Assembly (NCBI GenBank): GCA_029253285.1
Contig: JAQWZU010000130.1
Coordinates: forward strand, 1-64,000
Reading direction: 5' to 3'
Source of the DNA: Akkermansiaceae bacterium
GTDB taxonomy: Bacteria > Verrucomicrobiota > Verrucomicrobiia > Verrucomicrobiales > Akkermansiaceae
Length of the DNA: 64,000 nucleotides
Part shown: positions 1 to 64,000 of the stretch, piece after piece
How the letters are laid out: every line of letters starts with the position of its first letter
Numbering within the stretch: position 1 is the stretch's first letter
Notes under the pieces: generated by a model
Database searches by the model: none
What the model saw: the letters and a program-made list of their open reading frames with translations, nothing else
Told to the model about the DNA's origin: nothing
Program-made: the position numbers and the translations under genes

Positions 1-320
1 GTCGTGTACCAAGCGGAGATCGTCATGCTCCCGCCCGCGAATGCGAACTCACCTGGATCACCAACTTGGATAATAGCCTGATTTCCAGCACTGTTTTCGA
101 GATCAACAGCGGAACCGAACTTGCCAGTAACGAAGGTGCCTGATGCCGCCCCAGTTACCGAGAGAGTTCCATCATTGGAGTCGTCCAGTCCAGCGTCGAG
201 GTTACCGTCAAAGGCCCAGTATTCCACCAAGTCGTCCACAAGTGCAGCTTCTGATAGAGGTGTGCTATAGAGTATTATTCCGGCGATAAACGCGGAAATC
301 GGAGAAGTCTGAATATTCAT
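1..320 (-). CDS. LamG/concanavalin-like secreted protein, N-terminal part (truncated by window edge)
   Basis: An open frame runs on the minus strand from ATG at 320 to the window start (106 complete codons, no stop), so the C-terminus lies outside. Residues 1-26 form a signal peptide with a hydrophobic core rich in I, A and G. The next part carries features of LamG-type laminin G/concanavalin A-like domains: LVEYWAFDGN, DSNDGTLS, GKFGSAVDLEN and MTISAWY. Such domains bind carbohydrate or mediate adhesion, and Verrucomicrobiota secrete many of them, often with a C-terminal sorting signal that cannot be seen here. No clear Shine-Dalgarno sequence precedes the ATG. The family call is fairly safe; ligand and function are unknown. 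Confidence 0.75.
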   Translation of the reverse strand, partial: MNIQTSPISAFIAGIILYSTPLSEAALVDDLVEYWAFDGNLDAGLDDSNDGTLSVTGAASGTFVTGKFGSAVDLENSAGNQAIIQVGDPGEFAFAGGSMTISAWYT

Positions 321-478
321 TAACTATGATGTTGTGCTGCTTACTCTGAGTGCGAGAAAGTTTAAGAATTAACCCATGTTGTGACTGCGAAAAATACTAT
401 GAAAATATTATTAAACGCAAATAGACATATACTTATTTGGTGAGAAATGAACCTCCGCCAAGAGAGTAGTCCAGAGTT

Positions 479-508
479 TTGACAACCCATTGTCGAGTAA
501 TTTATAAC
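479..508 (+). promoter_or_regulatory. Candidate sigma70-type promoter
   Basis: TTGACA at 479-484 and TATAAC at 503-508 are separated by 18 bp in an AT-rich stretch. They would drive the GIY-YIG/kptA pair on the plus strand. The spacing and near-consensus boxes are seen directly; activity is inferred. The rest of 321-654, the only gap over 300 bp without a gene, is AT-rich and shows no convincing coding sequence. It holds the short TTGTCGAG repeats listed separately. Confidence 0.4.
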
Positions 509-539
509 AATTCTATTATTTCACTCGATAGTTGTCGAG
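490..539. repeat. Three TCGAG-type half sites flanking the -10 box
   Basis: TTGTCGAG occurs at 490-497 and again at 532-539, and the inverted form ACTCGA sits at 523-528. The first copy lies between the candidate -35 and -10 boxes and the others just downstream of the -10. That arrangement would suit a transcription factor operator. It could be chance in so short a stretch. Confidence 0.3.
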
Positions 540-654
540 GTGCTGATTTTTAATGATCAAGAGGCCATGTCTCAGAAGTCTTCAAGGTGAATCATCTTTA
601 GACTTGTTAATAATTAGGGCTAGATGTGTGAGAGACCATGAGTGGACATCTATT

Positions 655-942
655 ATGGGCGAAGAAAGAGAAAGAATAGCAATTCATTCAAGTTGGTTTG
701 TCTATATCATTCGGTGTGGCGACCTCTCGCTCTACACTGGGATTGCTACTGATGTGGTCCGGCGATTTGGTGAGCATGAATCGCAGGGGGCAAAAGCGGC
801 CAAGTATCTTCGAGGGCGACTCCCCTTGACCTTGCTCTATCAACAGGAAATCGGAAGTCGCTCGGAGGCCAGCAAAGTCGAATTAAGAATCAAGTCGCTG
901 AGTCGGAAAGAAAAATTGGAGTTAATCAAGGCGCTGAAATGA
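655..942 (+). CDS. GIY-YIG nuclease family protein (UPF0213/YhbQ-like)
   Basis: This 95-residue protein is a single GIY-YIG domain. It has WFVYIIRCGDLSLYTGIA (the GIY-YIG half motifs appear as VYI and YTG), then RRFGEHESQGAKAAKYLRGR with the conserved basic patch. A glutamate in SKVELRIKSLSRKEK fits the metal-binding helix. Length and architecture match the YhbQ/UPF0213 group of small stand-alone GIY-YIG proteins. The start at 655 is preferred because the 34 extra residues from an upstream ATG at 553 do not look like part of the domain. Its stop overlaps the kptA start in an ATGA tetranucleotide (939-942), implying translational coupling. Substrate unknown; structure-specific DNA cleavage is known for relatives. 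Confidence 0.8.
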   Translation: MGEERERIAIHSSWFVYIIRCGDLSLYTGIATDVVRRFGEHESQGAKAAKYLRGRLPLTLLYQQEIGSRSEASKVELRIKSLSRKEKLELIKALK

Positions 943-1487
943 GCAGATCTCAAAATCGTCTGAGTCGCACGCTGAGTTTGGTGCTGAGGCATGATCCAGG
1001 GGTGATCGGATTGATCCTCGATAACCATGGCTGGGCCCGGATTGACGAGTTGCTGGATTGTATGAATCGGAAGGGGAAGTGGGTTGATCGCGATCTGCTC
1101 GAAAAGATCGTGGCTGAAAGCGACAAACAGCGCTTTCGAATTTCCGAGGACGGAAAGAGGGTGCGGGCAAATCAGGGTCATTCGATTTTGATCGAACTAA
1201 ATTTTGAGAAAAAAGCTCCTCCGCAATGGCTCTATCATGGAACGGCGAGCCGTTTTATGGACGCGATTGAACGCGAGGGCCTGCAAAAGCAATCACGTCA
1301 TCATGTGCAGCTTAGTGGAAACCAGGAAACGGCGCGTAAGGTGGGTGCGAGGCATGGTAAACCGGTCGTGCTGGAAGTCGCGGCGCAGTTGATGGTGAGT
1401 CACGGGTATCAATTTTTTCAATCCGAGAACGGGGTGTGGTTGGTCGATGAAGTGCCTCCGGATTATCTCAATCAGCAGTTTACTTAG
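939..1487 (+). CDS. kptA: RNA 2'-phosphotransferase, KptA/Tpt1 family
   Basis: This 182-residue protein matches the Tpt1/KptA family over its full length. The N-terminal winged-helix part contains SRTLSLVLRHDP, with the conserved Arg-His pair at residues 17-18. The linker has the signature RANQGHS. The ADP-ribosyltransferase-like half has LYHGTASRFMDAIEREGL and SRHHVQLS. The family transfers an internal RNA 2'-phosphate to NAD+, releasing ADP-ribose 1'',2''-cyclic phosphate and nicotinamide. In fungi this completes tRNA splicing; its bacterial substrate is not settled. It is coupled to the upstream GIY-YIG gene by a 4-bp overlap, which is the main clue to a possible joint nucleic-acid repair role. 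Confidence 0.93.
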   Translation: MSRSQNRLSRTLSLVLRHDPGVIGLILDNHGWARIDELLDCMNRKGKWVDRDLLEKIVAESDKQRFRISEDGKRVRANQGHSILIELNFEKKAPPQWLYHGTASRFMDAIEREGLQKQSRHHVQLSGNQETARKVGARHGKPVVLEVAAQLMVSHGYQFFQSENGVWLVDEVPPDYLNQQFT

Positions 1488-2092
1488 GACGGGGTAAGTT
1501 GCTGAATCAGGGGATCAAGTGGCGCTTCGATGGTGAGGTCTTCTTTGGTGACCGGATGTTGGAGCTTGAGAGATTTGGCTTGGAGGAGCATGCGGGTGCC
1601 GGTGGCGTATTTTGCACCAAGTTGGTCGCAGCGTTCGATTTCGGCGTAGCGATAGTCTCCGACGATGGGGAGATTGTTGAGAGCGAGGTGGCGGCGGATT
1701 TGGTGGAATCGTCCGCTTTTGGGGCTGGCCTCAATGAGGGTGAGTTCTGGAGGGATTTTCTGAAGAATTCGAAAATGAGTCTCCGCAGGCTTGGCTTCGC
1801 TGGTGTCGTTTTTTGCGAGAGCTTCCCTACAATTCCATTGATCTTGATCAGGGAATCCGTCGATGATGGCGAGGTAGGTCTTGTGGACTTCGTGTCGCTC
1901 GAAAGCGAAGTGCAATTCGCGTGCGACGTCGCGATCGGTGGCGAAGAGGAGGACTCCCGAAGTGGGTCGGTCGAGGCGGTGGATAGGGTGGACTTGCCGG
2001 CCGATCTGATCGCGGAGGATCTTCATCGTGACTTCGTCGTCGGGTTGCGGTTTATCGGCCGGGATGACCATTTGCCCGGCGAGTTTGTCCAC
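1484..2092 (-). CDS. RluA/TruC-type RNA pseudouridine synthase with unclear start codon
   Basis: The frame has the pseudouridine synthase core HPIHRLDRPTSGVLLFA with the catalytic Asp at residue 41 from the GTG at 2092. The stretch VTMKILRDQIGRQVHPIHRLDRP closely resembles TruC, which modifies U65 of tRNA. Later motifs are ETHFRILQ, SGRFHQIRRHLA and LPIVGDYRYA. The oddity is the N-terminus. The family's first beta strand (IDILFQDQWIVAVDKLAG) is encoded in frame upstream of the GTG, from 2128. Between the in-frame TAA at 2138-2140 and the GTG there is no ATG, GTG or TTG. Translation may start at ATC (2126-2128) or ATT (2120-2122), or the native start may have been lost. It converges on kptA with a 4-bp overlap. 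Confidence 0.85.
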   Translation of the reverse strand: MDKLAGQMVIPADKPQPDDEVTMKILRDQIGRQVHPIHRLDRPTSGVLLFATDRDVARELHFAFERHEVHKTYLAIIDGFPDQDQWNCREALAKNDTSEAKPAETHFRILQKIPPELTLIEASPKSGRFHQIRRHLALNNLPIVGDYRYAEIERCDQLGAKYATGTRMLLQAKSLKLQHPVTKEDLTIEAPLDPLIQQLTPS

Positions 2093-2184
2093 CGCGACGA
2101 TCCATTGATCCTGGAAAAGAATATCGATGGCTTGGGTTTACAGCGAGCGGAGAGATAATCGAGGGTTTTTCGTTTGCGAAGAGG

Positions 2185-3441
2185 ATGGATCTAATGCAGA
2201 GATTCGGGGTGAAGCGTTTGATCTACATGTTATTCGGAATACTCCCGCTGAACGGTGATGAGGTCACGATCATGGCGGCTAATATCAGTAGTGGGAATGG
2301 TCAGTCTTATGATCCCGGAGAAGGGGTGAGGATTTTCAAGGGACTGAAGCCGGATATTGTCCTAATTCAGGAGTTTAATATCGGGAGTAATACCGATGCG
2401 CAATTACGGGCCCTGGTGACTGATGCCTTTGGTGCGGAGTTTTCGTATGTCGAAGAAGGAAAGCCGTCGGGAGATATTCAAAATGGAGTGATTAGTAGAT
2501 TTCCGATTCTCCAATCAGGGATTTGGGATGACGACGATATGTCCAATCGCGAATTTGTCTGGGCGCAGATCGATGTTCCGGGCGAAAAGAATCTCTGGGT
2601 AATTAGTGTGCACTTTAAGGCCAGTTCCAGTGGCGCTTCGCGCAGGGTTGGGCAGGCAGAGCAATTGGCGGAATACATCGAGGCGAATGTTCCGGCTGAT
2701 GATTACCTTGTGATTGGAGGTGACTTTAACGCGCAGAATCGCACGGAGTCTTTTTTAAATGAACTCGATCATCTCGTGAAGGTGACTGCGCCCTGGCCGG
2801 TGGATCGGAATGGCGATGGTGATACCAATGCGGGGCGTTCAAGGCCCTACGACTGGGTGATGGTGGAACCTGATTTAAATAGCCTTGAAGTGCCGACAGT
2901 GTTGGGCGGGCGGAGTTATGCCAACGGAATTGTCTTTGATAGCCGGGTCTTCACTCCGCTCTCTGCAGTGGCTCCTGTTTTAGCTGGAGACAGCGGGGCT
3001 TCTCAAATGCAGCACATGGCAGTGATGCGAACCTATGACTTTCCCCCGGAGCTCGATGATTATGAAAGCTGGGTAGTGGAGAGATTTTCGGCACAAGAGT
3101 ATGCCCAAGGCGAATCGATTTGGGGTGCGCTAGCCGATCCTGATGGCGATGCTTCAGTCAATTTGCTCGAGTATGCCTTCGGGACCGATCCGACGGTTGC
3201 GGGGAGTCGGGAAAAGTTTCCGAAAGTGACAATCGTCTCTGGGGAAGATGTTGTGAGTTTCCTGGTTAGAGAGGGGTCTGCGCTTACCTATGAACTCCAG
3301 GTCTCGGATAATCTCAGTGACTTCGTCGAGTTGTCGGGTGAAGTTGTCAGCGATGGGCCGGTGAGCGATGGTTTCAAAATGAGAACGGTGACCTTGCCGC
3401 CTTCGAATAGAAAGTTCTTCAGGCTCAAAGTTGTGCGCTAG
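2185..3441 (+). CDS. Secreted endonuclease/exonuclease/phosphatase family protein with C-terminal DPDGD module
   Basis: The 418-residue protein has an endonuclease/exonuclease/phosphatase fold at about residues 25-290. Metal and catalytic residues are visible: Glu63 in LIQEFN, His143 in ISVHFKASSS, Asp180 and Asn182 in GGDFNAQ, and Asp223 in RPYDWVMV. A hydrophobic stretch near residues 10-22 fits a signal sequence. The C-terminal ~125 residues begin with YESWVVERFS, carry DPDGDASVNLLEYAFGTDP and end in NRKFFRLKVVR. A similar tail occurs on the selenoprotein at 28162. Relatives include DNase I-like nucleases and sphingomyelinases, so the substrate (nucleic acid or phospholipid) cannot be decided. 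The gene ends against the convergent DUF6288-like gene. Confidence 0.8.
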   Translation: MDLMQRFGVKRLIYMLFGILPLNGDEVTIMAANISSGNGQSYDPGEGVRIFKGLKPDIVLIQEFNIGSNTDAQLRALVTDAFGAEFSYVEEGKPSGDIQNGVISRFPILQSGIWDDDDMSNREFVWAQIDVPGEKNLWVISVHFKASSSGASRRVGQAEQLAEYIEANVPADDYLVIGGDFNAQNRTESFLNELDHLVKVTAPWPVDRNGDGDTNAGRSRPYDWVMVEPDLNSLEVPTVLGGRSYANGIVFDSRVFTPLSAVAPVLAGDSGASQMQHMAVMRTYDFPPELDDYESWVVERFSAQEYAQGESIWGALADPDGDASVNLLEYAFGTDPTVAGSREKFPKVTIVSGEDVVSFLVREGSALTYELQVSDNLSDFVELSGEVVSDGPVSDGFKMRTVTLPPSNRKFFRLKVVR

Positions 3442-5975
3442 AGGATTTCAATTTCCCGCACGAAGAGGCTTTTTTTGTCGGGTTCGCTATCATTCACCGC
3501 TTCGAATCGCAGGTAGCGGATTTTGACTTCTTTATTCAACTTGAGTGTTTGTTCCGGTTCCCAGGATGTTGCGCTTTTTTCTCCGAGAAGAAGTGGCGAT
3601 TGATCTGTCGATTGACTTCCTTTGAGGCTCCATTTTGAGGGGGTTCGTTTTTGGTCAGCGAAGTGGATTTTCACTCCTTTGATCGTTCTAGCTTCTCCGA
3701 AGTCAATGACGAGATGGTGAGGGTATCCTTTGGTTCCCTCGCCGATGTCAGCCAGCCAAGATTTGTTGCGATCGCCATCGATGCTTCGTGAGGCGCGGCG
3801 AATGGCTTCGGCCAGGTCGCGGTGTCCGGAGGCGGCGATAATTTTCCATTTGGCGGGGGCGGGGCCGAAGGTTTTGGAATTGATGGGGCCTGAATTTCCA
3901 ACCTTGTCGATAACGAGAGCGGAAATTTTTCCGGAGTCGAATGGGAAGGGTTTTTGGAACTTGGGAGATTCCTTTGTCGGTTCCGAGCCGTCCACGGTGT
4001 AGCGAACCCGGTTGCCGGGAATCGTTCCCTCCAGTGAGACGAGACCATCGCGGCTGCGCTTGATTCGGACGGGGGAGACCGGAGTGGTGAGAGCGGAGAC
4101 GTCCACCCACTTGCTGTCCTTGGCCCCGGTGAGGTGGAGGGTTTTGTTGGGTGCGGCCAAGACGAGGGCGTAGGTTGCGCTGATGAGATCGTCTTCGCCC
4201 ATGTAAGGCGCGCCCATGTGTGGCGTTGAGAATCGCAAGCCGTATCCGGGTTCCCAGGCGAGGGCGAACCACCAGGCGTATTGTTTGATGACGTCGCGGT
4301 AGGCGTCTTGGTTGGTGAGATTGAGGGCGAGCAAGCCGAGCGCTCCACCGGGCTCGCCATAGGCATGGGAATTACGAATCCACGGGTGGCGTTCGTGCAT
4401 GATCTTGGTGAGCGCGTCGCGCATGTCGGGACGTTCGCCCCGGAGTTCGCAAGCCATCGCGCAAAGCCCGCTGCGGCTCCAAAATTCGCCAAGGTCTTTA
4501 TAGGAGGCGTTGTATCCCATGGCGCCGTGACCATTTTTTGATTTCGGGTCGGACCAACTGTGTTCGATGTAAGGAGTGAGTTCTTCCCAAATCTCGGATT
4601 TCATACCGCATCGCTTGGCGAGGGCTTCGAAGACGATGAGGTGGGCGAGGGGGGCCATGAGTGCTTTTTGGCCGTAAGGAAGTCCGCCGATGCCGTGGCC
4701 GAGAGCAGGCATGCCCCACTTTGAAGTGTGCGTGCCGGTAAGGGCCCAGTCGCGAATGTCTTGCATGCGTCCCAGGACTCTATCGTCTCCGCTGGCGAGG
4801 TAATATTCCGAGTAAAGGATCCCCGCGTAAGCAGAATGCCAGAAGCCGAGGTTGCCGAATTTTTCCGCTTCGGGGTAGCGGTTGAGAAGGTAGTCGACGG
4901 CCTTTTTGATGCGTTCGGTATGCTGCGTGTCCCGAGTGGCCATGAGGGCGAGCGCGGAGAAGGTGGTGCGAATGGGGTCGCGGCTCCACGATCCGTCGGG
5001 ACGTTGGTTTTTGACGAGATAGGCAATCAGATCCTGATGAAGAACGTTAGCTGTTTTGTCTTTGCCGGGATCGAGGTTGGAAAAGTTCATCGCGCGGGGA
5101 ACCTTCAATTGAAGTCGCTCGAGCTTTCCTTTTCTCAAGACTCCAAGCTCGACGATGTTGCGCATGTCTTCGCGTCTCTGGGGGGAGGCGGCGGCGAGAA
5201 CCGCTCTTCCCAGAGTGGATTCATGGCTGTGATGAAACCAATCCCAACCGGGTTTCAGGTCATTGAGAGGGAGAGGCCGGCGATTGACTTCGATAATCCG
5301 GTCACCGGGTTTGAGCCCGGCTTTGTCTGCGGCGAGTCCTTTGCGGACTTCCATGACAGGGAGCATGGTTTGGGCGTGTTCCGTCATCGCGGAGAATCCG
5401 AGAGATCCGGCATTGAGCTTGTCGGGCCCGAGTCCGCCATTGGAGCGACCGAATAGGTGTTTGCCGGGCTTGCTATTGATACGGCAAAGGTGAACTCCCT
5501 GACTTTGGACGCCGCCTCCGGAGATTGTAAGTTGGAGCGTGAGCTTTTTGCCGAAAAGCTGCGCTGTTTTCTCGGGAGGGATCTCCGCCCACAACCTTCC
5601 GGACTTACCTGGGGTGGTGAGGATGCTGGCAACGATTTTGTTTTGCTCATCGGAGAGAGCCAGCTTGGCCTTTCCGGAACTTTTGAGAGAATCAAAGCCG
5701 AGGAAGGTTGTCCATTCACCTCCCGCCTTGCTTTCCTTTTCGGTGAGGGCCTGGAAATTGATTGTGCGGGTCAGCGTGAGGCCAGTGGGCAAAATGAATC
5801 CCGATTGCTCTTCTTGTTCCCAGACTTTGATGTCCGCTTTTTTACCCTCTTTGATCTTCCACCCAACCGGGAGCGCTTTGGGATTCTTGCTCTTGCTGAA
5901 ATCGCCTAATTTCGAGTCGATAGGGGCCGCCTTGGTGATTCCAAAGCCTAAAATCAAAATTGTAAATAACCGCAT
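3438..5975 (-). CDS. DUF6288-like secreted protein: PDZ + alpha/alpha toroid + discoidin-like domain
   Basis: An 845-residue exported protein (signal peptide MRLFTILILGFGITKAA). About residues 190-290 form a PDZ-like domain with MEVRKGLAADKAGLKPGDRI. About 310-620 is an alpha/alpha-toroid resembling prenyltransferase/terpene cyclase repeats (DLIAYLVKNQRPDGSWSRDP, several GxxxL/H-rich helices). About 640-700 has a chitobiase C-terminal-like stretch (RYTVDGSEPTKESPKF), and the last ~130 residues look like an F5/8 discoidin domain (HHLVIDFGEARTIKGVKIHF, IRYLRFEAVNDSEPD). This order resembles DUF6288 proteins of Verrucomicrobiota and Planctomycetota, a family I name from memory. Enzyme activity is unknown; a carbohydrate-linked periplasmic role is inferred only from the discoidin part and the neighbourhood. 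Confidence 0.7.
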   Translation of the reverse strand: MRLFTILILGFGITKAAPIDSKLGDFSKSKNPKALPVGWKIKEGKKADIKVWEQEEQSGFILPTGLTLTRTINFQALTEKESKAGGEWTTFLGFDSLKSSGKAKLALSDEQNKIVASILTTPGKSGRLWAEIPPEKTAQLFGKKLTLQLTISGGGVQSQGVHLCRINSKPGKHLFGRSNGGLGPDKLNAGSLGFSAMTEHAQTMLPVMEVRKGLAADKAGLKPGDRIIEVNRRPLPLNDLKPGWDWFHHSHESTLGRAVLAAASPQRREDMRNIVELGVLRKGKLERLQLKVPRAMNFSNLDPGKDKTANVLHQDLIAYLVKNQRPDGSWSRDPIRTTFSALALMATRDTQHTERIKKAVDYLLNRYPEAEKFGNLGFWHSAYAGILYSEYYLASGDDRVLGRMQDIRDWALTGTHTSKWGMPALGHGIGGLPYGQKALMAPLAHLIVFEALAKRCGMKSEIWEELTPYIEHSWSDPKSKNGHGAMGYNASYKDLGEFWSRSGLCAMACELRGERPDMRDALTKIMHERHPWIRNSHAYGEPGGALGLLALNLTNQDAYRDVIKQYAWWFALAWEPGYGLRFSTPHMGAPYMGEDDLISATYALVLAAPNKTLHLTGAKDSKWVDVSALTTPVSPVRIKRSRDGLVSLEGTIPGNRVRYTVDGSEPTKESPKFQKPFPFDSGKISALVIDKVGNSGPINSKTFGPAPAKWKIIAASGHRDLAEAIRRASRSIDGDRNKSWLADIGEGTKGYPHHLVIDFGEARTIKGVKIHFADQKRTPSKWSLKGSQSTDQSPLLLGEKSATSWEPEQTLKLNKEVKIRYLRFEAVNDSEPDKKSLFVREIEIL

Positions 5976-5992
5976 GGAGTAACCATTGCCGA

Positions 5993-6760
5993 TTATGAGG
6001 CTCTTGTCTTTCCAGAAATTTCAGGAAGCTTTTCAGTGGACGGTTTTGGGGCGATTTTCAAGAGGATGAAGTAAAGCGTGAAGGCGATGCCCTGGAGGGT
6101 AATCAGGTAGTAGGGATACGGTCCCATGTGGTCGAAGAGGGTTCCGGGATTCGGGAGCTCATTGAGGAATCCGTAGTTCTGCCCGATGATCCAGTTGATC
6201 GTCATGACGATGGCCATGTAGCCCCAGCTCCAGAAGAAGATTCGCAGGAGGGCTCTTTTCTCTGGAACGATTTTCAGCCCCCAGACCAGGAAAATGGCGG
6301 CAATGGGAACTCCACCATGTTGTAAGAAAAAAACGTAAAATTCAATGCTAGAGCCGTCAAACAAGAGGGTTGGCGTAATTAAGCCCTGCGTCGTTCCCGC
6401 GAGACCCCAGAGAAATCCAATTTCGGTGATACGTTGGCTTCCGGTGACGAGGGCGTAGGCGAGAAGAAAGGATACGACGTCGCAAAGGTAGAGTGGAAGC
6501 GCGGATTTGACGACCATTTCCCACCCGAAGGAACCGGTGCCGTAGCGGACGAGAGTGAGGACGGGGTCGAGTGAGACGGCGGTGACAAGAAGGACCGCCA
6601 TGGTGTAGCGAACTCGTTTGAGGATTTTTGGATCGGGCGATTTTCGAGCGCAGCGGGTTAGGGCAAATGCCGTCAAAAAGGTGACGAGGATGGCGAGGAG
6701 GTGAGCGATTCCGAAAAGCTGGAATTGCACCAGGAAGGAGAAATAGTCGGGGAAGATCAT
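5993..6760 (-). CDS. TIGR02206/YwaF-type integral membrane protein
   Basis: A 255-residue membrane protein with about seven hydrophobic segments. It begins FQLFGIAHLLAILVTFLTAF and carries ALPLYLCDVVSFLLAYALV and the conserved FLQHGGVPIAAIFLVWGL, then NWIIGQNYGFLNELPNPGTL and MGPYPYYLI. These motifs match the TIGR02206 family (B. subtilis YwaF), whose molecular role is not known. It lies 17 bp downstream of the start of the DUF6288-like gene, on the same strand, so it is probably transcribed ahead of that gene. Confidence 0.8.
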   Translation of the reverse strand: MIFPDYFSFLVQFQLFGIAHLLAILVTFLTAFALTRCARKSPDPKILKRVRYTMAVLLVTAVSLDPVLTLVRYGTGSFGWEMVVKSALPLYLCDVVSFLLAYALVTGSQRITEIGFLWGLAGTTQGLITPTLLFDGSSIEFYVFFLQHGGVPIAAIFLVWGLKIVPEKRALLRIFFWSWGYMAIVMTINWIIGQNYGFLNELPNPGTLFDHMGPYPYYLITLQGIAFTLYFILLKIAPKPSTEKLPEISGKTRAS

Positions 6761-6832
6761 GTCGAGGAGACTGTGGAAAGATCGGGTAGGAGGATCATCG
6801 AGAATTGGTGAGGGATCATCGAGTGCCGTGAT

Positions 6833-7726
6833 TTATTTCCCGAGCCACCCATAACCGCGCATCCATTCTTCGCAGGCGGACGACCAAGCATTGGTGGCGG
6901 CTATCTTATGAGCGAGTCCGACGCCGTGACGACCTTTGCGGTAGATGTGAAGTTCCGCCGGGACCTTGGCTTTTCGGAGGGCGAGATAGAACTGCACGCT
7001 GTTTTCGGGAGGCACCAAGGTGTCTTCGTCAGTGTGGAAGAGGAAGGTCGGCGGAGTCTCCGAGCTGACTTGTTTGTCGTTGGAAAGGTGGTTGATGAGG
7101 TCCTTGCCAGGAGTTTCTCCGATGAGGTTTCTCTGCGAGCCCTTGTGGGTTGAGTCCTGTCCGAAGGTGATGACCGGATAGCAAAGGATCATGAAATTCG
7201 GGCGCGAGCTTTGTTTGTTGATTGGGTCTTTGGCCTGCGGGTTGCCGAGGTCGAAATGAGTCCCGGTGGTGGCGGCTAGATGGCCACCGGCGGAGAAGCC
7301 CATGATGCCGACTTTGCTGGGGTCGATCTTGAGATCTGCTGACTTGGAGCGGACGGTGCGGATTGCGCGTTGGGCATCCATCAAGGGAACGGGATGCTTG
7401 TAGCCGCCATTGCCGCGGCGATAATCGAGAATGACTGCGGTCACTCCGAGTGAGGCGAACCATTCACCAATGTCGTGGCCTTCGTGTCCGTTGGCGAGTC
7501 CGTGGTATCCGCCGCCCGGGCAGACCACGACGGCGGTGCCATTTGCCTTGTCGGCGGCGGGAGCGTAGGTGAGGAGGGAAGGAATGTCTTTTTTGGGGTC
7601 GCTTCCTTTGCTCTTGGGAGGTCCATCAGGCCAGAGGAGTTCTTTGATTGGCTTCTGGGCTTGGAGAGTGAGCATGCTCATGAAGAGCAAGCTTCCGGTT
7701 GCAAAAAGAATTGGGAGCTTCGCCAT
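6833..7726 (-). CDS. Secreted alpha/beta hydrolase (BD-FAE/acetylxylan esterase-like)
   Basis: A 297-residue exported esterase with signal peptide MAKLPILFATGSLLFMSMLTLQAQ. It has the oxyanion motif VVVCPGGGYHGLANGHEG and the nucleophile elbow GFSAGG (Ser145). The acid is in HTDEDTLVPPENS and the histidine in KGRHGVGL. The sequence resembles the BD-FAE group of carbohydrate esterases and hydrolases that remove acetyl or feruloyl groups from plant or algal polysaccharides. This is consistent with the surrounding secreted catabolic genes but the substrate is not shown. It sits downstream of a strong terminator (7778-7812), so it probably has its own promoter. Confidence 0.82.
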   Translation of the reverse strand: MAKLPILFATGSLLFMSMLTLQAQKPIKELLWPDGPPKSKGSDPKKDIPSLLTYAPAADKANGTAVVVCPGGGYHGLANGHEGHDIGEWFASLGVTAVILDYRRGNGGYKHPVPLMDAQRAIRTVRSKSADLKIDPSKVGIMGFSAGGHLAATTGTHFDLGNPQAKDPINKQSSRPNFMILCYPVITFGQDSTHKGSQRNLIGETPGKDLINHLSNDKQVSSETPPTFLFHTDEDTLVPPENSVQFYLALRKAKVPAELHIYRKGRHGVGLAHKIAATNAWSSACEEWMRGYGWLGK

Positions 7727-7777
7727 CCCTCAAATTCGGTTTTTGTGGAAGATAGGTCAATCTTGTTTATCGCACCC

Positions 7778-7812
7778 AAAAAAAGACCGACAGGAAACTG
7801 CCGGTCTTTTTT
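7778..7812 (-). terminator. Strong bidirectional-looking intrinsic terminator
   Basis: GACCG (7785-7789) pairs with CGGTC (7802-7806) and CAG (7791-7793) with CTG (7798-7800), around a GAAA tetraloop, with one A/C mismatch. Seven A residues precede and six T residues follow, so it can end transcription in both directions. It lies just past the stop of the Gfo/Idh/MocA gene and should end that minus-strand transcript. Confidence 0.85.
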
Positions 7813-7831
7813 GAAAAAATTCTCTGGAGAA

Positions 7832-8983
7832 TTACGCCTTCCTGACGTCAACCCACTGTCCGGTTTTGGCGGACTCGAGGACGGCGTCACAGACATACTG
7901 GGTGCCAAGGGCGTTACGGAAGTCAGGGTAGGCTTTCTTTGCGCTCGGGTCATCGAGGCTCTTCATGAACTCGACCGCGCCATGTACGAAGGAGTGTTCA
8001 TACCCGAGACAAAGTCCGGGAACCCACCAGTTTCCGGTGTAGGGATGATCGCCATCGGAAACATGAATGCTGGACCAGCCGCGGGTTTCACCAGGCACTT
8101 CGTGGTCAAAGTATGATAGGCGGTTCAGGTCGTGGAGATCCCAGGAGAGGGATTTGTCGTGGCCGTTGATCTCGAAAGTTTTCAGGGCTTTGTGTCCCCG
8201 GGCATAGCGGGTGGATTCGAAGATGGCAGTGGAGCCGTTTTCGAAGCGGGCGAGGAAGGCGCAGGCGTCGTCGATAGTGACGGGATGTTTTTCACCGGTC
8301 TCCTGGTGGACGCGTTCCTTGATGAAGGTTTCGGTCATGGCCGAGACGCTAATGATGTCGCCATTGATCCAGCGGGCGCAGTCGATGTTATGGGCCAAAA
8401 GGTCTCCGGTAACACCGGAACCCGCGGCCGCGGCATCAAGACGCCAGAGTGCTTCACCGCCCTGGGGAAGTTCTTCGGACATTGTCCAGTCCTGCAGGAA
8501 GTTGGCACGGTAATGGTAAATGCGTCCGAGCTCACCACGATCGACGATTTGCTTGGCAAGTGTAACGGCAGGAAGAAAGCGGTAGTTGTACCAAACGAGG
8601 TTGGGTAGGCCGGAAGCTTCGATCGCCTCGACCATCTTGAGGCCTTGCTCGCCGTTCAGGGCGAGGGGCTTTTCGCAAAGGACCATTTTGCCATTTTCAA
8701 TGGCGGCCATCGCGATATCGTAGTGGGAGTTGTTCGGCGTGCAGATGTCGATGGCGTCGACATCGTCGCGCTTCACCAACTCACGCCAGTCGGTTTCGGT
8801 ATCAGCGTAGCCCCACTTTTCGGCGAAGGCTTTGACTTTGTCCTCGGAGCGTCCGCAGATAACCTGACGGATGGGGACGTGTTCCGTGTCGAAAAAGTGC
8901 TCAAGTTGGGAGTATGCGTTTGAATGGGTGCGGCCCATAAAGCCATAGCCAACAACGCCAATACGGACAGGTTTTTTGCTCAT
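7832..8983 (-). CDS. Gfo/Idh/MocA family NAD(P)-dependent oxidoreductase
   Basis: A 383-residue cytoplasmic oxidoreductase. The Rossmann motif [16 protein letters not shown] is at the N-terminus. [14 protein letters not shown] and the catalytic-lysine motif CEKPLAL follow, and the C-terminal substrate domain has [30 protein letters not shown]. It also has [22 protein letters not shown]. The family oxidises or reduces sugars, inositols and their derivatives using NAD(P). No twin-arginine signal is present, unlike many PVC relatives. It is 66 bp downstream of the PSD1 gene on the same strand, suggesting a two-gene unit ended by the terminator at 7778. The substrate is unknown. Confidence 0.9.
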
Positions 8984-9049
8984 CTGTGTGACAGGTTAGA
9001 AAAGGAAGCCGAGGGGGCAAGGCTGAATGTGGGACAATGTAGCGACGCC

Positions 9050-11431
9050 TTATTCTTTATTTTTGAAGGAATCTTGATTGAGGAGGGTGTGGACGATCAT
9101 GGTCCAGGCGAATTGATCGTCTTTGCCTTGTTTGAATGAAGCGAGGCCTTCTTTGAGGATCTTGAGGGTGGCTTCGTCAGGTTGTTGGGCCGTGATCGTT
9201 TCGTGGATTTTTTTGAGTTTTTCGTCATCTGACCCGGACCATGAAATGAGCTCCTTCGCTTTGTGGGCGGCGGCATTAAAATACTCGGTCTCGTTCATAA
9301 GAAGGAGAGCCTGGAGCGGGGTGTTCGTCCGTTCGCGGCGAGCGATGCAGGCATCACGGCTTGGGGCATCGAAGATGGTCATCTGCGGTGGGGCGAGGCC
9401 GCGTTTCCAGAAGGTGTAGATGCTGCGACGTTGGGTGTCGGGGCCGGTGGCCGGTTCGAACTTGTTGGGGAAGGAGCTGGGGAGAGCGACCATTTTCCAG
9501 AGTCCGGCGGGCTGGGGAGTTTTGATGCTGCGTCCCCCCATCCCGGGGTTTAGGAGGCCGGTGACGGAGAGGAGTTGGTCGCGGATGACTTCGGAATCGA
9601 GCCGGGTGCGGGAGCCGCGGGCGAGGAGGAGGTTTTCGGGATCAGTTTCAAAATCAACCGAGTTGCCGGAAGAGGATTGCTGGTAGGTTTCCGAGAGGAC
9701 GAGCGACTTCATGAAGGCTTTCACATCCCAACCGGATTCCATGAACTGGAGGGTGAGATGGTCGAGGAGTTTGGGGTGGCTGGGCCACATCCCCTGGGCT
9801 CCAAAGTCTTCGGAGGTTTTGACGATTCCGGTGCCGAAGAGCTGCTGCCAGAAACGATTGACGGCAATGCGGGCGGTGAGGGGGTTTTTTTGATCGACCA
9901 GCCAGTTGGCGAGGTCCATGCGGGATGGGATTTCTCCTGAGGCCTTGAGCGGAGGAAGGAAGGCAGGGGTGTTACGGCTGACTTTCTCGCCAATTGTGGC
10001 GTAGTCTCCACGAACGCGGATGTGGGCGGGGTTGATGTCCTTGCGCTCGCGCATGACCATGGCTCCACGGACCTGGCGGAGGAAATTAGAGCGTTGCTTT
10101 TGAATTTCGCCGGGTTTCTTCTCGGCTTCCTTAAGTTTTGCGGTGACTTGTTCTTTGGTCATCTCGCTGAATTCAGGATCGTCGGCAGGGATCACGGGGA
10201 AACCAAGAACGGTTTTGATTCTAGCAACACGATCTTGGGCGGATTTGAATTGGGCATCAAATTCGGCAAGCTTGGCTTTTTGGTCGTTGTTCGGGAGGTC
10301 AAGGTAGGGTGGTTGGAGTCCTCGATAAAAATCAGGTCCACCTCGTCCACCGGTTTCGGGATTGCCGTCAAAATTATTAAAGAAGGCATACATCTGATAG
10401 AAATCCTTCTGGGTGATGGGGTCGTATTTGTGGTCGTGGCAGACGGCGCAACCCATGGTGAGGCCCATGAAGGTGGTGCCGACGGCGGAGACGCGATCAA
10501 CGACGTTCTTAAAATGACTTTCTTCGGGAAGGGCGGTTCCTCGATCGATGATGAGGTGGAGCCGGTTGAAGCCGGAGGCGATGAGTTGGTCTTGCGTGGG
10601 TTTTTCGTAGAGGTCACCGGCGATTTGGAATTTGGTGAACTCGTTATAGGGGAGGTTTTCGTTGAAGGCCTTGATGACCCAGTCGCGGTAGGGGGAGTGA
10701 TCGCGGAAGTGGTCGTGGTGGTTGCCGTTGGTGTCGGCGACGCGGACGAGGTCGAGCCAATACTTGGCCATGTGTTCGCCGTAGGCGGGCTTGGCCATGA
10801 GGCGGTCAACGAGTTTGGCGTAGGCCTTGGGTGAAATGTCGTCGAGGAAAGTTTTAATTTCATCGAGCGTGGGCGGAAGGCCAGTGAGGTCGAGGGAAAG
10901 GCGCCGGATGAGAGTGCGCTTGTTGGCTCTGGCCTTGGGCGATTTTCCCTTGGCCTCCATTTTGGCGAGAGTGAACTCGTCGATCGAGGACTTCGGCCAG
11001 GTGGAGTTTTTTGTGCCGGGAGGGTTTTGTTTTTTGGCAGGGACAAAAGCCCAGAAGTCTTCGTATTCCCCGCCTTCTGCGATCCAGCGTCTGATGAGGT
11101 CTTTTTCTGCGGAAGAGAGTGGCTTGGCATGCCCGTCTTCGGGCGGCATGGGGTCGGCCTTGTCGGTGATCCGGATCCAAGCCTCGGAGTCTTCGAGAGA
11201 GCCGGGCTTGATTGCCTGAATGCCGTCTTTGACTGCGTAGGCTCCTTCAGGAGTATCGAGCCGGAGCCCGGCCTTGCGGTTGGCTTTGCCCTTGGCGTCA
11301 ACCCCGTCGTCGGGGCCGTGACACATAATGCATTTGGCCGAGAGGATGGGGCGAATGTCCTGATTGAAGGAGATTTCGGCTCCGGCCGATGAGCAAAGAA
11401 TCAAGGTGGTGATAAAAGTGCGAAGAAGCAT
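9050..11431 (-). CDS. PSCyt1-DUF1549-DUF1553 (PSD1) cytochrome-like secreted protein
   Basis: A 793-residue exported protein ([19 protein letters not shown]). Residues ~20-110 are a planctomycete cytochrome C (PSCyt1) domain with the heme motif CIMCH. The DUF1549 domain has [16 protein letters not shown] and [20 protein letters not shown], followed by a second Cxx[23 protein letters not shown]1553 spans the C-terminus with [20 protein letters not shown] and [17 protein letters not shown]. The family is abundant in Planctomycetota and Verrucomicrobiota and is linked by genomic context to glycan and sulfated polysaccharide catabolism; its biochemistry is poorly defined. Unlike the PSD1 gene at 14647, this copy has no DUF1501 partner and is followed by the Gfo/Idh/MocA gene. 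Confidence 0.9.
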
Positions 11432-11575
11432 GAGGAACTGATCTAAGGTGATCCTGAAAGTGAGCCTACAGGGGGGACGGATTAATGTCAGGGAAATTGA
11501 AGCGATTTGGGAAGATGTTTACGTTATTGGGGCTCTGGTGATTGCTTGGTCGCTTGATCGTGTCTAGAAGCACAT

Positions 11576-12817
11576 ATGCCCATCACTGATCTTGGATTGT
11601 CTGAACCTTTGATTCGCGCGCTCTCGCAATTCGATGAGGCGACGCCGGTGCAGGTGGCGGCGATTCCGGCGGCTTTGGCGGGTAGGGATCTTTTGGTGAC
11701 GGCCAGGACGGGCTCGGGGAAGACCACGGCTTTTGTGCTGCCGATACTGGAGAAGTGGTTGGCAGCTTCGCGGAGCAAGCCGAAGAGGTTACATGCTTTG
11801 ATTCTGGTGCCCACGCGGGAACTGGCGGCGCAGGTGCGCGAGGTGATGCAGGATTATGCCCGGGAGCTTCCGGAGCGGATCAAAGTGGTGAGCGCGGTGG
11901 GTGGGGTGTCGATCAATCCGCAGATGATGGCCTTGCGTGGGGGAGCGGATGTCATTGTGGCGACGCCGGGGCGATTGCTGGATCTGGTGGATCACAATGC
12001 GGTCTCGCTGGAGGAGGTGGGCACGCTGGTGCTGGATGAAGCAGATCGCATGCTTGATTTGGGATTTACGGATGAGCTTTCGCAGATCCTTTCGATGCTT
12101 CCAGATGAACGGCAGAACTTGTTGTTTTCCGCGACCTTTCCGGAAAAGATTGAATCCATCGCGCGCGATTTTTTGCGCGATCCCAAACGGATTGAGATCG
12201 AGTCGGAGCCCGAAGAGATTCCGGACATCGAGCAACGAGCGATTCGAGTGGATACGGCGAAGCGGACGCCCTTATTACGTCGCTTGATTGCGGAGGAAAA
12301 GTGGGAGCGGGTCTTGGTTTTTGTGGGGAGGAAATACACTGCCGATCACGTAGCGGATAAGTTGCACCGCAATGGCATCGAGGCTCTTTCTCTCCATGGA
12401 GATCTTAGTCAGGGAGCCCGGAGTGAGGTCTTGCGTAATTTTAAAAGCGGAGAGATTCAGGTCTTGGTGGCGACTGATCTGGCAGCGCGTGGATTGGACA
12501 TCGTAAAGTTGCCCGTGGTGGTGAATTACGAACTTCCGCGTTCCCCGGCGGATTACATTCATCGAATCGGCCGCACAGGACGTGCCGGCGAGAAGGGGTT
12601 GGCGGTGAGTTTTGTGACCGCCGAGTCGACGGCGCACTTCAATCTGATTGAGAAAAGAAATGGTCTTTCTCTTGCCCGCGAAGTGATCGTGGGATTTGAA
12701 CCGACGGATCTGGTGCCGAAAGCATCGGGCACAGGCGGAGTCAAAGGACGCCGCAAGAGCAAGAAAGATAAATTACGCGAAGCCGCGGCGCGGAAAGCGC
12801 GTGACCCGGAATCCTAA
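11576..12817 (+). CDS. rhlE: DEAD-box RNA helicase, RhlE-like
   Basis: A 413-residue DEAD-box helicase with all core motifs: Q motif (ATPVQVAAIPAALAGRDLL), motif I ARTGSGKTT, Ia PTRELAAQV, GG, TPGRLLD, motif II LDEADRMLDLGF, motif III SATFPE, then VFVGRKYTADHVADKL, DLAARGLDI and HRIGRTGRAG. The C-terminal tail is short and basic (GGVKGRRKSKKDKLREAAAR), as in RhlE/SrmB-type enzymes involved in ribosome assembly and RNA turnover. The ATG at 11576 opens the Q-motif region at once. It is divergent from the PSD1 gene and convergent with the small AE-rich gene. Subfamily assignment within the RhlE group is tentative. Confidence 0.92.
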   Translation: MPITDLGLSEPLIRALSQFDEATPVQVAAIPAALAGRDLLVTARTGSGKTTAFVLPILEKWLAASRSKPKRLHALILVPTRELAAQVREVMQDYARELPERIKVVSAVGGVSINPQMMALRGGADVIVATPGRLLDLVDHNAVSLEEVGTLVLDEADRMLDLGFTDELSQILSMLPDERQNLLFSATFPEKIESIARDFLRDPKRIEIESEPEEIPDIEQRAIRVDTAKRTPLLRRLIAEEKWERVLVFVGRKYTADHVADKLHRNGIEALSLHGDLSQGARSEVLRNFKSGEIQVLVATDLAARGLDIVKLPVVVNYELPRSPADYIHRIGRTGRAGEKGLAVSFVTAESTAHFNLIEKRNGLSLAREVIVGFEPTDLVPKASGTGGVKGRRKSKKDKLREAAARKARDPES

Positions 12818-12828
12818 GTAAGGGCCGG

Positions 12829-13065
12829 TTACTCGGCGTTTTTCTTGGCCTCTTCTTCAGCCTTCAGTTCGGCTTCGAATTCAGCCTCGATGCGGGCTTC
12901 TTCGTCGAGTTCGGCTTGCTTGGCGGCTGCAAGTTCGGCGGCTTCCTCCTCAGCGCGTTGGGCTTCCAGCTTTGCGGCCTTGGCTTCTTCGCGGGCCATG
13001 CGCTTTTCGAGCTTCTTCTGTTCCCGCGCAATGCGCTTGTGATCTTTACTAGGTGTGAATGCCAT
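12829..13065 (-). CDS. Small Ala/Glu/Lys-rich coiled-coil protein
   Basis: A 78-residue protein made almost wholly of A, E, K, R and L. After a short start (MAFTPSKDHKRIAREQ) it is a continuous charged helix, probably a single alpha helix or coiled coil, with acidic runs such as EAEFEAELKAEEEAKKN. The N-terminal third is basic and the C-terminal two thirds acidic. No known domain is recognised. It converges on the RhlE gene, with 11 bp between the stops. The ATG at 13065 is the only sensible start. A chance ORF is possible because low-complexity GC-rich sequence yields open frames, but strand, codon pattern and a clean start and stop favour a real gene. Confidence 0.6.
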   Translation of the reverse strand: MAFTPSKDHKRIAREQKKLEKRMAREEAKAAKLEAQRAEEEAAELAAAKQAELDEEARIEAEFEAELKAEEEAKKNAE

Positions 13066-13090
13066 CGGTCTGTCTTTCGTTAAGTGAAAT

Positions 13091-13107
13091 AGCAGGGAAA
13101 CCCTGCT
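13091..13107 (-). terminator. Short perfect hairpin in the gap downstream of the DUF1501 gene
   Basis: AGCAGGG (13091-13097) pairs with CCCTGCT (13101-13107) across an AAA loop. On the minus strand it is followed by ATTTCACTT, a weak T-rich tract. It could terminate the PSD1/DUF1501 transcript or act in the leader of the small AE-rich gene. Only the hairpin itself is certain. Confidence 0.35.
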
Positions 13108-13210
13108 CGTGGGGTAAGCAACTTCAATCGCTTGTGCTTCTCATACCGCCTGATGGGGAAGCGAAGCAATAAAAATTCGGAAAGCTTTCTTAAGAGAGCG
13201 GTTTTCGTCG

Positions 13211-14611
13211 TCAGGAGAGGATGTCGTGAACGATGTGGCCGTGGACGTCGGTGAGGCGGAAGTCGCGGCCGGCGTGGTGGTAGGTGAGGCGTTCGTGGTC
13301 GAGGCCCAAAAGATGCAGGATGGTCGCTTGGAGGTCGTGAACGTGGACTTTGTCCTTGGTGATATGGAAGCCGAAGTCGTCGGTCTCGCCGTAGGTGCCT
13401 GGTTTGGTGCCGCCGCCGGCCATCAGGGTGGTGAAGGCTTGCGGGTGGTGGTCACGTCCGGCCTTACGGCCGAGGGAAGGGTTGGTTTCGACCATCGGAG
13501 TGCGGCCGAATTCTCCGCCCCAGACGACGAGGGTTTCGTCGAGGAGTCCGTGGCGTTTGAGATCCTGAATGAGGGCCGCGGTTGCTTGGGCGGTTTGCTT
13601 GCAGTTGTTTTCGGTGGAGCCCTTGACGTTGGAGTGGGCGTCCCAACCGGAGTGGTAGATGTTGATGAACCGGACGCCGCGTTGGACCATACGTCGGGCG
13701 AGGAGGCAGGCGCGGGCAAAGGAGTGCTTGTCACGGTCGCAGCCGTAAAGATTGATCGTTTCGTCGGACTCAGACTTTAGATCCATTAATTCGGGCGCGG
13801 AACTCTGCAAGCGCGCGGCCATTTCGTAGGAAGCCATGCGGGTGGCGATTTCCTGGTCGTTAATGGTGGTGAGGCGTTGAGCGTTGAGCTTGTTGACCAG
13901 ATTAAAGGTGTCGTTTTGGATCTCGGGCGAGATGCCTTCGGGCGTGGAGACGTTGAGAACGGGATCCTTTCCTTTGCGAAATTGGACCCCGGTGTAGGTG
14001 GTCGGGAGGAAGCCGGAGGACCAAAGCGAAGAGCCACCGGAAAGGCCGCCGCCGGTGGACATGACGACGAAGGCGGGGAGGTTGTCGGTTTCCGAGCCGA
14101 GTCCATAGAGCGCCCAGGAGCCGAGGCTGGGGCGACCGGGTTGAGAGAATCCGGAGTTGAGAAAGAGTTGCGCCGGAGCGTGGTTGAATTGGTCGGTGGT
14201 GCAGGACTTGACGATGCAGAGCTCGTCGGCGACGGCTCCAAGTGGAGCGAGTGGCGAGCCGAGGGTGGCCTGAGTGTCGCCGTATTGTTTGAATTCGAAT
14301 TGCGGGCCGAGGACGGCTGCGTCGGGCTGAATGAAGGCATACCGTTGGTCGCCGATGATGGATTTTGGGAGTGGGGAACCTTCGAGTTTTGAGAGTTGGG
14401 GTTTGGGGTCAAAGAGTTCGAGTTGGGAGGGGGCGCCGGCCATGAAGAGGTGGATGACGGCCTTGGCTTTCGGTTTTTCGGGGGCGGGTTTCGGGGAGAG
14501 CGAGCGGGCGGAGAGTTGGTTGGTGAGAAGGGAGGCGGCGGCGATCTTTCCGAGGCCGATGCCGCATTCGCCGAGGAAGTAGCGGCGTGAAAGTGGTGGT
14601 TGGTTGATCAT
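13211..14611 (-). CDS. DUF1501 domain-containing protein (Tat-exported, phosphatase/sulfatase-like)
   Basis: A 466-residue DUF1501 protein. Its twin-arginine region LSRRYFLGECGIG lies at residues 8-20 and indicates Tat export. Typical motifs follow: KAKAVIHLFMAGAPSQLELFDPKP, GSPLAPLGAVADELCIVKSC, FNHAPAQLF, RPSLGSWALYGLG, GVRFINIYHSGWDAH and VVWGGEFGRTP, ending with DHHPQAFTTLMAGGG. DUF1501 has the alkaline phosphatase/sulfatase fold, and members are nearly always next to PSD1 proteins in PVC bacteria. Here it follows the PSD1 gene by 35 bp on the same strand and is surely co-transcribed. The molecular function is not established. Confidence 0.93.
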   Translation of the reverse strand: MINQPPLSRRYFLGECGIGLGKIAAASLLTNQLSARSLSPKPAPEKPKAKAVIHLFMAGAPSQLELFDPKPQLSKLEGSPLPKSIIGDQRYAFIQPDAAVLGPQFEFKQYGDTQATLGSPLAPLGAVADELCIVKSCTTDQFNHAPAQLFLNSGFSQPGRPSLGSWALYGLGSETDNLPAFVVMSTGGGLSGGSSLWSSGFLPTTYTGVQFRKGKDPVLNVSTPEGISPEIQNDTFNLVNKLNAQRLTTINDQEIATRMASYEMAARLQSSAPELMDLKSESDETINLYGCDRDKHSFARACLLARRMVQRGVRFINIYHSGWDAHSNVKGSTENNCKQTAQATAALIQDLKRHGLLDETLVVWGGEFGRTPMVETNPSLGRKAGRDHHPQAFTTLMAGGGTKPGTYGETDDFGFHITKDKVHVHDLQATILHLLGLDHERLTYHHAGRDFRLTDVHGHIVHDILS

Positions 14612-14646
14612 AGCGATGGGGTTTAGAAGGGGGCGCAGCTGCTTTT

Positions 14647-17600
14647 TTAGTTCTTGGTGACTGCTTCGTCCAAAGACAGGAGGGCGCGGGTGAGGGCGGG
14701 CCAGGACTTGTGTTTTTGATGGAACCCGGAGAGAAGTCGTACTTCGTCTTTTGTTGGAGGGCGGGTGAGGAGTCTTCTGAAAGCAAAGGTGATTTTTTCT
14801 TCGAGGCTCCCGGTGTGTTTTTCGAGAAGCTTTCCGAAGTTTTCGGCGATCTCGATGAACATGGGGTCGTTCATGAGGGTAAGGGCCTGAAGCGGGGTGT
14901 TGGAGCGGTCGCGTTTGGCAAGGCAGGCTTCGCCGGATCCGCCATCGAAGGTGGTGAGGAATGCGAAGGGGGCGGTGCGCTTCTGGTAGATATAGACGCT
15001 GCGACGGTAGCGGTCGACTTCATTGCTGGCCTTCCATTTACGGCCGCCGTAGGCGACTTCCGAAACACCCGGAGGCTGGAGTGGACGGACGGGTGGGCCA
15101 AACATCTTTTCGGAGAGAAGGCTGGAGGCCTTAAGGGCGGAGTCACGGATGATTTCGGCTTCGAGGCGTTGACGGAGGAATTGTTTCGAAGTGCCCGATT
15201 CGATTTTGGAATCTTGTTGGTAAGCCTTTGAGGTGACGATGAGTCGGTGGAGTTTTTTGAGAGACCAGCCGTTTTCGATGAAGGAGACGGCGAGGTGGTC
15301 GAGGAGTGCGGGTTGGGTCGGGAGCTGTCCCTGCATGCCGAAGTCGTCGAGGGTGGGAACGATGCCTTTGCCGAAGAAGGCGGCCCAATGACGATTGACG
15401 ACGACGCGGGCGGTGAGTGGGTTTTTGGGAGAGACGAGCCAGCGGGCGAATTCGAGTCGGTTTTTGGGGAAGGCTTTGTCTTCGGGATAGATCGCGGCGG
15501 GGAGACGTGGTTCGACACGGTCTTTGGGTTGGGTGTATTCGCCACGATGGCGAAGGAAGGTCGGGCGGGTGTGCCCCGCGGGACGTTCCTTCATGGCGAG
15601 AGTGGGCGTTCCCTTGAGTTGTTTTTGAAGCGCGCGGATCTTGTCGGCCTGAGCTTTGAGTTCGGGGGCCTGGAGAAGGAAGTCTTGTAAGGTGCCGGTG
15701 TGTAAGATGGCTTTCGGGTTGGCTTTGTCGGAGGCGCTGAAACGAAACTTGCCGAGGGTGGAGGCGAAGTGACGTCCGAAATGCATTTTGATTTGGAATG
15801 GCTTTCCGGCGGGAATGGCTTCCTTGAGGTTGAAGACGGCGAGTTGGCGTTGGCCGATGTTGTTCTTGAGGGACCAGCCGGTTTGGATGTCCCCATCGAT
15901 GGCGGTGGAGGCATTGGCGTTTCCTGAATACTGGGTAGTGAATGCAGATTCAGATGAGCCGGAGAAAGAGAGAGCTTTGTCAGTTGAGACCTGGAGTTCG
16001 GAGAGGAAAAAATCGCCTTTACGTCCCTCGTAGTAGGTCATGCCGGGCCCGTTGACGGGGAGGCGTGGGTCGGGGAGGGCTTCGAGGCGAAGGGAGTGGA
16101 TTGGTTGATTGGAGGCAATGAAATCGAGAGTAAAGATGTCATGTTTTGAGGTGTCGCCCGCAGCAAAGACGATGCCGTTTTCCTCGATAGTGAGAAAGGG
16201 GACATTGGCTTCGGCTTTGGCGGGAGTGAGGGTTTGCCAGGACACGAGGTTAGGTTTTTGTTTTGCGAGCCAGATTTGGTAGGACTTTTGGAGATGTTTC
16301 TGGGGTGCTTCGTTGGCGGGGGAGGCTTTCGCAAGGGCGAGACGAAAGTTGGCGATGGTATGACCGCTGCCGTGGTTTTGGGTGAGTTTAACGGTGAGGC
16401 GGGTTCCGCCTTCGAAGTTTACCGGGTTGGTGAATTTAAGGTCGAGGTGATGGTTTCGGTGATTTGGTTTTTTAGGGTCGTGGATGGCCCAGCCGGTTTT
16501 GGGTTTGCCATCGATGGCGTGGGCGGCAGGAAAGCTCTCTTGTTCGATGTCGGATGTTGCCGAAGCTAGTTGGACTTTCATTGGTTGGGCCTTGCCTCGA
16601 AGAGGCGAGGCGATGATCTCGATTTCGTTGAGAACGAAATTTCCGTGTTCGGTACGACCCGGTCCTTTTCCGTCGAGGGCAAGGGTGTCGAGGCGGAGGG
16701 CGCTAAAATTGGACTCGGGAGTTTCGAGGAGGACGGTGTAGGTGTCTTTTTCCGGAGAGGGTCCGGAGAGTTGGATGGTTCGGCCGTTGATTTCGGCTTT
16801 GGATCCTGAGGTCGTGACCTTCTTGATGTTTTGGGCGATGAACTCTCCTTGTGAAGATGGCGCGGGCCAATGCTTTGAGAGTTCGGTGAGGAGTTGCCCT
16901 GCCTTGCCTTGGTTGGTTTTTTCTTGCTCAGCCAATTTGGGATCGGGAAGGTAGAAGTCAGGCTCGTCGGTGTTGTCGAGGTAAGCCATGAGGCCGAAGT
17001 AGTCGTGGTGGGTGATGGGGTCGTATTTGTGGGTGTGGCATTGGGCGCAGCCGGTGGTGAGTCCGAGCCAAGTGGTTCCGGTGGTGGCAACGCGATCCGC
17101 CATGGCGTGGTAGCGGAACTCGAGGGGATCGATACCGCCTTCTTCATTGAGCATGGTGTTGCGGTGGAAGCCGGTGGCGATGATCTGCTCGGGGGTGGCG
17201 TTGGGCAACATGTCGCCTGCGAGTTGTTCGATGGTGAATTGGTCGAAGCCCTTGTCTGCATTGAGGGACTTGATGACGTAGTCGCGGTAGGGCCAGATCG
17301 AGCGATCACGATCTTTTTCGTAGCCATTGGTGTCGGCGTAGCGGGCGAGGTCGAGCCATCGGCGAGCCCAGCGTTCGCCGTAGCGGGGAGAGGCGAGGAG
17401 TTCGTCGACGATTTTGGCGTAGGCTTCGGGTGTGGGATTGGTGGCAAAGGTGTCGGCGACTTCGATGGAGGGCGGAAGGCCGGTGAGGTCGAGATGGAGT
17501 CGGCGGATGAGAGTGTAGGGATCGGCCTTGGGGCCGAGTTTGTTGGTAAAGAGGTGATCGATGGGGTGGGCGTCGGAGACGAGCGATTTTTTAGGGAGAA

Positions 17601-17961
17601 TGAAGGCCCAATGGGTTTCGTAAGTGGCGCCCTCTTTGATCCATTGTTTGAGAAGCTCGATCTCATCGGGCAGGAGCGATTTGTTGGTCTCCGGTGGCGG
17701 CATGATTTCGTCGGGATCGGTGGCGACGATGCGGGCGACGACCTCCTTCCAGTCTTGTTCGTCTGCGATGTCGAGACGGAGGCCAGCTTTACGGAGGGAT
17801 TTGCCTTTGTCATCCTTGGCGTCGTCGGGGCCGTGGCATTTGAAGCAATTGCCAGAGAGGATGGGGCGGATGTCGCGGGAGAAAGAGAGGCTTTCGCCTC
17901 TGACCAGCGAGGTGAGGGAAAAGAGAAGGAGCGCTGAGAGTATTTTCAGAGTAGATTTCAT
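14647..17961 (-). CDS. Large PSCyt1-DUF1549-DUF1553 (PSD1) protein with discoidin-like inserts
   Basis: An 1104-residue exported protein (signal peptide MKSTLKILSALLLFSLTSLVRG). The PSCyt1 domain has heme motif CFKCH with [22 protein letters not shown]1549 follows (YGERWARRWLDLARYADTNGYEKD, WPYRDYVIKSLNADKGFDQF), then a second CxxCH, CAQCHTHKYDPITHHDYF. A ~350-residue insert (about 380-750) holds two repeats resembling carbohydrate-binding or discoidin modules; both contain a DG-x-TGW motif (HAIDGKPKTGWAIHD and AIDGDIQTGWSLK). DUF1553 ends the protein (LVSPKNPLTARVVVNRHW, QLPTQPALLDHL). It is the first gene of a two-gene unit with DUF1501. Role in polysaccharide breakdown is inferred from family context. 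Confidence 0.92.
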   Translation of the reverse strand: MKSTLKILSALLLFSLTSLVRGESLSFSRDIRPILSGNCFKCHGPDDAKDDKGKSLRKAGLRLDIADEQDWKEVVARIVATDPDEIMPPPETNKSLLPDEIELLKQWIKEGATYETHWAFILPKKSLVSDAHPIDHLFTNKLGPKADPYTLIRRLHLDLTGLPPSIEVADTFATNPTPEAYAKIVDELLASPRYGERWARRWLDLARYADTNGYEKDRDRSIWPYRDYVIKSLNADKGFDQFTIEQLAGDMLPNATPEQIIATGFHRNTMLNEEGGIDPLEFRYHAMADRVATTGTTWLGLTTGCAQCHTHKYDPITHHDYFGLMAYLDNTDEPDFYLPDPKLAEQEKTNQGKAGQLLTELSKHWPAPSSQGEFIAQNIKKVTTSGSKAEINGRTIQLSGPSPEKDTYTVLLETPESNFSALRLDTLALDGKGPGRTEHGNFVLNEIEIIASPLRGKAQPMKVQLASATSDIEQESFPAAHAIDGKPKTGWAIHDPKKPNHRNHHLDLKFTNPVNFEGGTRLTVKLTQNHGSGHTIANFRLALAKASPANEAPQKHLQKSYQIWLAKQKPNLVSWQTLTPAKAEANVPFLTIEENGIVFAAGDTSKHDIFTLDFIASNQPIHSLRLEALPDPRLPVNGPGMTYYEGRKGDFFLSELQVSTDKALSFSGSSESAFTTQYSGNANASTAIDGDIQTGWSLKNNIGQRQLAVFNLKEAIPAGKPFQIKMHFGRHFASTLGKFRFSASDKANPKAILHTGTLQDFLLQAPELKAQADKIRALQKQLKGTPTLAMKERPAGHTRPTFLRHRGEYTQPKDRVEPRLPAAIYPEDKAFPKNRLEFARWLVSPKNPLTARVVVNRHWAAFFGKGIVPTLDDFGMQGQLPTQPALLDHLAVSFIENGWSLKKLHRLIVTSKAYQQDSKIESGTSKQFLRQRLEAEIIRDSALKASSLLSEKMFGPPVRPLQPPGVSEVAYGGRKWKASNEVDRYRRSVYIYQKRTAPFAFLTTFDGGSGEACLAKRDRSNTPLQALTLMNDPMFIEIAENFGKLLEKHTGSLEEKITFAFRRLLTRPPTKDEVRLLSGFHQKHKSWPALTRALLSLDEAVTKN

Positions 17962-18070
17962 CGTTTAAGTCCCTTTTGCATGGGGACTGATTAGGGTTGG
18001 GTGTGTTGGCGGAGGTCAGAGGCCACGAGATTACCTTCGGCGATCTCCACTTCGTTCCGATTCTGCTACG

Positions 18071-18805
18071 CTATTGCTTCATAGGAAGGAGTTCGATGGA
18101 CTTGAACTGAATGGGTGCGGTTTCGGCTTGGATGGAAATCCAGCCTTTGGTGAGCGGGGTCCCGTCGTTGAGTTGTGTTTTGTCGTATTCGCAGACGACT
18201 TGTCCTTTGGCGATGTGCTTGAATTTGTCGCCACGAACTTCGATTTCCACGGTGACCCATTCGTCGCCATGCGTGGTGGGGCCGCCGGTGTTGATGACGT
18301 GGCCCTTGGTGAGTTTGCCTTTCCAATGGAGGTGGGTTCCAGGGGTGCAGATGTTGAGCGTGCCACGATCACCTTTGCCGAGGCCGCCGAGGAGTTGCAC
18401 TTCAATCGAGTTTGGAAAGTCCTGGTTTTTCTTGATGGTCTTGGGATCCTGGCAATGGAGCATGAAGCCGTTGTTACGATTGGCCCAGCCTGGGCCGCCG
18501 GCGACTTGCTTGCCGATGAAGCGGTAGGTCGAGCGGATCTTGTAGTTGGAATAGGGTGTCTTGTAGTAGAGGTGGCCGAATTCGCCGCTGAACTTTTCCC
18601 ACTTGGAGTAGTCGATGGTGAGGAGTCCGTCCTGAACCTTGAAGGTGTCCTTGTAATTCACACCCAAGTCCGAGCCTTTGAATTTTGGAGTCCAGCCGGT
18701 GAGATCCTTGCCATTGAAGAGCTGAATCCAGTTTTCTTTTTTACTTTCCTGGGCATGGGTGATGCCGAGAGCGAGAGCAGCGAGGAGAAGTTGTTTTTTG
18801 ATCAT
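18071..18805 (-). CDS. DUF1080 / 3-keto-disaccharide hydrolase-like secreted protein
   Basis: A 244-residue exported protein (MIKKQLLLAALALGITHAQ). It shows the DUF1080 signature WIQLFNGKDLTGWTPKFKG, then DTFKVQDGLLTIDYSKW, FGHLYYKTPYSNYKIRSTYRF and GWANRNNGFMLHCQDP, ending AETAPIQFKSIELLPM. The fold is a concanavalin-like beta sandwich. Some family members hydrolyse 3-keto-glycosides; many others are untested, so an exact reaction should not be assumed. It is downstream of the terminator at 18868-18897, hence probably transcribed from its own promoter, and precedes the PSD1/DUF1501 pair on the same strand. Confidence 0.88.
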   Translation of the reverse strand: MIKKQLLLAALALGITHAQESKKENWIQLFNGKDLTGWTPKFKGSDLGVNYKDTFKVQDGLLTIDYSKWEKFSGEFGHLYYKTPYSNYKIRSTYRFIGKQVAGGPGWANRNNGFMLHCQDPKTIKKNQDFPNSIEVQLLGGLGKGDRGTLNICTPGTHLHWKGKLTKGHVINTGGPTTHGDEWVTVEIEVRGDKFKHIAKGQVVCEYDKTQLNDGTPLTKGWISIQAETAPIQFKSIELLPMKQ

Positions 18806-18867
18806 GGGGTGAAGCTAGGATGGGTTATACGTCAATGCAACGGGCTTTCTTCTGTAGAACCACACAA

Positions 18868-18897
18868 TAAAAACACCCTCCCTCGAAGAGGAAGGTG
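18868..18897 (-). terminator. Intrinsic terminator of the PVC cytochrome gene
   Basis: Read on the minus strand, CACCTTCCT pairs with GGGAGGGTG (two G-T wobbles) around CTTCGA, followed by TTTTTATT. It lies 25-54 bp past the stop of the CxxCH gene at 18922 and ahead of the DUF1080 gene. Confidence 0.75.
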
Positions 18898-18921
18898 CTG
18901 AGTGGGAAATGGGTGGTCTGG

Positions 18922-21486
18922 CTAGAGCTCTTTTCCGTTGATGGTGAGTTCGTGGATGGACCAGAAGAGGTTGTGTCTGCCGGTCTGGGTGATGCGGATG
19001 AACTTGGCATCGGTGGGATCGAAGTCGATCGCGGTGAGAGGTTTGTCGCCATTGCCTTTGGCGAGGGGGCGGCCCCATTTTTTGCCGTCTTTCGAGACGT
19101 GGACTTCATACTTCCTCGGGTAGTCACCTCTGGAACCCCGGGCATCGAGGGTGACGGTGCTGACTTTGGAAAGCTTGGGAAGTTCGATCTGAACCCACAT
19201 TCCGGCTTTCATGGAGGAACCGGTGGTGTAACGGGATTTTGGGTTGCCATCGACGCATCCATTAAGGTCACCACCATTGTTGCTGGCGGTGAGTTTCCAG
19301 GCTTTACGGTTGGAGAGAACGGGAGGAGAGAGCGCCTCAAGTTCGCTCTGGGTCCACGGCTCTTTACGGGAAGAATGCTTCTTGCGCAGGGCGGCTACGG
19401 TGTTTGGTTGGGTCAGTCCGTGTTTGTTTCCGAAGGAATTGCGCACGAAGGTGGTGATGTCGGCGATCCATTGGTCGTTGTTGGTGGCCATGGAGACCAT
19501 GAGTCCCTCGTATTTCTTTCCGTCAATGTCGCCGGTGAGTCCGTGGAGGAGGGTTCGAATGGCGGTCTTGTCGTTTCCGGCGAGGCGGGGATTGTTGAGG
19601 AAGGAGGGCGCGAGGAAGTGTCCTTTTTGTCCCGGCATGGGAGTGCCTTTCCCGTCACCCCCGTGGCAGGAGAAGCAGAGTTGCTGGTAGATGACTTTAC
19701 CATTTTCCATGGACTTAGCGAAGGCCTTGCCGAGGCGTTCCTGGGCCCGGGAGTCGGCGCGGGCGGCGACAGCGGAACCCCGGAGATTCTTGATGGCATT
19801 GACGGCTTCGTTGTTCGAATATTTGTCGATAAGGCCGTCGACGAGGGCGGCAAGAACCGGGTGCTCCGGGTTGCTAACGCCGATGGAGTTGATTGCCTGA
19901 AGGGTCATCTCGATATCTTCGGCGACATACTCAGAATTACTGAGGGCTTTGATCACCCCGGTATCGCCATCGGCGAGGAATGGCTCGGCGACACGCACGG
20001 CGGCGGTGCGGACAAGGGAGGAGCCGTCATTGAGTGCTCGAACGAGAACTTTTTGGGTGACCTTGCTCATTCCTTCGAGTGTCCAGAGGGCGTGAAGGCG
20101 ATCGAGTTCGTTGCCGCTGGAAATGACGAGGTTTTCGAGTTTGGGAACGACGGTTTCACGGTCCTTGCGGAGGATGATGAGCTTTTGAGCGGTGTCACGC
20201 CACCAGCCGTTGGGATGGTTGAGGTAGGGAACGAGCTCGGCGGTGGTCTTGTCGAGGAGGCGGGGTTGGACATCGGGCTTGTAGCTGTCGTGAACGAGGC
20301 GGTAGATACGGCCTTTTTGGATGTTCTTGTGAATGCCCCACTTGTCGATGACGCCGCGGAGGTAGGATTTTGGACGAGTCCAGTTTCCTTGCTGGATGAT
20401 GCCGCGGTGCATGTCGATCATCATCATGGCTCCATCGGGTGAGGTGGTGGCCCAAAGTGGGCGGAAGTTGATGTCGCGGGTGCGCATAAATTCGGTGCCG
20501 GGATAGGCGTTACTAAGAATGGTTTTTCCGTCCTTACGGGTGACCTTGGCGCGGCGAACGAGACGTCCGACGGGTTCGGGGATGATGAGGTCTCCCTGAA
20601 GATCGGCGGGAAGGCGGTCGCCACGGTAAATTCCCTGGCCGGCGCATCCGGTGAAGTTGTTGAGTCCGCCGCGCTTGTTGACCCGGCGTTTTCCGCCCTG
20701 GACGTCGGGGACGTCGGCGATGGGGAAGACTTCACGGAAGCCGGGGGCTTCCTGCCCTCGGAGGTCGAGGGCGCCGTAGGTGATGGGTTGTTGGAAATAG
20801 AAGGCGGGCTTTTCGCCACCGGCGGCGGAGTAGTAATTACGTCCGGCATTGTCCATGCCGATTCCCCATTGTCCGCCACCACGGGGGAGCTTTTGAACTT
20901 CGAGTTTCCCGTCGGTGAAACGGTAGCGCTTATTCTCGTAGGTGAGGTAAATCCAGTTATCGAGATTCCAGATGAGACCGGAGGGTTGGTGCTCCATGTT
21001 GCCGCCGCGCTTGCCGCCTTCATAGATTTTCACTTTTTCGTCGGCCACGCCGTCGTTGTTGGAGTCGCGGTAGGTCCAGAGGTCGAGGGTGTTGGTGATG
21101 CCGACCATGATACGGTCATCGAGAGGAAGAACCATGCGGGGGAGAAGCATGTTGTCGATGAAGATAGAGTGCTTGTCGTAAATGCCATCACCATTGGTGT
21201 CCTCGTGACGGGAAATCCGGGATTTGGGCTCTTGCTCACCGGTGGCGTTGGCGTCCTGCATATAAGTGAGCATTTCCACGACGTAGAGGGCGCCATTTCC
21301 ATCCCAGGCCATTGCAACAGGCTCGTTAATGTGCGGGTCGCTGAGGGCGAGTTCGAGACGGTAGCCGTCCTCGAGTTCGATGGATTTGTGGGACTCCTCG
21401 ATGGAGAGAAATCCTTCTTGGTAGATCTTGTCGCCTGGTTCGGCGAAGAGAGGGAGGGCGGTGAGAAGTGGAATAAGGCGCTTCAT
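18922..21486 (-). CDS. PVC-type heme-binding CxxCH protein (membrane-bound dehydrogenase-like propeller, HEAT, cytochrome c, discoidin)
   Basis: An 854-residue exported protein (MKRLIPLLTALPLFAEPG). The N-terminal ~400 residues form a propeller resembling the PVC putative membrane-bound dehydrogenase domain: HINEPVAMAWDGNGALYVVEMLTYMQDA, RISRHEDTNGDGIYDKHS, GGGQWGIGMDNAGRNY and MMMIDMHRGIIQQG. About 420-600 has HEAT-like helical repeats (LHALWTLEGM, LVRTAAVRVAEPF). About 620-720 is a cytochrome c domain with CFSCHGGDGKGTPMPGQKG. The last ~140 residues look like an F5/8 discoidin domain (GCVDGNPKSRYTTGSSM, KFIRITQTGRHNLFWSIHEL). Oxidation of a carbohydrate with electrons passed to the heme is the usual proposal; no substrate is known. 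Confidence 0.88.
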   Translation of the reverse strand: MKRLIPLLTALPLFAEPGDKIYQEGFLSIEESHKSIELEDGYRLELALSDPHINEPVAMAWDGNGALYVVEMLTYMQDANATGEQEPKSRISRHEDTNGDGIYDKHSIFIDNMLLPRMVLPLDDRIMVGITNTLDLWTYRDSNNDGVADEKVKIYEGGKRGGNMEHQPSGLIWNLDNWIYLTYENKRYRFTDGKLEVQKLPRGGGQWGIGMDNAGRNYYSAAGGEKPAFYFQQPITYGALDLRGQEAPGFREVFPIADVPDVQGGKRRVNKRGGLNNFTGCAGQGIYRGDRLPADLQGDLIIPEPVGRLVRRAKVTRKDGKTILSNAYPGTEFMRTRDINFRPLWATTSPDGAMMMIDMHRGIIQQGNWTRPKSYLRGVIDKWGIHKNIQKGRIYRLVHDSYKPDVQPRLLDKTTAELVPYLNHPNGWWRDTAQKLIILRKDRETVVPKLENLVISSGNELDRLHALWTLEGMSKVTQKVLVRALNDGSSLVRTAAVRVAEPFLADGDTGVIKALSNSEYVAEDIEMTLQAINSIGVSNPEHPVLAALVDGLIDKYSNNEAVNAIKNLRGSAVAARADSRAQERLGKAFAKSMENGKVIYQQLCFSCHGGDGKGTPMPGQKGHFLAPSFLNNPRLAGNDKTAIRTLLHGLTGDIDGKKYEGLMVSMATNNDQWIADITTFVRNSFGNKHGLTQPNTVAALRKKHSSRKEPWTQSELEALSPPVLSNRKAWKLTASNNGGDLNGCVDGNPKSRYTTGSSMKAGMWVQIELPKLSKVSTVTLDARGSRGDYPRKYEVHVSKDGKKWGRPLAKGNGDKPLTAIDFDPTDAKFIRITQTGRHNLFWSIHELTINGKEL

Positions 21487-21767
21487 GGATAAGGTGGTGA
21501 ATGAAAGAGACGGGAGATGAGAAGGGGAAGTTTCTTTTTTGTGTGTTTTTTGTCATTTGGTCCCGAAAAAGAGACCTTACGCTTGTGAATTGGAGCATGG
21601 GCGGCTAAAACACGGTACGATCACTTAGGAGATTTCTACTCCAGCCTTGCTGTTTCCCGCCTAACCATGCGGAATTTACTGAAACAAATGGAAGAGCCCG
21701 AAGAATGATATAGAATCAGGCCGATCGTGACTCGACGGAGCGTTAATTAGGGTGTTGAGTTTTGCTT

Positions 21768-22598
21768 ATGAGACTTTACCGGACTTCGCAGGGCGCCTTG
21801 CTGGCAGATGGAGAGGATATTCACGCGGTGGGTGATGATTTGATTTTAAGATTGTTCCAATCCAAAGCCGGAGAGATTGAGGCTCTTCTCGAAGGGGAAA
21901 AGGGCATGAAGGTTGATAAGTGTGATCAGGCGGAACTCCTTCCTCCCGTGCCGGATGAAACCGAGGTTTGGGCCTCGGGAGTGACTTATTTGCGGTCGAA
22001 GTCGGCGCGGATGGAAGAGTCGGAGGAGGCGGGCGGTGATGTTTTTTATGACTTGGTTTATGATGCCGAGCGCCCTGAGTTGTTTTTCAAGGCGATGGGA
22101 TACCGGGCGGTGGGATCTGGCGGACTGATTCGGGTGAGGGAAGACTCGACGTGGGATGTGCCGGAGCCGGAGCTGACGCTGGCGATCAATTCGAGCGGCG
22201 AGATTTTTGGCTTCGCGATCGGGAACGATGTGAGCTCGCGATCGATTGAGGGAGAGAATCCGCTCTATTTGCCGCAGGCGAAAGTTTACACCGGAAGTTG
22301 CGCCATCGGTCCGTATCTGACGATTGGGCGGAAGGCCCTGGCTGACGATGCCGAGATCAAGCTCGAGATCGAACGGGCCGGGGAGCAGGTTTTTTCGGGA
22401 TCGACTGACCTGACCCAATTGAAGCGGAGTGTCGAGGAGTTGGTTGAGTTTCTATACCGCGAGTTGGATTTCCCCAATGGAGCGATGCTCATGACCGGAA
22501 CGGGAGTTGTTCCGGGAACCGACTTCACCCTGACTTCGGGGGATGTTGTAAAAATTAAAATTGAGGGTCTCGGAGTCCTCGAAAATACCGTAGCTTAA
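21768..22598 (+). CDS. Fumarylacetoacetase-family 2-keto-3-deoxy-pentonate dehydratase (likely)
   Basis: A 276-residue FAH-superfamily protein. Metal-site and core motifs are [73 protein letters not shown] and [14 protein letters not shown]. Start ATG 21768 is chosen over a TTG six bases upstream because it gives the usual MRLYR beginning. The gene leads an operon with a 2,5-dioxovalerate dehydrogenase and a YjhG-type pentonate dehydratase. In that setting this FAH protein most likely dehydrates 2-keto-3-deoxy-D-xylonate or -arabinonate to 2-oxoglutarate semialdehyde, as FAH-type enzymes do in known Weimberg pathways. The reaction is inferred from context plus family; which pentose isomer is used is not decidable. 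Confidence 0.85.
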
Positions 22599-22604
22599 GA
22601 CCAC

Positions 22605-24125
22605 ATGAGTTTCCAAACCAAGAATCCTGTCACCGGAGAAGTCCTTCCCGGAAGTTTTGTGAAATCGAGCGCCGAGGAGGTCTCCCGCGCTTGCGGAAGT
22701 TGTGCCGCCGCCGCGACGACCCTCCGCCGGAAATCGGGCGAAGAACTTGCGGGCTTGCTTGAAACAATCGGAGCTAGTTTGACCGAGGCACGCGATGCGA
22801 TATTAGAACGGGTTCAAGCCGAGACCGGATATCCCGATGGACGGGTGCAGGGTGAATTTGGCCGCATGGTGGGTGGCTTTGCGGCTTTCGCTGAAGTGGC
22901 CCGCGATGCTTCCTGGGTTGAAGCGACCATCGATCATGCTGATCCGGATCGTGCGCCTTTGCCCAAGCCGGACCTTCGTAAAATGCTCATTCCGATTGGT
23001 CCGGTGGGCATCTTTGGAGCGAGTAATTTTCCCTTGGCACTTTCGGCCGGTGGATCCGATGTGACCAGCGCGCTGGCTGCCGGGTGTCCGGTGGTGGTAA
23101 AGGGACATCCCTCGCATGCTGGAACGTGTGAGTTGATTGGTAAGGCGATTCAAGAGGGCGTTGCGAAGGCTGGTTTTCCTGAAGGCACTTATCAATTGGT
23201 GCAGGGTGAAGGGCATGAAGTGGGTGAGGCTATCGTGACGCATCCCGACGTGGCCGCCGTTGGTTTCACGGGTTCCTTACGTGGTGGACGCGCCTTATTT
23301 GATCTCGCTTCACAACGAAAGGTTCCCATTCCACTTTACGCAGAAATGGGGAGTGTGAACCCGCAGTTTGTTTTACCCGAATTAGTCGAGGCGAATGGCG
23401 AAGGATTCGCCGAGAGTTTCTTTGGAAGCATTACTTTAGGGAATGGACAGTTCTGCACTTGCCCCGGAGTGTTGTTCCTGCCTCCAGGCTCGGATGCTTT
23501 GTTGGAAAAACTCGCATCCCTGGTTGCTGATAGCACCGGGCAGCCGGTTTTGAATGAGGGAGTTTGCTCGGCGTTTGAGTCGGGAATGTCCCGCCTGGAA
23601 TCGCTCGAGGGAGTTCAGGTTCTCGCAAAAGGATCGCTCGAAGGTGCAGTCGTCGGAGCTCCGGCGATGGTGGTGCAAGTTTCCTATGCGGACTATGTCG
23701 CTCAGAGGGACGTCCTCTCGGAAGAAGTCTTCGGGCCTTCTGCAGTGGTGGTTATTTGCGATGACGTTACGCAATTCACGGAGGCGGCCCGTGATTTTGA
23801 AGGGCAACTCGGAGCGTCCCTGCACGGAACTGAAAGTGAGTTGGCGGAAGCGAAAAATTTGCTGGATGAATTGGAACGCTTCACCGGCCGTGTGGTGGTC
23901 AATGCCTTCCCGACTGGATTGGAGGTTTGTCATTCGCTGGTTCACGGAGGTCCTTACCCCGCAACGACCAATTCACATTTCACTTCGGTGGGCCAAAGCG
24001 GAATCACTCGCTGGGCACGCGCGATGAGCTATCAAGGAGTGCCCGATGCGCTTCTGCCGCCCATCTTGCAGGAAGCCAACCCGCTTGGCATTGCCCGCCG
24101 AGTCGACGGAGTTTTTACGCCATGA
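22605..24125 (+). CDS. 2,5-dioxovalerate (2-oxoglutarate semialdehyde) dehydrogenase
   Basis: A 506-residue aldehyde dehydrogenase with catalytic Cys in [10 protein letters not shown] and general base Glu in [14 protein letters not shown]. The N-terminal part has [40 protein letters not shown], and [16 protein letters not shown] binds the cofactor. This pattern, including GASNFP and KGHPSH, fits the NADP-preferring type III alpha-ketoglutaric semialdehyde dehydrogenases. The gene starts 6 bp after the FAH-family gene and its stop overlaps the start of the dehydratase gene (ATGA). It would make the last step of the Weimberg route, giving 2-oxoglutarate for the TCA cycle. Confidence 0.9.
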
Positions 24126-26020
24126 GTGAGATTCTCGAATCGGGCGAAGAGAGGATCGAAGAAGTCGTGACCCGTTCGAAAGGAGCGGACGGCGAACTTC
24201 CGATCTCGGGCGATGATTTAACGAAAGGAAACAGCGGAGATCTCTTCGGCTGGATGCAGAATGTCGGCATGGGCTGGAAAGCCGCGGGTTGGGGGAAAAG
24301 GGAAATTTTGATCCTCTCGACCCAAGGTGGCATCCGTCAGCCAGACGGAACACCGACGGCACTCGGTTATCATTCGGGTCATTGGGAGGTGGGCTTGCTC
24401 ATGGAAGCGGTGGCGCAGGAAGTGGCGAGATTGAATGGTGTTCCTTTTGCGGGATTTTGTAGTGATCCGTGCGACGGACGCACGCAGGGAACGAGGGGGA
24501 TGATGGATTCCCTCCCGTTTCGAAACGATGCTGCGATGGTGTTGCGGAGATTGATTCGTTCTTTGCCGACTGCGAAAGGGGTTGTGGGCGTGGCGACATG
24601 TGACAAAGGATTACCTGCAATGATGATGGCCTTGGCAGGTTGTGGACATCTGCCCGGGGTTTTGGTGCCAGGTGGGGTAAGCTTACTGAGTGAGGAGACC
24701 GAGGACCTCGGGAAAGTGCAGTCCCTGGGCGCGCGCTATGCCCATGGCGAAGTGAGTTTGGAAGAAGCAGCCGCGACGGCGTGTCGGGCGTGCGCCAGTC
24801 CGGGAGGGGGGTGTCAGTTTTTGGGGACGGCGGCGTCGAGTCAGGTGATGGGGGAAGCGCTGGGAATGAGTTTGCCACACAGTGCGCTCAGTCCGAGTGG
24901 CTCGCAGATTTGGCGTGATCTCGCGACGCGAAGCGGGCGTGCGGCGATGCATTTGGCGGATCAGGAGATTTCGTTGAATCAAATTCTGACTGAGAAGTCG
25001 CTGCACAATGCCATGATCATGCATGCGGCTTTTGGAGGTTCGACGAACTTGATTTTGCATCTTCCCGCGATTGCGCATGCGGCAGGGTTGGCGCGACCGA
25101 TGGTGTTGGATTGGCAGAAAGTAAATCAACTGGTGCCGAGGATTGTCGATGCTCTACCCAATGGTCCGATGGGCTATGCCACGGTGCAGGTTTTTCTCGC
25201 CGGTGGAGTGCCTGAGGCGATGTTGTCCTTGCGCGATGTTTTAAATTTGGACGCGATGACAGTGAGCGGGCAGTTCTTGGGTGAGAATTTGGAATGGTGG
25301 GAAAATTCTGAGCGTCGGAAGCGGGTTCGTGAGCGTCTCAATGCTTTGGATGACGTTGATCCCAACGAAGTGATTCGGAGTCGGAAGGATGCGCTCTCCA
25401 GTACGGTGACTTTCCCGCAGGGGAATCTCGCGCCAGAAGGCAGTGTCGTGAAGAGCACCGCGATTGATCCGTCGATGATCAATGAAGACGGTTTGTTTTT
25501 GCTGGAGGGACAGGCGCGTGTCTTTGGAAGTGAAGCTGAGGCCATTACCGCGGTGAAGTCGCAAGGGGACGATCGGATTCGAGCAGGGGACGTCATGATC
25601 CTGGCCGGGATTGGACCGATGGGCGCGGGGATGCCCGAAACTTATCAAGTGACCTCTGCGTTGAAGTATTGCAAGGTTGGCAAGCAGGTGGCCTTGGTTA
25701 CCGATGGTCGTTTTAGCGGAGTTTCGACAGGGGCTTGTATCGGGCACGTGAGTCCGGAGGCCCTGGCGGGCGGTCCGATTGGGAAACTACGCGATGGAGA
25801 TCCAGTGAGAGTGAGGATTGATGTCGTTTCTCTCGAGGGTGCAGTCGACTATCTGGGTGACTGGGCGGATTTTCAAAAACGCACACTGAATCCTTTGGTT
25901 AAAGTGCATCCCGATCTTCCCGATGACACCCGGCTTTGGGCGGCATTGCAGAATGCCAGCGGGGGAAGTTGGGGGGGGTGTGTTTACGATGCCGATGCGG
26001 TGAATCGGGGTTTGTCGTGA
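24122..26020 (+). CDS. YjhG/YagF-family pentonate (D-xylonate) dehydratase, IlvD/Edd superfamily
   Basis: A 632-residue protein very close in sequence to E. coli YjhG/Yag[140 protein letters not shown] and [11 protein letters not shown]. Cys residues of [18 protein letters not shown] and GGGCQF fit the Fe-S cluster site of IlvD/Edd enzymes. ATG 24122 is chosen because it overlaps the previous stop as ATGA and gives the family's N-terminus; the open frame extends upstream to 23927 without similarity. The enzyme would convert D-xylonate or another pentonate to the 2-keto-3-deoxy acid. Confidence 0.93.
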
Positions 26021-26114
26021 GCGAGGAAAAAATGCGCGCGATCATTTTTTGAAATTCTTTGTGCTTTCTCGCTTGTGCCACCCGCCGTGATTAGTTGATT
26101 CTTGCGCCACACAC

Positions 26115-26411
26115 ATGGAAACAAAAGTTCACCTTCCGGAAACTGAAAAGCCGTCTTCAATTAAAGCGGTTGTCTCTGCCCTTCATGATCAAGGTCTCAG
26201 CCCGCAGCATGACAAGAAAGATTGGGGCGATTGGATTAATCTTCCGCCTCATAAAACCGTTATTAGTATCGAGTCGATGCGCGGAATGACGACGTCGGCG
26301 ACAATCGAGTATGCTGATGGTGAAGACGACGCTCTTGAGATCCCCATCATCACCGCTTTTCGTGAACTGGGATGGTATGGAACGGATGAAGACGGGGAGT
26401 ACCGTCTTTAG
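26115..26411 (+). CDS. Small conserved-looking hypothetical protein
   Basis: A 98-residue soluble, acidic protein with no recognised domain. Visible features are a polar N-terminus (METKVHLPETEKPSS), a helix AVVSALHDQGLSPQ, a central WGDWINLPPHKTVISIESMRG stretch and a C-terminal FRELGWYGTDEDGEYRL. Aromatic and Gly-rich motifs in a compact sequence suggest a folded small domain. The stop is two bases from the convergent Lon-like gene. It has its own ~95-bp upstream gap after the Weimberg operon. Coding status is supported by regular composition and clean boundaries; function is unknown. Confidence 0.65.
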   Translation: METKVHLPETEKPSSIKAVVSALHDQGLSPQHDKKDWGDWINLPPHKTVISIESMRGMTTSATIEYADGEDDALEIPIITAFRELGWYGTDEDGEYRL

Positions 26412-26413
26412 GT

Positions 26414-28117
26414 TCAGTCTTTTTTGGCTTCCCGGGGTTTTAGATCACCGGAGGTAATCATTAGCCTGTTGCGGAAGGCGGTGACTTCGCCCTGGAAGAT
26501 TCTGAAGGCCACAATGTCTGGGCGTTTCTTGTTCAAAAAACTTTTGTTCATGTCGCGTGCGAGGCCTTTGAGTCTTTTGATGAGTGCGAGGGCCTCGTCA
26601 TGGAGGGGCTTCTCTTTGTCTCCGATTCGTCGTTCCAGGGGGTCGAAGCGTTCGCGTATCCGGTCATGTAGTTTTCGAAAGTCGGTGGCTTTGGTTTTTC
26701 CGTATTGAAAGCGAAAGTTTGAGAGCGGTTCGAGGCAGCGGTTAAGTTCCCGGGCGAGCATCTTTTCGGAGAAGTGGGGAGGGCGGTTGTTTCCTTGCGC
26801 GGCAAGAAAGGAAGCTGAAACGTGGAGATTTGAATGTCCCACCACGGTGGCGAGTCGTTCCTTGACCGATTTGTGGCTCACGAATGTTTGTAATGAGGTG
26901 GACTCAAGGGCTTTCTCCCAAATTTCCTGATAGCTCTCCATGGCGGCAGCGAGTTTTGGATCGATCTGGCCATCCTCGTAAAAGAGGGAACGGGTCTCGT
27001 CGAAATGGCTTGCGCCGATGACTTCGTAATTTACGAAAAAGTCAGCTTTTTCGAGAACGAGAAGTGATCTCAGGTCGTCGGCAGCTCCCGGTGGCACAAT
27101 GAGGCGGCTTCCCCTTGGTGGCACAGTCTCGGCGAGTTCGAGAAAGATCGACCACGCCTTGTGGGGGCGGCTGAGAGAGCCATTATCTTCCAGCTTGGCG
27201 AAAAGATAGGTGTTTTTTCTGAGTGGTCGACCGGTGAGGGCTGCGTCAACTAGGATCGCGACTGGAGCGGCAAGATTGCTTCCGTTATCAGCGGCATATT
27301 GAAGTTTACCGGTATCAATGTTGAGGCTTTTATCTTGGGGGAGAATTTTTTCGGCGCTTTGAAAATAGCGCTCTGCGCTGCTGACAGTGGATCTAGCATC
27401 GTAATTGGGTCTGGGGCGGAAAAGGATTCTTCGATTGCCATCCCCATCGCCTCTCTCATCGGTGATGATGAGGCTCACCTTCTGTATGATGCCGTTTTTT
27501 CCGATAGGATAAGTGAAGAAGGGCGCAGTCGTCAGGACCGCGTCGGTTTTGAATTGAAGCTCAGGTCCGAGAGGCTTCGTGCTCTCAACCTTATTCTCGA
27601 ATTTTTCGAGCGGAGCGATCAAGCCTTTCCAACGTGCCTCCTGATCATCAACATCATGACTGGAGACCAGTGGGTGGTCTTTTTGTCGTGCGGAGATGAT
27701 ATCGATGAGGAGTTGACCCAGCAAATAGCCCTCCTCACCAGGTGGGAGTTTAACGAGCCATTCGGCGGTTCGCTGAATGGCTCCCTGTGCTTCGCCAACC
27801 TCTCTCCTATTCGCACTCGGACGGCTTTCGTTGTTGCTCAGGCTTTGGATGATCGCACGTGCCTGTGGTTGGGCGGGCGACAAGCGCTGACTGAGAGCCA
27901 ATGCCCGGGCACGGGTGTGGAGATCTTTGCCGGATCTGGAGAATGGGCCATCTGCGATGAGGGCCAGTTGGTCGGCGAGATTGTTGATCCCATTGACATC
28001 GATGGGAATGCGATCCCGTCGGATGAGGGGGTAGGAGTCGTCAGGCACGATGAATTTTGCCGCGCCGAAGGCATTGCCCAAGAAAGCGCAGACGAGAAAA
28101 CCGATGAAAAGACGCAT
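26414..28117 (-). CDS. Secreted protein with a divergent Lon (S16)-like protease domain
   Basis: A 567-residue exported protein (MRLFIGFLVCAFLGNAFGA). Residues ~185-375 resemble the Lon proteolytic domain. Ser280 lies in AADNGSNLAAPVAIL (compare DGPSAG in Lon) and is followed by DAALTGRPLRKNTYLFAKLE (compare SALTGRPVR). Lys320 in LSRPHKAWSIFLELAE occupies the place of the catalytic lysine, 40 residues after the Ser (43 in E. coli Lon). Then SRLIVPPGAADDLRSL matches the usual IPxxNxxDL. No AAA+ ATPase is present; the C-terminal ~190 residues are helical and basic. It follows the selenoprotein by 44 bp on the same strand and is probably co-transcribed. The S16 call is my inference from residue pattern and spacing; activity is unproven. 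Confidence 0.6.
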   Translation of the reverse strand: MRLFIGFLVCAFLGNAFGAAKFIVPDDSYPLIRRDRIPIDVNGINNLADQLALIADGPFSRSGKDLHTRARALALSQRLSPAQPQARAIIQSLSNNESRPSANRREVGEAQGAIQRTAEWLVKLPPGEEGYLLGQLLIDIISARQKDHPLVSSHDVDDQEARWKGLIAPLEKFENKVESTKPLGPELQFKTDAVLTTAPFFTYPIGKNGIIQKVSLIITDERGDGDGNRRILFRPRPNYDARSTVSSAERYFQSAEKILPQDKSLNIDTGKLQYAADNGSNLAAPVAILVDAALTGRPLRKNTYLFAKLEDNGSLSRPHKAWSIFLELAETVPPRGSRLIVPPGAADDLRSLLVLEKADFFVNYEVIGASHFDETRSLFYEDGQIDPKLAAAMESYQEIWEKALESTSLQTFVSHKSVKERLATVVGHSNLHVSASFLAAQGNNRPPHFSEKMLARELNRCLEPLSNFRFQYGKTKATDFRKLHDRIRERFDPLERRIGDKEKPLHDEALALIKRLKGLARDMNKSFLNKKRPDIVAFRIFQGEVTAFRNRLMITSGDLKPREAKKD

Positions 28118-28161
28118 AATCAGAGGGAAGTCTAGCCCCCCGATCAGCTACTGACAATCTT

Positions 28162-29127
28162 CTATGGATGTGTCAGCAAAATCCTGAAAAATGGTCCGGA
28201 GGTGGGAGGTAGGTTGATCGAGACTTCCTGCAGATCCTCAGCAATAGCAGAGGTCGAAATGTCCTCTTCGTCCGGATTTAGGGTGATGAAGTTGTCCAGG
28301 GAGCCTCCCTGGATGGCAAAAGGGATCTCGACCCGGTCGGTGGCAGCCTGAAATTTGAAAACGACGCCGGATGGCGTTTTTACAAGCCGGAGGATGGGGC
28401 GGGATCGCTCATCGATAGGATTGGTGCCGGCGAAAAATTCTTCGATATTGGTAGCTCCATCCAGGTCGGGATCACCGTTTTGGGTCTCCAGACCAAGTGG
28501 AAAGGTGTAGCCGTCGGCCCATTTTTCGAAGGTCGCCAATGGAGGGGGCTGGGTTACTGAGTTCACCGTTTCGATCATGGTATTGGAGTTTGGGAATTGT
28601 TTGTTGTAGAGAATTTCCCAGGGTTCGTGGCTGGCCGAGTTTTGAGAGCCGTTAATGATGACAACACGTCGGCGGTCTCCGACCGGCCACGAGGTGATGG
28701 CTTGGCCTCTGAAAAATTCGAAGCCCTCACGGGGATCCATACGCGTGTTCGTGGAGTCCAAACCACCCTTACTATGGTGATTTAGATTGGCGATGCTCAT
28801 CGTGGTCGAGTCATTCGAGCCTCCACCAACTTCAGTCGAGAGGAGAAGGGAGACGACCTCGATTCCGTTGCTACTGGCTCCTCCATTGTCTACGAAGTGC
28901 TTGCTGACGTCCCTGCCAACCTGGCGGGCTACTGATGCGCAAGTTGGTCACCAGGGTGTATAGTAGGTGATGATAACAATTTTGCCTTCGTAGTTTTCGA
29001 GTGAGTCGGGCGACAATGCGGCCCCGCTGAAGGTCTCGAAGAGAACATTTTGGCTGGGAGTGTCGACGGGAGGTATTGCGGAAAGCGTTGAGATCAATCC
29101 GAGTCCGAAGATGAGTGGTTTTAGCAT
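28162..29127 (-). CDS. Thioredoxin-like selenoprotein (UxxC), TGA at codon 60 read as selenocysteine
   Basis: One 321-codon frame runs from ATG 29127 to the stop at 28162, broken only by TGA at 28948-28950 (codon 60). Residues 1-17 are a signal peptide (MLKPLIFGLGLISTLSA). The TGA falls inside IITYYTPW-U-PTCASVARQ, replacing the first Cys of a thioredoxin WCxxC motif; the resolving Cys is residue 63. No other stop occurs. A hairpin starts right after the TGA (28916-28947). Residues ~155-165 (RRRVVIINGS) fit the later thioredoxin strand, and the C-terminal ~125 residues are a DPDLDGATNIEEFFAGTNP module ending FFRILLTHP. The gene is 15 bp after the DUF3570 gene. Routine prediction would report only the part from Met110 (28800). 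The alternative is a nonsense mutation, but its exact active-site position argues against that. Confidence 0.85.
28916..28947 (-). promoter_or_regulatory. Putative bacterial SECIS hairpin directly after the in-frame TGA
   Basis: On the minus strand the base after the TGA opens a stem: CCAACTTGCG (28947-28938) pairs with CGCCAGGTTGG (28926-28916). This gives ten pairs, one of them G-T, with a single bulged C. The 11-nt loop CATCAGTAGCC has an AGT/GU element whose G lies 16 nt from the TGA. Position, size and loop G/U agree with known bacterial SECIS elements read by SelB. The pairing is seen directly; SelB recognition is inferred. Confidence 0.75.
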
Positions 29128-29142
29128 TGTGTGTGGTTTGTC

Positions 29143-30231
29143 TTAAAACTCAAAGGTGTAAGCGGTGCGAACCGTGATCCAATCCCGGTCATCGTATAGA
29201 TTGGTGAAAAATTCGTTATTGGGATCGGTGTCTTTGTAGTTGTTGATGAAGCTCGATATCCCCAATTGGAAGGCGTGGTCACCATGCTCGATGAGTGCGG
29301 AGATTCCGATTTCTGCAGTGTTAATTTCAGGAGCTGCTGAATTGAAGCCCGAGGTCTCGATTTCACCTGAATCGGTGTAGAGGCGCCCGTTGAGCTTGAG
29401 AGACAAGTGGTCGTTGACTTCGTATGTCAGAGAGAGACCGCCGTAGAGGGAATCAAAGTCTGATTCTTCACGTGACCCACCGAGTTGTGCCCCCAGGGTG
29501 ATTTCGGTGGTGAGTGCATAGTTCCAGGAGGATTGGAGGTTTAGGCGTGGTTCCCTGTCAGTAATGTCGCTGTAGGAAAACGACGTTTCTGTTTTGAGAC
29601 TTGGATTGATGGCCTGTTCCCAACGAATTGAGACAATGCGACTTTTTAGAAGGTCATTTGCCGGTGACCCAAAAGTCCATCCCGGGGCAATGGTATCCTC
29701 GGAATAAGAGAGATCGATGCTCAGGCTGGTTCCGGTTTGAGGATCCCAGCCCCAGCCATTGGTAATGCTGAAGCCCTCGGGGTCGGGGGCGAAATACCCC
29801 GACCCGGGGAAATTGAAGGTCTGGCGGTAGTATTCCGCGATCCAAATCGACCGGTAGTCGCTGAATCCGTCGTAGGAGGTGACCGAAATCGAAGTTTCTA
29901 TATCGTTATGCAAGGTGTAGCCGATGGAGAGGCTGCCTTGGTGATTTGACTCGTCGAGGCGGTTGTCTGAACCGCCCAGCGGGGCGAAGGGTTCGTATTC
30001 CAATCCGTATTCAGTCTGGAAATAGGAAAGAGCGAAGGTCCACTTTTCACGCTTTTGTTGGTAGGAAAATGATCCTCGTTGGACATCGAGATTCGAGGAA
30101 AAGAGCCCTTCGTATTCGACGTCGATGTTTTGCAGGCCGGTGAGTAAATGTTCTCGAAAACTAGTATCATCGTCCTCGGCCAGGCTGGAAGAGATTGGGA
30201 GAAGTGAGAGAAGGATGGTGTGCGATTTCAT
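29143..30231 (-). CDS. DUF3570 outer-membrane beta-barrel protein
   Basis: A 362-residue exported protein (MKSHTILLSLLPISSSLAED). After a short N-terminal region containing FREHLLTGLQNIDVEYEGLFSS, the rest alternates polar and aromatic residues in beta strands (KWTFALSYFQTEYGLEYEPF, EASIS-like TSISVTSYDGFSDYRSIWIAEYY, SFSYSDITDREPRLNLQSSW). It ends in ITVRTAYTFEF, whose terminal Phe is the classical outer-membrane barrel signal. The pattern fits DUF3570. From memory, DUF3570 genes cluster with DUF4266 lipoproteins, thioredoxin-like proteins and often an ApbE FMN transferase. Here DUF4266 is 16 bp upstream and the selenoprotein 15 bp downstream; no ApbE gene is seen. Confidence 0.82.
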   Translation of the reverse strand: MKSHTILLSLLPISSSLAEDDDTSFREHLLTGLQNIDVEYEGLFSSNLDVQRGSFSYQQKREKWTFALSYFQTEYGLEYEPFAPLGGSDNRLDESNHQGSLSIGYTLHNDIETSISVTSYDGFSDYRSIWIAEYYRQTFNFPGSGYFAPDPEGFSITNGWGWDPQTGTSLSIDLSYSEDTIAPGWTFGSPANDLLKSRIVSIRWEQAINPSLKTETSFSYSDITDREPRLNLQSSWNYALTTEITLGAQLGGSREESDFDSLYGGLSLTYEVNDHLSLKLNGRLYTDSGEIETSGFNSAAPEINTAEIGISALIEHGDHAFQLGISSFINNYKDTDPNNEFFTNLYDDRDWITVRTAYTFEF

Positions 30232-30247
30232 ACTCTGCGGACAAAAA

Positions 30248-30457
30248 TTAGTGGCATGAGGCGCAGCCCCCTCCGGAAGATATTCCGGTGACCGTGCGTC
30301 CTTTCTCGACCTGGGAGGTTAATCCGCATTCCTGAAGGCGGGCTCCGGAATTGCCGAAGCTCATTGCAGGCTTGGAAAGCTGGGCCTGATCGGCAATCGA
30401 AACTGATTGACAGGCGGGAACGAGCAAGGGAATCAGTAAAAGAAAATATCGGGCCAT
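30248..30457 (-). CDS. DUF4266 small lipoprotein with Cys-rich C-terminus
   Basis: A 69-residue lipoprotein: MARYFLLLIPLLVPACQSVS has a lipobox with Cys16. The mature part contains AQLSKPAMSFGNSGARLQE, matching the LAKP-x-M-x-F pattern of DUF4266, and ends SSGGGCASCH. The Gly-rich Cys-containing tail is the family's hallmark. It is the first gene of the minus-strand cassette DUF4266-DUF3570-selenoprotein-Lon-like. In this setting the tail cysteines could be a redox or metal site served by the UxxC protein; that link is inference. Divergent from khpB, with a 122-bp gap holding both promoters. Confidence 0.8.
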   Translation of the reverse strand: MARYFLLLIPLLVPACQSVSIADQAQLSKPAMSFGNSGARLQECGLTSQVEKGRTVTGISSGGGCASCH

Positions 30458-30579
30458 TTCGGGTTGAGAGGGCTACTCCATCCTTCTCATTCCCGAAAAT
30501 ACCATGCTCGTGCTCATTTGTGGAGAGGAAAAGGCGTCGCGGGGTGTTGACCAGCGCAGATCAATCAGTAAGGTGCGCC

Positions 30580-31032
30580 ATGGCAAATGCGCTGGATGCA
30601 GCAAAAGAGGCTCTCGATTCGATGCTCGGGAAGCTTGGGTTTGAGTATGAAATTGAAGTCGTGGGAGAACCTGAACACGCGACTTTGAATATCGTTTCAG
30701 GCCAGCAGGCTCTTCTGATCGGAAAACATGGAGATCGTCTCGATGATATGCAATATCTGGTTAACCGGATTGTGCGTAATTCCCATCCCGATGCCCCGCG
30801 GTTTCGCGTGGATTGCGACGGATATCGCCACGAGCAGGAGGAACGGGTCGCTGAGAAGGCCCGCGCGCTCGCCGAGAAGGTGAAGGAAAGCGGCCGGGAA
30901 CTCTGGATGAATCCGATGAACTCTTATCATCGTCGTCTCGTGCACAATGCTCTGGTGGACGATCCTGAAGTAGAAACAGAGTCGGAAAACAGCGGTGCGA
31001 GAAACAAGAAGATCCTCATCCGTTTGAAGTAA
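30580..31032 (+). CDS. khpB: KH-R3H RNA-binding protein, KhpB/Jag-like
   Basis: A 150-residue protein. The KH-like domain has LIGKHGDRLDDMQYLVNRIV with the GxxG loop (GKHG). The R3H domain has the motif MNSYHRRLVHNAL, preceded by a charged helix RHEQEERVAEKARALAEKVKE. It lacks the Jag N-terminal domain of firmicute proteins. ATG 30580 is selected because an AGTAAGG sequence lies 7 bp upstream and the domain begins there; the longer open frame from 30364 runs through the divergent promoter. KhpB binds many RNAs in other bacteria. It is followed 10 bp later by the thioesterase gene. Confidence 0.88.
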   Translation: MANALDAAKEALDSMLGKLGFEYEIEVVGEPEHATLNIVSGQQALLIGKHGDRLDDMQYLVNRIVRNSHPDAPRFRVDCDGYRHEQEERVAEKARALAEKVKESGRELWMNPMNSYHRRLVHNALVDDPEVETESENSGARNKKILIRLK

Positions 31033-31042
31033 TCGATTTTCC

Positions 31043-31390
31043 ATGGAGACCCATCGCCTCGTCTTGCCGGAGGACCTGAATCAATTTGGGTATTTATTTG
31101 GCGGGCGATTATTGGCGTGGATTGATGAAGCGTGTTGGATCGCAGCGAGTCTTGATTTCCCCGAGGCTCGATTTGTCACAGTGGCGATGAATGAGGTGGT
31201 TTTTCGCCACAGTGTCAAGAAAGGCACCATCCTGGCTATCGAATCCCGGTTGAAAAAAGAAGGCGCGACTTCGGTAACTTATTCTGTCATCATCCGCCGC
31301 GGACGCGCCAAAAAGGGCGAGGCTTTATTTACGACCCAGGTGACCCTCGTGAATATTGACGAAGAGGGCATAAAGAAAACACTAAGATAA
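31043..31390 (+). CDS. Hotdog-fold acyl-CoA thioesterase
   Basis: A 115-residue hotdog protein: RLVLPEDLNQFGYLFGGRLLAWIDEACWIAA contains the N-x-x-G-x-x-F/H-GG-x-LL-x-W-D/E-E catalytic helix of the YciA/BFIT-like acyl-CoA thioesterases. ARFVTVAMNEVVFRHSVKKGTILAIESRL and ATSVTYSVIIRRG form the following strands. It hydrolyses acyl-CoAs; chain preference is unknown. It is 10 bp after khpB and its TAA shares one base with the ATG of the TatA-like peptide (31390), so the three are one transcript. Confidence 0.88.
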   Translation: METHRLVLPEDLNQFGYLFGGRLLAWIDEACWIAASLDFPEARFVTVAMNEVVFRHSVKKGTILAIESRLKKEGATSVTYSVIIRRGRAKKGEALFTTQVTLVNIDEEGIKKTLR

Positions 31391-31512
31391 TGGAATTAGG
31401 GATATTAGGAGCCCCGGAGTTGGCGATCATCGTATTGTTGGGGCTGTTTTCCGGTCCTACGGCATTCGTGAAGTTGATCATGTTCGCGTTATTTGGACTC
31501 ACAATGCGTTAA
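31390..31512 (+). CDS. Tiny single-pass membrane protein with TatA-like N-terminus
   Basis: A 40-residue ORF: MELGILGAPELAIIVLLGLF opens like TatA/TatE proteins (G-x-PEL followed by a hydrophobic helix). SGPTAFVKLIMFALFGLTMR then continues as a second hydrophobic stretch in place of the amphipathic helix and charged tail. The ATG overlaps the thioesterase stop by one base (TAATG) and the stop is 6 bp before the hflX ATG. That position favours translation. Hydrophobicity and tight spacing support a real gene; the TatA likeness may be only superficial. Too short for normal gene calling. Confidence 0.55.
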   Translation: MELGILGAPELAIIVLLGLFSGPTAFVKLIMFALFGLTMR

Positions 31513-31518
31513 AAGAGC

Positions 31519-32808
31519 ATGTTTGAAGTTCGCGAAAAGCCGGATCTCGTTGAGCGCGCGATGTTGGTGGGATTTTGTTTCGACAAATCTGAGGAACCTG
31601 AGACCCAGAAGCTTCTCATCGAATTGGAGGAGTTGGTTGATACCCTTGAGATCGGAGTCGTCGGGATGGAACTGGTGCGCATTCGTGACAAGAACAAGCG
31701 CTTTATTTGCGGCACGGGCAAGGCGGATGAACTTGTCGAGTTGGCCAAGGCTCGTGACTGCGATTGCATCGTCATCGACAATGAACTCAGCCCGATGCAA
31801 CAGCGAAATTGGGAATCACTCGCCGATTTGACGATCATTGACCGCGAGGAGGTCATTCTCGATATTTTTGCAAAACGGGCTCGGACAAAGGAAGCCCGGT
31901 TACAAGTTGATCTCGCCAGAATGCAATACGCCCTGCCTCGCATGGCTCGGATGTGGGGGCACTTGGACCGCGAAGGTGGAGGTGGTTCCGGAGGTGGTGG
32001 AGGCGCCGCCCGAGGAATGGGGGAACAGCAGATTGAAATTGATCGCCGCTTGGCGAGGAAGCGCATCAGCAGTTTGAAGTCACAGCTGGAGGATGTTCGT
32101 AAGCAACGGGCAACCCAACGCAAGGAGAGGCAAAAAGCCGATACCGCCACGGCTGCGATCGTGGGCTACACCAATGCCGGGAAGTCGACTTTGCTGAATA
32201 AGATTTCCGGCGCAGATGTGATGGAGGCGGACATGCTCTTCGCCACGCTGGATCCGACGACCCGCCGAATCGAATTGGAAGACGGACAGACTCTTCTTCT
32301 CAGTGACACCGTGGGATTTGTGAGGAATCTCCCGCATCGCTTGGTGGAGTCTTTTAAAGCGACCCTGGAGGAGGCAATTCTGGCAGACTTTTTGATTCAT
32401 GTGCTTGATGCCACCTCGGATGAAGTGTTCGCGCATTACGAAACCACCCGTAAGGTTCTCGGGGAACTGGGAGCCGATGAAAAGCGATCGCTGGTAGTTC
32501 TCAACAAGATCGACCGGGTGGAGGACGAGGGGTTACTGGCGGACCTAAGAGCCAGATTTCCCGATGCCTTGGAGGCGTCGGCTGTTACGGGCGAAGGATT
32601 GGTTGAAGTGGTGGCGAAGTTTGCCGAATTTCTTTCGGATCGGGTTGTTCGCTTAAACTTTCGCATTCCCCAGGATCGCGGGGATATTTCCGGACTGATT
32701 CATCGCGAAGGAAAAGTGATTTCTACTGATTACGAGGGAAACGACGTGCTGCTCACTGCCGTGGTGCCCAAGGATCTCGCGGGACGGGTTGCGGAGTTTC
32801 AGGTATAA
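31519..32808 (+). CDS. hflX: GTPase HflX
   Basis: A 429-residue GTPase. The N-terminal HflX domain has ELVDTLEIGVVGMELVRIRDKNKRFICGTGKADEL and RDCDCIVIDNELSPMQQRNWE, with DREEVILDIFAKRARTKEARLQVDLARMQYALPR. A Gly-rich linker follows, then a coiled coil. The G domain has G1 GYTNAGKST, G3 DTVGF and G4 NKID. HflX splits stalled ribosomes under stress. Linker and G motifs are of normal form. Last gene of the khpB transcript; the next structure downstream is the shared terminator at 32937. Confidence 0.95.
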   Translation: MFEVREKPDLVERAMLVGFCFDKSEEPETQKLLIELEELVDTLEIGVVGMELVRIRDKNKRFICGTGKADELVELAKARDCDCIVIDNELSPMQQRNWESLADLTIIDREEVILDIFAKRARTKEARLQVDLARMQYALPRMARMWGHLDREGGGGSGGGGGAARGMGEQQIEIDRRLARKRISSLKSQLEDVRKQRATQRKERQKADTATAAIVGYTNAGKSTLLNKISGADVMEADMLFATLDPTTRRIELEDGQTLLLSDTVGFVRNLPHRLVESFKATLEEAILADFLIHVLDATSDEVFAHYETTRKVLGELGADEKRSLVVLNKIDRVEDEGLLADLRARFPDALEASAVTGEGLVEVVAKFAEFLSDRVVRLNFRIPQDRGDISGLIHREGKVISTDYEGNDVLLTAVVPKDLAGRVAEFQV

Positions 32809-32857
32809 AACCTGTTTGGTTTGACTATCTGGAAAAGTTATCAAGGTAAAAGCATCC

Positions 32858-32911
32858 TCGCTCGATGCCGACTTGGCGGCTCGAGCGAAAGCGGCGACTC
32901 AACGAGCGAGC
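32858..32911. repeat. Alternating inverted repeats downstream of hflX
   Basis: TCGCTCGA (32858-32865) pairs perfectly with TCGAGCGA (32881-32888), with an inner GCC/GGC stem. A third copy, CGAGCGAGC (32903-32911), could compete for the first arm. The three copies can form mutually exclusive hairpins in the RNA. No gene is seen here. It may be a processed 3'-end structure or a small RNA; function unknown. Confidence 0.4.
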
Positions 32912-32936
32912 TGAATATACGTCGCTAAAGAATTAG

Positions 32937-32968
32937 AAATGCCCGGGAGGAATTTCCGGGCATTTTTT
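32937..32968. terminator. Shared terminator between hflX and the kinase gene
   Basis: AAATGCCCGG (32937-32946) pairs perfectly with CCGGGCATTT (32956-32965), with a 9-nt loop and further T residues to 32968 on the plus strand. It ends the khpB-hflX transcript. It partly overlaps the kinase stop codon (32967-32969), so it also lies at the 3' end of the convergent minus-strand transcript. Confidence 0.85.
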
Positions 32969-35318
32969 ATTCCTCCGACAGCCCCACGATGACCCTTTTC
33001 CAATCGGAGCGGAATTGCTCGTCGGTTTCGGCGAGTTGTTCGGCTTGGGATTCGGCCTCGTCAGTGAGGCCGATCTGCCAGGCGTAGGCGATGGCGTGAA
33101 CCAGACGGGAGCGGTTTTCCTCTGATTCCAATCTTTCTCTCGCAATGGTATGGGCCCTGATAAGGCTTGCTGGGTCGAGGTCACGGTATTCCAAGGTCTT
33201 GTCGTTCGCCAAAATGATTCCAAGAACGTTAGCCCCGGTGGGTTTGAGGGCGATCCCTTCTTTGGACTTCACCTCCCAGTTTTCCATCTTCTTGAGGTCA
33301 TCGATGAAGCCGATGCTTTGCTCGGTGAGAAAATTCCAGGCCCAGAGGCCGTTTTTTGGGGCTTTTTCGGCATTCTCTTCGATAAGAGTGAGCGCTTCAT
33401 TGAACCGGCTGATGGTGGTTTTCTCGGCGACTTGCTTCAAGGTTACGGACCAATCCAGGATTACTTTTTCGGACGGTCGGGACTCCAGGCCCTTTTTGAT
33501 TCGGAGAAGGTAGGCCTGTCGTGCACGGATGTTGTAGCGGAGCCTGCTTTTGAAATGCAGTTTTTCCTGAGCGGCATGAAGAGCTCTTACTTGTTCAGTA
33601 GCAATTTCCGGTGAGGTGACCGGAGGGAGATCCAGGATTTCGGCGTAGGTCTTGGCATCTTCCAGATAAAGTCCGGCAATGGTCTGGTAGATTTTGAACC
33701 ATTCAAAATTCTCTTCCAGTGGGAGGGATTGGATCTTCTGCAACCAAGGAACGGCTTCCTTCCACTTTCCCTGTTCCCACATTTTCAGGGTGAGGGCCAG
33801 AGTCCCCATGCGATTGATAATGTTTTTGAGGTCCTTGGGGAATTGCTCGATGGAGGGGGGCTCCGGGCGCCGAAGAACCCTGGAAATCTGGAGAAGGGAG
33901 CCCTTTACGTCATCACTGTCTTTGGTTGACTTGAGGTAGGGGCCGAGTTTTGTGGCGTGGCTTTTGGCATCCTGGCTCCGGGCGTCGAAGTAGGCTGAGA
34001 CAGCGGCTTCGAGGGCGGCCCAGGCACGGGTGCTATCGGGGAGTAAGGTGTCAGTCGCGAGTTTGTCGAAGCTGGCTTCGGAGTCGGAGAATTTTTTTTC
34101 TTCAACCAATGACCGGGCTTCGTTCAAGGCTTTGACCAGAAGGTCGGTTTTGTCTTGGTCGCCATCGGTAGTGGGCTCCCAACTTTTGATGGCAATGGAA
34201 GGCTTTGGCGGGGTTGCCGAAGTATCCTTTTTTTCAGTAGAGTTCCACGGTTGCCAGACAGCGAGAGCACCTCCAATCGCAGCCAGCACAGAGAGGATTC
34301 CCAATACAGGCATCAGCTTACCTCTCTTCCGTCTACGTTTGCGGCGATTGTCGCCGTGGACGGGAGCGGTGGCATGTTTTCCAACGTTGCGTCGTGCGTG
34401 CTCGAGAGCTTCAATGACTTCGGGATAGCTGGCCCAGCGATCTTTTGGTTTGTAGGCCATCATGCGGTCGACGGCCTCGCTGGTGGCGGGGCTTATCCAG
34501 TCGGCGACTTTTGTGAGGCGCGGAATAGTTTGTTTTGCACGACGCAGAACCTTGTTGGATGTGGACGTTGTTTCGAAGGGAGGGCGACCCGCAAGGGCAT
34601 GATAGAGTGTCGCTCCGAAGGCATAAATATCGCTGCGGAAATCCTCGTCGCCGCGTTCAAGGGCTTCTGGTGGGGTGTAGAAAGGGGTGGCCCAAATTTC
34701 TTCGGCCTGTGCGCTGCCACCCTGGGTAATGAGGGCAAGCCCGAAGTCGAGAAGTGTGGCGTGACCGTTTTTATCGACGAGGATATTTCCAGGTTTTACG
34801 TCCCGGTGGATCATGCCGGATTGCTGGGCGGCTTGAAGCCCGGTTGCCACTTGCAAGGCGATGTCGATGACTTCTTTTTCGGGAAGGGCACCTCGTTTGG
34901 TCATGATCCGATCAAAGCTTTTGCCTTTGAGTAACTCCATGACGAGGTAGAAGCGCCCGTAGGCACGGCCTACGGTGTAAACGTCGATGACGTTGGGGTG
35001 GTTGACTGCAGCGGTGAGGCGGGCTTCGTTTTCGAAAGCGGCCACTCTGGTTTCATTGACCGAGTAATCTTCGTTGAGGACTTTGATGGCGACCTCGCGA
35101 TTGAGAGTATTGTCTTGAGCGACGAAGACGATACTCATGCCGCCGATGGCGTAGCGGCTTTTCAGGGTGTAGCTGCCGAATGTGCTTTTGACTTTGGTTT
35201 CGGCTTTGCATTTCGGGCAGACTGCCGTTTCGAGAGGCCCGAAGGTGGAGACGTCGAGGAGTTCGTCACACCCGGAACAGGAGTGAAACTCGGGGATGGC
35301 CTCTTCAGACGAGCTCAC
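32967..35318 (-). CDS. Membrane Ser/Thr protein kinase with N-terminal zinc ribbon
   Basis: A 783-residue kinase. Residues 14-37 carry two Cys pairs (CSGCDELL and CPKCKAE), a zinc ribbon. The Hanks-type kinase domain spans ~50-310: glycine-loop equivalent YAIGGMSIVFVAQD, VAIKVL lysine, HRDVKPGNILV catalytic loop, DFGLA, FYTPPEAL and DIYAFGATLYHALAG. A basic stretch (NRRKRRRKRGK) and one membrane helix (LMPVLGILSVLAAIGGALAVW) follow, placing the C-terminal ~400 helical, TPR-like residues outside the cytoplasm. The glycine loop is degenerate (GGMS). PVC bacteria carry many such kinases; the signal sensed is unknown. A small lipoprotein gene lies 24 bp upstream. Confidence 0.92.
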   Translation of the reverse strand: MSSSEEAIPEFHSCSGCDELLDVSTFGPLETAVCPKCKAETKVKSTFGSYTLKSRYAIGGMSIVFVAQDNTLNREVAIKVLNEDYSVNETRVAAFENEARLTAAVNHPNVIDVYTVGRAYGRFYLVMELLKGKSFDRIMTKRGALPEKEVIDIALQVATGLQAAQQSGMIHRDVKPGNILVDKNGHATLLDFGLALITQGGSAQAEEIWATPFYTPPEALERGDEDFRSDIYAFGATLYHALAGRPPFETTSTSNKVLRRAKQTIPRLTKVADWISPATSEAVDRMMAYKPKDRWASYPEVIEALEHARRNVGKHATAPVHGDNRRKRRRKRGKLMPVLGILSVLAAIGGALAVWQPWNSTEKKDTSATPPKPSIAIKSWEPTTDGDQDKTDLLVKALNEARSLVEEKKFSDSEASFDKLATDTLLPDSTRAWAALEAAVSAYFDARSQDAKSHATKLGPYLKSTKDSDDVKGSLLQISRVLRRPEPPSIEQFPKDLKNIINRMGTLALTLKMWEQGKWKEAVPWLQKIQSLPLEENFEWFKIYQTIAGLYLEDAKTYAEILDLPPVTSPEIATEQVRALHAAQEKLHFKSRLRYNIRARQAYLLRIKKGLESRPSEKVILDWSVTLKQVAEKTTISRFNEALTLIEENAEKAPKNGLWAWNFLTEQSIGFIDDLKKMENWEVKSKEGIALKPTGANVLGIILANDKTLEYRDLDPASLIRAHTIARERLESEENRSRLVHAIAYAWQIGLTDEAESQAEQLAETDEQFRSDWKRVIVGLSEE

Positions 35319-35342
35319 GCTGGAGTAGATACGGCGTGAAGG

Positions 35343-35519
35343 CTATCGTCGTTCCAAAATTCCGCTGAGAGGTCCACCACCTTGGCCTTCGATGGGTACG
35401 TTCCAAGGCATATCACCATCTGATCCCGGAGGTGGGACAGCTTTGCGCTCGGCGACTTGGTTGGAACCGCCGCAGGAGATGAAAAACAGGGAGGCGAGAG
35501 TCAGAAAAGTGAAACGCAT
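35343..35519 (-). CDS. Small lipoprotein, unknown function
   Basis: A 58-residue ORF too short for usual calling. MRFTFLTLASLFFISCGGSN has a lipoprotein signal with Cys16. The mature peptide contains ERKAVPPPGSDGDMPWNVPI and ends GGGPLSGILERR. The PPPGSDG-x-MPWN-x-P motif followed by a Gly-rich tail recalls small lipoproteins common in Verrucomicrobiota, as far as I remember. It is 24 bp upstream of the kinase gene on the same strand. The clean lipobox and stop support a real gene. Confidence 0.65.
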   Translation of the reverse strand: MRFTFLTLASLFFISCGGSNQVAERKAVPPPGSDGDMPWNVPIEGQGGGPLSGILERR

Positions 35520-35673
35520 AGAGACAAGATAGTTTTTTTTTCGGAAGAAGCAAGTGTGGGCTAGCAGGCTCTGAACTGATGGATCAACTCCTCGAGCGGA
35601 AGGGCCCGGAATGCCTGTCGAAAGAAGAAATGATCAGGCTGAGAAGGGAGGAAATGGTGAGTGGCAGGGAGGG

Positions 35674-37320
35674 CTATTTGGCTGGGAATTGCAGGATCGC
35701 TTCCACCATTTGCAAAGTTTCCTCGATGTTGTGTTGTGGGTGGGGTGGCATTGGTTGTTCGCCCCACACACCGACGCCTCCTTTGAGGATTTTTTCGGCG
35801 AGCATTTTGGTGGCGTTCGGATCGTTGCGGTATTTTTTAGCAACCTCACGATAAGTTGGTCCAATCGATTTTTGGGTCGTGGTATGGCAGGCGAGGCAAG
35901 TGGTGTCGGCGATGAGACGGGATCCGGGGTGTTTTTCGGGAAGACCGACCATTCTGGGGTCATTGGCTGGAACCTCGATAGCCTGGGGTGTTTTGGAGTA
36001 GGTGATTCGCTTGAGGGCGCCATCGGTGCCGTCGTACCAAGCCGAGCCGTATTCGAGGAGGTAGATTTCGCCCTCTGGGCCCATTTCCATGTCGCCCGGA
36101 TGGACGAAGCGGAATTTGGAGAGCCAAGGTTGGTTGGAAACGATGTCGCCATTTTTGTCGAGTTTGATGACGCGCATCCAGGTGCTGGTCCAGTCATAGA
36201 CGATGAGGCTGGAGTCAAATTCCGCGGGGAGAGCATTGGGGAACCCCGCGTAGTCGGCATGGTAGTAGACCGGTCCCGCACAGGCGGAGGCGCGTGGGTA
36301 GAACCAGAAGGCGGGTTGCGCCGGAGGAAGTTCCCTGAGTCCGGTGTTGCGGGGTGCGTCGTTGATGGGGTTGGCGGGATCGAATCTCTGGCCGAGTTTT
36401 TTGGTGACGAAGTCGTAGTCGGTGTAGGGCTTGTTGTCAGCGGAGAAGTAAGGCCAGCCATAGTTGCCGGGTTTGCGGGCCTGGTTGATTTCATCGTAGC
36501 CGCGGGGGCCACGCTGGTCTGATTTTCCGGCATCCGGTCCGACCATACCCCAGTAGAGAAAGCTATTTTTTTGATCTACCGAGATGCGGTAGGGATTGCG
36601 GCATCCCATAACGTAGATTTCTGGTCGGGTTTTCGAAGTGCCAACCGGGAAGAGGTTTCCGACGGGGATGGTGTAGCTGCCATCGGGAGTCGGTTTGATG
36701 CGGAGGATTTTTCCGCGGAGGTCGTTGGTGTTTCCGGCAGAGCGCTGCGCATCATAGCACTTACGGCTTTCGCCTTCATCGATCGGTGCTGAGCCGTTGG
36801 ATTTAAAAGGGCAGGTGTTATCGCCGGTGGAGAGGAAGAGATTTCCGTTTGGTCCGAAGGTCAGCGAGCCGCCTTCATGGCAGGTGCCATTTTCGCGATC
36901 GTGTGGAATTTCGAGGATGCTTTTTTCATCGACGAGTTTGTCGCCTGAGAAAGTGAATCGGGCGAGGCGATGCTTGGATTCGTTTTTGAGAGAATAGTAG
37001 AGGTAGAGCCAATTGTTTTGCGAGAATTTTGGGTCGAGGGTGATTCCAAGTAATCCGCATTCGCGGGCGTGTTCTTTTTTTCGTAGGGCGACTTCGAGGG
37101 TGGCGATGGTTTTGACTTTTCCGGATTTGGTTTCGACCAATTTCACTGCGCCGGTTCTTTCGATGACGAAGACATTTCCATCAGACGTGACGGCGATTTC
37201 CATAGCGTCTACGAATCCGTTAGCTACGGGATGGACTCGGAAATGTTCGTCCGGTGGGAGGGTGTTTTCGGCAAGAAGCAGGAATGGAGTGGCTAGGAGA
37301 GCAAAGAGCAATCGAGTCAT
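35674..37320 (-). CDS. PQQ-dependent sugar dehydrogenase-like protein with C-terminal cytochrome c
   Basis: A 548-residue exported protein; signal peptide MTRLLFALLATPFLLLAE. The start at ATG 37320 is preferred to a TTG 42 bases upstream. The soluble glucose dehydrogenase/aldose dehydrogenase-like propeller has DAMEIAVTSDGNVFVIERTG, ECGLLGITLDPKFSQNNWLY, GGSLTFGPNGNLFLSTGDN, GNTNDLRGKILRI and FVHPGDMEMGPEGEIYLLEYG. The C-terminus is a cytochrome c domain with CLACHTT; the fused heme would take electrons from the propeller. Sugar oxidation in the periplasm is the likely role; the PQQ site and substrate cannot be confirmed by eye. Confidence 0.85.
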   Translation of the reverse strand: MTRLLFALLATPFLLLAENTLPPDEHFRVHPVANGFVDAMEIAVTSDGNVFVIERTGAVKLVETKSGKVKTIATLEVALRKKEHARECGLLGITLDPKFSQNNWLYLYYSLKNESKHRLARFTFSGDKLVDEKSILEIPHDRENGTCHEGGSLTFGPNGNLFLSTGDNTCPFKSNGSAPIDEGESRKCYDAQRSAGNTNDLRGKILRIKPTPDGSYTIPVGNLFPVGTSKTRPEIYVMGCRNPYRISVDQKNSFLYWGMVGPDAGKSDQRGPRGYDEINQARKPGNYGWPYFSADNKPYTDYDFVTKKLGQRFDPANPINDAPRNTGLRELPPAQPAFWFYPRASACAGPVYYHADYAGFPNALPAEFDSSLIVYDWTSTWMRVIKLDKNGDIVSNQPWLSKFRFVHPGDMEMGPEGEIYLLEYGSAWYDGTDGALKRITYSKTPQAIEVPANDPRMVGLPEKHPGSRLIADTTCLACHTTTQKSIGPTYREVAKKYRNDPNATKMLAEKILKGGVGVWGEQPMPPHPQHNIEETLQMVEAILQFPAK

Positions 37321-37419
37321 GAGTGGAGAATGCTGGGAGGGGCGCGGCGTGGCAAGTTTCAAGGTGGCTGGGCTTCAAAGAAGACTCGCGGAGGCTGGGA
37401 TTCCATGTAGTTTTCGGCT

Positions 37420-39507
37420 ATGAAATCGGTGGTTGCGATAGGAATCTCGTATTGGTTAGTCGGGATGTCCTTGGCCGGAATCTTGAAAGAAGAAGAGGTG
37501 TTGGGGCTCTCGGGATTTCAGCATACGGGAAGTCTTGCAGAGATTATCAGCCTTTCTGATGGGAAACACGTTCTGAGTTCCTCGCGGGATGGTTATGCTG
37601 CGCTCTGGGAGATTGGGACAGGGAAGCTGGTCAGGAGGTTTGAGAAAGCAGGGAGTGGTTCGATGTGGGGAATGAGGGTGCTTCCCGGAGATGAGGAGTT
37701 TTTAGTGGGAACAGGGGGAAATATGGTGGTTCGATTTGATTTGGCGACGGGAAAGGAGTTGATGACATACAAGCATTCCGATGACGTCTTGCGAGTTGCC
37801 CTTCATCCGGATGGAGAACGTTTCGTGGGTGTGGACGATGACAAGATTGCGATTTTGTGGAATTTGGATGCTGGGAAATTGGATGGCCCGGATGATGGGA
37901 AAGAGATTCGTAAATTCGAAGGGCATAAGGGTCGGATTTGTACTGCCATCTTTGTGGAAGACGGAACGCGGTTGATCACGGGGTCCTCCGACAACAAGTT
38001 CAAGGTATGGGATGTCGAGACCGGCAAGTGTCTCGAGACGAGTAAGGATTACGACGATATTTTCACGTTGGCTCTCTCCCCAAACGGGAGGCAGTTTGCG
38101 ATGGCCAGTGATGATAAGCATGTCCGCGTGTTTAATTCTAAAACGCGGAAAGAAATGTGGAAGGTGAAGCTCAAGAAGGAAGGCGAAGTGGTGGTGTGGT
38201 CACCCGATGGTCGATTGGTGGCGATTGCGGATGGGGATCAACACCTCCACCTCCTGGACGCCAAAGACGGAAAAGAAGTCAGGAAGATTACCGTTGCCGG
38301 TTCCCGTCATACTCCGGTGGTATTTTCCACGGATGGGAAAATATTGATTTCAGGTGGAGATCAACATTTGCATCTGCACGATGTGGAGACAGGTAAGAGG
38401 ATTATCCCTAGTCTGGGTATCCCCGTTGCTCCGAACGGATTTGATACCGTAGCGGTAGGAGCGAAGGGGCGAAAGGTGTATTCATCTGTTGGTGACGATC
38501 TTCATGTTTGGGATTTGGATCAAAAAGAAGAGTTCAAGGTGATCGAGGAAAATCAGACGATCTACAGTCTCGCGGCCTCTCCTGATGGGAAGCTTCTCGG
38601 AATCGGGATGGAGAATGGGGAGGTTAAACTGAGAAAGGTTCAAAATGGGGAGATTGAGAGGGAAATTCGAACGGGTTCCCAGGTGAATGTCCTCTCGTTT
38701 TCTCCGACGGGTCGCAGTATTATTACTGGTGGAAATAACGGCGTTGCCAGCCAATGGGCCCTGGCAAATGGAGGGAAGATTCAATCTTTCCGGGGGCATT
38801 CTAAAAAGATTACCGATATTGCAGTGGCTCCCGGGGGAGAGGTTTTTGCTTCGTCTTCGGATGATGGATCGGTGAGGTTCTGGTCTCTTAAAACCAAGCA
38901 GCCGTTGTCGATGTTGATGATTCCGAAAGAGAAACCCGCGTCGATCGCCTTGGTCGGAAGTGCGCGTTCGCTTATTGCCTCGGTTGGTCAGCCAAGCGCT
39001 TGGGGTCGGTTTCTCCCAGAAGTGCAGGCGAAGGTGGAGGTGGATGAAGGGCGAATCAACGAGCTTGTCCTTAAGATGGCTGACGATCAGTTTGAGGTGC
39101 GTAAGGCTGCGACGGATGAGTTGATCGCGATGGGTGAAGATGTGCTGGATTTTCTGGAGAAGATCAAAGCTGAGGATCCCGAGGTGAAAATACGTATTTC
39201 CGGTGTCCGGGATGCGATCATGTGCCCGGAAGGCGATGATGCCATCAAAGTGGTTCACAGTTTCAAGAGTGTCTTCAGGTATGTGACCGGTGATCCATCC
39301 GGGCGCTATTGGGCTGGTGTCGTCGGGTCTGGGTCAACAGGTAAGATCGTTTTGGGGGAAGTCGTTGAAGAGGAGTTGAAAGTGATTAAGGAGATTGGTA
39401 ATTATCGGGCGCCTGAAAAATTGGCTTATAGCGCCGATGGGAAAACCCTTGTGTCGTCGAATGGGGACGGCACGTTGACAGTTTACTCCATTGGAGAGGA
39501 AGAGTGA
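37420..39507 (+). CDS. Secreted WD40 repeat protein
   Basis: A 695-residue exported protein (MKSVVAIGISYWLVGMSLAG) with about ten WD40 repeats, for example GSLAEIISLSDGKHVLSSSRDGYAALWEIGTGKLV, GHKGRICTAIFVEDGTRLITGSSDNKFKVWDVETG and GHSKKITDIAVAPGGEVFASSSDDGSVRFWSLKT, enough for two propellers. A helical stretch at ~545-600 (MADDQFEVRKAATDELIAMGEDVLDFLEKI) resembles HEAT-like inserts seen in PVC WD40 proteins. A last pair of repeats closes the protein. Likely a periplasmic or surface protein-binding scaffold; partner unknown. It is convergent with the PEP carboxylase gene, stop to stop with no gap. Confidence 0.85.
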   Translation: MKSVVAIGISYWLVGMSLAGILKEEEVLGLSGFQHTGSLAEIISLSDGKHVLSSSRDGYAALWEIGTGKLVRRFEKAGSGSMWGMRVLPGDEEFLVGTGGNMVVRFDLATGKELMTYKHSDDVLRVALHPDGERFVGVDDDKIAILWNLDAGKLDGPDDGKEIRKFEGHKGRICTAIFVEDGTRLITGSSDNKFKVWDVETGKCLETSKDYDDIFTLALSPNGRQFAMASDDKHVRVFNSKTRKEMWKVKLKKEGEVVVWSPDGRLVAIADGDQHLHLLDAKDGKEVRKITVAGSRHTPVVFSTDGKILISGGDQHLHLHDVETGKRIIPSLGIPVAPNGFDTVAVGAKGRKVYSSVGDDLHVWDLDQKEEFKVIEENQTIYSLAASPDGKLLGIGMENGEVKLRKVQNGEIEREIRTGSQVNVLSFSPTGRSIITGGNNGVASQWALANGGKIQSFRGHSKKITDIAVAPGGEVFASSSDDGSVRFWSLKTKQPLSMLMIPKEKPASIALVGSARSLIASVGQPSAWGRFLPEVQAKVEVDEGRINELVLKMADDQFEVRKAATDELIAMGEDVLDFLEKIKAEDPEVKIRISGVRDAIMCPEGDDAIKVVHSFKSVFRYVTGDPSGRYWAGVVGSGSTGKIVLGEVVEEELKVIKEIGNYRAPEKLAYSADGKTLVSSNGDGTLTVYSIGEEE

Positions 39508-42216
39508 TTAACCGGTCTCACGGAGGCCGGAGGAGATTGCGTTGATAGTGAGCTGGAGAGCAAGGAAGTCCCGGTCAAACCGTCCATCTTCCGTTTCCAC
39601 GGGGCTGTTGTTAGTTCGCCAGCTTTTGAGGAGTGCAATTTGCTGGTCGTGTAGGATTTGCAGCGGGATCTCGCGGAGGGCGAGGGTTTTTTCCATGCGG
39701 GGGCGGCGCGCGTTGAAGTCGCGACCGAAGAGGTCATGGGCCAAGCTCCGGGTTTTCTCGTACTCGGTGAGGATTTGTCCCAAAAGACGCTCTGAGAGAT
39801 CTTTGTCGGGGCAAAGATTAGCGTAGAGTTTCATTGTCTCAGGATTCGCTGAATTCAAGGAGGACTCAATATTGGTGAAGACGTAGCGGAGGAAGTCAAA
39901 ACGCGGGAGGGCTTCCTTGATCTCCTGATAGGCATCCGGTCCAATTGCTTCGAGTCCCGAGCCGACTCCAAACCAACCGGGAAGATAGAAGCGTGCTTGT
40001 GTCCATGAGAAGACCCAGGGGATGGCGCGAAGGTCGGCTAATGAGGCAGCCTTGCCGGTTCGACGGGAGGGGCGTGATCCGAAGACGCCCGTTTCAAGGG
40101 CGTCGATGGGGGTGGCAGTGCGGTAGAAGTTGATGAAGCCGTCGGCTTCGAGAAGGGCGCGGTAGGCTTTGTCTGATTCCCGGGCCAGGGCATCGAGGGA
40201 GGTTCGGCATTCGTCGACGGGATTTTCCCGGTGTGAGTCGAGACCGACGACACGGGTGACTCCAGCGGTGAGGAGTTCAAGGTGGAAGTGGGCGTTGCCT
40301 TCGTGTCCGTATTTTCGGGGAAGGACCTCGCCTTGTTCAGTGACGCGCACTGGGCCGGAGAGAGAGCCTTGGGGAAGTGCGCGCAGGAACCAGCGGGTCG
40401 GTCCAGCTCCGCGTCCGATAGTGCCGCCCCGACCGTGGAAAAATTGCGGGACCACTCCGGCTTGGTGGCAGACTTTTGTCATGGATTCCTGGCCCTTAAA
40501 AATTCCCCACTGAGAGGCGAAAACGCCGGCGTCTTTGTTTGAATCGGAGTAGCCGACCATGGCTGGTTGCATCCCTGATGGATGCGGCCCCATTATTTTG
40601 AGATATTCCTCGAGAATGGCGGAGGCGTTGGCGAGGTCTTCGCCGGTTTCGAAAAGCGGGCTGACGGGAAGTTTGGATCGCCAGAGTCCATTGGACATCC
40701 GGGCTGCGAGGCCAGCTTCGCGGGCGAGGACTTGCACGAGGAGGAGGTCGGAGACGCTCCGGGTCATGCTGATGATGAGCTGGCCGAGTCCGTCGGGCCC
40801 TTTCTTGCGAAGGTGGGTGGCAAGGAGACGGAGGTATGCCAAGATTCCGTCGGCTTTGTCTCCGGCGACTTCATAACGCGAAAGAAATGGGCGGGGGTTG
40901 CTGAGTTCGCTGACGAGGAGTTTGCGGCGTTTTTCCTCGCTCCAGGAAGCAAAGTTTTCTCCGTCGGGGACGCCGATGCTTTGGAAGAGTTGTGCGGCAG
41001 CTTCGTCGTGGGCTTCGGAGTTGTTTCGAATGTCGAGAGAAGCAAGGTGGAGACCAAAGATTTTGGCCAGTCGGATGAGCGGGAAGATCCATTCATGTGC
41101 GCTACGGGTGGCGTTGATTTCTTCCAGCGTGTTGTGGGCCAGTTGCAGATCGTCGACGTAGGCTTCCTTGTCCGGGTAAAGTCCTTGCCTGAGTTTTTCG
41201 GCGAGGAGTCGGAGGTAGGCTTGCCAGGGTTCCTGCCGGTAGCGGTAGGAGATTTGCTCTCCGGGTTCACCGAGAGTTTCTTCTAGTTCGGAAATTGCCT
41301 TTGTAAGGCGCGCGGGGACCTTGGTGAATGGTGGAGCGAGGGTGAGCTTTTCGGCGGCCCGAAGTAGGTGGCGGATTTGGAGTGTTACCGCATTTTTGTG
41401 AAGTTCGGCGAGGGTGTTTTTGGTGACCTCTGGGGTCACGAAAGGATGTCCGTCACGGTCGCCGCCGATCCAGTTGGCGAAGTAGATTTTAGGATAGGCG
41501 TTCTCTTTACGAAGGTTTTCGACATTCCACCCGGCGTCTTCCCAGGCTAATTCCAGAGAGCGGTCGAGACGGATGATGACCTCGGGGAAGATTTCGCTGA
41601 GGTAGGGGAGGGCGTTGCGGAGCTCTTCCTGGACGTCAGGGCGCTGAACGAAAATTTCACCGGTATACCAGAGGGTTTGGAATTCCGCGCGCAGTGAATC
41701 GGCGATGCGGCGGCCGTGGTGCGGGTCGCGCCGGGCACTCTCGAAGCTGCGGAGTTCTTCGTAGATTGCCTTGTGCCGCTGACGGACAGAAGGACGTTTG
41801 GCCTCGGTGGGATGCGCGGTGAGAACGGGATCAACACGCACTTTCCTGAGCGCGGCAATAGCGTCGGCCTCGCTAAGGCCTTCCTCTTTGAAACGGTTGA
41901 TGACGGCTGGCCAGAGTCCTTTGATGGCGGTGGCTCCGTGTTCGGCCCGACGTGAGCTGCGGAACTGCCAGGCTACGCGTTCTTCGACGATATTGAGCAA
42001 TTCAAAGCAGATCGAGAGGAGTTGGGCGCCTTCGCGCTCGTGACCGGCGGGGACTGTATCGGGGATGCCTTTTCCATCCTGCCAAGGAATGAGGGCGCGG
42101 AGTGCGTCGTCAAGTGGAAGGGACTTGGCGAGGAGTCCGGTTGTTTCGGCGAGGGTTTCCTCGAGTTCACGGAATCCTTCCTGAAAATATTGGTCGTTTT
42201 TGATGGCATCGGACAT
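39508..42216 (-). CDS. ppc: Phosphoenolpyruvate carboxylase
   Basis: A 902-residue PEP carboxylase of normal length. Signatures include VDPVLTAHPTEAKR (catalytic His region), IYFANWIGGDRDGHPFVTPEVT, MVGYSDSNKDAGVFASQW, FFHGRGGTIGRGAGP and a C-terminal QILHDQQIALLKSWR. The family's C-terminal QNTG is represented by ISSGLRETG. It carboxylates PEP to oxaloacetate, an anaplerotic supply to the TCA cycle. Start ATG 42216 gives MSDAIKNDQYFQEGF; an ATG 36 bases upstream adds twelve residues of doubtful origin. It lies divergent from the lactonase gene. Confidence 0.96.
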   Translation of the reverse strand: MSDAIKNDQYFQEGFRELEETLAETTGLLAKSLPLDDALRALIPWQDGKGIPDTVPAGHEREGAQLLSICFELLNIVEERVAWQFRSSRRAEHGATAIKGLWPAVINRFKEEGLSEADAIAALRKVRVDPVLTAHPTEAKRPSVRQRHKAIYEELRSFESARRDPHHGRRIADSLRAEFQTLWYTGEIFVQRPDVQEELRNALPYLSEIFPEVIIRLDRSLELAWEDAGWNVENLRKENAYPKIYFANWIGGDRDGHPFVTPEVTKNTLAELHKNAVTLQIRHLLRAAEKLTLAPPFTKVPARLTKAISELEETLGEPGEQISYRYRQEPWQAYLRLLAEKLRQGLYPDKEAYVDDLQLAHNTLEEINATRSAHEWIFPLIRLAKIFGLHLASLDIRNNSEAHDEAAAQLFQSIGVPDGENFASWSEEKRRKLLVSELSNPRPFLSRYEVAGDKADGILAYLRLLATHLRKKGPDGLGQLIISMTRSVSDLLLVQVLAREAGLAARMSNGLWRSKLPVSPLFETGEDLANASAILEEYLKIMGPHPSGMQPAMVGYSDSNKDAGVFASQWGIFKGQESMTKVCHQAGVVPQFFHGRGGTIGRGAGPTRWFLRALPQGSLSGPVRVTEQGEVLPRKYGHEGNAHFHLELLTAGVTRVVGLDSHRENPVDECRTSLDALARESDKAYRALLEADGFINFYRTATPIDALETGVFGSRPSRRTGKAASLADLRAIPWVFSWTQARFYLPGWFGVGSGLEAIGPDAYQEIKEALPRFDFLRYVFTNIESSLNSANPETMKLYANLCPDKDLSERLLGQILTEYEKTRSLAHDLFGRDFNARRPRMEKTLALREIPLQILHDQQIALLKSWRTNNSPVETEDGRFDRDFLALQLTINAISSGLRETG

Positions 42217-42304
42217 CCGCGGGATGATGATCTCGAAATCGAAACATCGCAAGAGTTGGTCTGATGAAATAGTAGGGGGGAGCCTATCGTATTAGAGACC
42301 TGCT

Positions 42305-43411
42305 ATGAAACTGACTACTTTGTTTTTACTTGCCTTGACGGGTCTTGGCTTCGCCGAATCGACCCGTGTTTACATCGGAACCGGTGCCGATGGGATTTAC
42401 ACCACAATGTTGAATCTTGAGACCGGAGAAATGACGGATACCAAGAGGGCTTTTGAACAAAAAGGAACGGGATTTCTCGAGATGAGGCCGGATGGACAGA
42501 TGCTCTATTCCACCGCGCAGTTTGAAAAAGGTAAGGCGGGGGTCAGGGCTTATCGCATTGATAAGGATGGATCCCTTCATCATGGAGGAATGGGGGCTTA
42601 TGAGGGGCGGGGGTTGTGCCACGTCAGTCTGGATGCCACCGGGAAGGTTCTTTTGGGGGCGGATTATGGCGGTGGGAAAGTGGCCTCTTTTCTGCTTAAT
42701 GGAAAGGGCGCCCCGGGGGACGCGGTCACGGTGAATGATCACAAGGGATCCAGTGTGAATTCAAAACGCCAGCAAGGGCCGCATGCGCATTCATTCTACG
42801 CCGGGCCGGATAACAAGTTTGGCTACGCTCCCGATCTTGGGATCGATAAAGTGATGATTTACAAGCTCGATTCTGATAAGGGCGCGGTGAAGGAAGTGGG
42901 CTTCGCCAAGTCGCCTCCGGGGGCGGGACCTCGTCACATGAAGTTTGGCAGGAACGGCAAGCAGGCTTATGTCCTGAACGAGCTCAAATTGAGTGTCTCG
43001 GTTTATAACCGCAACCCCGGGAACGGTGAGTTGAAGATTAAGGAGACAGTGAGTGTCTTCAAGGAAAGTGTGGATGGAAGCGATATGAGCTGTTCGGAAA
43101 TTCGCATCTCCAAAGACGGGAAATTTGCTTATGCTGCAAATCGCGATCTTACTGACCAAAAGAGAGATTCGGTTTCGGTGTTTCAGATTGGTGAAGGTGG
43201 AAAACTGAAGTTGATTCAGACTGAGAACTGCCGCCTGAGCATCCCGCGAAACATTAATTTGGATCCCAGCGGAAAGTGGCTTCTGGTTGCAGGGCAAAAG
43301 TCTAATGAGGTGACCTCCTTCAAGGTGGATGCTGAAACCGGTAAGCTATTGTTCTCGGGGCAACGGACGCCTGTTCCCAAGGCGATGTGCATCGAGTTCG
43401 CGCGAAACTAG
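42305..43411 (+). CDS. Periplasmic lactonase (6-phosphogluconolactonase-like seven-bladed propeller)
   Basis: A 368-residue exported protein (MKLTTLFLLALTGLGFAES). It is a seven-bladed propeller of the lactonase family (YbhE/Pgl type): STRVYIGTGADGIYTTMLNLETG, GLCHVSLDATGKVLLGADYGGGKVASF, QGPHAHSFYAGPDNKFGYAPDLG, GAGPRHMKFGRNGKQAYVLNEL and IPRNINLDPSGKWLLVAGQKSNEV. The His of GPHAHS and Arg of GPRHM/PRNI are the usual active-site residues. Because it is exported it more likely opens lactones of unphosphorylated sugars than 6-phosphogluconolactone. Its stop overlaps that of the convergent pqiC. Confidence 0.87.
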   Translation: MKLTTLFLLALTGLGFAESTRVYIGTGADGIYTTMLNLETGEMTDTKRAFEQKGTGFLEMRPDGQMLYSTAQFEKGKAGVRAYRIDKDGSLHHGGMGAYEGRGLCHVSLDATGKVLLGADYGGGKVASFLLNGKGAPGDAVTVNDHKGSSVNSKRQQGPHAHSFYAGPDNKFGYAPDLGIDKVMIYKLDSDKGAVKEVGFAKSPPGAGPRHMKFGRNGKQAYVLNELKLSVSVYNRNPGNGELKIKETVSVFKESVDGSDMSCSEIRISKDGKFAYAANRDLTDQKRDSVSVFQIGEGGKLKLIQTENCRLSIPRNINLDPSGKWLLVAGQKSNEVTSFKVDAETGKLLFSGQRTPVPKAMCIEFARN

Positions 43412-43968
43412 CGAATTGCGGCGGCAATTTCCGCAGAGAGCATATCAACCAGTTTACTTTGGGCGGCTACGAGTGATTCGTAGCCGTCTTTTTCGAGCGG
43501 GCAGCGGAGAGTGGAAGTGTGGCTTCTCACGACGGTGCTGCCGGGGAGAGCGTAGATCCGCCAGGATGCTTCCAAAACAGCATCACCCTGATTATCTCCA
43601 TGGAATTGGTTGAGATCCACCGCAATTTGGTATCGGTTCTTGCTATTGGGATTCGAGGGATAGCTGTGAATGTTTCCGGTCCCGAGGCGGCGACCTAGGT
43701 TGGTTCCGAGGACTCGTCCAAAGTTGTCGCTGAGATCGCCCGACCATTCATGGAGGTCGGACATCTCCATTTTATAGGGACTGGACTGGAAAATGAGGTA
43801 GGGCCGCTCGACAAGATAGTCAGCCATGTTGACTGGGCCAATACTGAGGCCAATGCCTTGCTTGAGAGGGGCTTTGCCGGCGGGGGAGAGGACGTAGTAG
43901 TTTCGTTCGCTGCCGCACGATAAGAGCGCGAAGCAGGCGAGAACGAGGAAAGAGGATTTCTTGAACAT
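43408..43968 (-). CDS. pqiC: PqiC-like ABC-type transport auxiliary lipoprotein
   Basis: A 186-residue lipoprotein: MFKKSSFLVLACFALLSCGSERN has a lipobox with Cys18. It continues NYYVLSPAG, GIGLSIGPVNMADYLVERPYLIFQ, LHEWSGDLSDNFGRVLGTNLGRRL and ends SKLVDMLSAEIAAAIR, the standard PqiC/ABC-auxiliary pattern. In E. coli PqiC is an outer-membrane lipoprotein that binds the PqiB tunnel. ATG 43968 is chosen because it starts the lipoprotein signal; the frame extends upstream to 44031 without a credible signal. It is 10 bp after pqiB and the last gene of the operon. Confidence 0.88.
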   Translation of the reverse strand: MFKKSSFLVLACFALLSCGSERNYYVLSPAGKAPLKQGIGLSIGPVNMADYLVERPYLIFQSSPYKMEMSDLHEWSGDLSDNFGRVLGTNLGRRLGTGNIHSYPSNPNSKNRYQIAVDLNQFHGDNQGDAVLEASWRIYALPGSTVVRSHTSTLRCPLEKDGYESLVAAQSKLVDMLSAEIAAAIR

Positions 43969-43978
43969 GAGAAATTGA

Positions 43979-45676
43979 TCAACGGGTTTTTCGGGAGCGG
44001 GGGATCTTGCTGGTGTTGGGTTCCTTGCCAAAGAGAAGTGAGTTTGGTTTATCGGAAATTTCCGTGGTCATCCTCTTGACCGAGCGGGAGACGTTGCGGA
44101 GTTCGTCCATCGTGCGCAGGAGGTCTCCGTAGACCGCGCCATTTTCGGAGAAGGGTTGGATTCCTTTTTTAATTTCGGCAAGCGAGGTGCGGATTTCCGC
44201 GGGGAGAGCCTTGGTGTCGGGATCGTTCATGATGGCGTTCAGAGCGGTCATCATTTCCTTGGTCTGCTCCATCGTCAACTTGGTCTCGGCGATGACTTTG
44301 TCTGCTCCACCAATGCTGGCCTGTATGTCTTGCATGGTTTTGGATGCTTCCTCGGCGGCCTTGGTGAATTTTGCAAGGAGCGGTTCGATTTCGAGATTGT
44401 TGATTTTGTCGATAACGGCCTCGATACGAGCCAGGCCGGTTTCGGTGGTGGGAATGACCACGTAATCGCTGACAATCTTAACATCGTTGGTGGGAAGGTC
44501 TGGATAGTAGTCGAGGTCGACATACACTTGTCCGGTGAGGAGGTTGCTTGGTTTGATGCTTGCGCGGAGACCATTTTCGAGAGCTGTCTTCAAGCCATCT
44601 TCACCTTCATTCCGGAGCGAAAGTGGAAAATGTTTGGCGAGGAGGTGTTCGTCAAGTTGGATCAGGACGGGAATACTGTTGATTTCAGAGCCAACGACAA
44701 GTTGGTAGGAAATGATGTCGACCCGTCCTACCGGAAGTCCCCGGAATTCCACCGGGGTACCTTTTTCGAGGCCTCTAACGGACTGGTCGAGGAGGATAAG
44801 GAATTGGGCGGCACTGCGGAAGGCGCTGGTGTTGGCTTCGTCTTCGTCTCCGTGGAGGACAAAATACTCGATGTGTTTAGTCGAAAGTGGTTCGCCCTCG
44901 ATCACTCCTTCGGGAACTCCAAAATTGATTCTTCCGGCAATGAGTGAGTCCAGAGTAGGGACTTCCAAGTCGACGCCGCCGGAGTCGAGTTTGAGCTCAA
45001 ATCCGGATTCTCTCCAGAACCGGGTTTCGGTATTGACGAGGGAGGAGTATTTTTTGTCGATAAAGATACCAAATTCGGTGGTGCGGGTGTTGGTATGGAA
45101 GGTGCGGCTTTCGACTTTCCCGACTAGATTTCCCATGAAGTAAATGCCGCTGCCAACGTCAACCGATCCGGGGTCCTTGGCGTCGAGGAAAAGTCGTAAT
45201 CCCGGGACCGAGTTGGGCGTGAGGGGCGGGCTCTCCAGGCCTGCAAAGTGAGATTGTCCTTCCTTGCTTTGTCCGGGATCGAGGTCGATGTAGGAACCAC
45301 TGAGCAAGGTGCTGAGACCGGAAACGGAAGCGCCGGAAACTCGGGGACGTACGACCCAAAGCTTGGAGTCTTTTCGAATGAGTCCGAGGTGTTGCGGCTT
45401 TATGCGCAGACCGACCTCGACGGTGAGGTCCTCGGGATCGAGGTGGATTGACTCGACGATTCCGATACGGACGTTTCGGCAGCGGACTTCGGTTTTGTCG
45501 ATGATGATTCCTTCGGCGTTTTCGAAGGTTACGGTGATGAGGTCTCCCTTTTGCTCAATGGTGTGATTGACCAGCCAAAGACCCAAAAAGAGCCCTATGA
45601 TGGGGATGACCCAAACTTTACTAATACGCCGGCTGAGTTTGATTTCCGGTTTGGCGGATTCAGGTAAGTCGTTCAT
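43979..45676 (-). CDS. pqiB: PqiB-like MCE-domain intermembrane lipid transport protein
   Basis: A 565-residue protein with one N-terminal membrane helix (VWVIPIIGLFLGLWLVNHTI) and three MCE domains, beginning at DLITVTFENAEGIIIDKTEVRCRNVRIGIVESI, GLRLFLDAKDPGSVDVGSGIYFMGNLVGKVES and FLILLDQSVRGLEKGTPVEFRGLPVGRV. A C-terminal coiled coil of helices follows (KINNLEIEPLLAKFTKAAEEASKTM). Length and three MCE repeats match E. coli PqiB (546 residues), which forms a periplasm-spanning hexameric tunnel for lipids. It overlaps pqiA2 by 4 bp. Confidence 0.92.
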   Translation of the reverse strand: MNDLPESAKPEIKLSRRISKVWVIPIIGLFLGLWLVNHTIEQKGDLITVTFENAEGIIIDKTEVRCRNVRIGIVESIHLDPEDLTVEVGLRIKPQHLGLIRKDSKLWVVRPRVSGASVSGLSTLLSGSYIDLDPGQSKEGQSHFAGLESPPLTPNSVPGLRLFLDAKDPGSVDVGSGIYFMGNLVGKVESRTFHTNTRTTEFGIFIDKKYSSLVNTETRFWRESGFELKLDSGGVDLEVPTLDSLIAGRINFGVPEGVIEGEPLSTKHIEYFVLHGDEDEANTSAFRSAAQFLILLDQSVRGLEKGTPVEFRGLPVGRVDIISYQLVVGSEINSIPVLIQLDEHLLAKHFPLSLRNEGEDGLKTALENGLRASIKPSNLLTGQVYVDLDYYPDLPTNDVKIVSDYVVIPTTETGLARIEAVIDKINNLEIEPLLAKFTKAAEEASKTMQDIQASIGGADKVIAETKLTMEQTKEMMTALNAIMNDPDTKALPAEIRTSLAEIKKGIQPFSENGAVYGDLLRTMDELRNVSRSVKRMTTEISDKPNSLLFGKEPNTSKIPRSRKTR

Positions 45677-46287
45677 GAGGAGGCTGATTGACGGGCGTTA
45701 TCCCAGATAACTCTGGGTTCGAAAGAGAGAGCGGCAAGCATTGTCAGAATGACCATCAGTCCAAATGACACCGCAGCGGTTCCCGGCGCGATGGACATGA
45801 TGTTGCCGAGTTGCACAAGAGCAACCAAAATTGCCACTACGAAAACGTCGACCATGGACCATCGTCCGACCAGTTCAGTGAGCCAGAAGATGCGGTTTGC
45901 ACGGCGTGGATTGGTTTCAATCCATCCGGCGGAGAGGGCGCAGAGCCAGCCCAGAGCGAGTAATTTGAGAGCGGGGATCATGACGCTGGCGATGAAAATA
46001 GTGATGGCGACCGGGTAGGCTTTCATTTGCCAAAAAGTGGCGACTCCTGCGAGAATGGTGCTTTCCTCGGTTCGGCCAAGATTGGTCACAATCATGATGG
46101 GCCAGATATTGGCTGGAATGTAGGCGATAATGCTGGCGAGGGAGAGAGCGAGACAGCGCTGCACGCTGTTCTTTTTCCGGGAATGCAGCGGGGTGTGGCA
46201 ACGGAGGCAAGACGCTTTTTCGAGAGGGTTGATCCGGCCGCAGGTGTGGCAGCTAACTTTATTTTTTTCACGTGCGCTAGCTAACAT
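45673..46287 (-). CDS. pqiA: PqiA-like membrane protein, second half (pqiA2)
   Basis: A 204-residue protein with a four-Cys zinc-ribbon (CHTCGRINPLEKASCLRCH) at residues 13-31, then four hydrophobic segments: CLALSLASIIAYIPANIWPIM, YPVAITIFIASVMIPALKLLALGWL, MVDVFVVAILVALVQLGN and VSFGLMVILTMLAALSFEP. PRVIWD near the end is typical of PqiA. E. coli PqiA has two such units fused in one chain; here each unit has its own gene. This one overlaps the first half by 7 bp and pqiB by 4 bp, so synthesis is probably coupled. Confidence 0.88.
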   Translation of the reverse strand: MLASAREKNKVSCHTCGRINPLEKASCLRCHTPLHSRKKNSVQRCLALSLASIIAYIPANIWPIMIVTNLGRTEESTILAGVATFWQMKAYPVAITIFIASVMIPALKLLALGWLCALSAGWIETNPRRANRIFWLTELVGRWSMVDVFVVAILVALVQLGNIMSIAPGTAAVSFGLMVILTMLAALSFEPRVIWDNARQSASS

Positions 46288-46973
46288 TCCACGCCTCCTT
46301 CCACGGATACGTCGGGGGTCTTTCTCCGTCGGTATGCGACTTCGATGCGATCCCAGAGTTCAAGTTTGTCTATTCCACCCACCGCAGCGGCTAGGCTGAG
46401 CATGAGTCCGACCATGGACCAGAAACCGAGGCCGAGGGTGATATCAGCGAGTTTGATCAATTTAAGTAGACTGACAAGGGTTCCGAGAAAGAAGACTTCG
46501 ACCATGACCCAGGATTGCAATCCTTGCATCAGTTTGGTGACCGGGACCATTCCGGGGAAGGCCCGGCCGCTGAGGAGGGGGAGGCAGAGATAGATCAGGC
46601 TGGCGAGTTGGAAAAAGGGGAGAATGAAAATAAAGATGGCAACCGCGACGGAGATGATGGGGCCTCCGGTGAGCCAAAGTCGGATCACCGTTTCACCGGC
46701 AGAGGTGGTAAGGTTGTTTCCCTGAGCCTCCATGGTGATGAAGGGCAGGAAGAGCATCCCGAGGAGAAAGAGAACACCAGTCAGGCCGAAGGCAAAGGCT
46801 CGTTCCAGGCTTTGTGGTTTGTTGGCGTAGAGGATACTACCGCAAGTGTTGCAGTAAGCGGTTTGTCCTTCTTCGATTAATTCGACATCATGGAGCGAGT
46901 CACAAAAGTGGCAGGCCACTTCGTGATGTCGGTCGCGCAGCCGCGGCCAGGTCTGACGGTGAAGAAATTTCAA
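46281..46973 (-). CDS. pqiA: PqiA-like membrane protein, first half (pqiA1)
   Basis: A 230-residue protein with paired cysteines CHFC and CNTC at residues 21-44 (zinc-ribbon-like) and four hydrophobic segments, such as FGLTGVLFLLGMLFLPFIT, IISVAVAIFIFILPFFQLASLIYLCLPLL, MVEVFFLGTLVSLLKLIKLA and WSMVGLMLSLAAAVG. ELWDRIEVAYRRRK ends the last helix. It leads the operon pqiA1-pqiA2-pqiB-pqiC. PqiA proteins are inner-membrane partners of the MCE tunnel and likely load lipids. Two separate half-genes suggest a heterodimer replacing the usual fused protein. Confidence 0.88.
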   Translation of the reverse strand: MKFLHRQTWPRLRDRHHEVACHFCDSLHDVELIEEGQTAYCNTCGSILYANKPQSLERAFAFGLTGVLFLLGMLFLPFITMEAQGNNLTTSAGETVIRLWLTGGPIISVAVAIFIFILPFFQLASLIYLCLPLLSGRAFPGMVPVTKLMQGLQSWVMVEVFFLGTLVSLLKLIKLADITLGLGFWSMVGLMLSLAAAVGGIDKLELWDRIEVAYRRRKTPDVSVEGGVEC

Positions 46974-47034
46974 GGTAGGGTTGGGACGAGCCTAGCGTCG
47001 AAATAGCGAGACTGCCAGATCAACATTGCGGTGC

Positions 47035-48151
47035 TTAATCGCGTTTTTGGCCCCGCAGCATCGCTTCGATGAATGGATCGATGGCTCCATCCATGATATT
47101 TTGAATGTTGCCGGTTTCCTCGCCGGTGCGGAGGTCCTTGACCATCTGATAGGGCTGGAAGACGTAGGAACGAATCTGACTGCCCCAACCGATTTCGCCT
47201 TTTTCGGAGTAAGTCCGGTCGGCCTCGGCTTTTTGTTTGTCTTCCTCGATCTGGTAAAGCTTGGCCTTCAGGGTCTCCCAGGCCAGCTCTCGGTTGCGAA
47301 GTTGGGAGCGTTCCTGGGTCGAGCGAATCACGATCCCGGAGGGAAGGTGCTTCATAATCACTGCAGTTTCGACCTTGTTGACGTTTTGTCCGCCTTTTCC
47401 GCCGGAACGGGCCGTGCTGATTTCAACGTCGGATTCGGGAATGTCGATGATGATGCTCTCGTCGATCTCGGGAGTCACATCGAGCGAGGCGAATGAAGTG
47501 TGACGTTTCCCGGCGCTGTCGAATGGAGAAATTCGTACGAGACGATGGACGCCCCGTTCGGCTTTGAGATAGCCGTAGGCGTAGTTGCCGTCAATTTTGA
47601 GAGAGGCTGAGGAAATACCTGCTTCTTCGCCTTCCTGATAGTCGATGACGTTGACTTTGTAGCCTCGTCCTTCAGCCCACCGAGTATACATGCGGTAGAG
47701 CATTCCGGCCCAGTCGCAGGCTTCGGTTCCTCCGGCGCCAGCTTGAATCGTCACGTAGGCATTATTTGAGTCAGTTGCCCCGTCGAGAAGGATGATGAGT
47801 TCAAAGGATTCCAGTTCTTTGGTGACGCGATCGAAGGTGGAGCGGGCCTCCTTGGCGGAGTCGAGGTCTTGGAATTCCTTGGCGAGTTCGATACCAGAGC
47901 TGAGGTCTGCGAAGTCTTCCTCGAGTTTGAGAAAGGGAAGCAGTTTGGCTTTAAGGCGATTGGTATCGGCGAGAATGGAGCGGGCTTTCTCCTGGTTGTT
48001 CCAGAATTCCGGGTTGGCTGCTTGACTTTCAAGGTCCGCGACTTGCTGGGTCAGGGTGGGGATGTCAAAGGTACCTCCTGAGTTCTAACAACCGGCTCTC
48101 AAGAGAACTGGTGTCGACCGCCAGGAGGTCAGCGATGGATTCGTTTGCCAT
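47035..48151 (-). CDS. prfB: Peptide chain release factor 2 with programmed +1 frameshift
   Basis: RF2 assembled from two frames: ATG 48151 to CTT 48068 (28 codons), then a +1 shift continuing GAC at 48066 through 47035, total 371 residues (365 in E. coli). The frame 2 part contains [21 protein letters not shown], the tripeptide anticodon region [12 protein letters not shown], and the peptidyl-tRNA hydrolysis motif GGQ in [15 protein letters not shown]2 releases peptides at UGA and UAA. Low RF2 lets the ribosome pause at the in-frame UGA and shift, giving autoregulation. A plain reading of either frame alone gives a truncated product. It is divergent from recO across a 94-bp gap. Confidence 0.96.
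48064..48079 (-). promoter_or_regulatory. prfB: prfB +1 frameshift site
   Basis: On the minus strand AGGAGG (48079-48074) is followed after three bases by CTT TGA C (48070-48064). This is the conserved RF2 recoding site: an internal Shine-Dalgarno at the same spacing as E. coli (AGGGGGTATCTTTGAC), a slippery CTT and a slowly terminated UGA-C context. Confidence 0.96.
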
Positions 48152-48245
48152 GTGGGACTGAGGGGTAGGGAAGGGGGCGATTCTGGTCAATGGTATTGTG
48201 TTTTTTGATTCGCCATAAGAAGGGAGCCACGACATCGTTTGCCTT

Positions 48246-48767
48246 GTGGAAAGTGCCCGAGGAACGATCATTCGACTGACTAAGCTGAGCGATACCAGCT
48301 TGATCATACTCTGGATGAGTGAGGAAGAGGGCTTGCTTAAGACTGTGGCCAAAGGGGCGCGTCGACCGAAGAGCGCTTTTGCGGGACGCCTGGATCTATT
48401 TGTTGATGCTGGATTTCAGTGGAGCCGGAGTCGTTCGAGTGACTTGCATGGCTTGCGGGAGGTGGCTGTGACGGACTACCGGGAGCCGCTTCGTGGAAAT
48501 TATCGCGATTCAGTGGTGGCAGCTTATTTCGGGCAGCTGTTGGAAATGGTTCTTGAGCTGAATCATGCCGAACCGGAAATCTTTGCCCTGCTTCAGCGAG
48601 GGCTGGCCTATTTGACAGAGGAGGGGGGGAGTCGGAAAGCAGTGCTGCATTTTGAAAAGGAGGTGGCGAGATTACTGGGTTTGGGAGATGGGGCACAGCG
48701 GGGAATTCTCAATGCCTACGGGAAACTTCCCGCCAGCCGGGAGCACTGCCTTGATCTTTTCACATAG
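48246..48767 (+). CDS. recO: DNA repair protein RecO (short form)
   Basis: A 173-residue RecO-like protein. The N-terminal OB fold has ARGTIIRLTKLSDTSLIILWMSEEEGLLKTVAKGARRPKSAFAGRLDLFVDAG, and the helical part has SVVAAYFGQLLEMVLELNHAEPEIFALLQRGLAYL and KAVLHFEKEVARLLGLG. It is shorter than the usual ~240 residues and lacks the four-Cys zinc motif of some RecO proteins. RecO anneals ssDNA and loads RecA with RecR. The start is GTG at 48246; it begins the OB fold. Truncation could be genuine lineage reduction, since the stop is clean and no continuation is seen in other frames. Confidence 0.75.
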   Translation: MESARGTIIRLTKLSDTSLIILWMSEEEGLLKTVAKGARRPKSAFAGRLDLFVDAGFQWSRSRSSDLHGLREVAVTDYREPLRGNYRDSVVAAYFGQLLEMVLELNHAEPEIFALLQRGLAYLTEEGGSRKAVLHFEKEVARLLGLGDGAQRGILNAYGKLPASREHCLDLFT

Positions 48768-49009
48768 TTATGTCAGAAATGACGCTTTCAAACCATAGGT
48801 CATCTTAGGTCGGATTTAACGTTGGCGGCTCTGGAAGAGGTATTAGTGGGTCCTGTTACCAAGGGGAGCTTTGGGGAGATCCAAGGTTTTTCCGGTTAGG
48901 TGATTGCGGAGACCTGATCGGACGACGGCACAAGAAGGATTACCGGAGTTAAGGTGGCCCGGGCGCTTTTTGCGTTGGATACCCGTTTCGCTGCACATCA
49001 GGTTGAGTG
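48768..49009. other. Gap without recognisable genes
   Basis: This 242-bp gap follows recO and precedes the stop of the papain-like gene on the opposite strand. I see no stable hairpin, tRNA or convincing coding frame. A short minus-strand open frame (48843-49046) overlaps the next gene and has no protein-like features. Confidence 0.5.
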
Positions 49010-49789
49010 CTACGTGCTGGTTGGCCAGAACCCGCCGGTGAGCCATTTGTGAATGACCTGGTCGTTTCCGGTGATGTTTCCGGTGACGCGGTATTTGGAA
49101 CGGCGAAGGACATCGGCGTTTTCGCGATCTTCATCAACGACCTGTTTGGGACTTGCTCCTGATGAGTGGATGAAGCGGATCTCGCCATCTTCGGGGACTA
49201 CTAGAAAAGCGACATGGCGGTCGAGGCCGACAATGCGCACGCCGGGGCCGCGGGATTTTACTTGTTCAAGGAAGTCGTCGTAACTCAGCTGGGTGCGAAT
49301 GTGCATGTCACTTTTGGGGACGAAGGTCTTGATAATATTTTGAGATGCTTGTTGGGCCAGTTGGACTCGTTTTACTTTGAAGCCGACATCCTGCATGATG
49401 GTGGAGACGTAGTATCCACAGGCAATTTTCCCACTGCCGGGGGTTTTGGCGGTGCCATTGAAATCCCAGGGAGTTCCGAGCCAACAGCGCATCATTTCGG
49501 GGAGGGCACTTTCCAGAGTCTCGCGGGCTTCCCGATGGACGGCGGAAATTTCCCGGGCGGTGCGAGCTTTTTCGTATTGAATGGAAAGCTTACGGCGTTT
49601 TTCGCTGAGTTCAGATTTCAGCTTCTGGTATCGCTCCGGGTCGGGGACAAACTCAGCGTATGAGCTTTCGTCTTTTTTGAAGTGTTCGTTGTAAAAGCTG
49701 ACGAGCTGATCCTGATATTTCCATCCGATCCACGCTCCGCCGATGAGGAATGCGAGGAAGGCCAGCTTGCAGAGACGTTTCATGATCAT
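49010..49789 (-). CDS. Membrane-anchored protein with papain-like (NlpC/P60-type) residue pattern
   Basis: A 259-residue protein with an N-terminal membrane anchor (LCKLAFLAFLIGGAWIGW), a charged coiled coil (~45-100: RYQKLKSELSEKRRKLSIQYEKARTARE) and a globular C-terminal half. The latter has RCWLGTPWDFNGTAKTPGSGKIACGYYVSTIMQDVGF. A Cys preceded by Gly/Ala-rich sequence at a helix start, and a later His in GLDRHVAFLVVPEDG followed by RFIHSS, recall NlpC/P60 or CHAP-like Cys-His hydrolases. This is a pattern match only; the family is not recognised. Two ATGs (49789 and 49783) can start it. Possible role: cell-wall or peptide hydrolysis in the periplasm. Confidence 0.65.
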   Translation of the reverse strand: MIMKRLCKLAFLAFLIGGAWIGWKYQDQLVSFYNEHFKKDESSYAEFVPDPERYQKLKSELSEKRRKLSIQYEKARTAREISAVHREARETLESALPEMMRCWLGTPWDFNGTAKTPGSGKIACGYYVSTIMQDVGFKVKRVQLAQQASQNIIKTFVPKSDMHIRTQLSYDDFLEQVKSRGPGVRIVGLDRHVAFLVVPEDGEIRFIHSSGASPKQVVDEDRENADVLRRSKYRVTGNITGNDQVIHKWLTGGFWPTST

Positions 49790-50019
49790 TCGGTAAGCGA
49801 GGCCGAATTGTTACGGGTTTGAAAAAGTTAAGAAAGATCAAAGAAAAATGCTCACTCCGAAGAAGGGTGCCGAGCTTCGCAGTTCCTCGTTTCGATCACC
49901 CATGACCTCGTCGATGTGCCTTCCGGTGAGTTGATGCTTTTCTGCCATAGGATTGAGATTATGGCTGAGTGAGGGGGGAAGAGGATGACAAAAGCAAAAT
50001 GAAATGAGAGAGTTTCGCC

Positions 50020-50919
50020 ATGATCAGACGTTTGATAGCTTTGTGTGTTGTGATCGGGTCGGAAGCGATTGCCGAAATGAAGAAAGTCGCGGATCTGGAT
50101 TATGTCGGAAATGGCAACCCGAGGCAGATGTTGGATTTGTATTTGCCTAAAAAAATTACTGAGCCGGTTCCCGTGGTAATATGGATTCATGGCGGGGCCT
50201 GGCGTCAGGGAAGTAAGAAGAACGCGGGAAGGGTCTTGCGGGTGGCGGAGGGGAAGTATGCCGTAGTTTCGGTTGGGTATCGTTTGACTCAGGAAGCGCA
50301 GTGGCCGGCTCAGATTCATGACTGCAAGGCCGCGCTGAGATTTGTGCGTGCGAACGCAAAGAAGTATGGCTTGGATGCTAATAAGATTGCGGTTTGGGGC
50401 AGTTCGGCAGGTGGGCATCTGGTGTGTCTTCTGGGGACGACTCAAAATGACGAAGTTCTTGACGGGAAATTGGGTCCACATGTTGGGGCCAAGACGAGCG
50501 TGAATTGTGTGGTGAACTTTTTTGGCCCCACCGATTTTGTGAAGATGGATGCGCAAGGGAGTGCGATGAATCACAATGCGGCCAGCTCTCCCGAGGGGCA
50601 GCTGCTTGGCGGGGTGGTTTCAGAGTTAACTCAAAAAGCCAAAGAGGCTTCGGCACACTATCATGTTTCAAAAGATGATGCGGCCATTCTCACCGTGCAT
50701 GGGACGAAGGACCGATTGGTGCCCTACGTGCAGGGGAAAGCTTTTGACGAGGCTCTTGATAGGGCGGGTGTCAGCTCCGTGCTGCTTACCGTTGAGGGAG
50801 GAGGACACGGAAATGGGTTCGGTCCCTCGGTCACGGAAGCGGTGAAGACTTTCCTACAAAGACAGATCTCTGGAAAAGAGGGAAAGGGCAAAGATCGCAC
50901 CGTGAAGGCTGGTCAGTAG
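50020..50919 (+). CDS. Alpha/beta hydrolase (acetylesterase/lipase-like)
   Basis: A 299-residue exported esterase (MIRRLIALCVVIGSEAIAE). It contains LDLYLPKKITEPVPVVIWIHGGAWRQGSKKN (oxyanion HGGAW), YAVVSVGYRLTQEAQWPAQIHDCKAALRFVRANAKKYGLD, the nucleophile motif WGSSAGGHLV, the acid motif TVHGTKDRLVPYVQG and the histidine in EGGGHGNGFG. The BD-FAE/acetylesterase pattern is clear. It is preceded by a 230-bp gap and followed directly (3 bp) by convergent pyrD. Function beyond carboxylesterase is not determined; a polysaccharide deacetylation role would be in line with the esterase at 6833. Confidence 0.85.
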   Translation: MIRRLIALCVVIGSEAIAEMKKVADLDYVGNGNPRQMLDLYLPKKITEPVPVVIWIHGGAWRQGSKKNAGRVLRVAEGKYAVVSVGYRLTQEAQWPAQIHDCKAALRFVRANAKKYGLDANKIAVWGSSAGGHLVCLLGTTQNDEVLDGKLGPHVGAKTSVNCVVNFFGPTDFVKMDAQGSAMNHNAASSPEGQLLGGVVSELTQKAKEASAHYHVSKDDAAILTVHGTKDRLVPYVQGKAFDEALDRAGVSSVLLTVEGGGHGNGFGPSVTEAVKTFLQRQISGKEGKGKDRTVKAGQ

Positions 50920-50921
50920 TG

Positions 50922-51944
50922 CTACCAGGCCTTGATGATCTCGTGAATCAAAGCGGGTCCGCGATAAACGAACCCGGTGTAGAGCTGCACCAGTGATGCT
51001 CCTGCTTTCTTTTTGGCGAGGGCGTCTTCGGCTGAGAAGATTCCACCCGCTCCGATGATGGGGATGTCCGGTCCGAGCTCTTCGTGGAATTTGGCGATGA
51101 CGTCGGTGGAATGTTTGGTGAGTGGCGCTCCGGAAAGTCCACCGGCCTCATGTGCGTTTTTGTGTCCCTTTACCGCATCGCGAGCGATGGTGGTATTGGT
51201 CGCGATGAGGAAATCGAGTCCGCCATCGCGGAAGACTTTTGAGAGACCGGAGATCTGTTCTTCATCGAGGTCGGGTGCGACTTTGAGCGCGAAGGGGACG
51301 TATTTCCCGGTCTCTTTGTAGAGTTTTGATTGAAGATCCTTGAGAGTTTTCAAGAGGAGCCCGGCGGCACCTTCGGACTGTAGGTCTCTCAGGCCGGGAG
51401 TGTTGGGCGAAGAGAAGTTTGCGGTGATGTAGTCGGCGAAGGAGTAGGCTTTTTCGAAAGCGATGGCATAGTCGTCGTTGGCCTGCTCGTTAGGCGTCAC
51501 CTTGTTTTTGCCGATGTTGATGCCGACAATTCCTTTGAAGGCTTTTGACTGCTGGCGATTGATGATGCCTTGCTCGATGCCGGGGTTGTTGAAGCCCATT
51601 CGGTTGATGAGAGCTTGGTGCTCGGGAAGACGGAAGAGGCGGGGAGAGGGGTTTCCGTCTTGGGCCACCGGGGTAAGAGTCCCAATTTCGATGTGGCCAA
51701 ATCCAAGAGTTCCCAGGGCGTCGATGGTGTTGCCTTCCTTGTCGAGACCGGCGGCGAGACCGACGGGGTTTGGGAAGGTGAGCCCGCAGATCGTGACGGG
51801 CTTGTGCTTGGGAGTGGTCGCGAGTTTCTCCAAAAGGCATATCCTCTCCATCGTCCGCAGTCCGGCCATGGAGAGATGGTGGGCTTTCTCGGCATCGATT
51901 TTGAAGAGAAGGGCGCGGGCGGCAGGGTAGAGCTTGTTGAGCAT
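50922..51944 (-). CDS. pyrD: Dihydroorotate dehydrogenase (quinone), class 2
   Basis: A 340-residue class 2 enzyme: N-terminal LYPAARALLFKIDAEKAHHLSMAGL, FMN-site GLTFPNPVGLAAGLDKEGN, GFGHIEIGTLTPVAQDGNP, the catalytic serine motif NFSSPNTPGLRDLQ, and C-terminal TNTTIARD, HEAGGLSGAPLTKHSTDVI and IGAGGIFSAEDALAK. The N-terminal helical segment typical for membrane association and quinone use is present. It oxidises dihydroorotate to orotate in UMP synthesis. Convergent with the esterase and divergent-side neighbour of hemW. Confidence 0.96.
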   Translation of the reverse strand: MLNKLYPAARALLFKIDAEKAHHLSMAGLRTMERICLLEKLATTPKHKPVTICGLTFPNPVGLAAGLDKEGNTIDALGTLGFGHIEIGTLTPVAQDGNPSPRLFRLPEHQALINRMGFNNPGIEQGIINRQQSKAFKGIVGINIGKNKVTPNEQANDDYAIAFEKAYSFADYITANFSSPNTPGLRDLQSEGAAGLLLKTLKDLQSKLYKETGKYVPFALKVAPDLDEEQISGLSKVFRDGGLDFLIATNTTIARDAVKGHKNAHEAGGLSGAPLTKHSTDVIAKFHEELGPDIPIIGAGGIFSAEDALAKKKAGASLVQLYTGFVYRGPALIHEIIKAW

Positions 51945-51975
51945 GGCTTGGTGTGGCTATAAGCGATCTGACGGT

Positions 51976-53070
51976 TTAGGCAAGTTCACCGGCGATCGAA
52001 TCGACGAGGAGCGGGCCTTCGCCGGTGAGGCGGAGGTGCGTGTCGGTGAGATCGAGGAGGCCTTGCCGAGTAAGTTGGGCGATGGTGGCTTGATTTTCTT
52101 CGGTGAGGAATTCGCGCGGGAGGCCCTCAACCGTTCGGAGCATGAGGGCGAGGCGTTCGAGACGCCAGGCTTCGTCGTCGAGGGATTCGGCGGAGTCCTG
52201 GGCGTGGCCGAGGGAGTTGATTCGCTGGAGATAGGCCGAGGTGTCGCAGATGTTTTGGTGGCGTTCGCGATTGAGGGTGGAGACGGCAGAGGGGCCGAGT
52301 CCGAGGTAGTCGTTGCCCGTCCAGTAGCCTTGATTGTGGCGGGAGCGGTAGCCGGGGAGAGCGTAGTTGGATGTTTCGTAGTGTTCGAATCCGGCGCCGA
52401 CGAGCATTTCGTCGGAGAGAGAAAACATCTTGGCGTTGAGTTCGGGGTCGTCGATGAAGTCGCCCTTTTTAAATTGCTCGAAGAAGGCGGTGTCTTCTTC
52501 GTAGGTGAGATTGTAGGCGGAGATGTGGTCGGGTTGAAGGGCGAGAGCCTGGGTGAGGGTGTCCTCCCAATCGACGAGGGTTTGTCCGGGAACGGAGAAG
52601 ATAAGGTCGATGTTGACTTCGAGTGAGCTGGCTTCACGGAGGAGATGAACCGATTGGATGGCCTGCATTGGAGTGTGTTCGCGGCCGAGGGTTTCGAGGT
52701 GTTTTCCAAGGAAGGATTGGATGCCGAGAGAGACGCGGGTGACGCCGAGCTCTTCGTAAAGAGCGGCGGTACGTTCGGTAAATGTGGCCGGATTGGCCTC
52801 AAGGGTGATTTCTTCGATTTGGGAAAAGTCAAAGTTCGCGTGGAGGCCTCCGAAGAGAGTTCGTAGGTGAGTCGGCGAGAGCATGGAGGGAGTGCCTCCA
52901 CCGAAGTAGATTGTTTTGAGGGGAGCGAGGTTCTTTTGGGCGAAGAACTGGGCTTCCGTGATGAGAGCTTGAACGAACGCGCCGAGGTCGGTCTTGCCCG
53001 GAGTATGCTTGTAGAACGAGCAGTAGGGGCAGATGCGGTGGCAGAAGGGAATGTGGAGATATAAATGCAC
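51976..53070 (-). CDS. hemW: Radical SAM heme chaperone HemW
   Basis: A 364-residue radical SAM protein. HLYLHIPFCHRICPYCSFYK contains the CxxxCxxC Fe-S motif. Downstream are KTIYFGGGTPSML, EITLEANPATF, GVTRVSLGIQSFLGKHLETLGREH and NIDLIFSVPGQTL, with the HemW C-terminal region (YETSNYALPGYRSRHNQGYW). The start is unresolved. GTG 53070 gives MHLYLHIPFC as in typical HemW. TTG 53121 would add 17 residues and overlap the 5' end of the divergent squalene synthase gene. I give the GTG start. HemW hands heme to apo-proteins and is often mislabelled oxygen-independent coproporphyrinogen oxidase. Confidence 0.92.
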   Translation of the reverse strand: MHLYLHIPFCHRICPYCSFYKHTPGKTDLGAFVQALITEAQFFAQKNLAPLKTIYFGGGTPSMLSPTHLRTLFGGLHANFDFSQIEEITLEANPATFTERTAALYEELGVTRVSLGIQSFLGKHLETLGREHTPMQAIQSVHLLREASSLEVNIDLIFSVPGQTLVDWEDTLTQALALQPDHISAYNLTYEEDTAFFEQFKKGDFIDDPELNAKMFSLSDEMLVGAGFEHYETSNYALPGYRSRHNQGYWTGNDYLGLGPSAVSTLNRERHQNICDTSAYLQRINSLGHAQDSAESLDDEAWRLERLALMLRTVEGLPREFLTEENQATIAQLTRQGLLDLTDTHLRLTGEGPLLVDSIAGELA

Positions 53071-53115
53071 AGGCTTGTCGGCGGGCCGATTTTGGGGGAA
53101 GACTTGCTTGTGGCA

Positions 53116-54024
53116 ATGCAATCCGGTCTCGCAACGAAGGTTTTGAAGGATGTTTCGCGTTCTTTCTACCTGAGTCTTCGTTTTTTGCCGCCGGGATTTC
53201 GAGCTCCGGCGAGTTTGGGCTATTTGTTGGCGAGGCTCAGCGATACCATTGCGGATGCGGGTGGGGCTTCGCCGGAGGATCGGAAAAGTTTGCTGGCCGA
53301 GTTTAGGGATTCGATGGAGTCAGGGAAGCGGGATTGGCTGGGGGGCTTGGATCGGCTCACCGGGCTGAGCGAGGGCGAAGAGCAATTGGTGGTTCGAGCC
53401 AATGAATGCCTCGATGCGATTGTGGAGTTGCCGGAGTGGCAGCAGAATTCGGTGCGGAGGGTGGTGGGGATTATTACCGAAGGGCAGAGTTGGGATTTGG
53501 TGCGATTTGAAGGTGAGGGGCTGGTGCGACTGGATGGGGATGAAGAATTACGCCGATATACTTATCAGGTTGCCGGGTGTGTCGGGGAGTTTTGGACGGA
53601 GTTGGGACTTGGATGTGATGAGAATTTCGCCTCGGAGTCGGAGGCGCAGATGCTGGAGTGGGGACGCGATTTCGGGAGGAGCTTGCAGCTGATTAATATT
53701 CTGCGGGATGTGGCCGAGGACTTGGAGAATGGACGCTGCTATCTCCCCGGAGAAGGGAGGCCTGAGGAAGTGGAATTGATGGTCTTGCGGAAGAAGTGGA
53801 TTGAAGAAGCCTCAGCAGGGCTCGATTCCGCGGAGAAATACGCGCGGGCCTTGCATGGCAAGCGGATGCGTTTTGCGACGATTCTGCCGGCGATGATCGG
53901 GCGAAGAACTTTGGAATTGCTGGAGGGTGCGAATTGGGAGGAATGGCAGGGAAGGTTGAAAGTATCACGGTCTGAGGTCAAAAAGATGATGTTTGGAGCA
54001 ATGAAGTTTGCGATTTGGGAGTAA
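53116..54024 (+). CDS. Squalene/phytoene synthase family protein
   Basis: A 302-residue prenyltransferase. LKDVSRSFYLSLRFLPPGFR and LGYLLARLSDTIADAG hold the first Asp-rich motif (DTIAD), and LQLINILRDVAEDLENGRCYLP the second (RDVAED). YTYQVAGCVGEFWTELGL lies between. These are all hallmarks of head-to-head prenyl synthases. It could make squalene, presqualene diphosphate or phytoene; the sequence alone does not say. ATG 53116 starts the domain directly and avoids most overlap with hemW; an upstream ATG at 53065 lies inside hemW. Divergent overlap with hemW is notable. Confidence 0.9.
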   Translation: MQSGLATKVLKDVSRSFYLSLRFLPPGFRAPASLGYLLARLSDTIADAGGASPEDRKSLLAEFRDSMESGKRDWLGGLDRLTGLSEGEEQLVVRANECLDAIVELPEWQQNSVRRVVGIITEGQSWDLVRFEGEGLVRLDGDEELRRYTYQVAGCVGEFWTELGLGCDENFASESEAQMLEWGRDFGRSLQLINILRDVAEDLENGRCYLPGEGRPEEVELMVLRKKWIEEASAGLDSAEKYARALHGKRMRFATILPAMIGRRTLELLEGANWEEWQGRLKVSRSEVKKMMFGAMKFAIWE

Positions 54025-54087
54025 AAATCACTTTACCAAAGATCTTTTCCCTGTGCAGGTGTCGGGGCACACTGAACTTCGAAACTG

Positions 54088-55959
54088 ATGGTAGAAACCT
54101 GGCAGCAAATCGCACTCGGCATCCTCGTGATCGTCGTGTTCGCAAGCTTTGTCAAAGAATGGCTCTCGCCTGAGGTCGTTGCAATTGGGGCGTTGGTAAT
54201 TTGTGTGTTGATCGGAGTCTTGCCGATTGCAGTGGCCGCACCTTCTCCGGAATTGACCGGGGATGAATTGGCGGCTGCAATGAAAAAGTTTCAAGCAGAT
54301 GCCTTGAGGGTCTTTGCTCATCCCGCGCCGATCACGGTGGCTTGCATGTTCGTCATGAGCGAGGCCCTGGAGAGAACCGGGGTCATCGAGACGCTTGGTT
54401 ATTGGTTTGAAAAGACCGCCGGGACCAGTCCGACAAGGATGTTGGTGGTGATGATTCTCGTGGTAGCCGGCTTGTCGGGCTTCATGAACAACACACCTGT
54501 CGTGGTGGTGTTTCTCCCGATCGTTTTGGCGATTTGCCGTCGCAAGGATTGGATGGCGTCCCGGTTTTTGATTCCGCTTTCGTATGCCGCGATTGCAGGC
54601 GGGACGATGACGATCATCGGAACCTCGACGAATCTCGTTGCTTCGGGAATCGCGGCCAAGAGGGATCCGGATGTGGTTTTCGAAATGTTCGACGTGACTC
54701 CACTGGGGATTGTCTTCGTATTCGTGACCTTTGTCTATTTGGTGCTCTTTGGGAAAAAGGTCCTCCCGGATCGGGCGACCCTGGCCACGCTGATCGATAG
54801 TGAGTCTTCGAGGGAGTATATTACCTACGCGATCGTTTCCAAGGGCTCACCGTTGATTGGCCAAAATTTCATCGATAGCTCGATGAAGAAGTTAAAGAAA
54901 GCGCGGGTTCTCGACATCATTCGGGATGGGCAGCGACTTAAGAAATCCCTTGATGAGCTTATTTTTAAAGAGGGCGACGAGATTATTCTCAAAGGAAAAC
55001 TGCAAGGCTTGATGAATCTTGGGGAGGATTCCGGAGTCAGTCTGAAGGCTGAGGAAGATCTGGGGCTTGAGGGGATTCGAACCGAGTCGGCGGTCTTGAT
55101 GGAAGGCATTATCGGTCCGGATTCCACGATGGCTGGAAAGAGCTTAAAGGAGTTGAACTTCCGTCAGCAGTTTGGGGTGCTCATTGTCGCTGTTCACCGT
55201 CGGGGAAGGAATCTTCAGGAGCGCTTCGAAGACGTCAAGCTGGCCTTTGGTGACACCTTGCTAGTTCAGGGCTCGGGACGCCGGATGCAGCAGCTTTTTC
55301 AGCTGAAGGATTTCATTAACCTAAGCGAGCCGAAGCAGATAACAGTGAGGCCGAAGAAAGCGCCGTTCGCAATTCTGGCGATCCTGGCCTTCATGATCAT
55401 TGGAATGCTTGGTGGAGTTGGATTGATTCCGAAAGTGCCCATCGTCTTGATTGCGCTTTCGGCGGCGTTTTTTGTTTTGGTGACTCGTTGTTTGGAGCCC
55501 TCGGAGGCTTATGAGGCGATCGATTGGAAGGTTCTCTTTTTGATTTTTGGAATGCTGGGGCTGGGGCAGGCGATGGATTATTCCGGCGTGGCGCAGTTAA
55601 TGGCGCTCAAAGTGGTTGGGATCATGCAGGGAATGGACCCGCGTTTGATGATTGCCATTGTTTATCTGCTCGCCGCGGTGATGACCGAAATGGTGAGCAA
55701 CAATGCCGTGGCAGCCTTGCTTACTCCTTTGTCGATGATTGTGGCTTATGAGCTCGGTGTTGATCCCCGACCATTCGTGGCGGCAGTGATGTTTGGTTCT
55801 TCTGCAAGTTTCGCCACTCCGATTGGATATCAAACAAATACCTTTGTGTATGGCGCAGGTGGTTACAAGTTTGGGGATTTCTTCCGCGCCGGGTTGCCGC
55901 TGGCCTTGGTCTTGTGGGTCGTTGCCAGCTTCCTGATTCCGGTGATTTGGCCCTTGTAA
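54088..55959 (+). CDS. SLC13-family permease with two RCK_C (TrkA-C) domains
   Basis: A 623-residue membrane protein of the SLC13/ArsB-like superfamily. About eleven hydrophobic segments are split by a cytoplasmic region (~225-425) with two TrkA-C domains (SKGSPLIGQNFIDSSMKKLKKARV and GPDSTMAGKSLKELNFRQQFGV). Signature stretches are PVVVVFLPIVLAIC, GTMTIIGTSTNLVASGIA in the first half and TEMVSNNAVAALLTPL, GSSASFATPIGYQTNTFVYG in the second. Relatives carry divalent anions such as sulfate or dicarboxylates, with sodium. A charged 25-residue loop (ELTGDELAAAMKKFQADAL) follows the first helices. Substrate unknown. Confidence 0.9.
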   Translation: MVETWQQIALGILVIVVFASFVKEWLSPEVVAIGALVICVLIGVLPIAVAAPSPELTGDELAAAMKKFQADALRVFAHPAPITVACMFVMSEALERTGVIETLGYWFEKTAGTSPTRMLVVMILVVAGLSGFMNNTPVVVVFLPIVLAICRRKDWMASRFLIPLSYAAIAGGTMTIIGTSTNLVASGIAAKRDPDVVFEMFDVTPLGIVFVFVTFVYLVLFGKKVLPDRATLATLIDSESSREYITYAIVSKGSPLIGQNFIDSSMKKLKKARVLDIIRDGQRLKKSLDELIFKEGDEIILKGKLQGLMNLGEDSGVSLKAEEDLGLEGIRTESAVLMEGIIGPDSTMAGKSLKELNFRQQFGVLIVAVHRRGRNLQERFEDVKLAFGDTLLVQGSGRRMQQLFQLKDFINLSEPKQITVRPKKAPFAILAILAFMIIGMLGGVGLIPKVPIVLIALSAAFFVLVTRCLEPSEAYEAIDWKVLFLIFGMLGLGQAMDYSGVAQLMALKVVGIMQGMDPRLMIAIVYLLAAVMTEMVSNNAVAALLTPLSMIVAYELGVDPRPFVAAVMFGSSASFATPIGYQTNTFVYGAGGYKFGDFFRAGLPLALVLWVVASFLIPVIWPL

Positions 55960-56030
55960 TTGAGCTGAGTGGGAAATTCCTCGACCCATAGTTGACCGGG
56001 AGGGGCGGGGGCGCTAAGGAATTCCCAGCA

Positions 56031-57017
56031 ATGAAAGATCCCATCACCGTTTCAGTGACCGGAGCCGCCGGACAAATTGGCTACGCTCTTCTCTTCCGTA
56101 TCGCTTCAGGTTCCATGTTTGGGCCGGATCAGCCGGTAAATCTCCGTTTGATTGAGATCGAGCCTGCGATGGGTGCTCTCGAAGGCACCGTGATGGAGCT
56201 CGATGACTGTGCCTTTCCCCTCCTCAACGAAATCGTTCCCACCTGTGATTTGGCCGAGGGATTTCGCGGAACCAGTTGGGCCCTTCTGGTTGGATCAGTG
56301 CCACGTGGCCCGGGTATGGAGCGTAATGATCTTCTTGGAATCAACGGAAAGATTTTCACTGGTCAAGGGCAGGCCATCGCGGGCAATGCGGCATCAAACG
56401 TTCGCACGCTTGTTGTGGGAAATCCCTGTAACACAAACTGCCTGATCGCGATGAATAACGCTGCCGGAATTCCCAAGGAGCAGTTTTTTGCTATGACTCG
56501 TCTCGATGAAAATCGTGCCAAGAGCCAGCTCGCAGCCAAGGCCGGGGTGCATAGCAGCACCGTGAGCAATCTTTGTATCTGGGGGAACCATTCGGCGACC
56601 CAGTATCCTGACTTCACCAATGCCAAGATTAACGGACAGCCTGTTCCCGAGGTCATCACCGATCGTGCTTGGCTTGAAGGTGAATTCATCAGCACCGTGC
56701 AGCAGCGAGGTGCGGCGATTATCAAGGCGCGTGGAGCAAGCTCAGCGGCTTCGGCTGCGAATGGCGTCGTGGATACCGTGCGTTCGTTGACTACTGAAAC
56801 TCCTGCGGGAGACTGGACGAGCGTCGCGGTTTGTTCCGATGGATCGTATGGCATTCCTAAAGGCTTGATTGCTTCCATGCCCATCCGCACCGATGGATCG
56901 AATTGGGAAGTGGTTCAGGGCGTTGAGCTTGATGAATTTTCCCAGGGTAAGCTCGACGCTTCTGTTGCTGAGCTTTCCGACGAACGTGAGGCTGTTTCAG
57001 AGCTCATTCCTTCTTAA
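56031..57017 (+). CDS. mdh: Malate dehydrogenase
   Basis: A 328-residue NAD-dependent malate dehydrogenase of the cytosolic (MDH1-like) type. [25 protein letters not shown] is the NAD site, [20 protein letters not shown] and [17 protein letters not shown] follow, and [17 protein letters not shown] with [11 protein letters not shown] supplies catalytic Asp and His. ATG 56031 is preferred: a 13-residue upstream extension from 55992 looks non-coding. It completes a TCA-cycle step next in function to ppc and the Weimberg output. thiG starts 8 bp downstream. Confidence 0.96.
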
Positions 57018-57025
57018 CTAATTTC

Positions 57026-57808
57026 ATGGCTACACCATTGGTCATTGCCGGGCGGGAGTTTTCTTCCCGTCTCATGCTTGGGACGGGTAAGTTTCCCTCC
57101 CACGAACAAATGCGTGACGCTCTGGCTGTCAGTGGGACTGAGATTGTGACTGTAGCTTTGCGGCGGGCCGATCTCAGTGGCCAGAAGGATCCTTTTTCCA
57201 ATATTCTCGAGTTCATTGATCCCGAGAAGTATTTGCTTTTGCCAAATACCAGCGGGGCGATGAATGCCGAAGAGGCGATTCGTTTGGCGCGATTGGCAGC
57301 AGCGGCGGGGTTGCCGAAGTGGGTGAAGTTGGAGATTCACCCGGATCCAACTTATTTGCTACCCGATCCCATTGAAACGCTCAAGGCGGCGGAACAATTG
57401 GTGAAGGAGGACTTTACCGTTCTTCCTTATATAAATGCCGATCCAGTCTTGGCAAAACGGCTGCAAGAGGCCGGGGTCGCGACGGTAATGCCATTGGGCG
57501 CGCCCATTGGAAGTAACCGTGGAATTTCGACCCGTGATCAGATTCAAATCATTATTGATCAGGCCGAGGTCCCGGTCGTGGTTGATGCAGGGATTGGCGT
57601 GCCGAGTCACGCCGCGGAAGCGATGGAATTGGGTGCTGATGCGGTTCTTGTCAATACGGCGATTGCAATTGCCTCGGATCCTTGCCGCATGGGAGAGGCT
57701 TTTAAGAAAGCAGTCGAAGCGGGCCGGGAGGCCTACGAATTGGGACTTCCCGAGGTGATGGAATCGGCTTCTGCGACGAGCCCGTTGACGGGTTTTTTAG
57801 CTGAGTAA
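57026..57808 (+). CDS. thiG: Thiazole synthase ThiG
   Basis: A 260-residue TIM-barrel protein: [60 protein letters not shown], the Schiff-base lysine in [26 protein letters not shown] and [30 protein letters not shown]. ThiG condenses deoxyxylulose phosphate, dehydroglycine and ThiS-thiocarboxylate to the thiazole of thiamin. thiS, thiF and thiH are not in this window. The 3' end encodes a terminator-like hairpin. Gene follows mdh by 8 bp. Confidence 0.95.
57781..57798 (+). terminator. Intrinsic terminator inside the thiG 3' end
   Basis: CCCG (57781-57784), TTGA loop and CGGG (57789-57792) are followed by six T residues (57793-57798). The T-run ends eight bases before the thiG TAA (57806-57808). 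A second, longer hairpin lies just beyond. Confidence 0.55.
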
Positions 57809-57809
57809 A

Positions 57810-57835
57810 CCAGCTCATCCCTTGGGGTAAGCTGG
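57810..57835. terminator. Convergent hairpin between thiG and the DsbD-alpha-like gene
   Basis: CCAGCT (57810-57815) pairs with AGCTGG (57830-57835), with an inner CCC/GGG stem. T- or A-rich sequence follows. It overlaps the stop of the minus-strand gene and can act on both transcripts. Confidence 0.55.
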
Positions 57836-58621
57836 ATTAATTTTAAAAAATTGCTTTCCGATTTTGAGGACGCCGGGGAGGCTGTTGATTTTTTTTGGAG
57901 AGAACTCGGATCGCGGCATGGTGAGGATTAGAGAGCCGTCGGTTCCTTGGCTGATTTCTTGCGGTTGATCCGAAGAGACCTGCCCGTCGCTGGAAAAGAA
58001 GTAGACCTTTTTTGTCTTGGGAATTGCCGGGGAGGATAACTTCAATTCGATTTGTTGATGACCCCGGACCGAGCTTATCAGCTTGGGATTTGTTTTGGGG
58101 ATCTCCTTGCTGGCGGTTTTGATAAGCGCAGTGGCGTGAGGATCGGGGATGGGTTTTCGAGTGACGGGAAAAGTGAGTTCGAACGATTGAAAGTTAGGAA
58201 AACAGCCCCGCGCACAGCACATCCAGTTGGCATCGACCTTTAGGCTAACGGTTTTTGTTTCGATCTTGGCGGGGGGAGTGAGCGTGACCAGTAAGCTGAC
58301 GTCTCTTTCGTAACCATGGCAGGGGTATTTCGCCATAAAGGTATTCTCAGGATAAGGCCATCTGATTTCGGAAGCCGTGAAGCCTTGCGGCAGTTTCCAT
58401 TCGAGGGAAGTGGGAACTCCGACCATTCCTGGGTTTTTCCAGTAGGTGTGAAATCCGGCGTGGTGATGAATGTGGAACCCGATGGTGAGGGGAACACCGG
58501 GCGTAATGCTACGGGACTCTGAGATCAGCGCGACATCGAGGCCGGGGCCGTCCAATTGGGCCTCGTAGGCGGAGGTGGTTTGCACAAAAGCCAAAGTGAG
58601 AACGAGCAGCGATCGAATCAT
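57815..58621 (-). CDS. DsbD-alpha-like secreted protein (DsbD N-terminal domain)
   Basis: A 268-residue exported protein (MIRSLLVLTLAFVQTTSAYEAQ). It has the immunoglobulin-like DsbD N-terminal domain features: VPLTIGFHIHHHAGFHTYWKNPGMVGVPTSLEWKLPQGF, IRWPYPENTF, YPCHGYERDVSLLV and the cysteine motif VDANWMCCARGCFPNFQSFELTF. In E. coli DsbD the two N-terminal cysteines pass electrons to periplasmic proteins. No DsbD membrane or thioredoxin part follows, so it would act alone or with a separate partner. Start ATG 58621 gives the signal peptide. Confidence 0.78.
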   Translation of the reverse strand: MIRSLLVLTLAFVQTTSAYEAQLDGPGLDVALISESRSITPGVPLTIGFHIHHHAGFHTYWKNPGMVGVPTSLEWKLPQGFTASEIRWPYPENTFMAKYPCHGYERDVSLLVTLTPPAKIETKTVSLKVDANWMCCARGCFPNFQSFELTFPVTRKPIPDPHATALIKTASKEIPKTNPKLISSVRGHQQIELKLSSPAIPKTKKVYFFSSDGQVSSDQPQEISQGTDGSLILTMPRSEFSPKKINSLPGVLKIGKQFFKINPAYPKG

Positions 58622-58663
58622 TTCATTCAAGGTGTTCGCGAATGATTTTGATGGCAAGTCGCT

Positions 58664-59164
58664 TTACTTGGCCGGAATCAGGAGAGTGGCACCAATTCGG
58701 ATGTTGGTTCCGCTCAATTTGTTCGCCCTCTGAATGGCCGATACGCTCACTCCGTATTTCCGGGAAAGTCCGTATAATGTATCGCCCTTCGCAACCTTAT
58801 GACGGCGTGACTTAGGCCTCACCTTGACCGGTTTTGGTTTAACCTTGGGCTTGGGTCGGTATGTCGACTTTGGCTTGGGACGATAGGTCGGCTTCGGTGC
58901 CGGACGTGTCTCCTGTTTTGGTTTTTTGTAGACCTGGCGCGTTGGTTTTTCATTTTCAACGACTTTGGGCTCTTTGGTCTTTTTCTTGCTGAACCAGAAG
59001 CGATTTCTCTTGGGTGGATTGTCAGCCCAGGCTTCGACGTAATTTCCGTTCTCATCAAAGGGGCCAATGGCGGGGTTGTAGTCGGGAGTTCGTTTCCCCG
59101 AACAACTCACCAAAAAGAAACTCAGTGCAAGGGTGGAAAGGAAAGAGAAGGCGTTGTTCGGCAT
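58664..59164 (-). CDS. LysM-domain lipoprotein
   Basis: A 166-residue lipoprotein: MPNNAFSFLSTLALSFFLVSCSGKRTPDY has a lipobox with Cys21. A Pro/Lys-rich linker with repeats of RPKPK follows (~85-118), then a C-terminal LysM domain, RHKVAKGDTLYGLSRKYGVSVSAIQRANKLSGTNIRIGATLLIPAK. LysM binds peptidoglycan. The linker would span the periplasm between the anchored N-terminus and the wall. It lies 42 bp upstream of the DsbD-alpha-like gene on the same strand. Confidence 0.88.
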   Translation of the reverse strand: MPNNAFSFLSTLALSFFLVSCSGKRTPDYNPAIGPFDENGNYVEAWADNPPKRNRFWFSKKKTKEPKVVENEKPTRQVYKKPKQETRPAPKPTYRPKPKSTYRPKPKVKPKPVKVRPKSRRHKVAKGDTLYGLSRKYGVSVSAIQRANKLSGTNIRIGATLLIPAK

Positions 59165-59223
59165 CGCTAAAAACTAAATAGCAAAGAAATCGAGAAGAAC
59201 AAACATTAGTTAAGAATGCCGAA

Positions 59224-60093
59224 TTATCTAATCTCGGTCCCGATTCCCGATTGGGTGAAAATTTCGAGTAATAGGGTGTGCGGAGTGCGGCCATCGATGA
59301 AGTGGACCTTTTCAACTCCGCTCTCGAGGGCTTCCAAAGCAGAAGTGATTTTTGGGATCATCCCTCCGGAGATGGTGCCGTCGTCGATTAGCTTCTGCGC
59401 TTCTGCACTGCTGACTGACTCGATGAGAGTGGATTGGTCGGATGGGTCGCGAAGCAGGCCCGGAACGTCGGAGAGGTATACCAATTTGGCTGGTTTGAGG
59501 GCGCAGGCAAGGGCTGCTGCGGCCAAATCCGCGTTGATGTTGTGGGGTTCTCCTGTTTCTTCGTGCTTTCCGAGCGGGGAAATGACCGGAACCAACCCAG
59601 CACTGATAGCGCCGAGAATGTCTTCGGTGTGGCAGGAGGTGGCCTGGCCGACCCTACCGATATCAACCGGGGCTCCGGAGTTGTCTTTTCCGAAAAGTTG
59701 TTTGGCTGTAAACACTGAAAGCCCGTGGATTGAAGCGGCTTTTCCGCCGAATTCGTTGATTGTCTCAACAAGTCCCGCGTTGATGCTCTGATGCAGGGTT
59801 TCTTCGACAATCTTGATGGCTTCTGGCGTGGTGATGCGGAATCCCCCGACAAATTTGGCTTCGAGCCCGGCTTCGTTCATCGCTGCGGAGATAGCTTTTC
59901 CGCCACCGTGAACGATGACGGGACTAATTCCGGCATTCTCGAGAAAAACGATATCCCTCATGACTTCACGGACTAGCCCGGGGTTGTCCATTGCGGACCC
60001 TCCCATTTTGATCAGAAAGGTTTTACCCCGGAATCGTTGCAGATAGGGAAGTGCATCAACCAGAACCTGCGCTTTTTCGGTGGCTGTCGTCAT
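59224..60093 (-). CDS. argB: Acetylglutamate kinase
   Basis: A 289-residue N-acetylglutamate kinase: KTFLIKMGGSAM (phosphate-binding Gly-rich loop), ISPVIVHGGGKAISAAM, EAKFVGGFRITTPEAIKIVEETL, GRVGQATSCHTEDILGAISAGLVPVISPLG, NINADLAAAALACALKPAKLVYLSDVPGLL and IPKITSALEALESGVEKVHFIDGRTPHTLLLEIFTQSGIGTEI. The C-terminal IGTEI is typical. It phosphorylates N-acetylglutamate in arginine synthesis. ATG 60093 is chosen; the frame extends 12 residues upstream without similarity. Confidence 0.96.
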   Translation of the reverse strand: MTTATEKAQVLVDALPYLQRFRGKTFLIKMGGSAMDNPGLVREVMRDIVFLENAGISPVIVHGGGKAISAAMNEAGLEAKFVGGFRITTPEAIKIVEETLHQSINAGLVETINEFGGKAASIHGLSVFTAKQLFGKDNSGAPVDIGRVGQATSCHTEDILGAISAGLVPVISPLGKHEETGEPHNINADLAAAALACALKPAKLVYLSDVPGLLRDPSDQSTLIESVSSAEAQKLIDDGTISGGMIPKITSALEALESGVEKVHFIDGRTPHTLLLEIFTQSGIGTEIR

Positions 60094-60156
60094 GGCGGAA
60101 ATATAATGAAGAGAGGCTGTCTTGACCAATGAGAAAGCGGCGTTATCTAAGGTTTC

Positions 60157-60765
60157 ATGAAGCGAGTGGTTGAGCCAGAGTTATTGGACGAACTCTCCGG
60201 CAACGACCCGGCGGCCATTCGGAGTCGTCGGGATCTTCGTATGATCAATTGGTTCATGGGAAATGAGGGGTGGATTCATAGGCAAATTGAGGAAGGGGAG
60301 TCTATGGTGGAATTGGGTGCAGGGACGGGAGAACTGACGGGCAAGTTGAGCGATACTGGAAAGGTGACGGGATTGGATTTCCAGGGGAAGCCCAGGGGTC
60401 TGGAAGTTGATTGGAAGCAGGGTGATCTTTTTGAAACGATGCCCGATTGTCCCGGAGACACCGCTGTGGCAAATTTGATTCTCCATCATTTCGACGATGA
60501 TCAATTAAGGCGGCTTGGTGGTTTGATTGGCACCCGGAAAAAGTTTGTCGCGGCCGAGCCGTATCGTTCATGTCGATCGCTGTTTCAAGGAAGCCTCCTC
60601 TGGCCTGCGATCAACGCGGTGACAAAACATGACATGATGGTGAGTATTCGGGCGGGGTTTCGGAGAGGGGAGCTTTCGGCATTGTTGCAGTTGGGAGAGC
60701 GTTGGCAATGGCGGGAGGAGGTGTCGTTTTTCGGCGGAATTCGTGTAGTGGCGTGGCGGGAATGA
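60157..60765 (+). CDS. Class I SAM-dependent methyltransferase
   Basis: A 202-residue methyltransferase: SMVELGAGTGELTGKLSDTGKVTGLDFQ contains motif I (ELGAGTG), DWKQGDLFE and AVANLILHHFDDDQL motif post-II. It has an unusual middle with AAEPYRSCRSLFQGSLLWPAINAVTKHDMMVSIRAGFRRGEL, suggesting a hydrophobic substrate. The stop overlaps the start of the FAD oxidoreductase gene (ATGA at 60762), so the two form a coupled pair. The pairing recalls methyltransferase/FAD-reductase genes next to type III polyketide synthases, although none is seen here. Confidence 0.82.
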   Translation: MKRVVEPELLDELSGNDPAAIRSRRDLRMINWFMGNEGWIHRQIEEGESMVELGAGTGELTGKLSDTGKVTGLDFQGKPRGLEVDWKQGDLFETMPDCPGDTAVANLILHHFDDDQLRRLGGLIGTRKKFVAAEPYRSCRSLFQGSLLWPAINAVTKHDMMVSIRAGFRRGELSALLQLGERWQWREEVSFFGGIRVVAWRE

Positions 60766-61775
60766 AGCAGATCGAAATTGTGGGAGGCGGGCTGGCCGGG
60801 CTTGCGCTGGGGATTGCCATGCGGAGGAGGGAGGTCCCAGTAATTCTCCGCGAAGCAACCACCTATCCACGACATCGGGTTTGCGGGGAATTTATTAATG
60901 GAGTGACCATTGAGACATTGGAGAATCTGGGCATTGCTCACTTGTTTTCCGATGCCTTGAAGCACGGGAAAACGCGATGGTGGGTGGGAGATGAGAAGAT
61001 TCTGGAAGCGCAGCTATCCAAGCCTGCTCTTGGGATGTCTCGATGGGAAATGGACGAACGCTTGAGGCAGGAATTTGAGCGATCGGGAGGTGAGTTAATC
61101 GTTAACGACCGCGTTGACCGGGAGGCCATGGAAGGACGGGTTTGGACAGCTGGCAGAAAGTTGGAAAAGGGCACGCCTTGGTTGGGATTGAAGGCTCATT
61201 TTGACGGCGTTCCCCTCGATGGGTATTTGGAGATGCATCTAGGAAATGGAGGGTATGTTGGACTGACTCCGATAGAAGGGGATGGCTCCAAAATCAACGT
61301 TTGTGGTCTTTTTCGAGGGGCGAAGATGGGAAAGGGAAATCCTTTACTCAATGCTCTGGATGAGTGCGGGTTGGAGAAGCTGGTTGATCGACTCCGGGGC
61401 GGAGAGATGAATCAAAAATCGCTCACAGGAATTAGTGGGTTTCGATTGGGTAGTCAGTTAGTGGAGCATGAATTGTGCGTGCTCGGAGATGCGGAGAGAA
61501 TGATTCCTCCCTTTACAGGGAATGGAATGTCGATGGCCTTTGAATCTGCGGAATGCGCACTGGATCCATTGATGATTTATGTGCAGCAGGGCGCAGCCTG
61601 GGATACGACCTGTAATAATATTCAGCTCAATCTTGAGGAACGTTTTGGGCGCCGTGTCCAGCTGGCACTGGGCTTGCATCGGATTCTTACAAATCGCATC
61701 GGGCGGAAGGGGATTTCCCTCGCGGCGAAGTGTGGAGTGTTGCCCTTTCAGTGGCTCCATCGGAGTCTCTGTTAG
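60762..61775 (+). CDS. FAD-dependent oxidoreductase (geranylgeranyl reductase-like)
   Basis: A 337-residue flavoprotein: MKQIEIVGGGLAGLALGIAMRRREVPVILRE is an ADP-binding Rossmann fold (GGGLAG), followed by HRVCGEFINGVTIETLENLG. The FAD motif LVEHELCVLGDAERMIPPFTGNGMSMAFESA has GD and PFTGNG typical of the geranylgeranyl reductase / halogenase-like superfamily. WRWEMDERL-type Arg appears as SRWEMDERLRQEF. It is coupled to the methyltransferase gene upstream. Reduction or oxidation of an isoprenoid or polyketide is likely; substrate is not known. Confidence 0.8.
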   Translation: MKQIEIVGGGLAGLALGIAMRRREVPVILREATTYPRHRVCGEFINGVTIETLENLGIAHLFSDALKHGKTRWWVGDEKILEAQLSKPALGMSRWEMDERLRQEFERSGGELIVNDRVDREAMEGRVWTAGRKLEKGTPWLGLKAHFDGVPLDGYLEMHLGNGGYVGLTPIEGDGSKINVCGLFRGAKMGKGNPLLNALDECGLEKLVDRLRGGEMNQKSLTGISGFRLGSQLVEHELCVLGDAERMIPPFTGNGMSMAFESAECALDPLMIYVQQGAAWDTTCNNIQLNLEERFGRRVQLALGLHRILTNRIGRKGISLAAKCGVLPFQWLHRSLC

Positions 61776-61782
61776 ACCGCCG

Positions 61783-62364
61783 CTACTCTCCGGTGAGGAG
61801 GTAGTTATGATACATATAGAATTCCTGGAAGAGAAACCTAGCCTTGGCTTCGGTGGATTGGAATCGTGTCGATTTCGTGGCCGAGGCATAGACTTTGACA
61901 TCGAGGTCGTCCGCCATGCGTCGGGCTCGTTTTAAGTGCCATGGGTCACTTACCAGAAGAGCGTTTTTCCATCCTTCTTTCTGAAGGATTTTTTTGGCTT
62001 CGGAAAGGTTTTCGTAAGTTTTGGTTGATTCAGATTCCACACGAATCGCCGATGCCGGCACTCCTTGGGAAAGGCAGTAATCGAAGCTGACTTTGGACTC
62101 GGAGAAGTCCGCGCCCTTTCCAAAACCGCCTGTTAAAATCAGGGCGTTGACTCTCTTTGATTTGAAAAGTTCGATGGCGTGGTTGAGTCGTTCTCTGAGA
62201 ACGGGAGAGGGTTTGTCATGCCATGCGGCGGCCCCCAGGACGATGGCACAGTCGGCAGTTCGGTTCCGGTCGAGATGACCCACGCGATGAATATCCCAAA
62301 GCTGCCCGCCAACATAAGCCAGCGACAGGATCAGGATAAGGAAAAGGATGCGGCGACGGCGCAT
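61783..62364 (-). CDS. YdcF-like DUF218 protein
   Basis: A 193-residue protein with an N-terminal membrane segment (RRILFLILILSLAYVGGQLW). The DUF218 domain is ADCAIVLGAAAWHDKPSPVLRERLNHAIELFKSKRVNALILTGGFGKG, VPASAIRVESESTKTYENLSEAKKIL and NALLVSDPWHLKRARRMADDL. ATG 62364 begins the hydrophobic segment; an upstream extension from 62553 is not credible. DUF218 includes YdcF and SanA; exact function is unknown. It ends 7 bp from the convergent FAD oxidoreductase gene. Confidence 0.85.
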   Translation of the reverse strand: MRRRRILFLILILSLAYVGGQLWDIHRVGHLDRNRTADCAIVLGAAAWHDKPSPVLRERLNHAIELFKSKRVNALILTGGFGKGADFSESKVSFDYCLSQGVPASAIRVESESTKTYENLSEAKKILQKEGWKNALLVSDPWHLKRARRMADDLDVKVYASATKSTRFQSTEAKARFLFQEFYMYHNYLLTGE

Positions 62365-62422
62365 GAAACAAGAGGGTCTGGGGAAATGTAGTCCATGTGT
62401 GAAAAAGGAAAAGTGGAAAGCC

Positions 62423-63046
62423 TTAACCTTTTTGATAAGTGAGGAAAAATTCGCCTTCAGCACCTTCTTCGAGAATCTCCAGACGGTAGAGCCTCGACGC
62501 GGGGAGGTAGTCTCCGGGGAGTCCGGTAATACTCGGAGCTTCCTGACCGCCAAAGATCGAGTGGCTGGCTAGGGTGAGATGGATGGTGTCCACCAAATTC
62601 AGTTGGAAGAGATTTTTGACCAAGCTTCCTCCTCCTTCACAGAGAAGTGTTTCAATCTGGGTCTCGTGGTCGAGCCAATGCAGCCACTCGGCAAGATCGA
62701 GTTGGTGAATAGTGGCGGGAAATGACGAGAGATCAGCGATACTTGAAGTGATAATGTGACGAGGACCTCCCTCGGACTGGAAAAAGGGATGTTGGGGGTC
62801 AAGGAGGCCTTTTTCCGTAATAACACAGCGCCAGGGTTGTTCTTGTGGCGGTAGACCGGGGATGGCCATGGTCATTTGGTCGGCTTCTAGGGTGTTCCGG
62901 CCCACTAGAATGGCATCGGCCTGCTTTCTGATGTCATGAAGTCGTTCCAAATCCAGTCTGGAAGTGAAGTGGGCGGGTGTCTTGGCGCGGGTGGAAATCT
63001 TCCCATCGGCGCTGAGAGCAAAGTTAATCATAATTTTCAGGCCCAT
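62423..63046 (-). CDS. RibD C-terminal-like reductase
   Basis: A 207-residue protein of the RibD-C/dihydrofolate reductase superfamily: MINFALSADGKISTRAKTP, HDIRKQADAILVGRNTLEADQMTM, WRCVITEKGLLDP, ETLLCEGGGSLVKNLFQLNLVDTIHLTLASHSIFGGQEAPS and ETFFLTYQK-like end. The deaminase half is absent. It may reduce the riboflavin intermediate 2,5-diamino-6-ribosylaminopyrimidinone phosphate or another substrate with NADPH. No riboflavin gene adjoins it. Confidence 0.85.
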   Translation of the reverse strand: MGLKIMINFALSADGKISTRAKTPAHFTSRLDLERLHDIRKQADAILVGRNTLEADQMTMAIPGLPPQEQPWRCVITEKGLLDPQHPFFQSEGGPRHIITSSIADLSSFPATIHQLDLAEWLHWLDHETQIETLLCEGGGSLVKNLFQLNLVDTIHLTLASHSIFGGQEAPSITGLPGDYLPASRLYRLEILEEGAEGEFFLTYQKG

Positions 63047-63148
63047 CTTTCGAGCCGAATTTGTCTCCAGTCATTTGATTTGCAAGCACCAGTCTCAGGG
63101 AAAAGGTTGGTCAGTTCGAAAATTATTCGCTAAACTTTGGTTTCGTTG

Positions 63149-63811
63149 ATGAATTTTTTACGATGGACCACGTCAAAGTCGGTGATGGCACCAATTGGTG
63201 CTTCTCCCGATGCAGGTTCGTCGGATCAGGAAATCCCTGATCTTGAACTGATCAAGGCCTGCCAGGGAGGAGATTCCAGGGCTTTCGAGTCATTGGTGAC
63301 ACGCCATCGTGGAAAGGTTTATGCCATGGTTCAGAATATGATTAAAAACGAGGCCGACGCCTGGGATTTGTCCCAGGAAGTCTTTCTCAAAGTTTGGAAA
63401 GCGCTGCCGAAATTTGAGGCACGGGCCAAATTTTCGACGTGGCTCTACCGTATCACCCACAATGTGGTCTATGATTGGCTACGCAAACGCAAGATTGATG
63501 GAGCCGGAGAACTCGATGACGGGGTTCTCAATCAGTCGGATATTGCGGCTGGAGCGAGAACTTCACCAGCTTATCAGGCGCGCCCTGATGAAGCGCTGCA
63601 AAATAGCGAATTGGGATCGAAAATCAATCGAGCCCTCGCCACATTAAATACCGAACACCGCGAAACGATCGTTCTCCGAGAAGTTCAAGGCCTTGATTAC
63701 AAGGAAATCGCCAAGGTGATGGAATGTTCTCTTGGAACGGTGATGAGTCGCCTTTATTACGCACGTAAAAAACTACAATCCCTACTCAGTGATGAAAAAG
63801 GAACAAACTGA
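63149..63811 (+). CDS. RNA polymerase sigma factor, ECF-like sigma-70 family
   Basis: A 220-residue sigma factor. An N-terminal 40-residue extension (MNFLRWTTSKSVM) precedes sigma region 2, DLELIKACQGGDSRAFESLVTRHRGKVYAMVQNMIKNEADAWDLSQEVFLKVWKALPKFEARAKFSTWLYRITHNVVYDWLRKRK. Region 4 is INRALATLNTEHRETIVLREVQGLDYKEIAKVMECSLGTVMSRLYYARKKLQ. ATG 63149 is chosen; a TTG at 63137 lies just upstream. The gene overlaps the anti-sigma start by 19 bp, which points to coupled regulation. Confidence 0.93.
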   Translation: MNFLRWTTSKSVMAPIGASPDAGSSDQEIPDLELIKACQGGDSRAFESLVTRHRGKVYAMVQNMIKNEADAWDLSQEVFLKVWKALPKFEARAKFSTWLYRITHNVVYDWLRKRKIDGAGELDDGVLNQSDIAAGARTSPAYQARPDEALQNSELGSKINRALATLNTEHRETIVLREVQGLDYKEIAKVMECSLGTVMSRLYYARKKLQSLLSDEKGTN

Positions 63812-64000
63812 AGAACTCTTTGTGAAATGGGTTGATGGACGCCTCAACAATGAGGAACAGAGTCAACTCGATGAACTGTTTGCCGCAGATCCTGAACTCG
63901 AGGCCGAATTGACCGGTGCGAAGGAAGTGACCGCTGTCTTGCAAAGCGAAATTCCCAAATCGGTGGAGCCGCCATACCCTGACTTTTTTAACAGTCAGCT
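63793..64000 (+). CDS. Anti-sigma factor-like protein (partial, runs off the window)
   Basis: An ATG at 63793 opens 69 codons to the window end. MKKEQTEELFVKWVDGRLNNEEQSQLDELFAADPELEAELTGAKEV is a helical anti-sigma pattern (a short N-terminal domain with alternating acidic and hydrophobic residues). PKSVEPPYPDFFNSQ continues into an unseen part that would probably hold a membrane segment. It overlaps the sigma gene by 19 bp in another frame, typical of sigma/anti-sigma pairs. Full length, membrane anchor and zinc site are not visible. Confidence 0.75.

Follow-up and report, generated by a model that had tools for sequence, protein, structure and literature searches.

Periplasmic thiol-disulphide oxidoreductases of the TlpA, ResA and DsbE type are exported proteins with a catalytic motif on helix 1 of a thioredoxin (Trx) fold. 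Selenocysteine (Sec)-containing representatives of this fold are already well known: the Prx-like thiol:disulphide oxidoreductase selenoproteins (PF00578) have UxxC or UxxU motifs (PMC13188914, PMC9312934), and a 2026 catalogue includes UxxC Trx-like selenoproteins assigned to the Redoxin family (PF08534), a thiol-disulphide isomerase-like group (cd02966) and a DsbG-like group (PMC13188914). Thioredoxin-like proteins are also encoded in flavinylation clusters, along with DUF3570, DUF4266 and ApbE proteins (PMC8238504).

Within a 64,000 nt stretch of an Akkermansiaceae bacterium genome (contig JAQWZU010000130.1 of assembly GCA_029253285.1; hereafter the window) lies a gene very likely to encode a selenoprotein related to these systems, yet distinct from each of them. 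Its product shares the predicted fold, helix 1 motif and export of TlpA, ResA and DsbE, but has an inferred Sec at the attacking position and approximately 130 additional C-terminal residues. A UxxC or UxxU motif in a thioredoxin fold is common to this protein's family and the Prx-like PF00578 selenoproteins, from which it differs in its C-terminal module, gene neighbour and PF00578 score (15.5 bits, under the cut-off of 26). The redox-active UxxC in a thioredoxin fold is likewise shared with the catalogued Trx-like selenoproteins, but no matching model passes for the window protein: it falls under the cut-offs of all Pfam and NCBIfam models, including the curated Trx, Redoxin and AhpC-TSA thresholds, the best Pfam match having an E value of 0.0086. 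As in the flavinylation clusters, a barrel-like secreted protein is found beside a thioredoxin-like protein; however, the window barrel is not DUF3570. An earlier note, made from sequence alone, had considered a secreted UxxC protein in this setting to be undescribed. UxxC Trx-fold selenoproteins as such are well known, but the claim held within the open-access literature and the Pfam and NCBIfam databases searched: a family with this C-terminal module and barrel neighbour is absent from NCBIfam and from the main texts of three catalogues (PMC13188914, PMC9312934, PMC2398784), and no description of such selenoproteins being coupled with an outer-membrane barrel was found in the open-access literature searched.

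Table 1. Coordinates of the inferred selenoprotein gene, its parts and its neighbours within the window.
Feature	Position	Strand	Basis
Inferred selenoprotein gene, 321 codons plus stop, TGA codon 60 read through	28162..29127	-	Frame and full-length homology
TGA, inferred Sec codon 60, first position of WUPTC	28948..28950	-	Only TGA, TGC or TGT in relatives
TGC, Cys63, putative resolving residue; most relatives have TGA here (second Sec)	28939..28941	-	Codons of relatives
Putative signal peptide, approximate, residues 1-19	29071..29127	-	By eye; low-confidence model segment
bSECIS hairpin CCCGCCA-GGU-UGGC(A)GGG, apical loop 26 nt past TGA	28911..28928	-	Folding, covariation, published model
Thioredoxin-fold domain, ~residues 20-188	28564..29070	-	Structure model, Foldseek
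C-terminal module, ~residues 199-321: calcium-loop/TSP3-like DPDLDGATNIEEF motif and beta domain	28165..28533	-	Model, homology
Partner gene for a predicted outer-membrane beta-barrel of 14 strands, no Cys; lies upstream, ending 15 nt from the selenoprotein ATG	29143..30231	-	Structure model, homology
Downstream 567 aa protein with N-terminal hydrophobic segment, no known family; link to the module uncertain	26414..28117	-	

The frame is interrupted only by the TGA at codon 60, which sits within YYTPW-U-PTC and takes the place of the first Cys in a WCxxC motif. This arrangement, along with the resolving Cys63, had been set out in the earlier note and held in every detail, as did the start of the downstream open reading frame at Met110 (28800); the 'clean' signal peptide proposed there was upheld by eye only, the N-terminus MLKPLIFGLGLISTLSA resembling such a sequence. 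Gene finders using the standard code would begin the remainder of the gene at Met110. The 212 aa ATG-led frame that results supports an alternative reading, in which the locus makes two products: translation would stop at the TGA to release a short secreted peptide, and a separate protein would start at Met110. However, such a protein would lack a large part of the thioredoxin fold, helix 1 among it, and codons 61 to 109, the stretch from the TGA to Met110, show conservation at the protein level throughout the family, with dN/dS around 0.10 for codons 1 to 109. This alternative is all but excluded. Purifying selection is also evident 3' of the TGA (dN/dS of 0.24-0.36).

Relatives were sought with the N-terminal domain alone, because the common C-terminal module swamped a full-length profile search, which matched 285 of the 388 genomes of the phylum examined, nearly all through that module. 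TGA was found at codon 60 in 27 genes from 20 genomes, the window genome included; the named relatives include metagenome-assembled genomes of Verrucomicrobiaceae and Akkermansiaceae. Across these relatives, codons 60 and 63 are exclusively TGA, TGC or TGT, and neither TAA nor TAG was found at the catalytic codons of any relative examined. Two thirds of the Sec genes (18/27) also have TGA at codon 63, hence encoding UxxU. The alignment over codon 60 that the earlier note had suggested as a check thus gives a mixture of TGA and Cys codons and nothing else, within conserved flanks, supporting Sec; unseen in that note were the predominance of UxxU among relatives, the Cys codon already present in the two nearest orthologues and the outer-membrane barrel gene that travels alongside.

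The source genome, an assembly of 224 contigs totalling 4.3 Mb with 96.7% completeness, encodes SelA (E value 1.6e-123), a SelB scoring over its cut-off, a tRNA-Sec with a UCA anticodon (54 bits against a cut-off of 47) and SelD. Absence of all the sel genes, which the earlier note considered would refute its proposal, is therefore not observed. The selD gene (L127, also L049; G000:C135:17623-18552) contains its own in-frame TGA, at the CGGU motif of SSCGGUASKLG, and so counts as a further selenoprotein gene. SelA is present in 19 of the 20 TGA-bearing genomes, the lone exception being 72% complete, and no SelA match was found in four genomes of other, more distant genera that have CxxC members.

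Immediately past codon 63, family members have a hairpin with, in most cases, an AG[GU]U-type apical loop. In the window, RNA taken from codon 64 folds into a stem of seven pairs, interrupted by a single bulged A and capped by a GGU loop, with a pair probability of 0.99 and an energy of -9.4 kcal/mol; the hairpin begins 19 nt past the UGA. The published bSECIS model specifies a 3-9 nt loop with G in its first two positions, a 4-16 bp stem, a spacing of 16-37 nt and a minimum free energy (MFE) of at most -7.5 kcal/mol (PMC13188914); the window hairpin meets it on loop, stem, spacing and energy. By itself this is weak evidence: the chance of such a hairpin under synonymous shuffling is about 4%, the MFE z-score of the window UGA plus 48 nt is -0.16, with values mostly near zero across the family, and in the full 48 nt fold the SECIS competes with a larger stem.

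The family-wide signal is far beyond chance. The hairpin is present in 26 of the 27 Sec genes and missing from all six Cys genes. Across 24 Sec genes, 91.7% of cells are paired, the covariation score is 0.814 against 0.218 when shuffled and 0.054-0.163 when slid, and 41 cells are changed on both sides against 14 in shuffles. At least three apical pairs form in 25 of 26 Sec genes; under random choice among synonymous codons, the mean number of such genes was 5.2 and the maximum 12 in 2000 trials. This set of 26 required Gln at codon 69, and the remaining gene, L103, was examined separately: it retains the hairpin despite a change of Gln69 to Glu (GAG), compensated by the closing pair changing from C-G to G-C. 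Codon 69 (28921-28923 in the window; CAG, or GAG in L103) provides the AG of the loop, and Cys members drift to CAA or Ala codons. Gln69 is near-invariant in Sec members, with Ala in three Cys members; this pattern, together with the role of codon 69 in the loop, suggests that the residue probably reflects a constraint imposed by the SECIS RNA, at least in part. Hence the adjacent hairpin that the earlier note had observed, and proposed testing with a bSECIS predictor, is real, fits the model and covaries in the family.

Two orthologues, L020 and L021, are the nearest to the window gene (93% and 90% identical), and both have TGC at codon 60 despite all three genomes encoding SelA. Both also have CGG at codon 68, synonymous with the CGC of the window, and the pair probability of the hairpin is 0.07 and 0.01 in these genes, compared with 0.99 in the window; in the nearest Cys orthologue, the stem is broken because of this synonymous substitution. 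In a tree constructed with the catalytic residues masked, six changes among UxxU, UxxC and CxxC are needed, and the window gene is the sister of L020, with L021 outside (support 97/82). Both nearest orthologues encode Cys and one of them is the sister of the window gene, which implies two or more changes at codon 60 among just three closely related species. Two identical losses of Sec, a loss followed by a regain, or exchange of a segment between species could each account for this history.

This grouping, along with the TGC of the two nearest orthologues, lends some support to a rival view: the gene would be an ordinary CxxC member of the thioredoxin-like kind, its TGA owed to nonsense mutation (a pseudogene) or to an error of assembly. 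Furthermore, the window comes from a contig of an environmental-type genome, and the base rests on the assembly alone. Against this, TGA occurs at this position in 20 genomes, with TAA and TAG never at the catalytic codons, the frame following it is intact and constrained, the Sec machinery is complete, and the window retains the hairpin that both Cys orthologues have lost through a synonymous difference. A pseudogene or error is therefore very unlikely as an explanation. A base error affecting the window alone cannot be excluded, though the intact hairpin speaks against it. The argument in the earlier note that a random nonsense mutation was unlikely is supported, and the Sec reading is upheld by the TGA across the family, the hairpin and the machinery. 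Sec insertion at codon 60 is almost certain, on comparative evidence without protein, mass-spectrometry or selenium data; comparison does show that UGA is kept under a SECIS/SelB system and exchanged with Cys.

The structure model of the window protein (pLDDT 85) has an N-terminal thioredoxin fold of the TlpA/ResA type, with the catalytic motif at the start of helix 1; the best Foldseek matches are a Bacteroides PDI, ResA and DsbE. The C-terminal module is inferred to serve, probably, in surface or envelope placement. The same type of module recurs in another protein of the window (3037-3432, + strand), and widely in the phylum, and may be a sorting or attachment domain. An expanded set of Sec domains was observed in another family of the order (L119-L124 and L104, from genomes G536, G501 and G073), with five copies found in G536; their C-terminal fusion partners vary, long repeat proteins being among them, and no barrel gene adjoins these copies.

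Directly upstream of the window gene is that encoding the predicted barrel, the model of which (pLDDT 85) has 14 strands by count and a signal peptide identified by eye only; its likeness to FadL- and OmpG-type barrels is one of general fold. In 23 of 32 loci, spread over several genera, the gene immediately preceding the thioredoxin-like one is a barrel homologue; none was detected in the other nine, some of which are at contig ends. A homologue of the downstream 567 aa protein was found in 8 of the 17 related loci checked. In L054 (G370), the barrel adjoining a CxxC relative seems, by eye, to have an extra N-terminal thioredoxin-like segment, which raises the possibility of a fusion of the two functions.

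Assignment of the barrel to DUF3570 (PF12094), and of the locus to the flavinylation clusters, was considered and rejected: the barrel scores under the cut-off with a profile probability of 11%, and the [ST]GA[ST] motif is missing from the barrels other than a single copy in one of 15 members. No ApbE gene was found among the neighbours examined at the window locus. A DUF3570 gene does lie elsewhere in the source genome (L137, G000:C224:18438-20532), directly followed by an ApbE-like gene, with no thioredoxin-like or DUF4266 gene seen alongside.

It could be that the barrel is a mere neighbour and that the selenoprotein works without it, as a periplasmic enzyme of general thiol-disulphide or peroxide chemistry. 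The barrels contain no cysteines and therefore cannot be thiol partners, and the expanded copies in the other family lack an adjoining barrel, both of which favour such an arrangement; however, the barrel is directly upstream in most loci, across several genera, while the outer genes vary. On balance we lean, by a small margin, against the mere-neighbour reading. A role for the barrel in anchoring or substrate passage is inferred to be more probable than one as a thiol partner.

The best explanation overall is, very likely, that the locus encodes an exported Sec60/Cys63 thioredoxin-like oxidoreductase beside a barrel, with its substrate and redox direction a matter of inference only. In this scheme, supported by comparison rather than experiment, UGA at codon 60 would be decoded as Sec by the SelA, SelB, SelC and SelD of the genome, as directed by the bSECIS. 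Judging from the fold and motif, Sec60 would attack and Cys63 (or Sec63) resolve; where helix 1 begins, Sec60 and Cys63 would form a reversible selenenyl-sulphide. The protein is inferred to act outside the cytoplasm, beside the co-encoded barrel, as a selenol-based oxidoreductase; its targets would be small-molecule or protein thiols, disulphides or peroxides, with substrate and direction unknown. In UxxU relatives, the same hairpin would direct decoding of a second UGA at codon 63: the loop is 25 nt past the first UGA and 16 nt past the second, both within the published limits, hence a single hairpin should be able to serve both. A diselenide, as UxxU members would form, is expected on general chemical grounds to be hard to reduce; it is possible, though speculative, that this hints at a fast reaction with peroxides or radicals over ordinary disulphide reduction. 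A bolder reading, which remains no more than possible, is of a two-gene outer-membrane redox module carrying out a Sec-dependent reaction, with switching between UxxU, UxxC and CxxC, perhaps a Cys-to-Sec reversal in the window lineage, and a SECIS influencing residue 69.

These genes appear likely to represent an undescribed family of Trx-fold selenoproteins, widespread in one Verrucomicrobiota lineage and usually adjoining a barrel gene. No selenoproteome of the window's lineage was found described in the open-access literature, and the family adds at least 27 Sec genes, all of which a standard-code gene finder would truncate. Successive Sec decoding also becomes open to direct testing, as one hairpin is placed for two UGAs separated by nine bases. 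Furthermore, the close Sec/Cys pairs, with SelA present in each genome, constitute a natural system for studying the benefit of Sec over Cys, and for asking how rapidly a SECIS decays once it is no longer needed.
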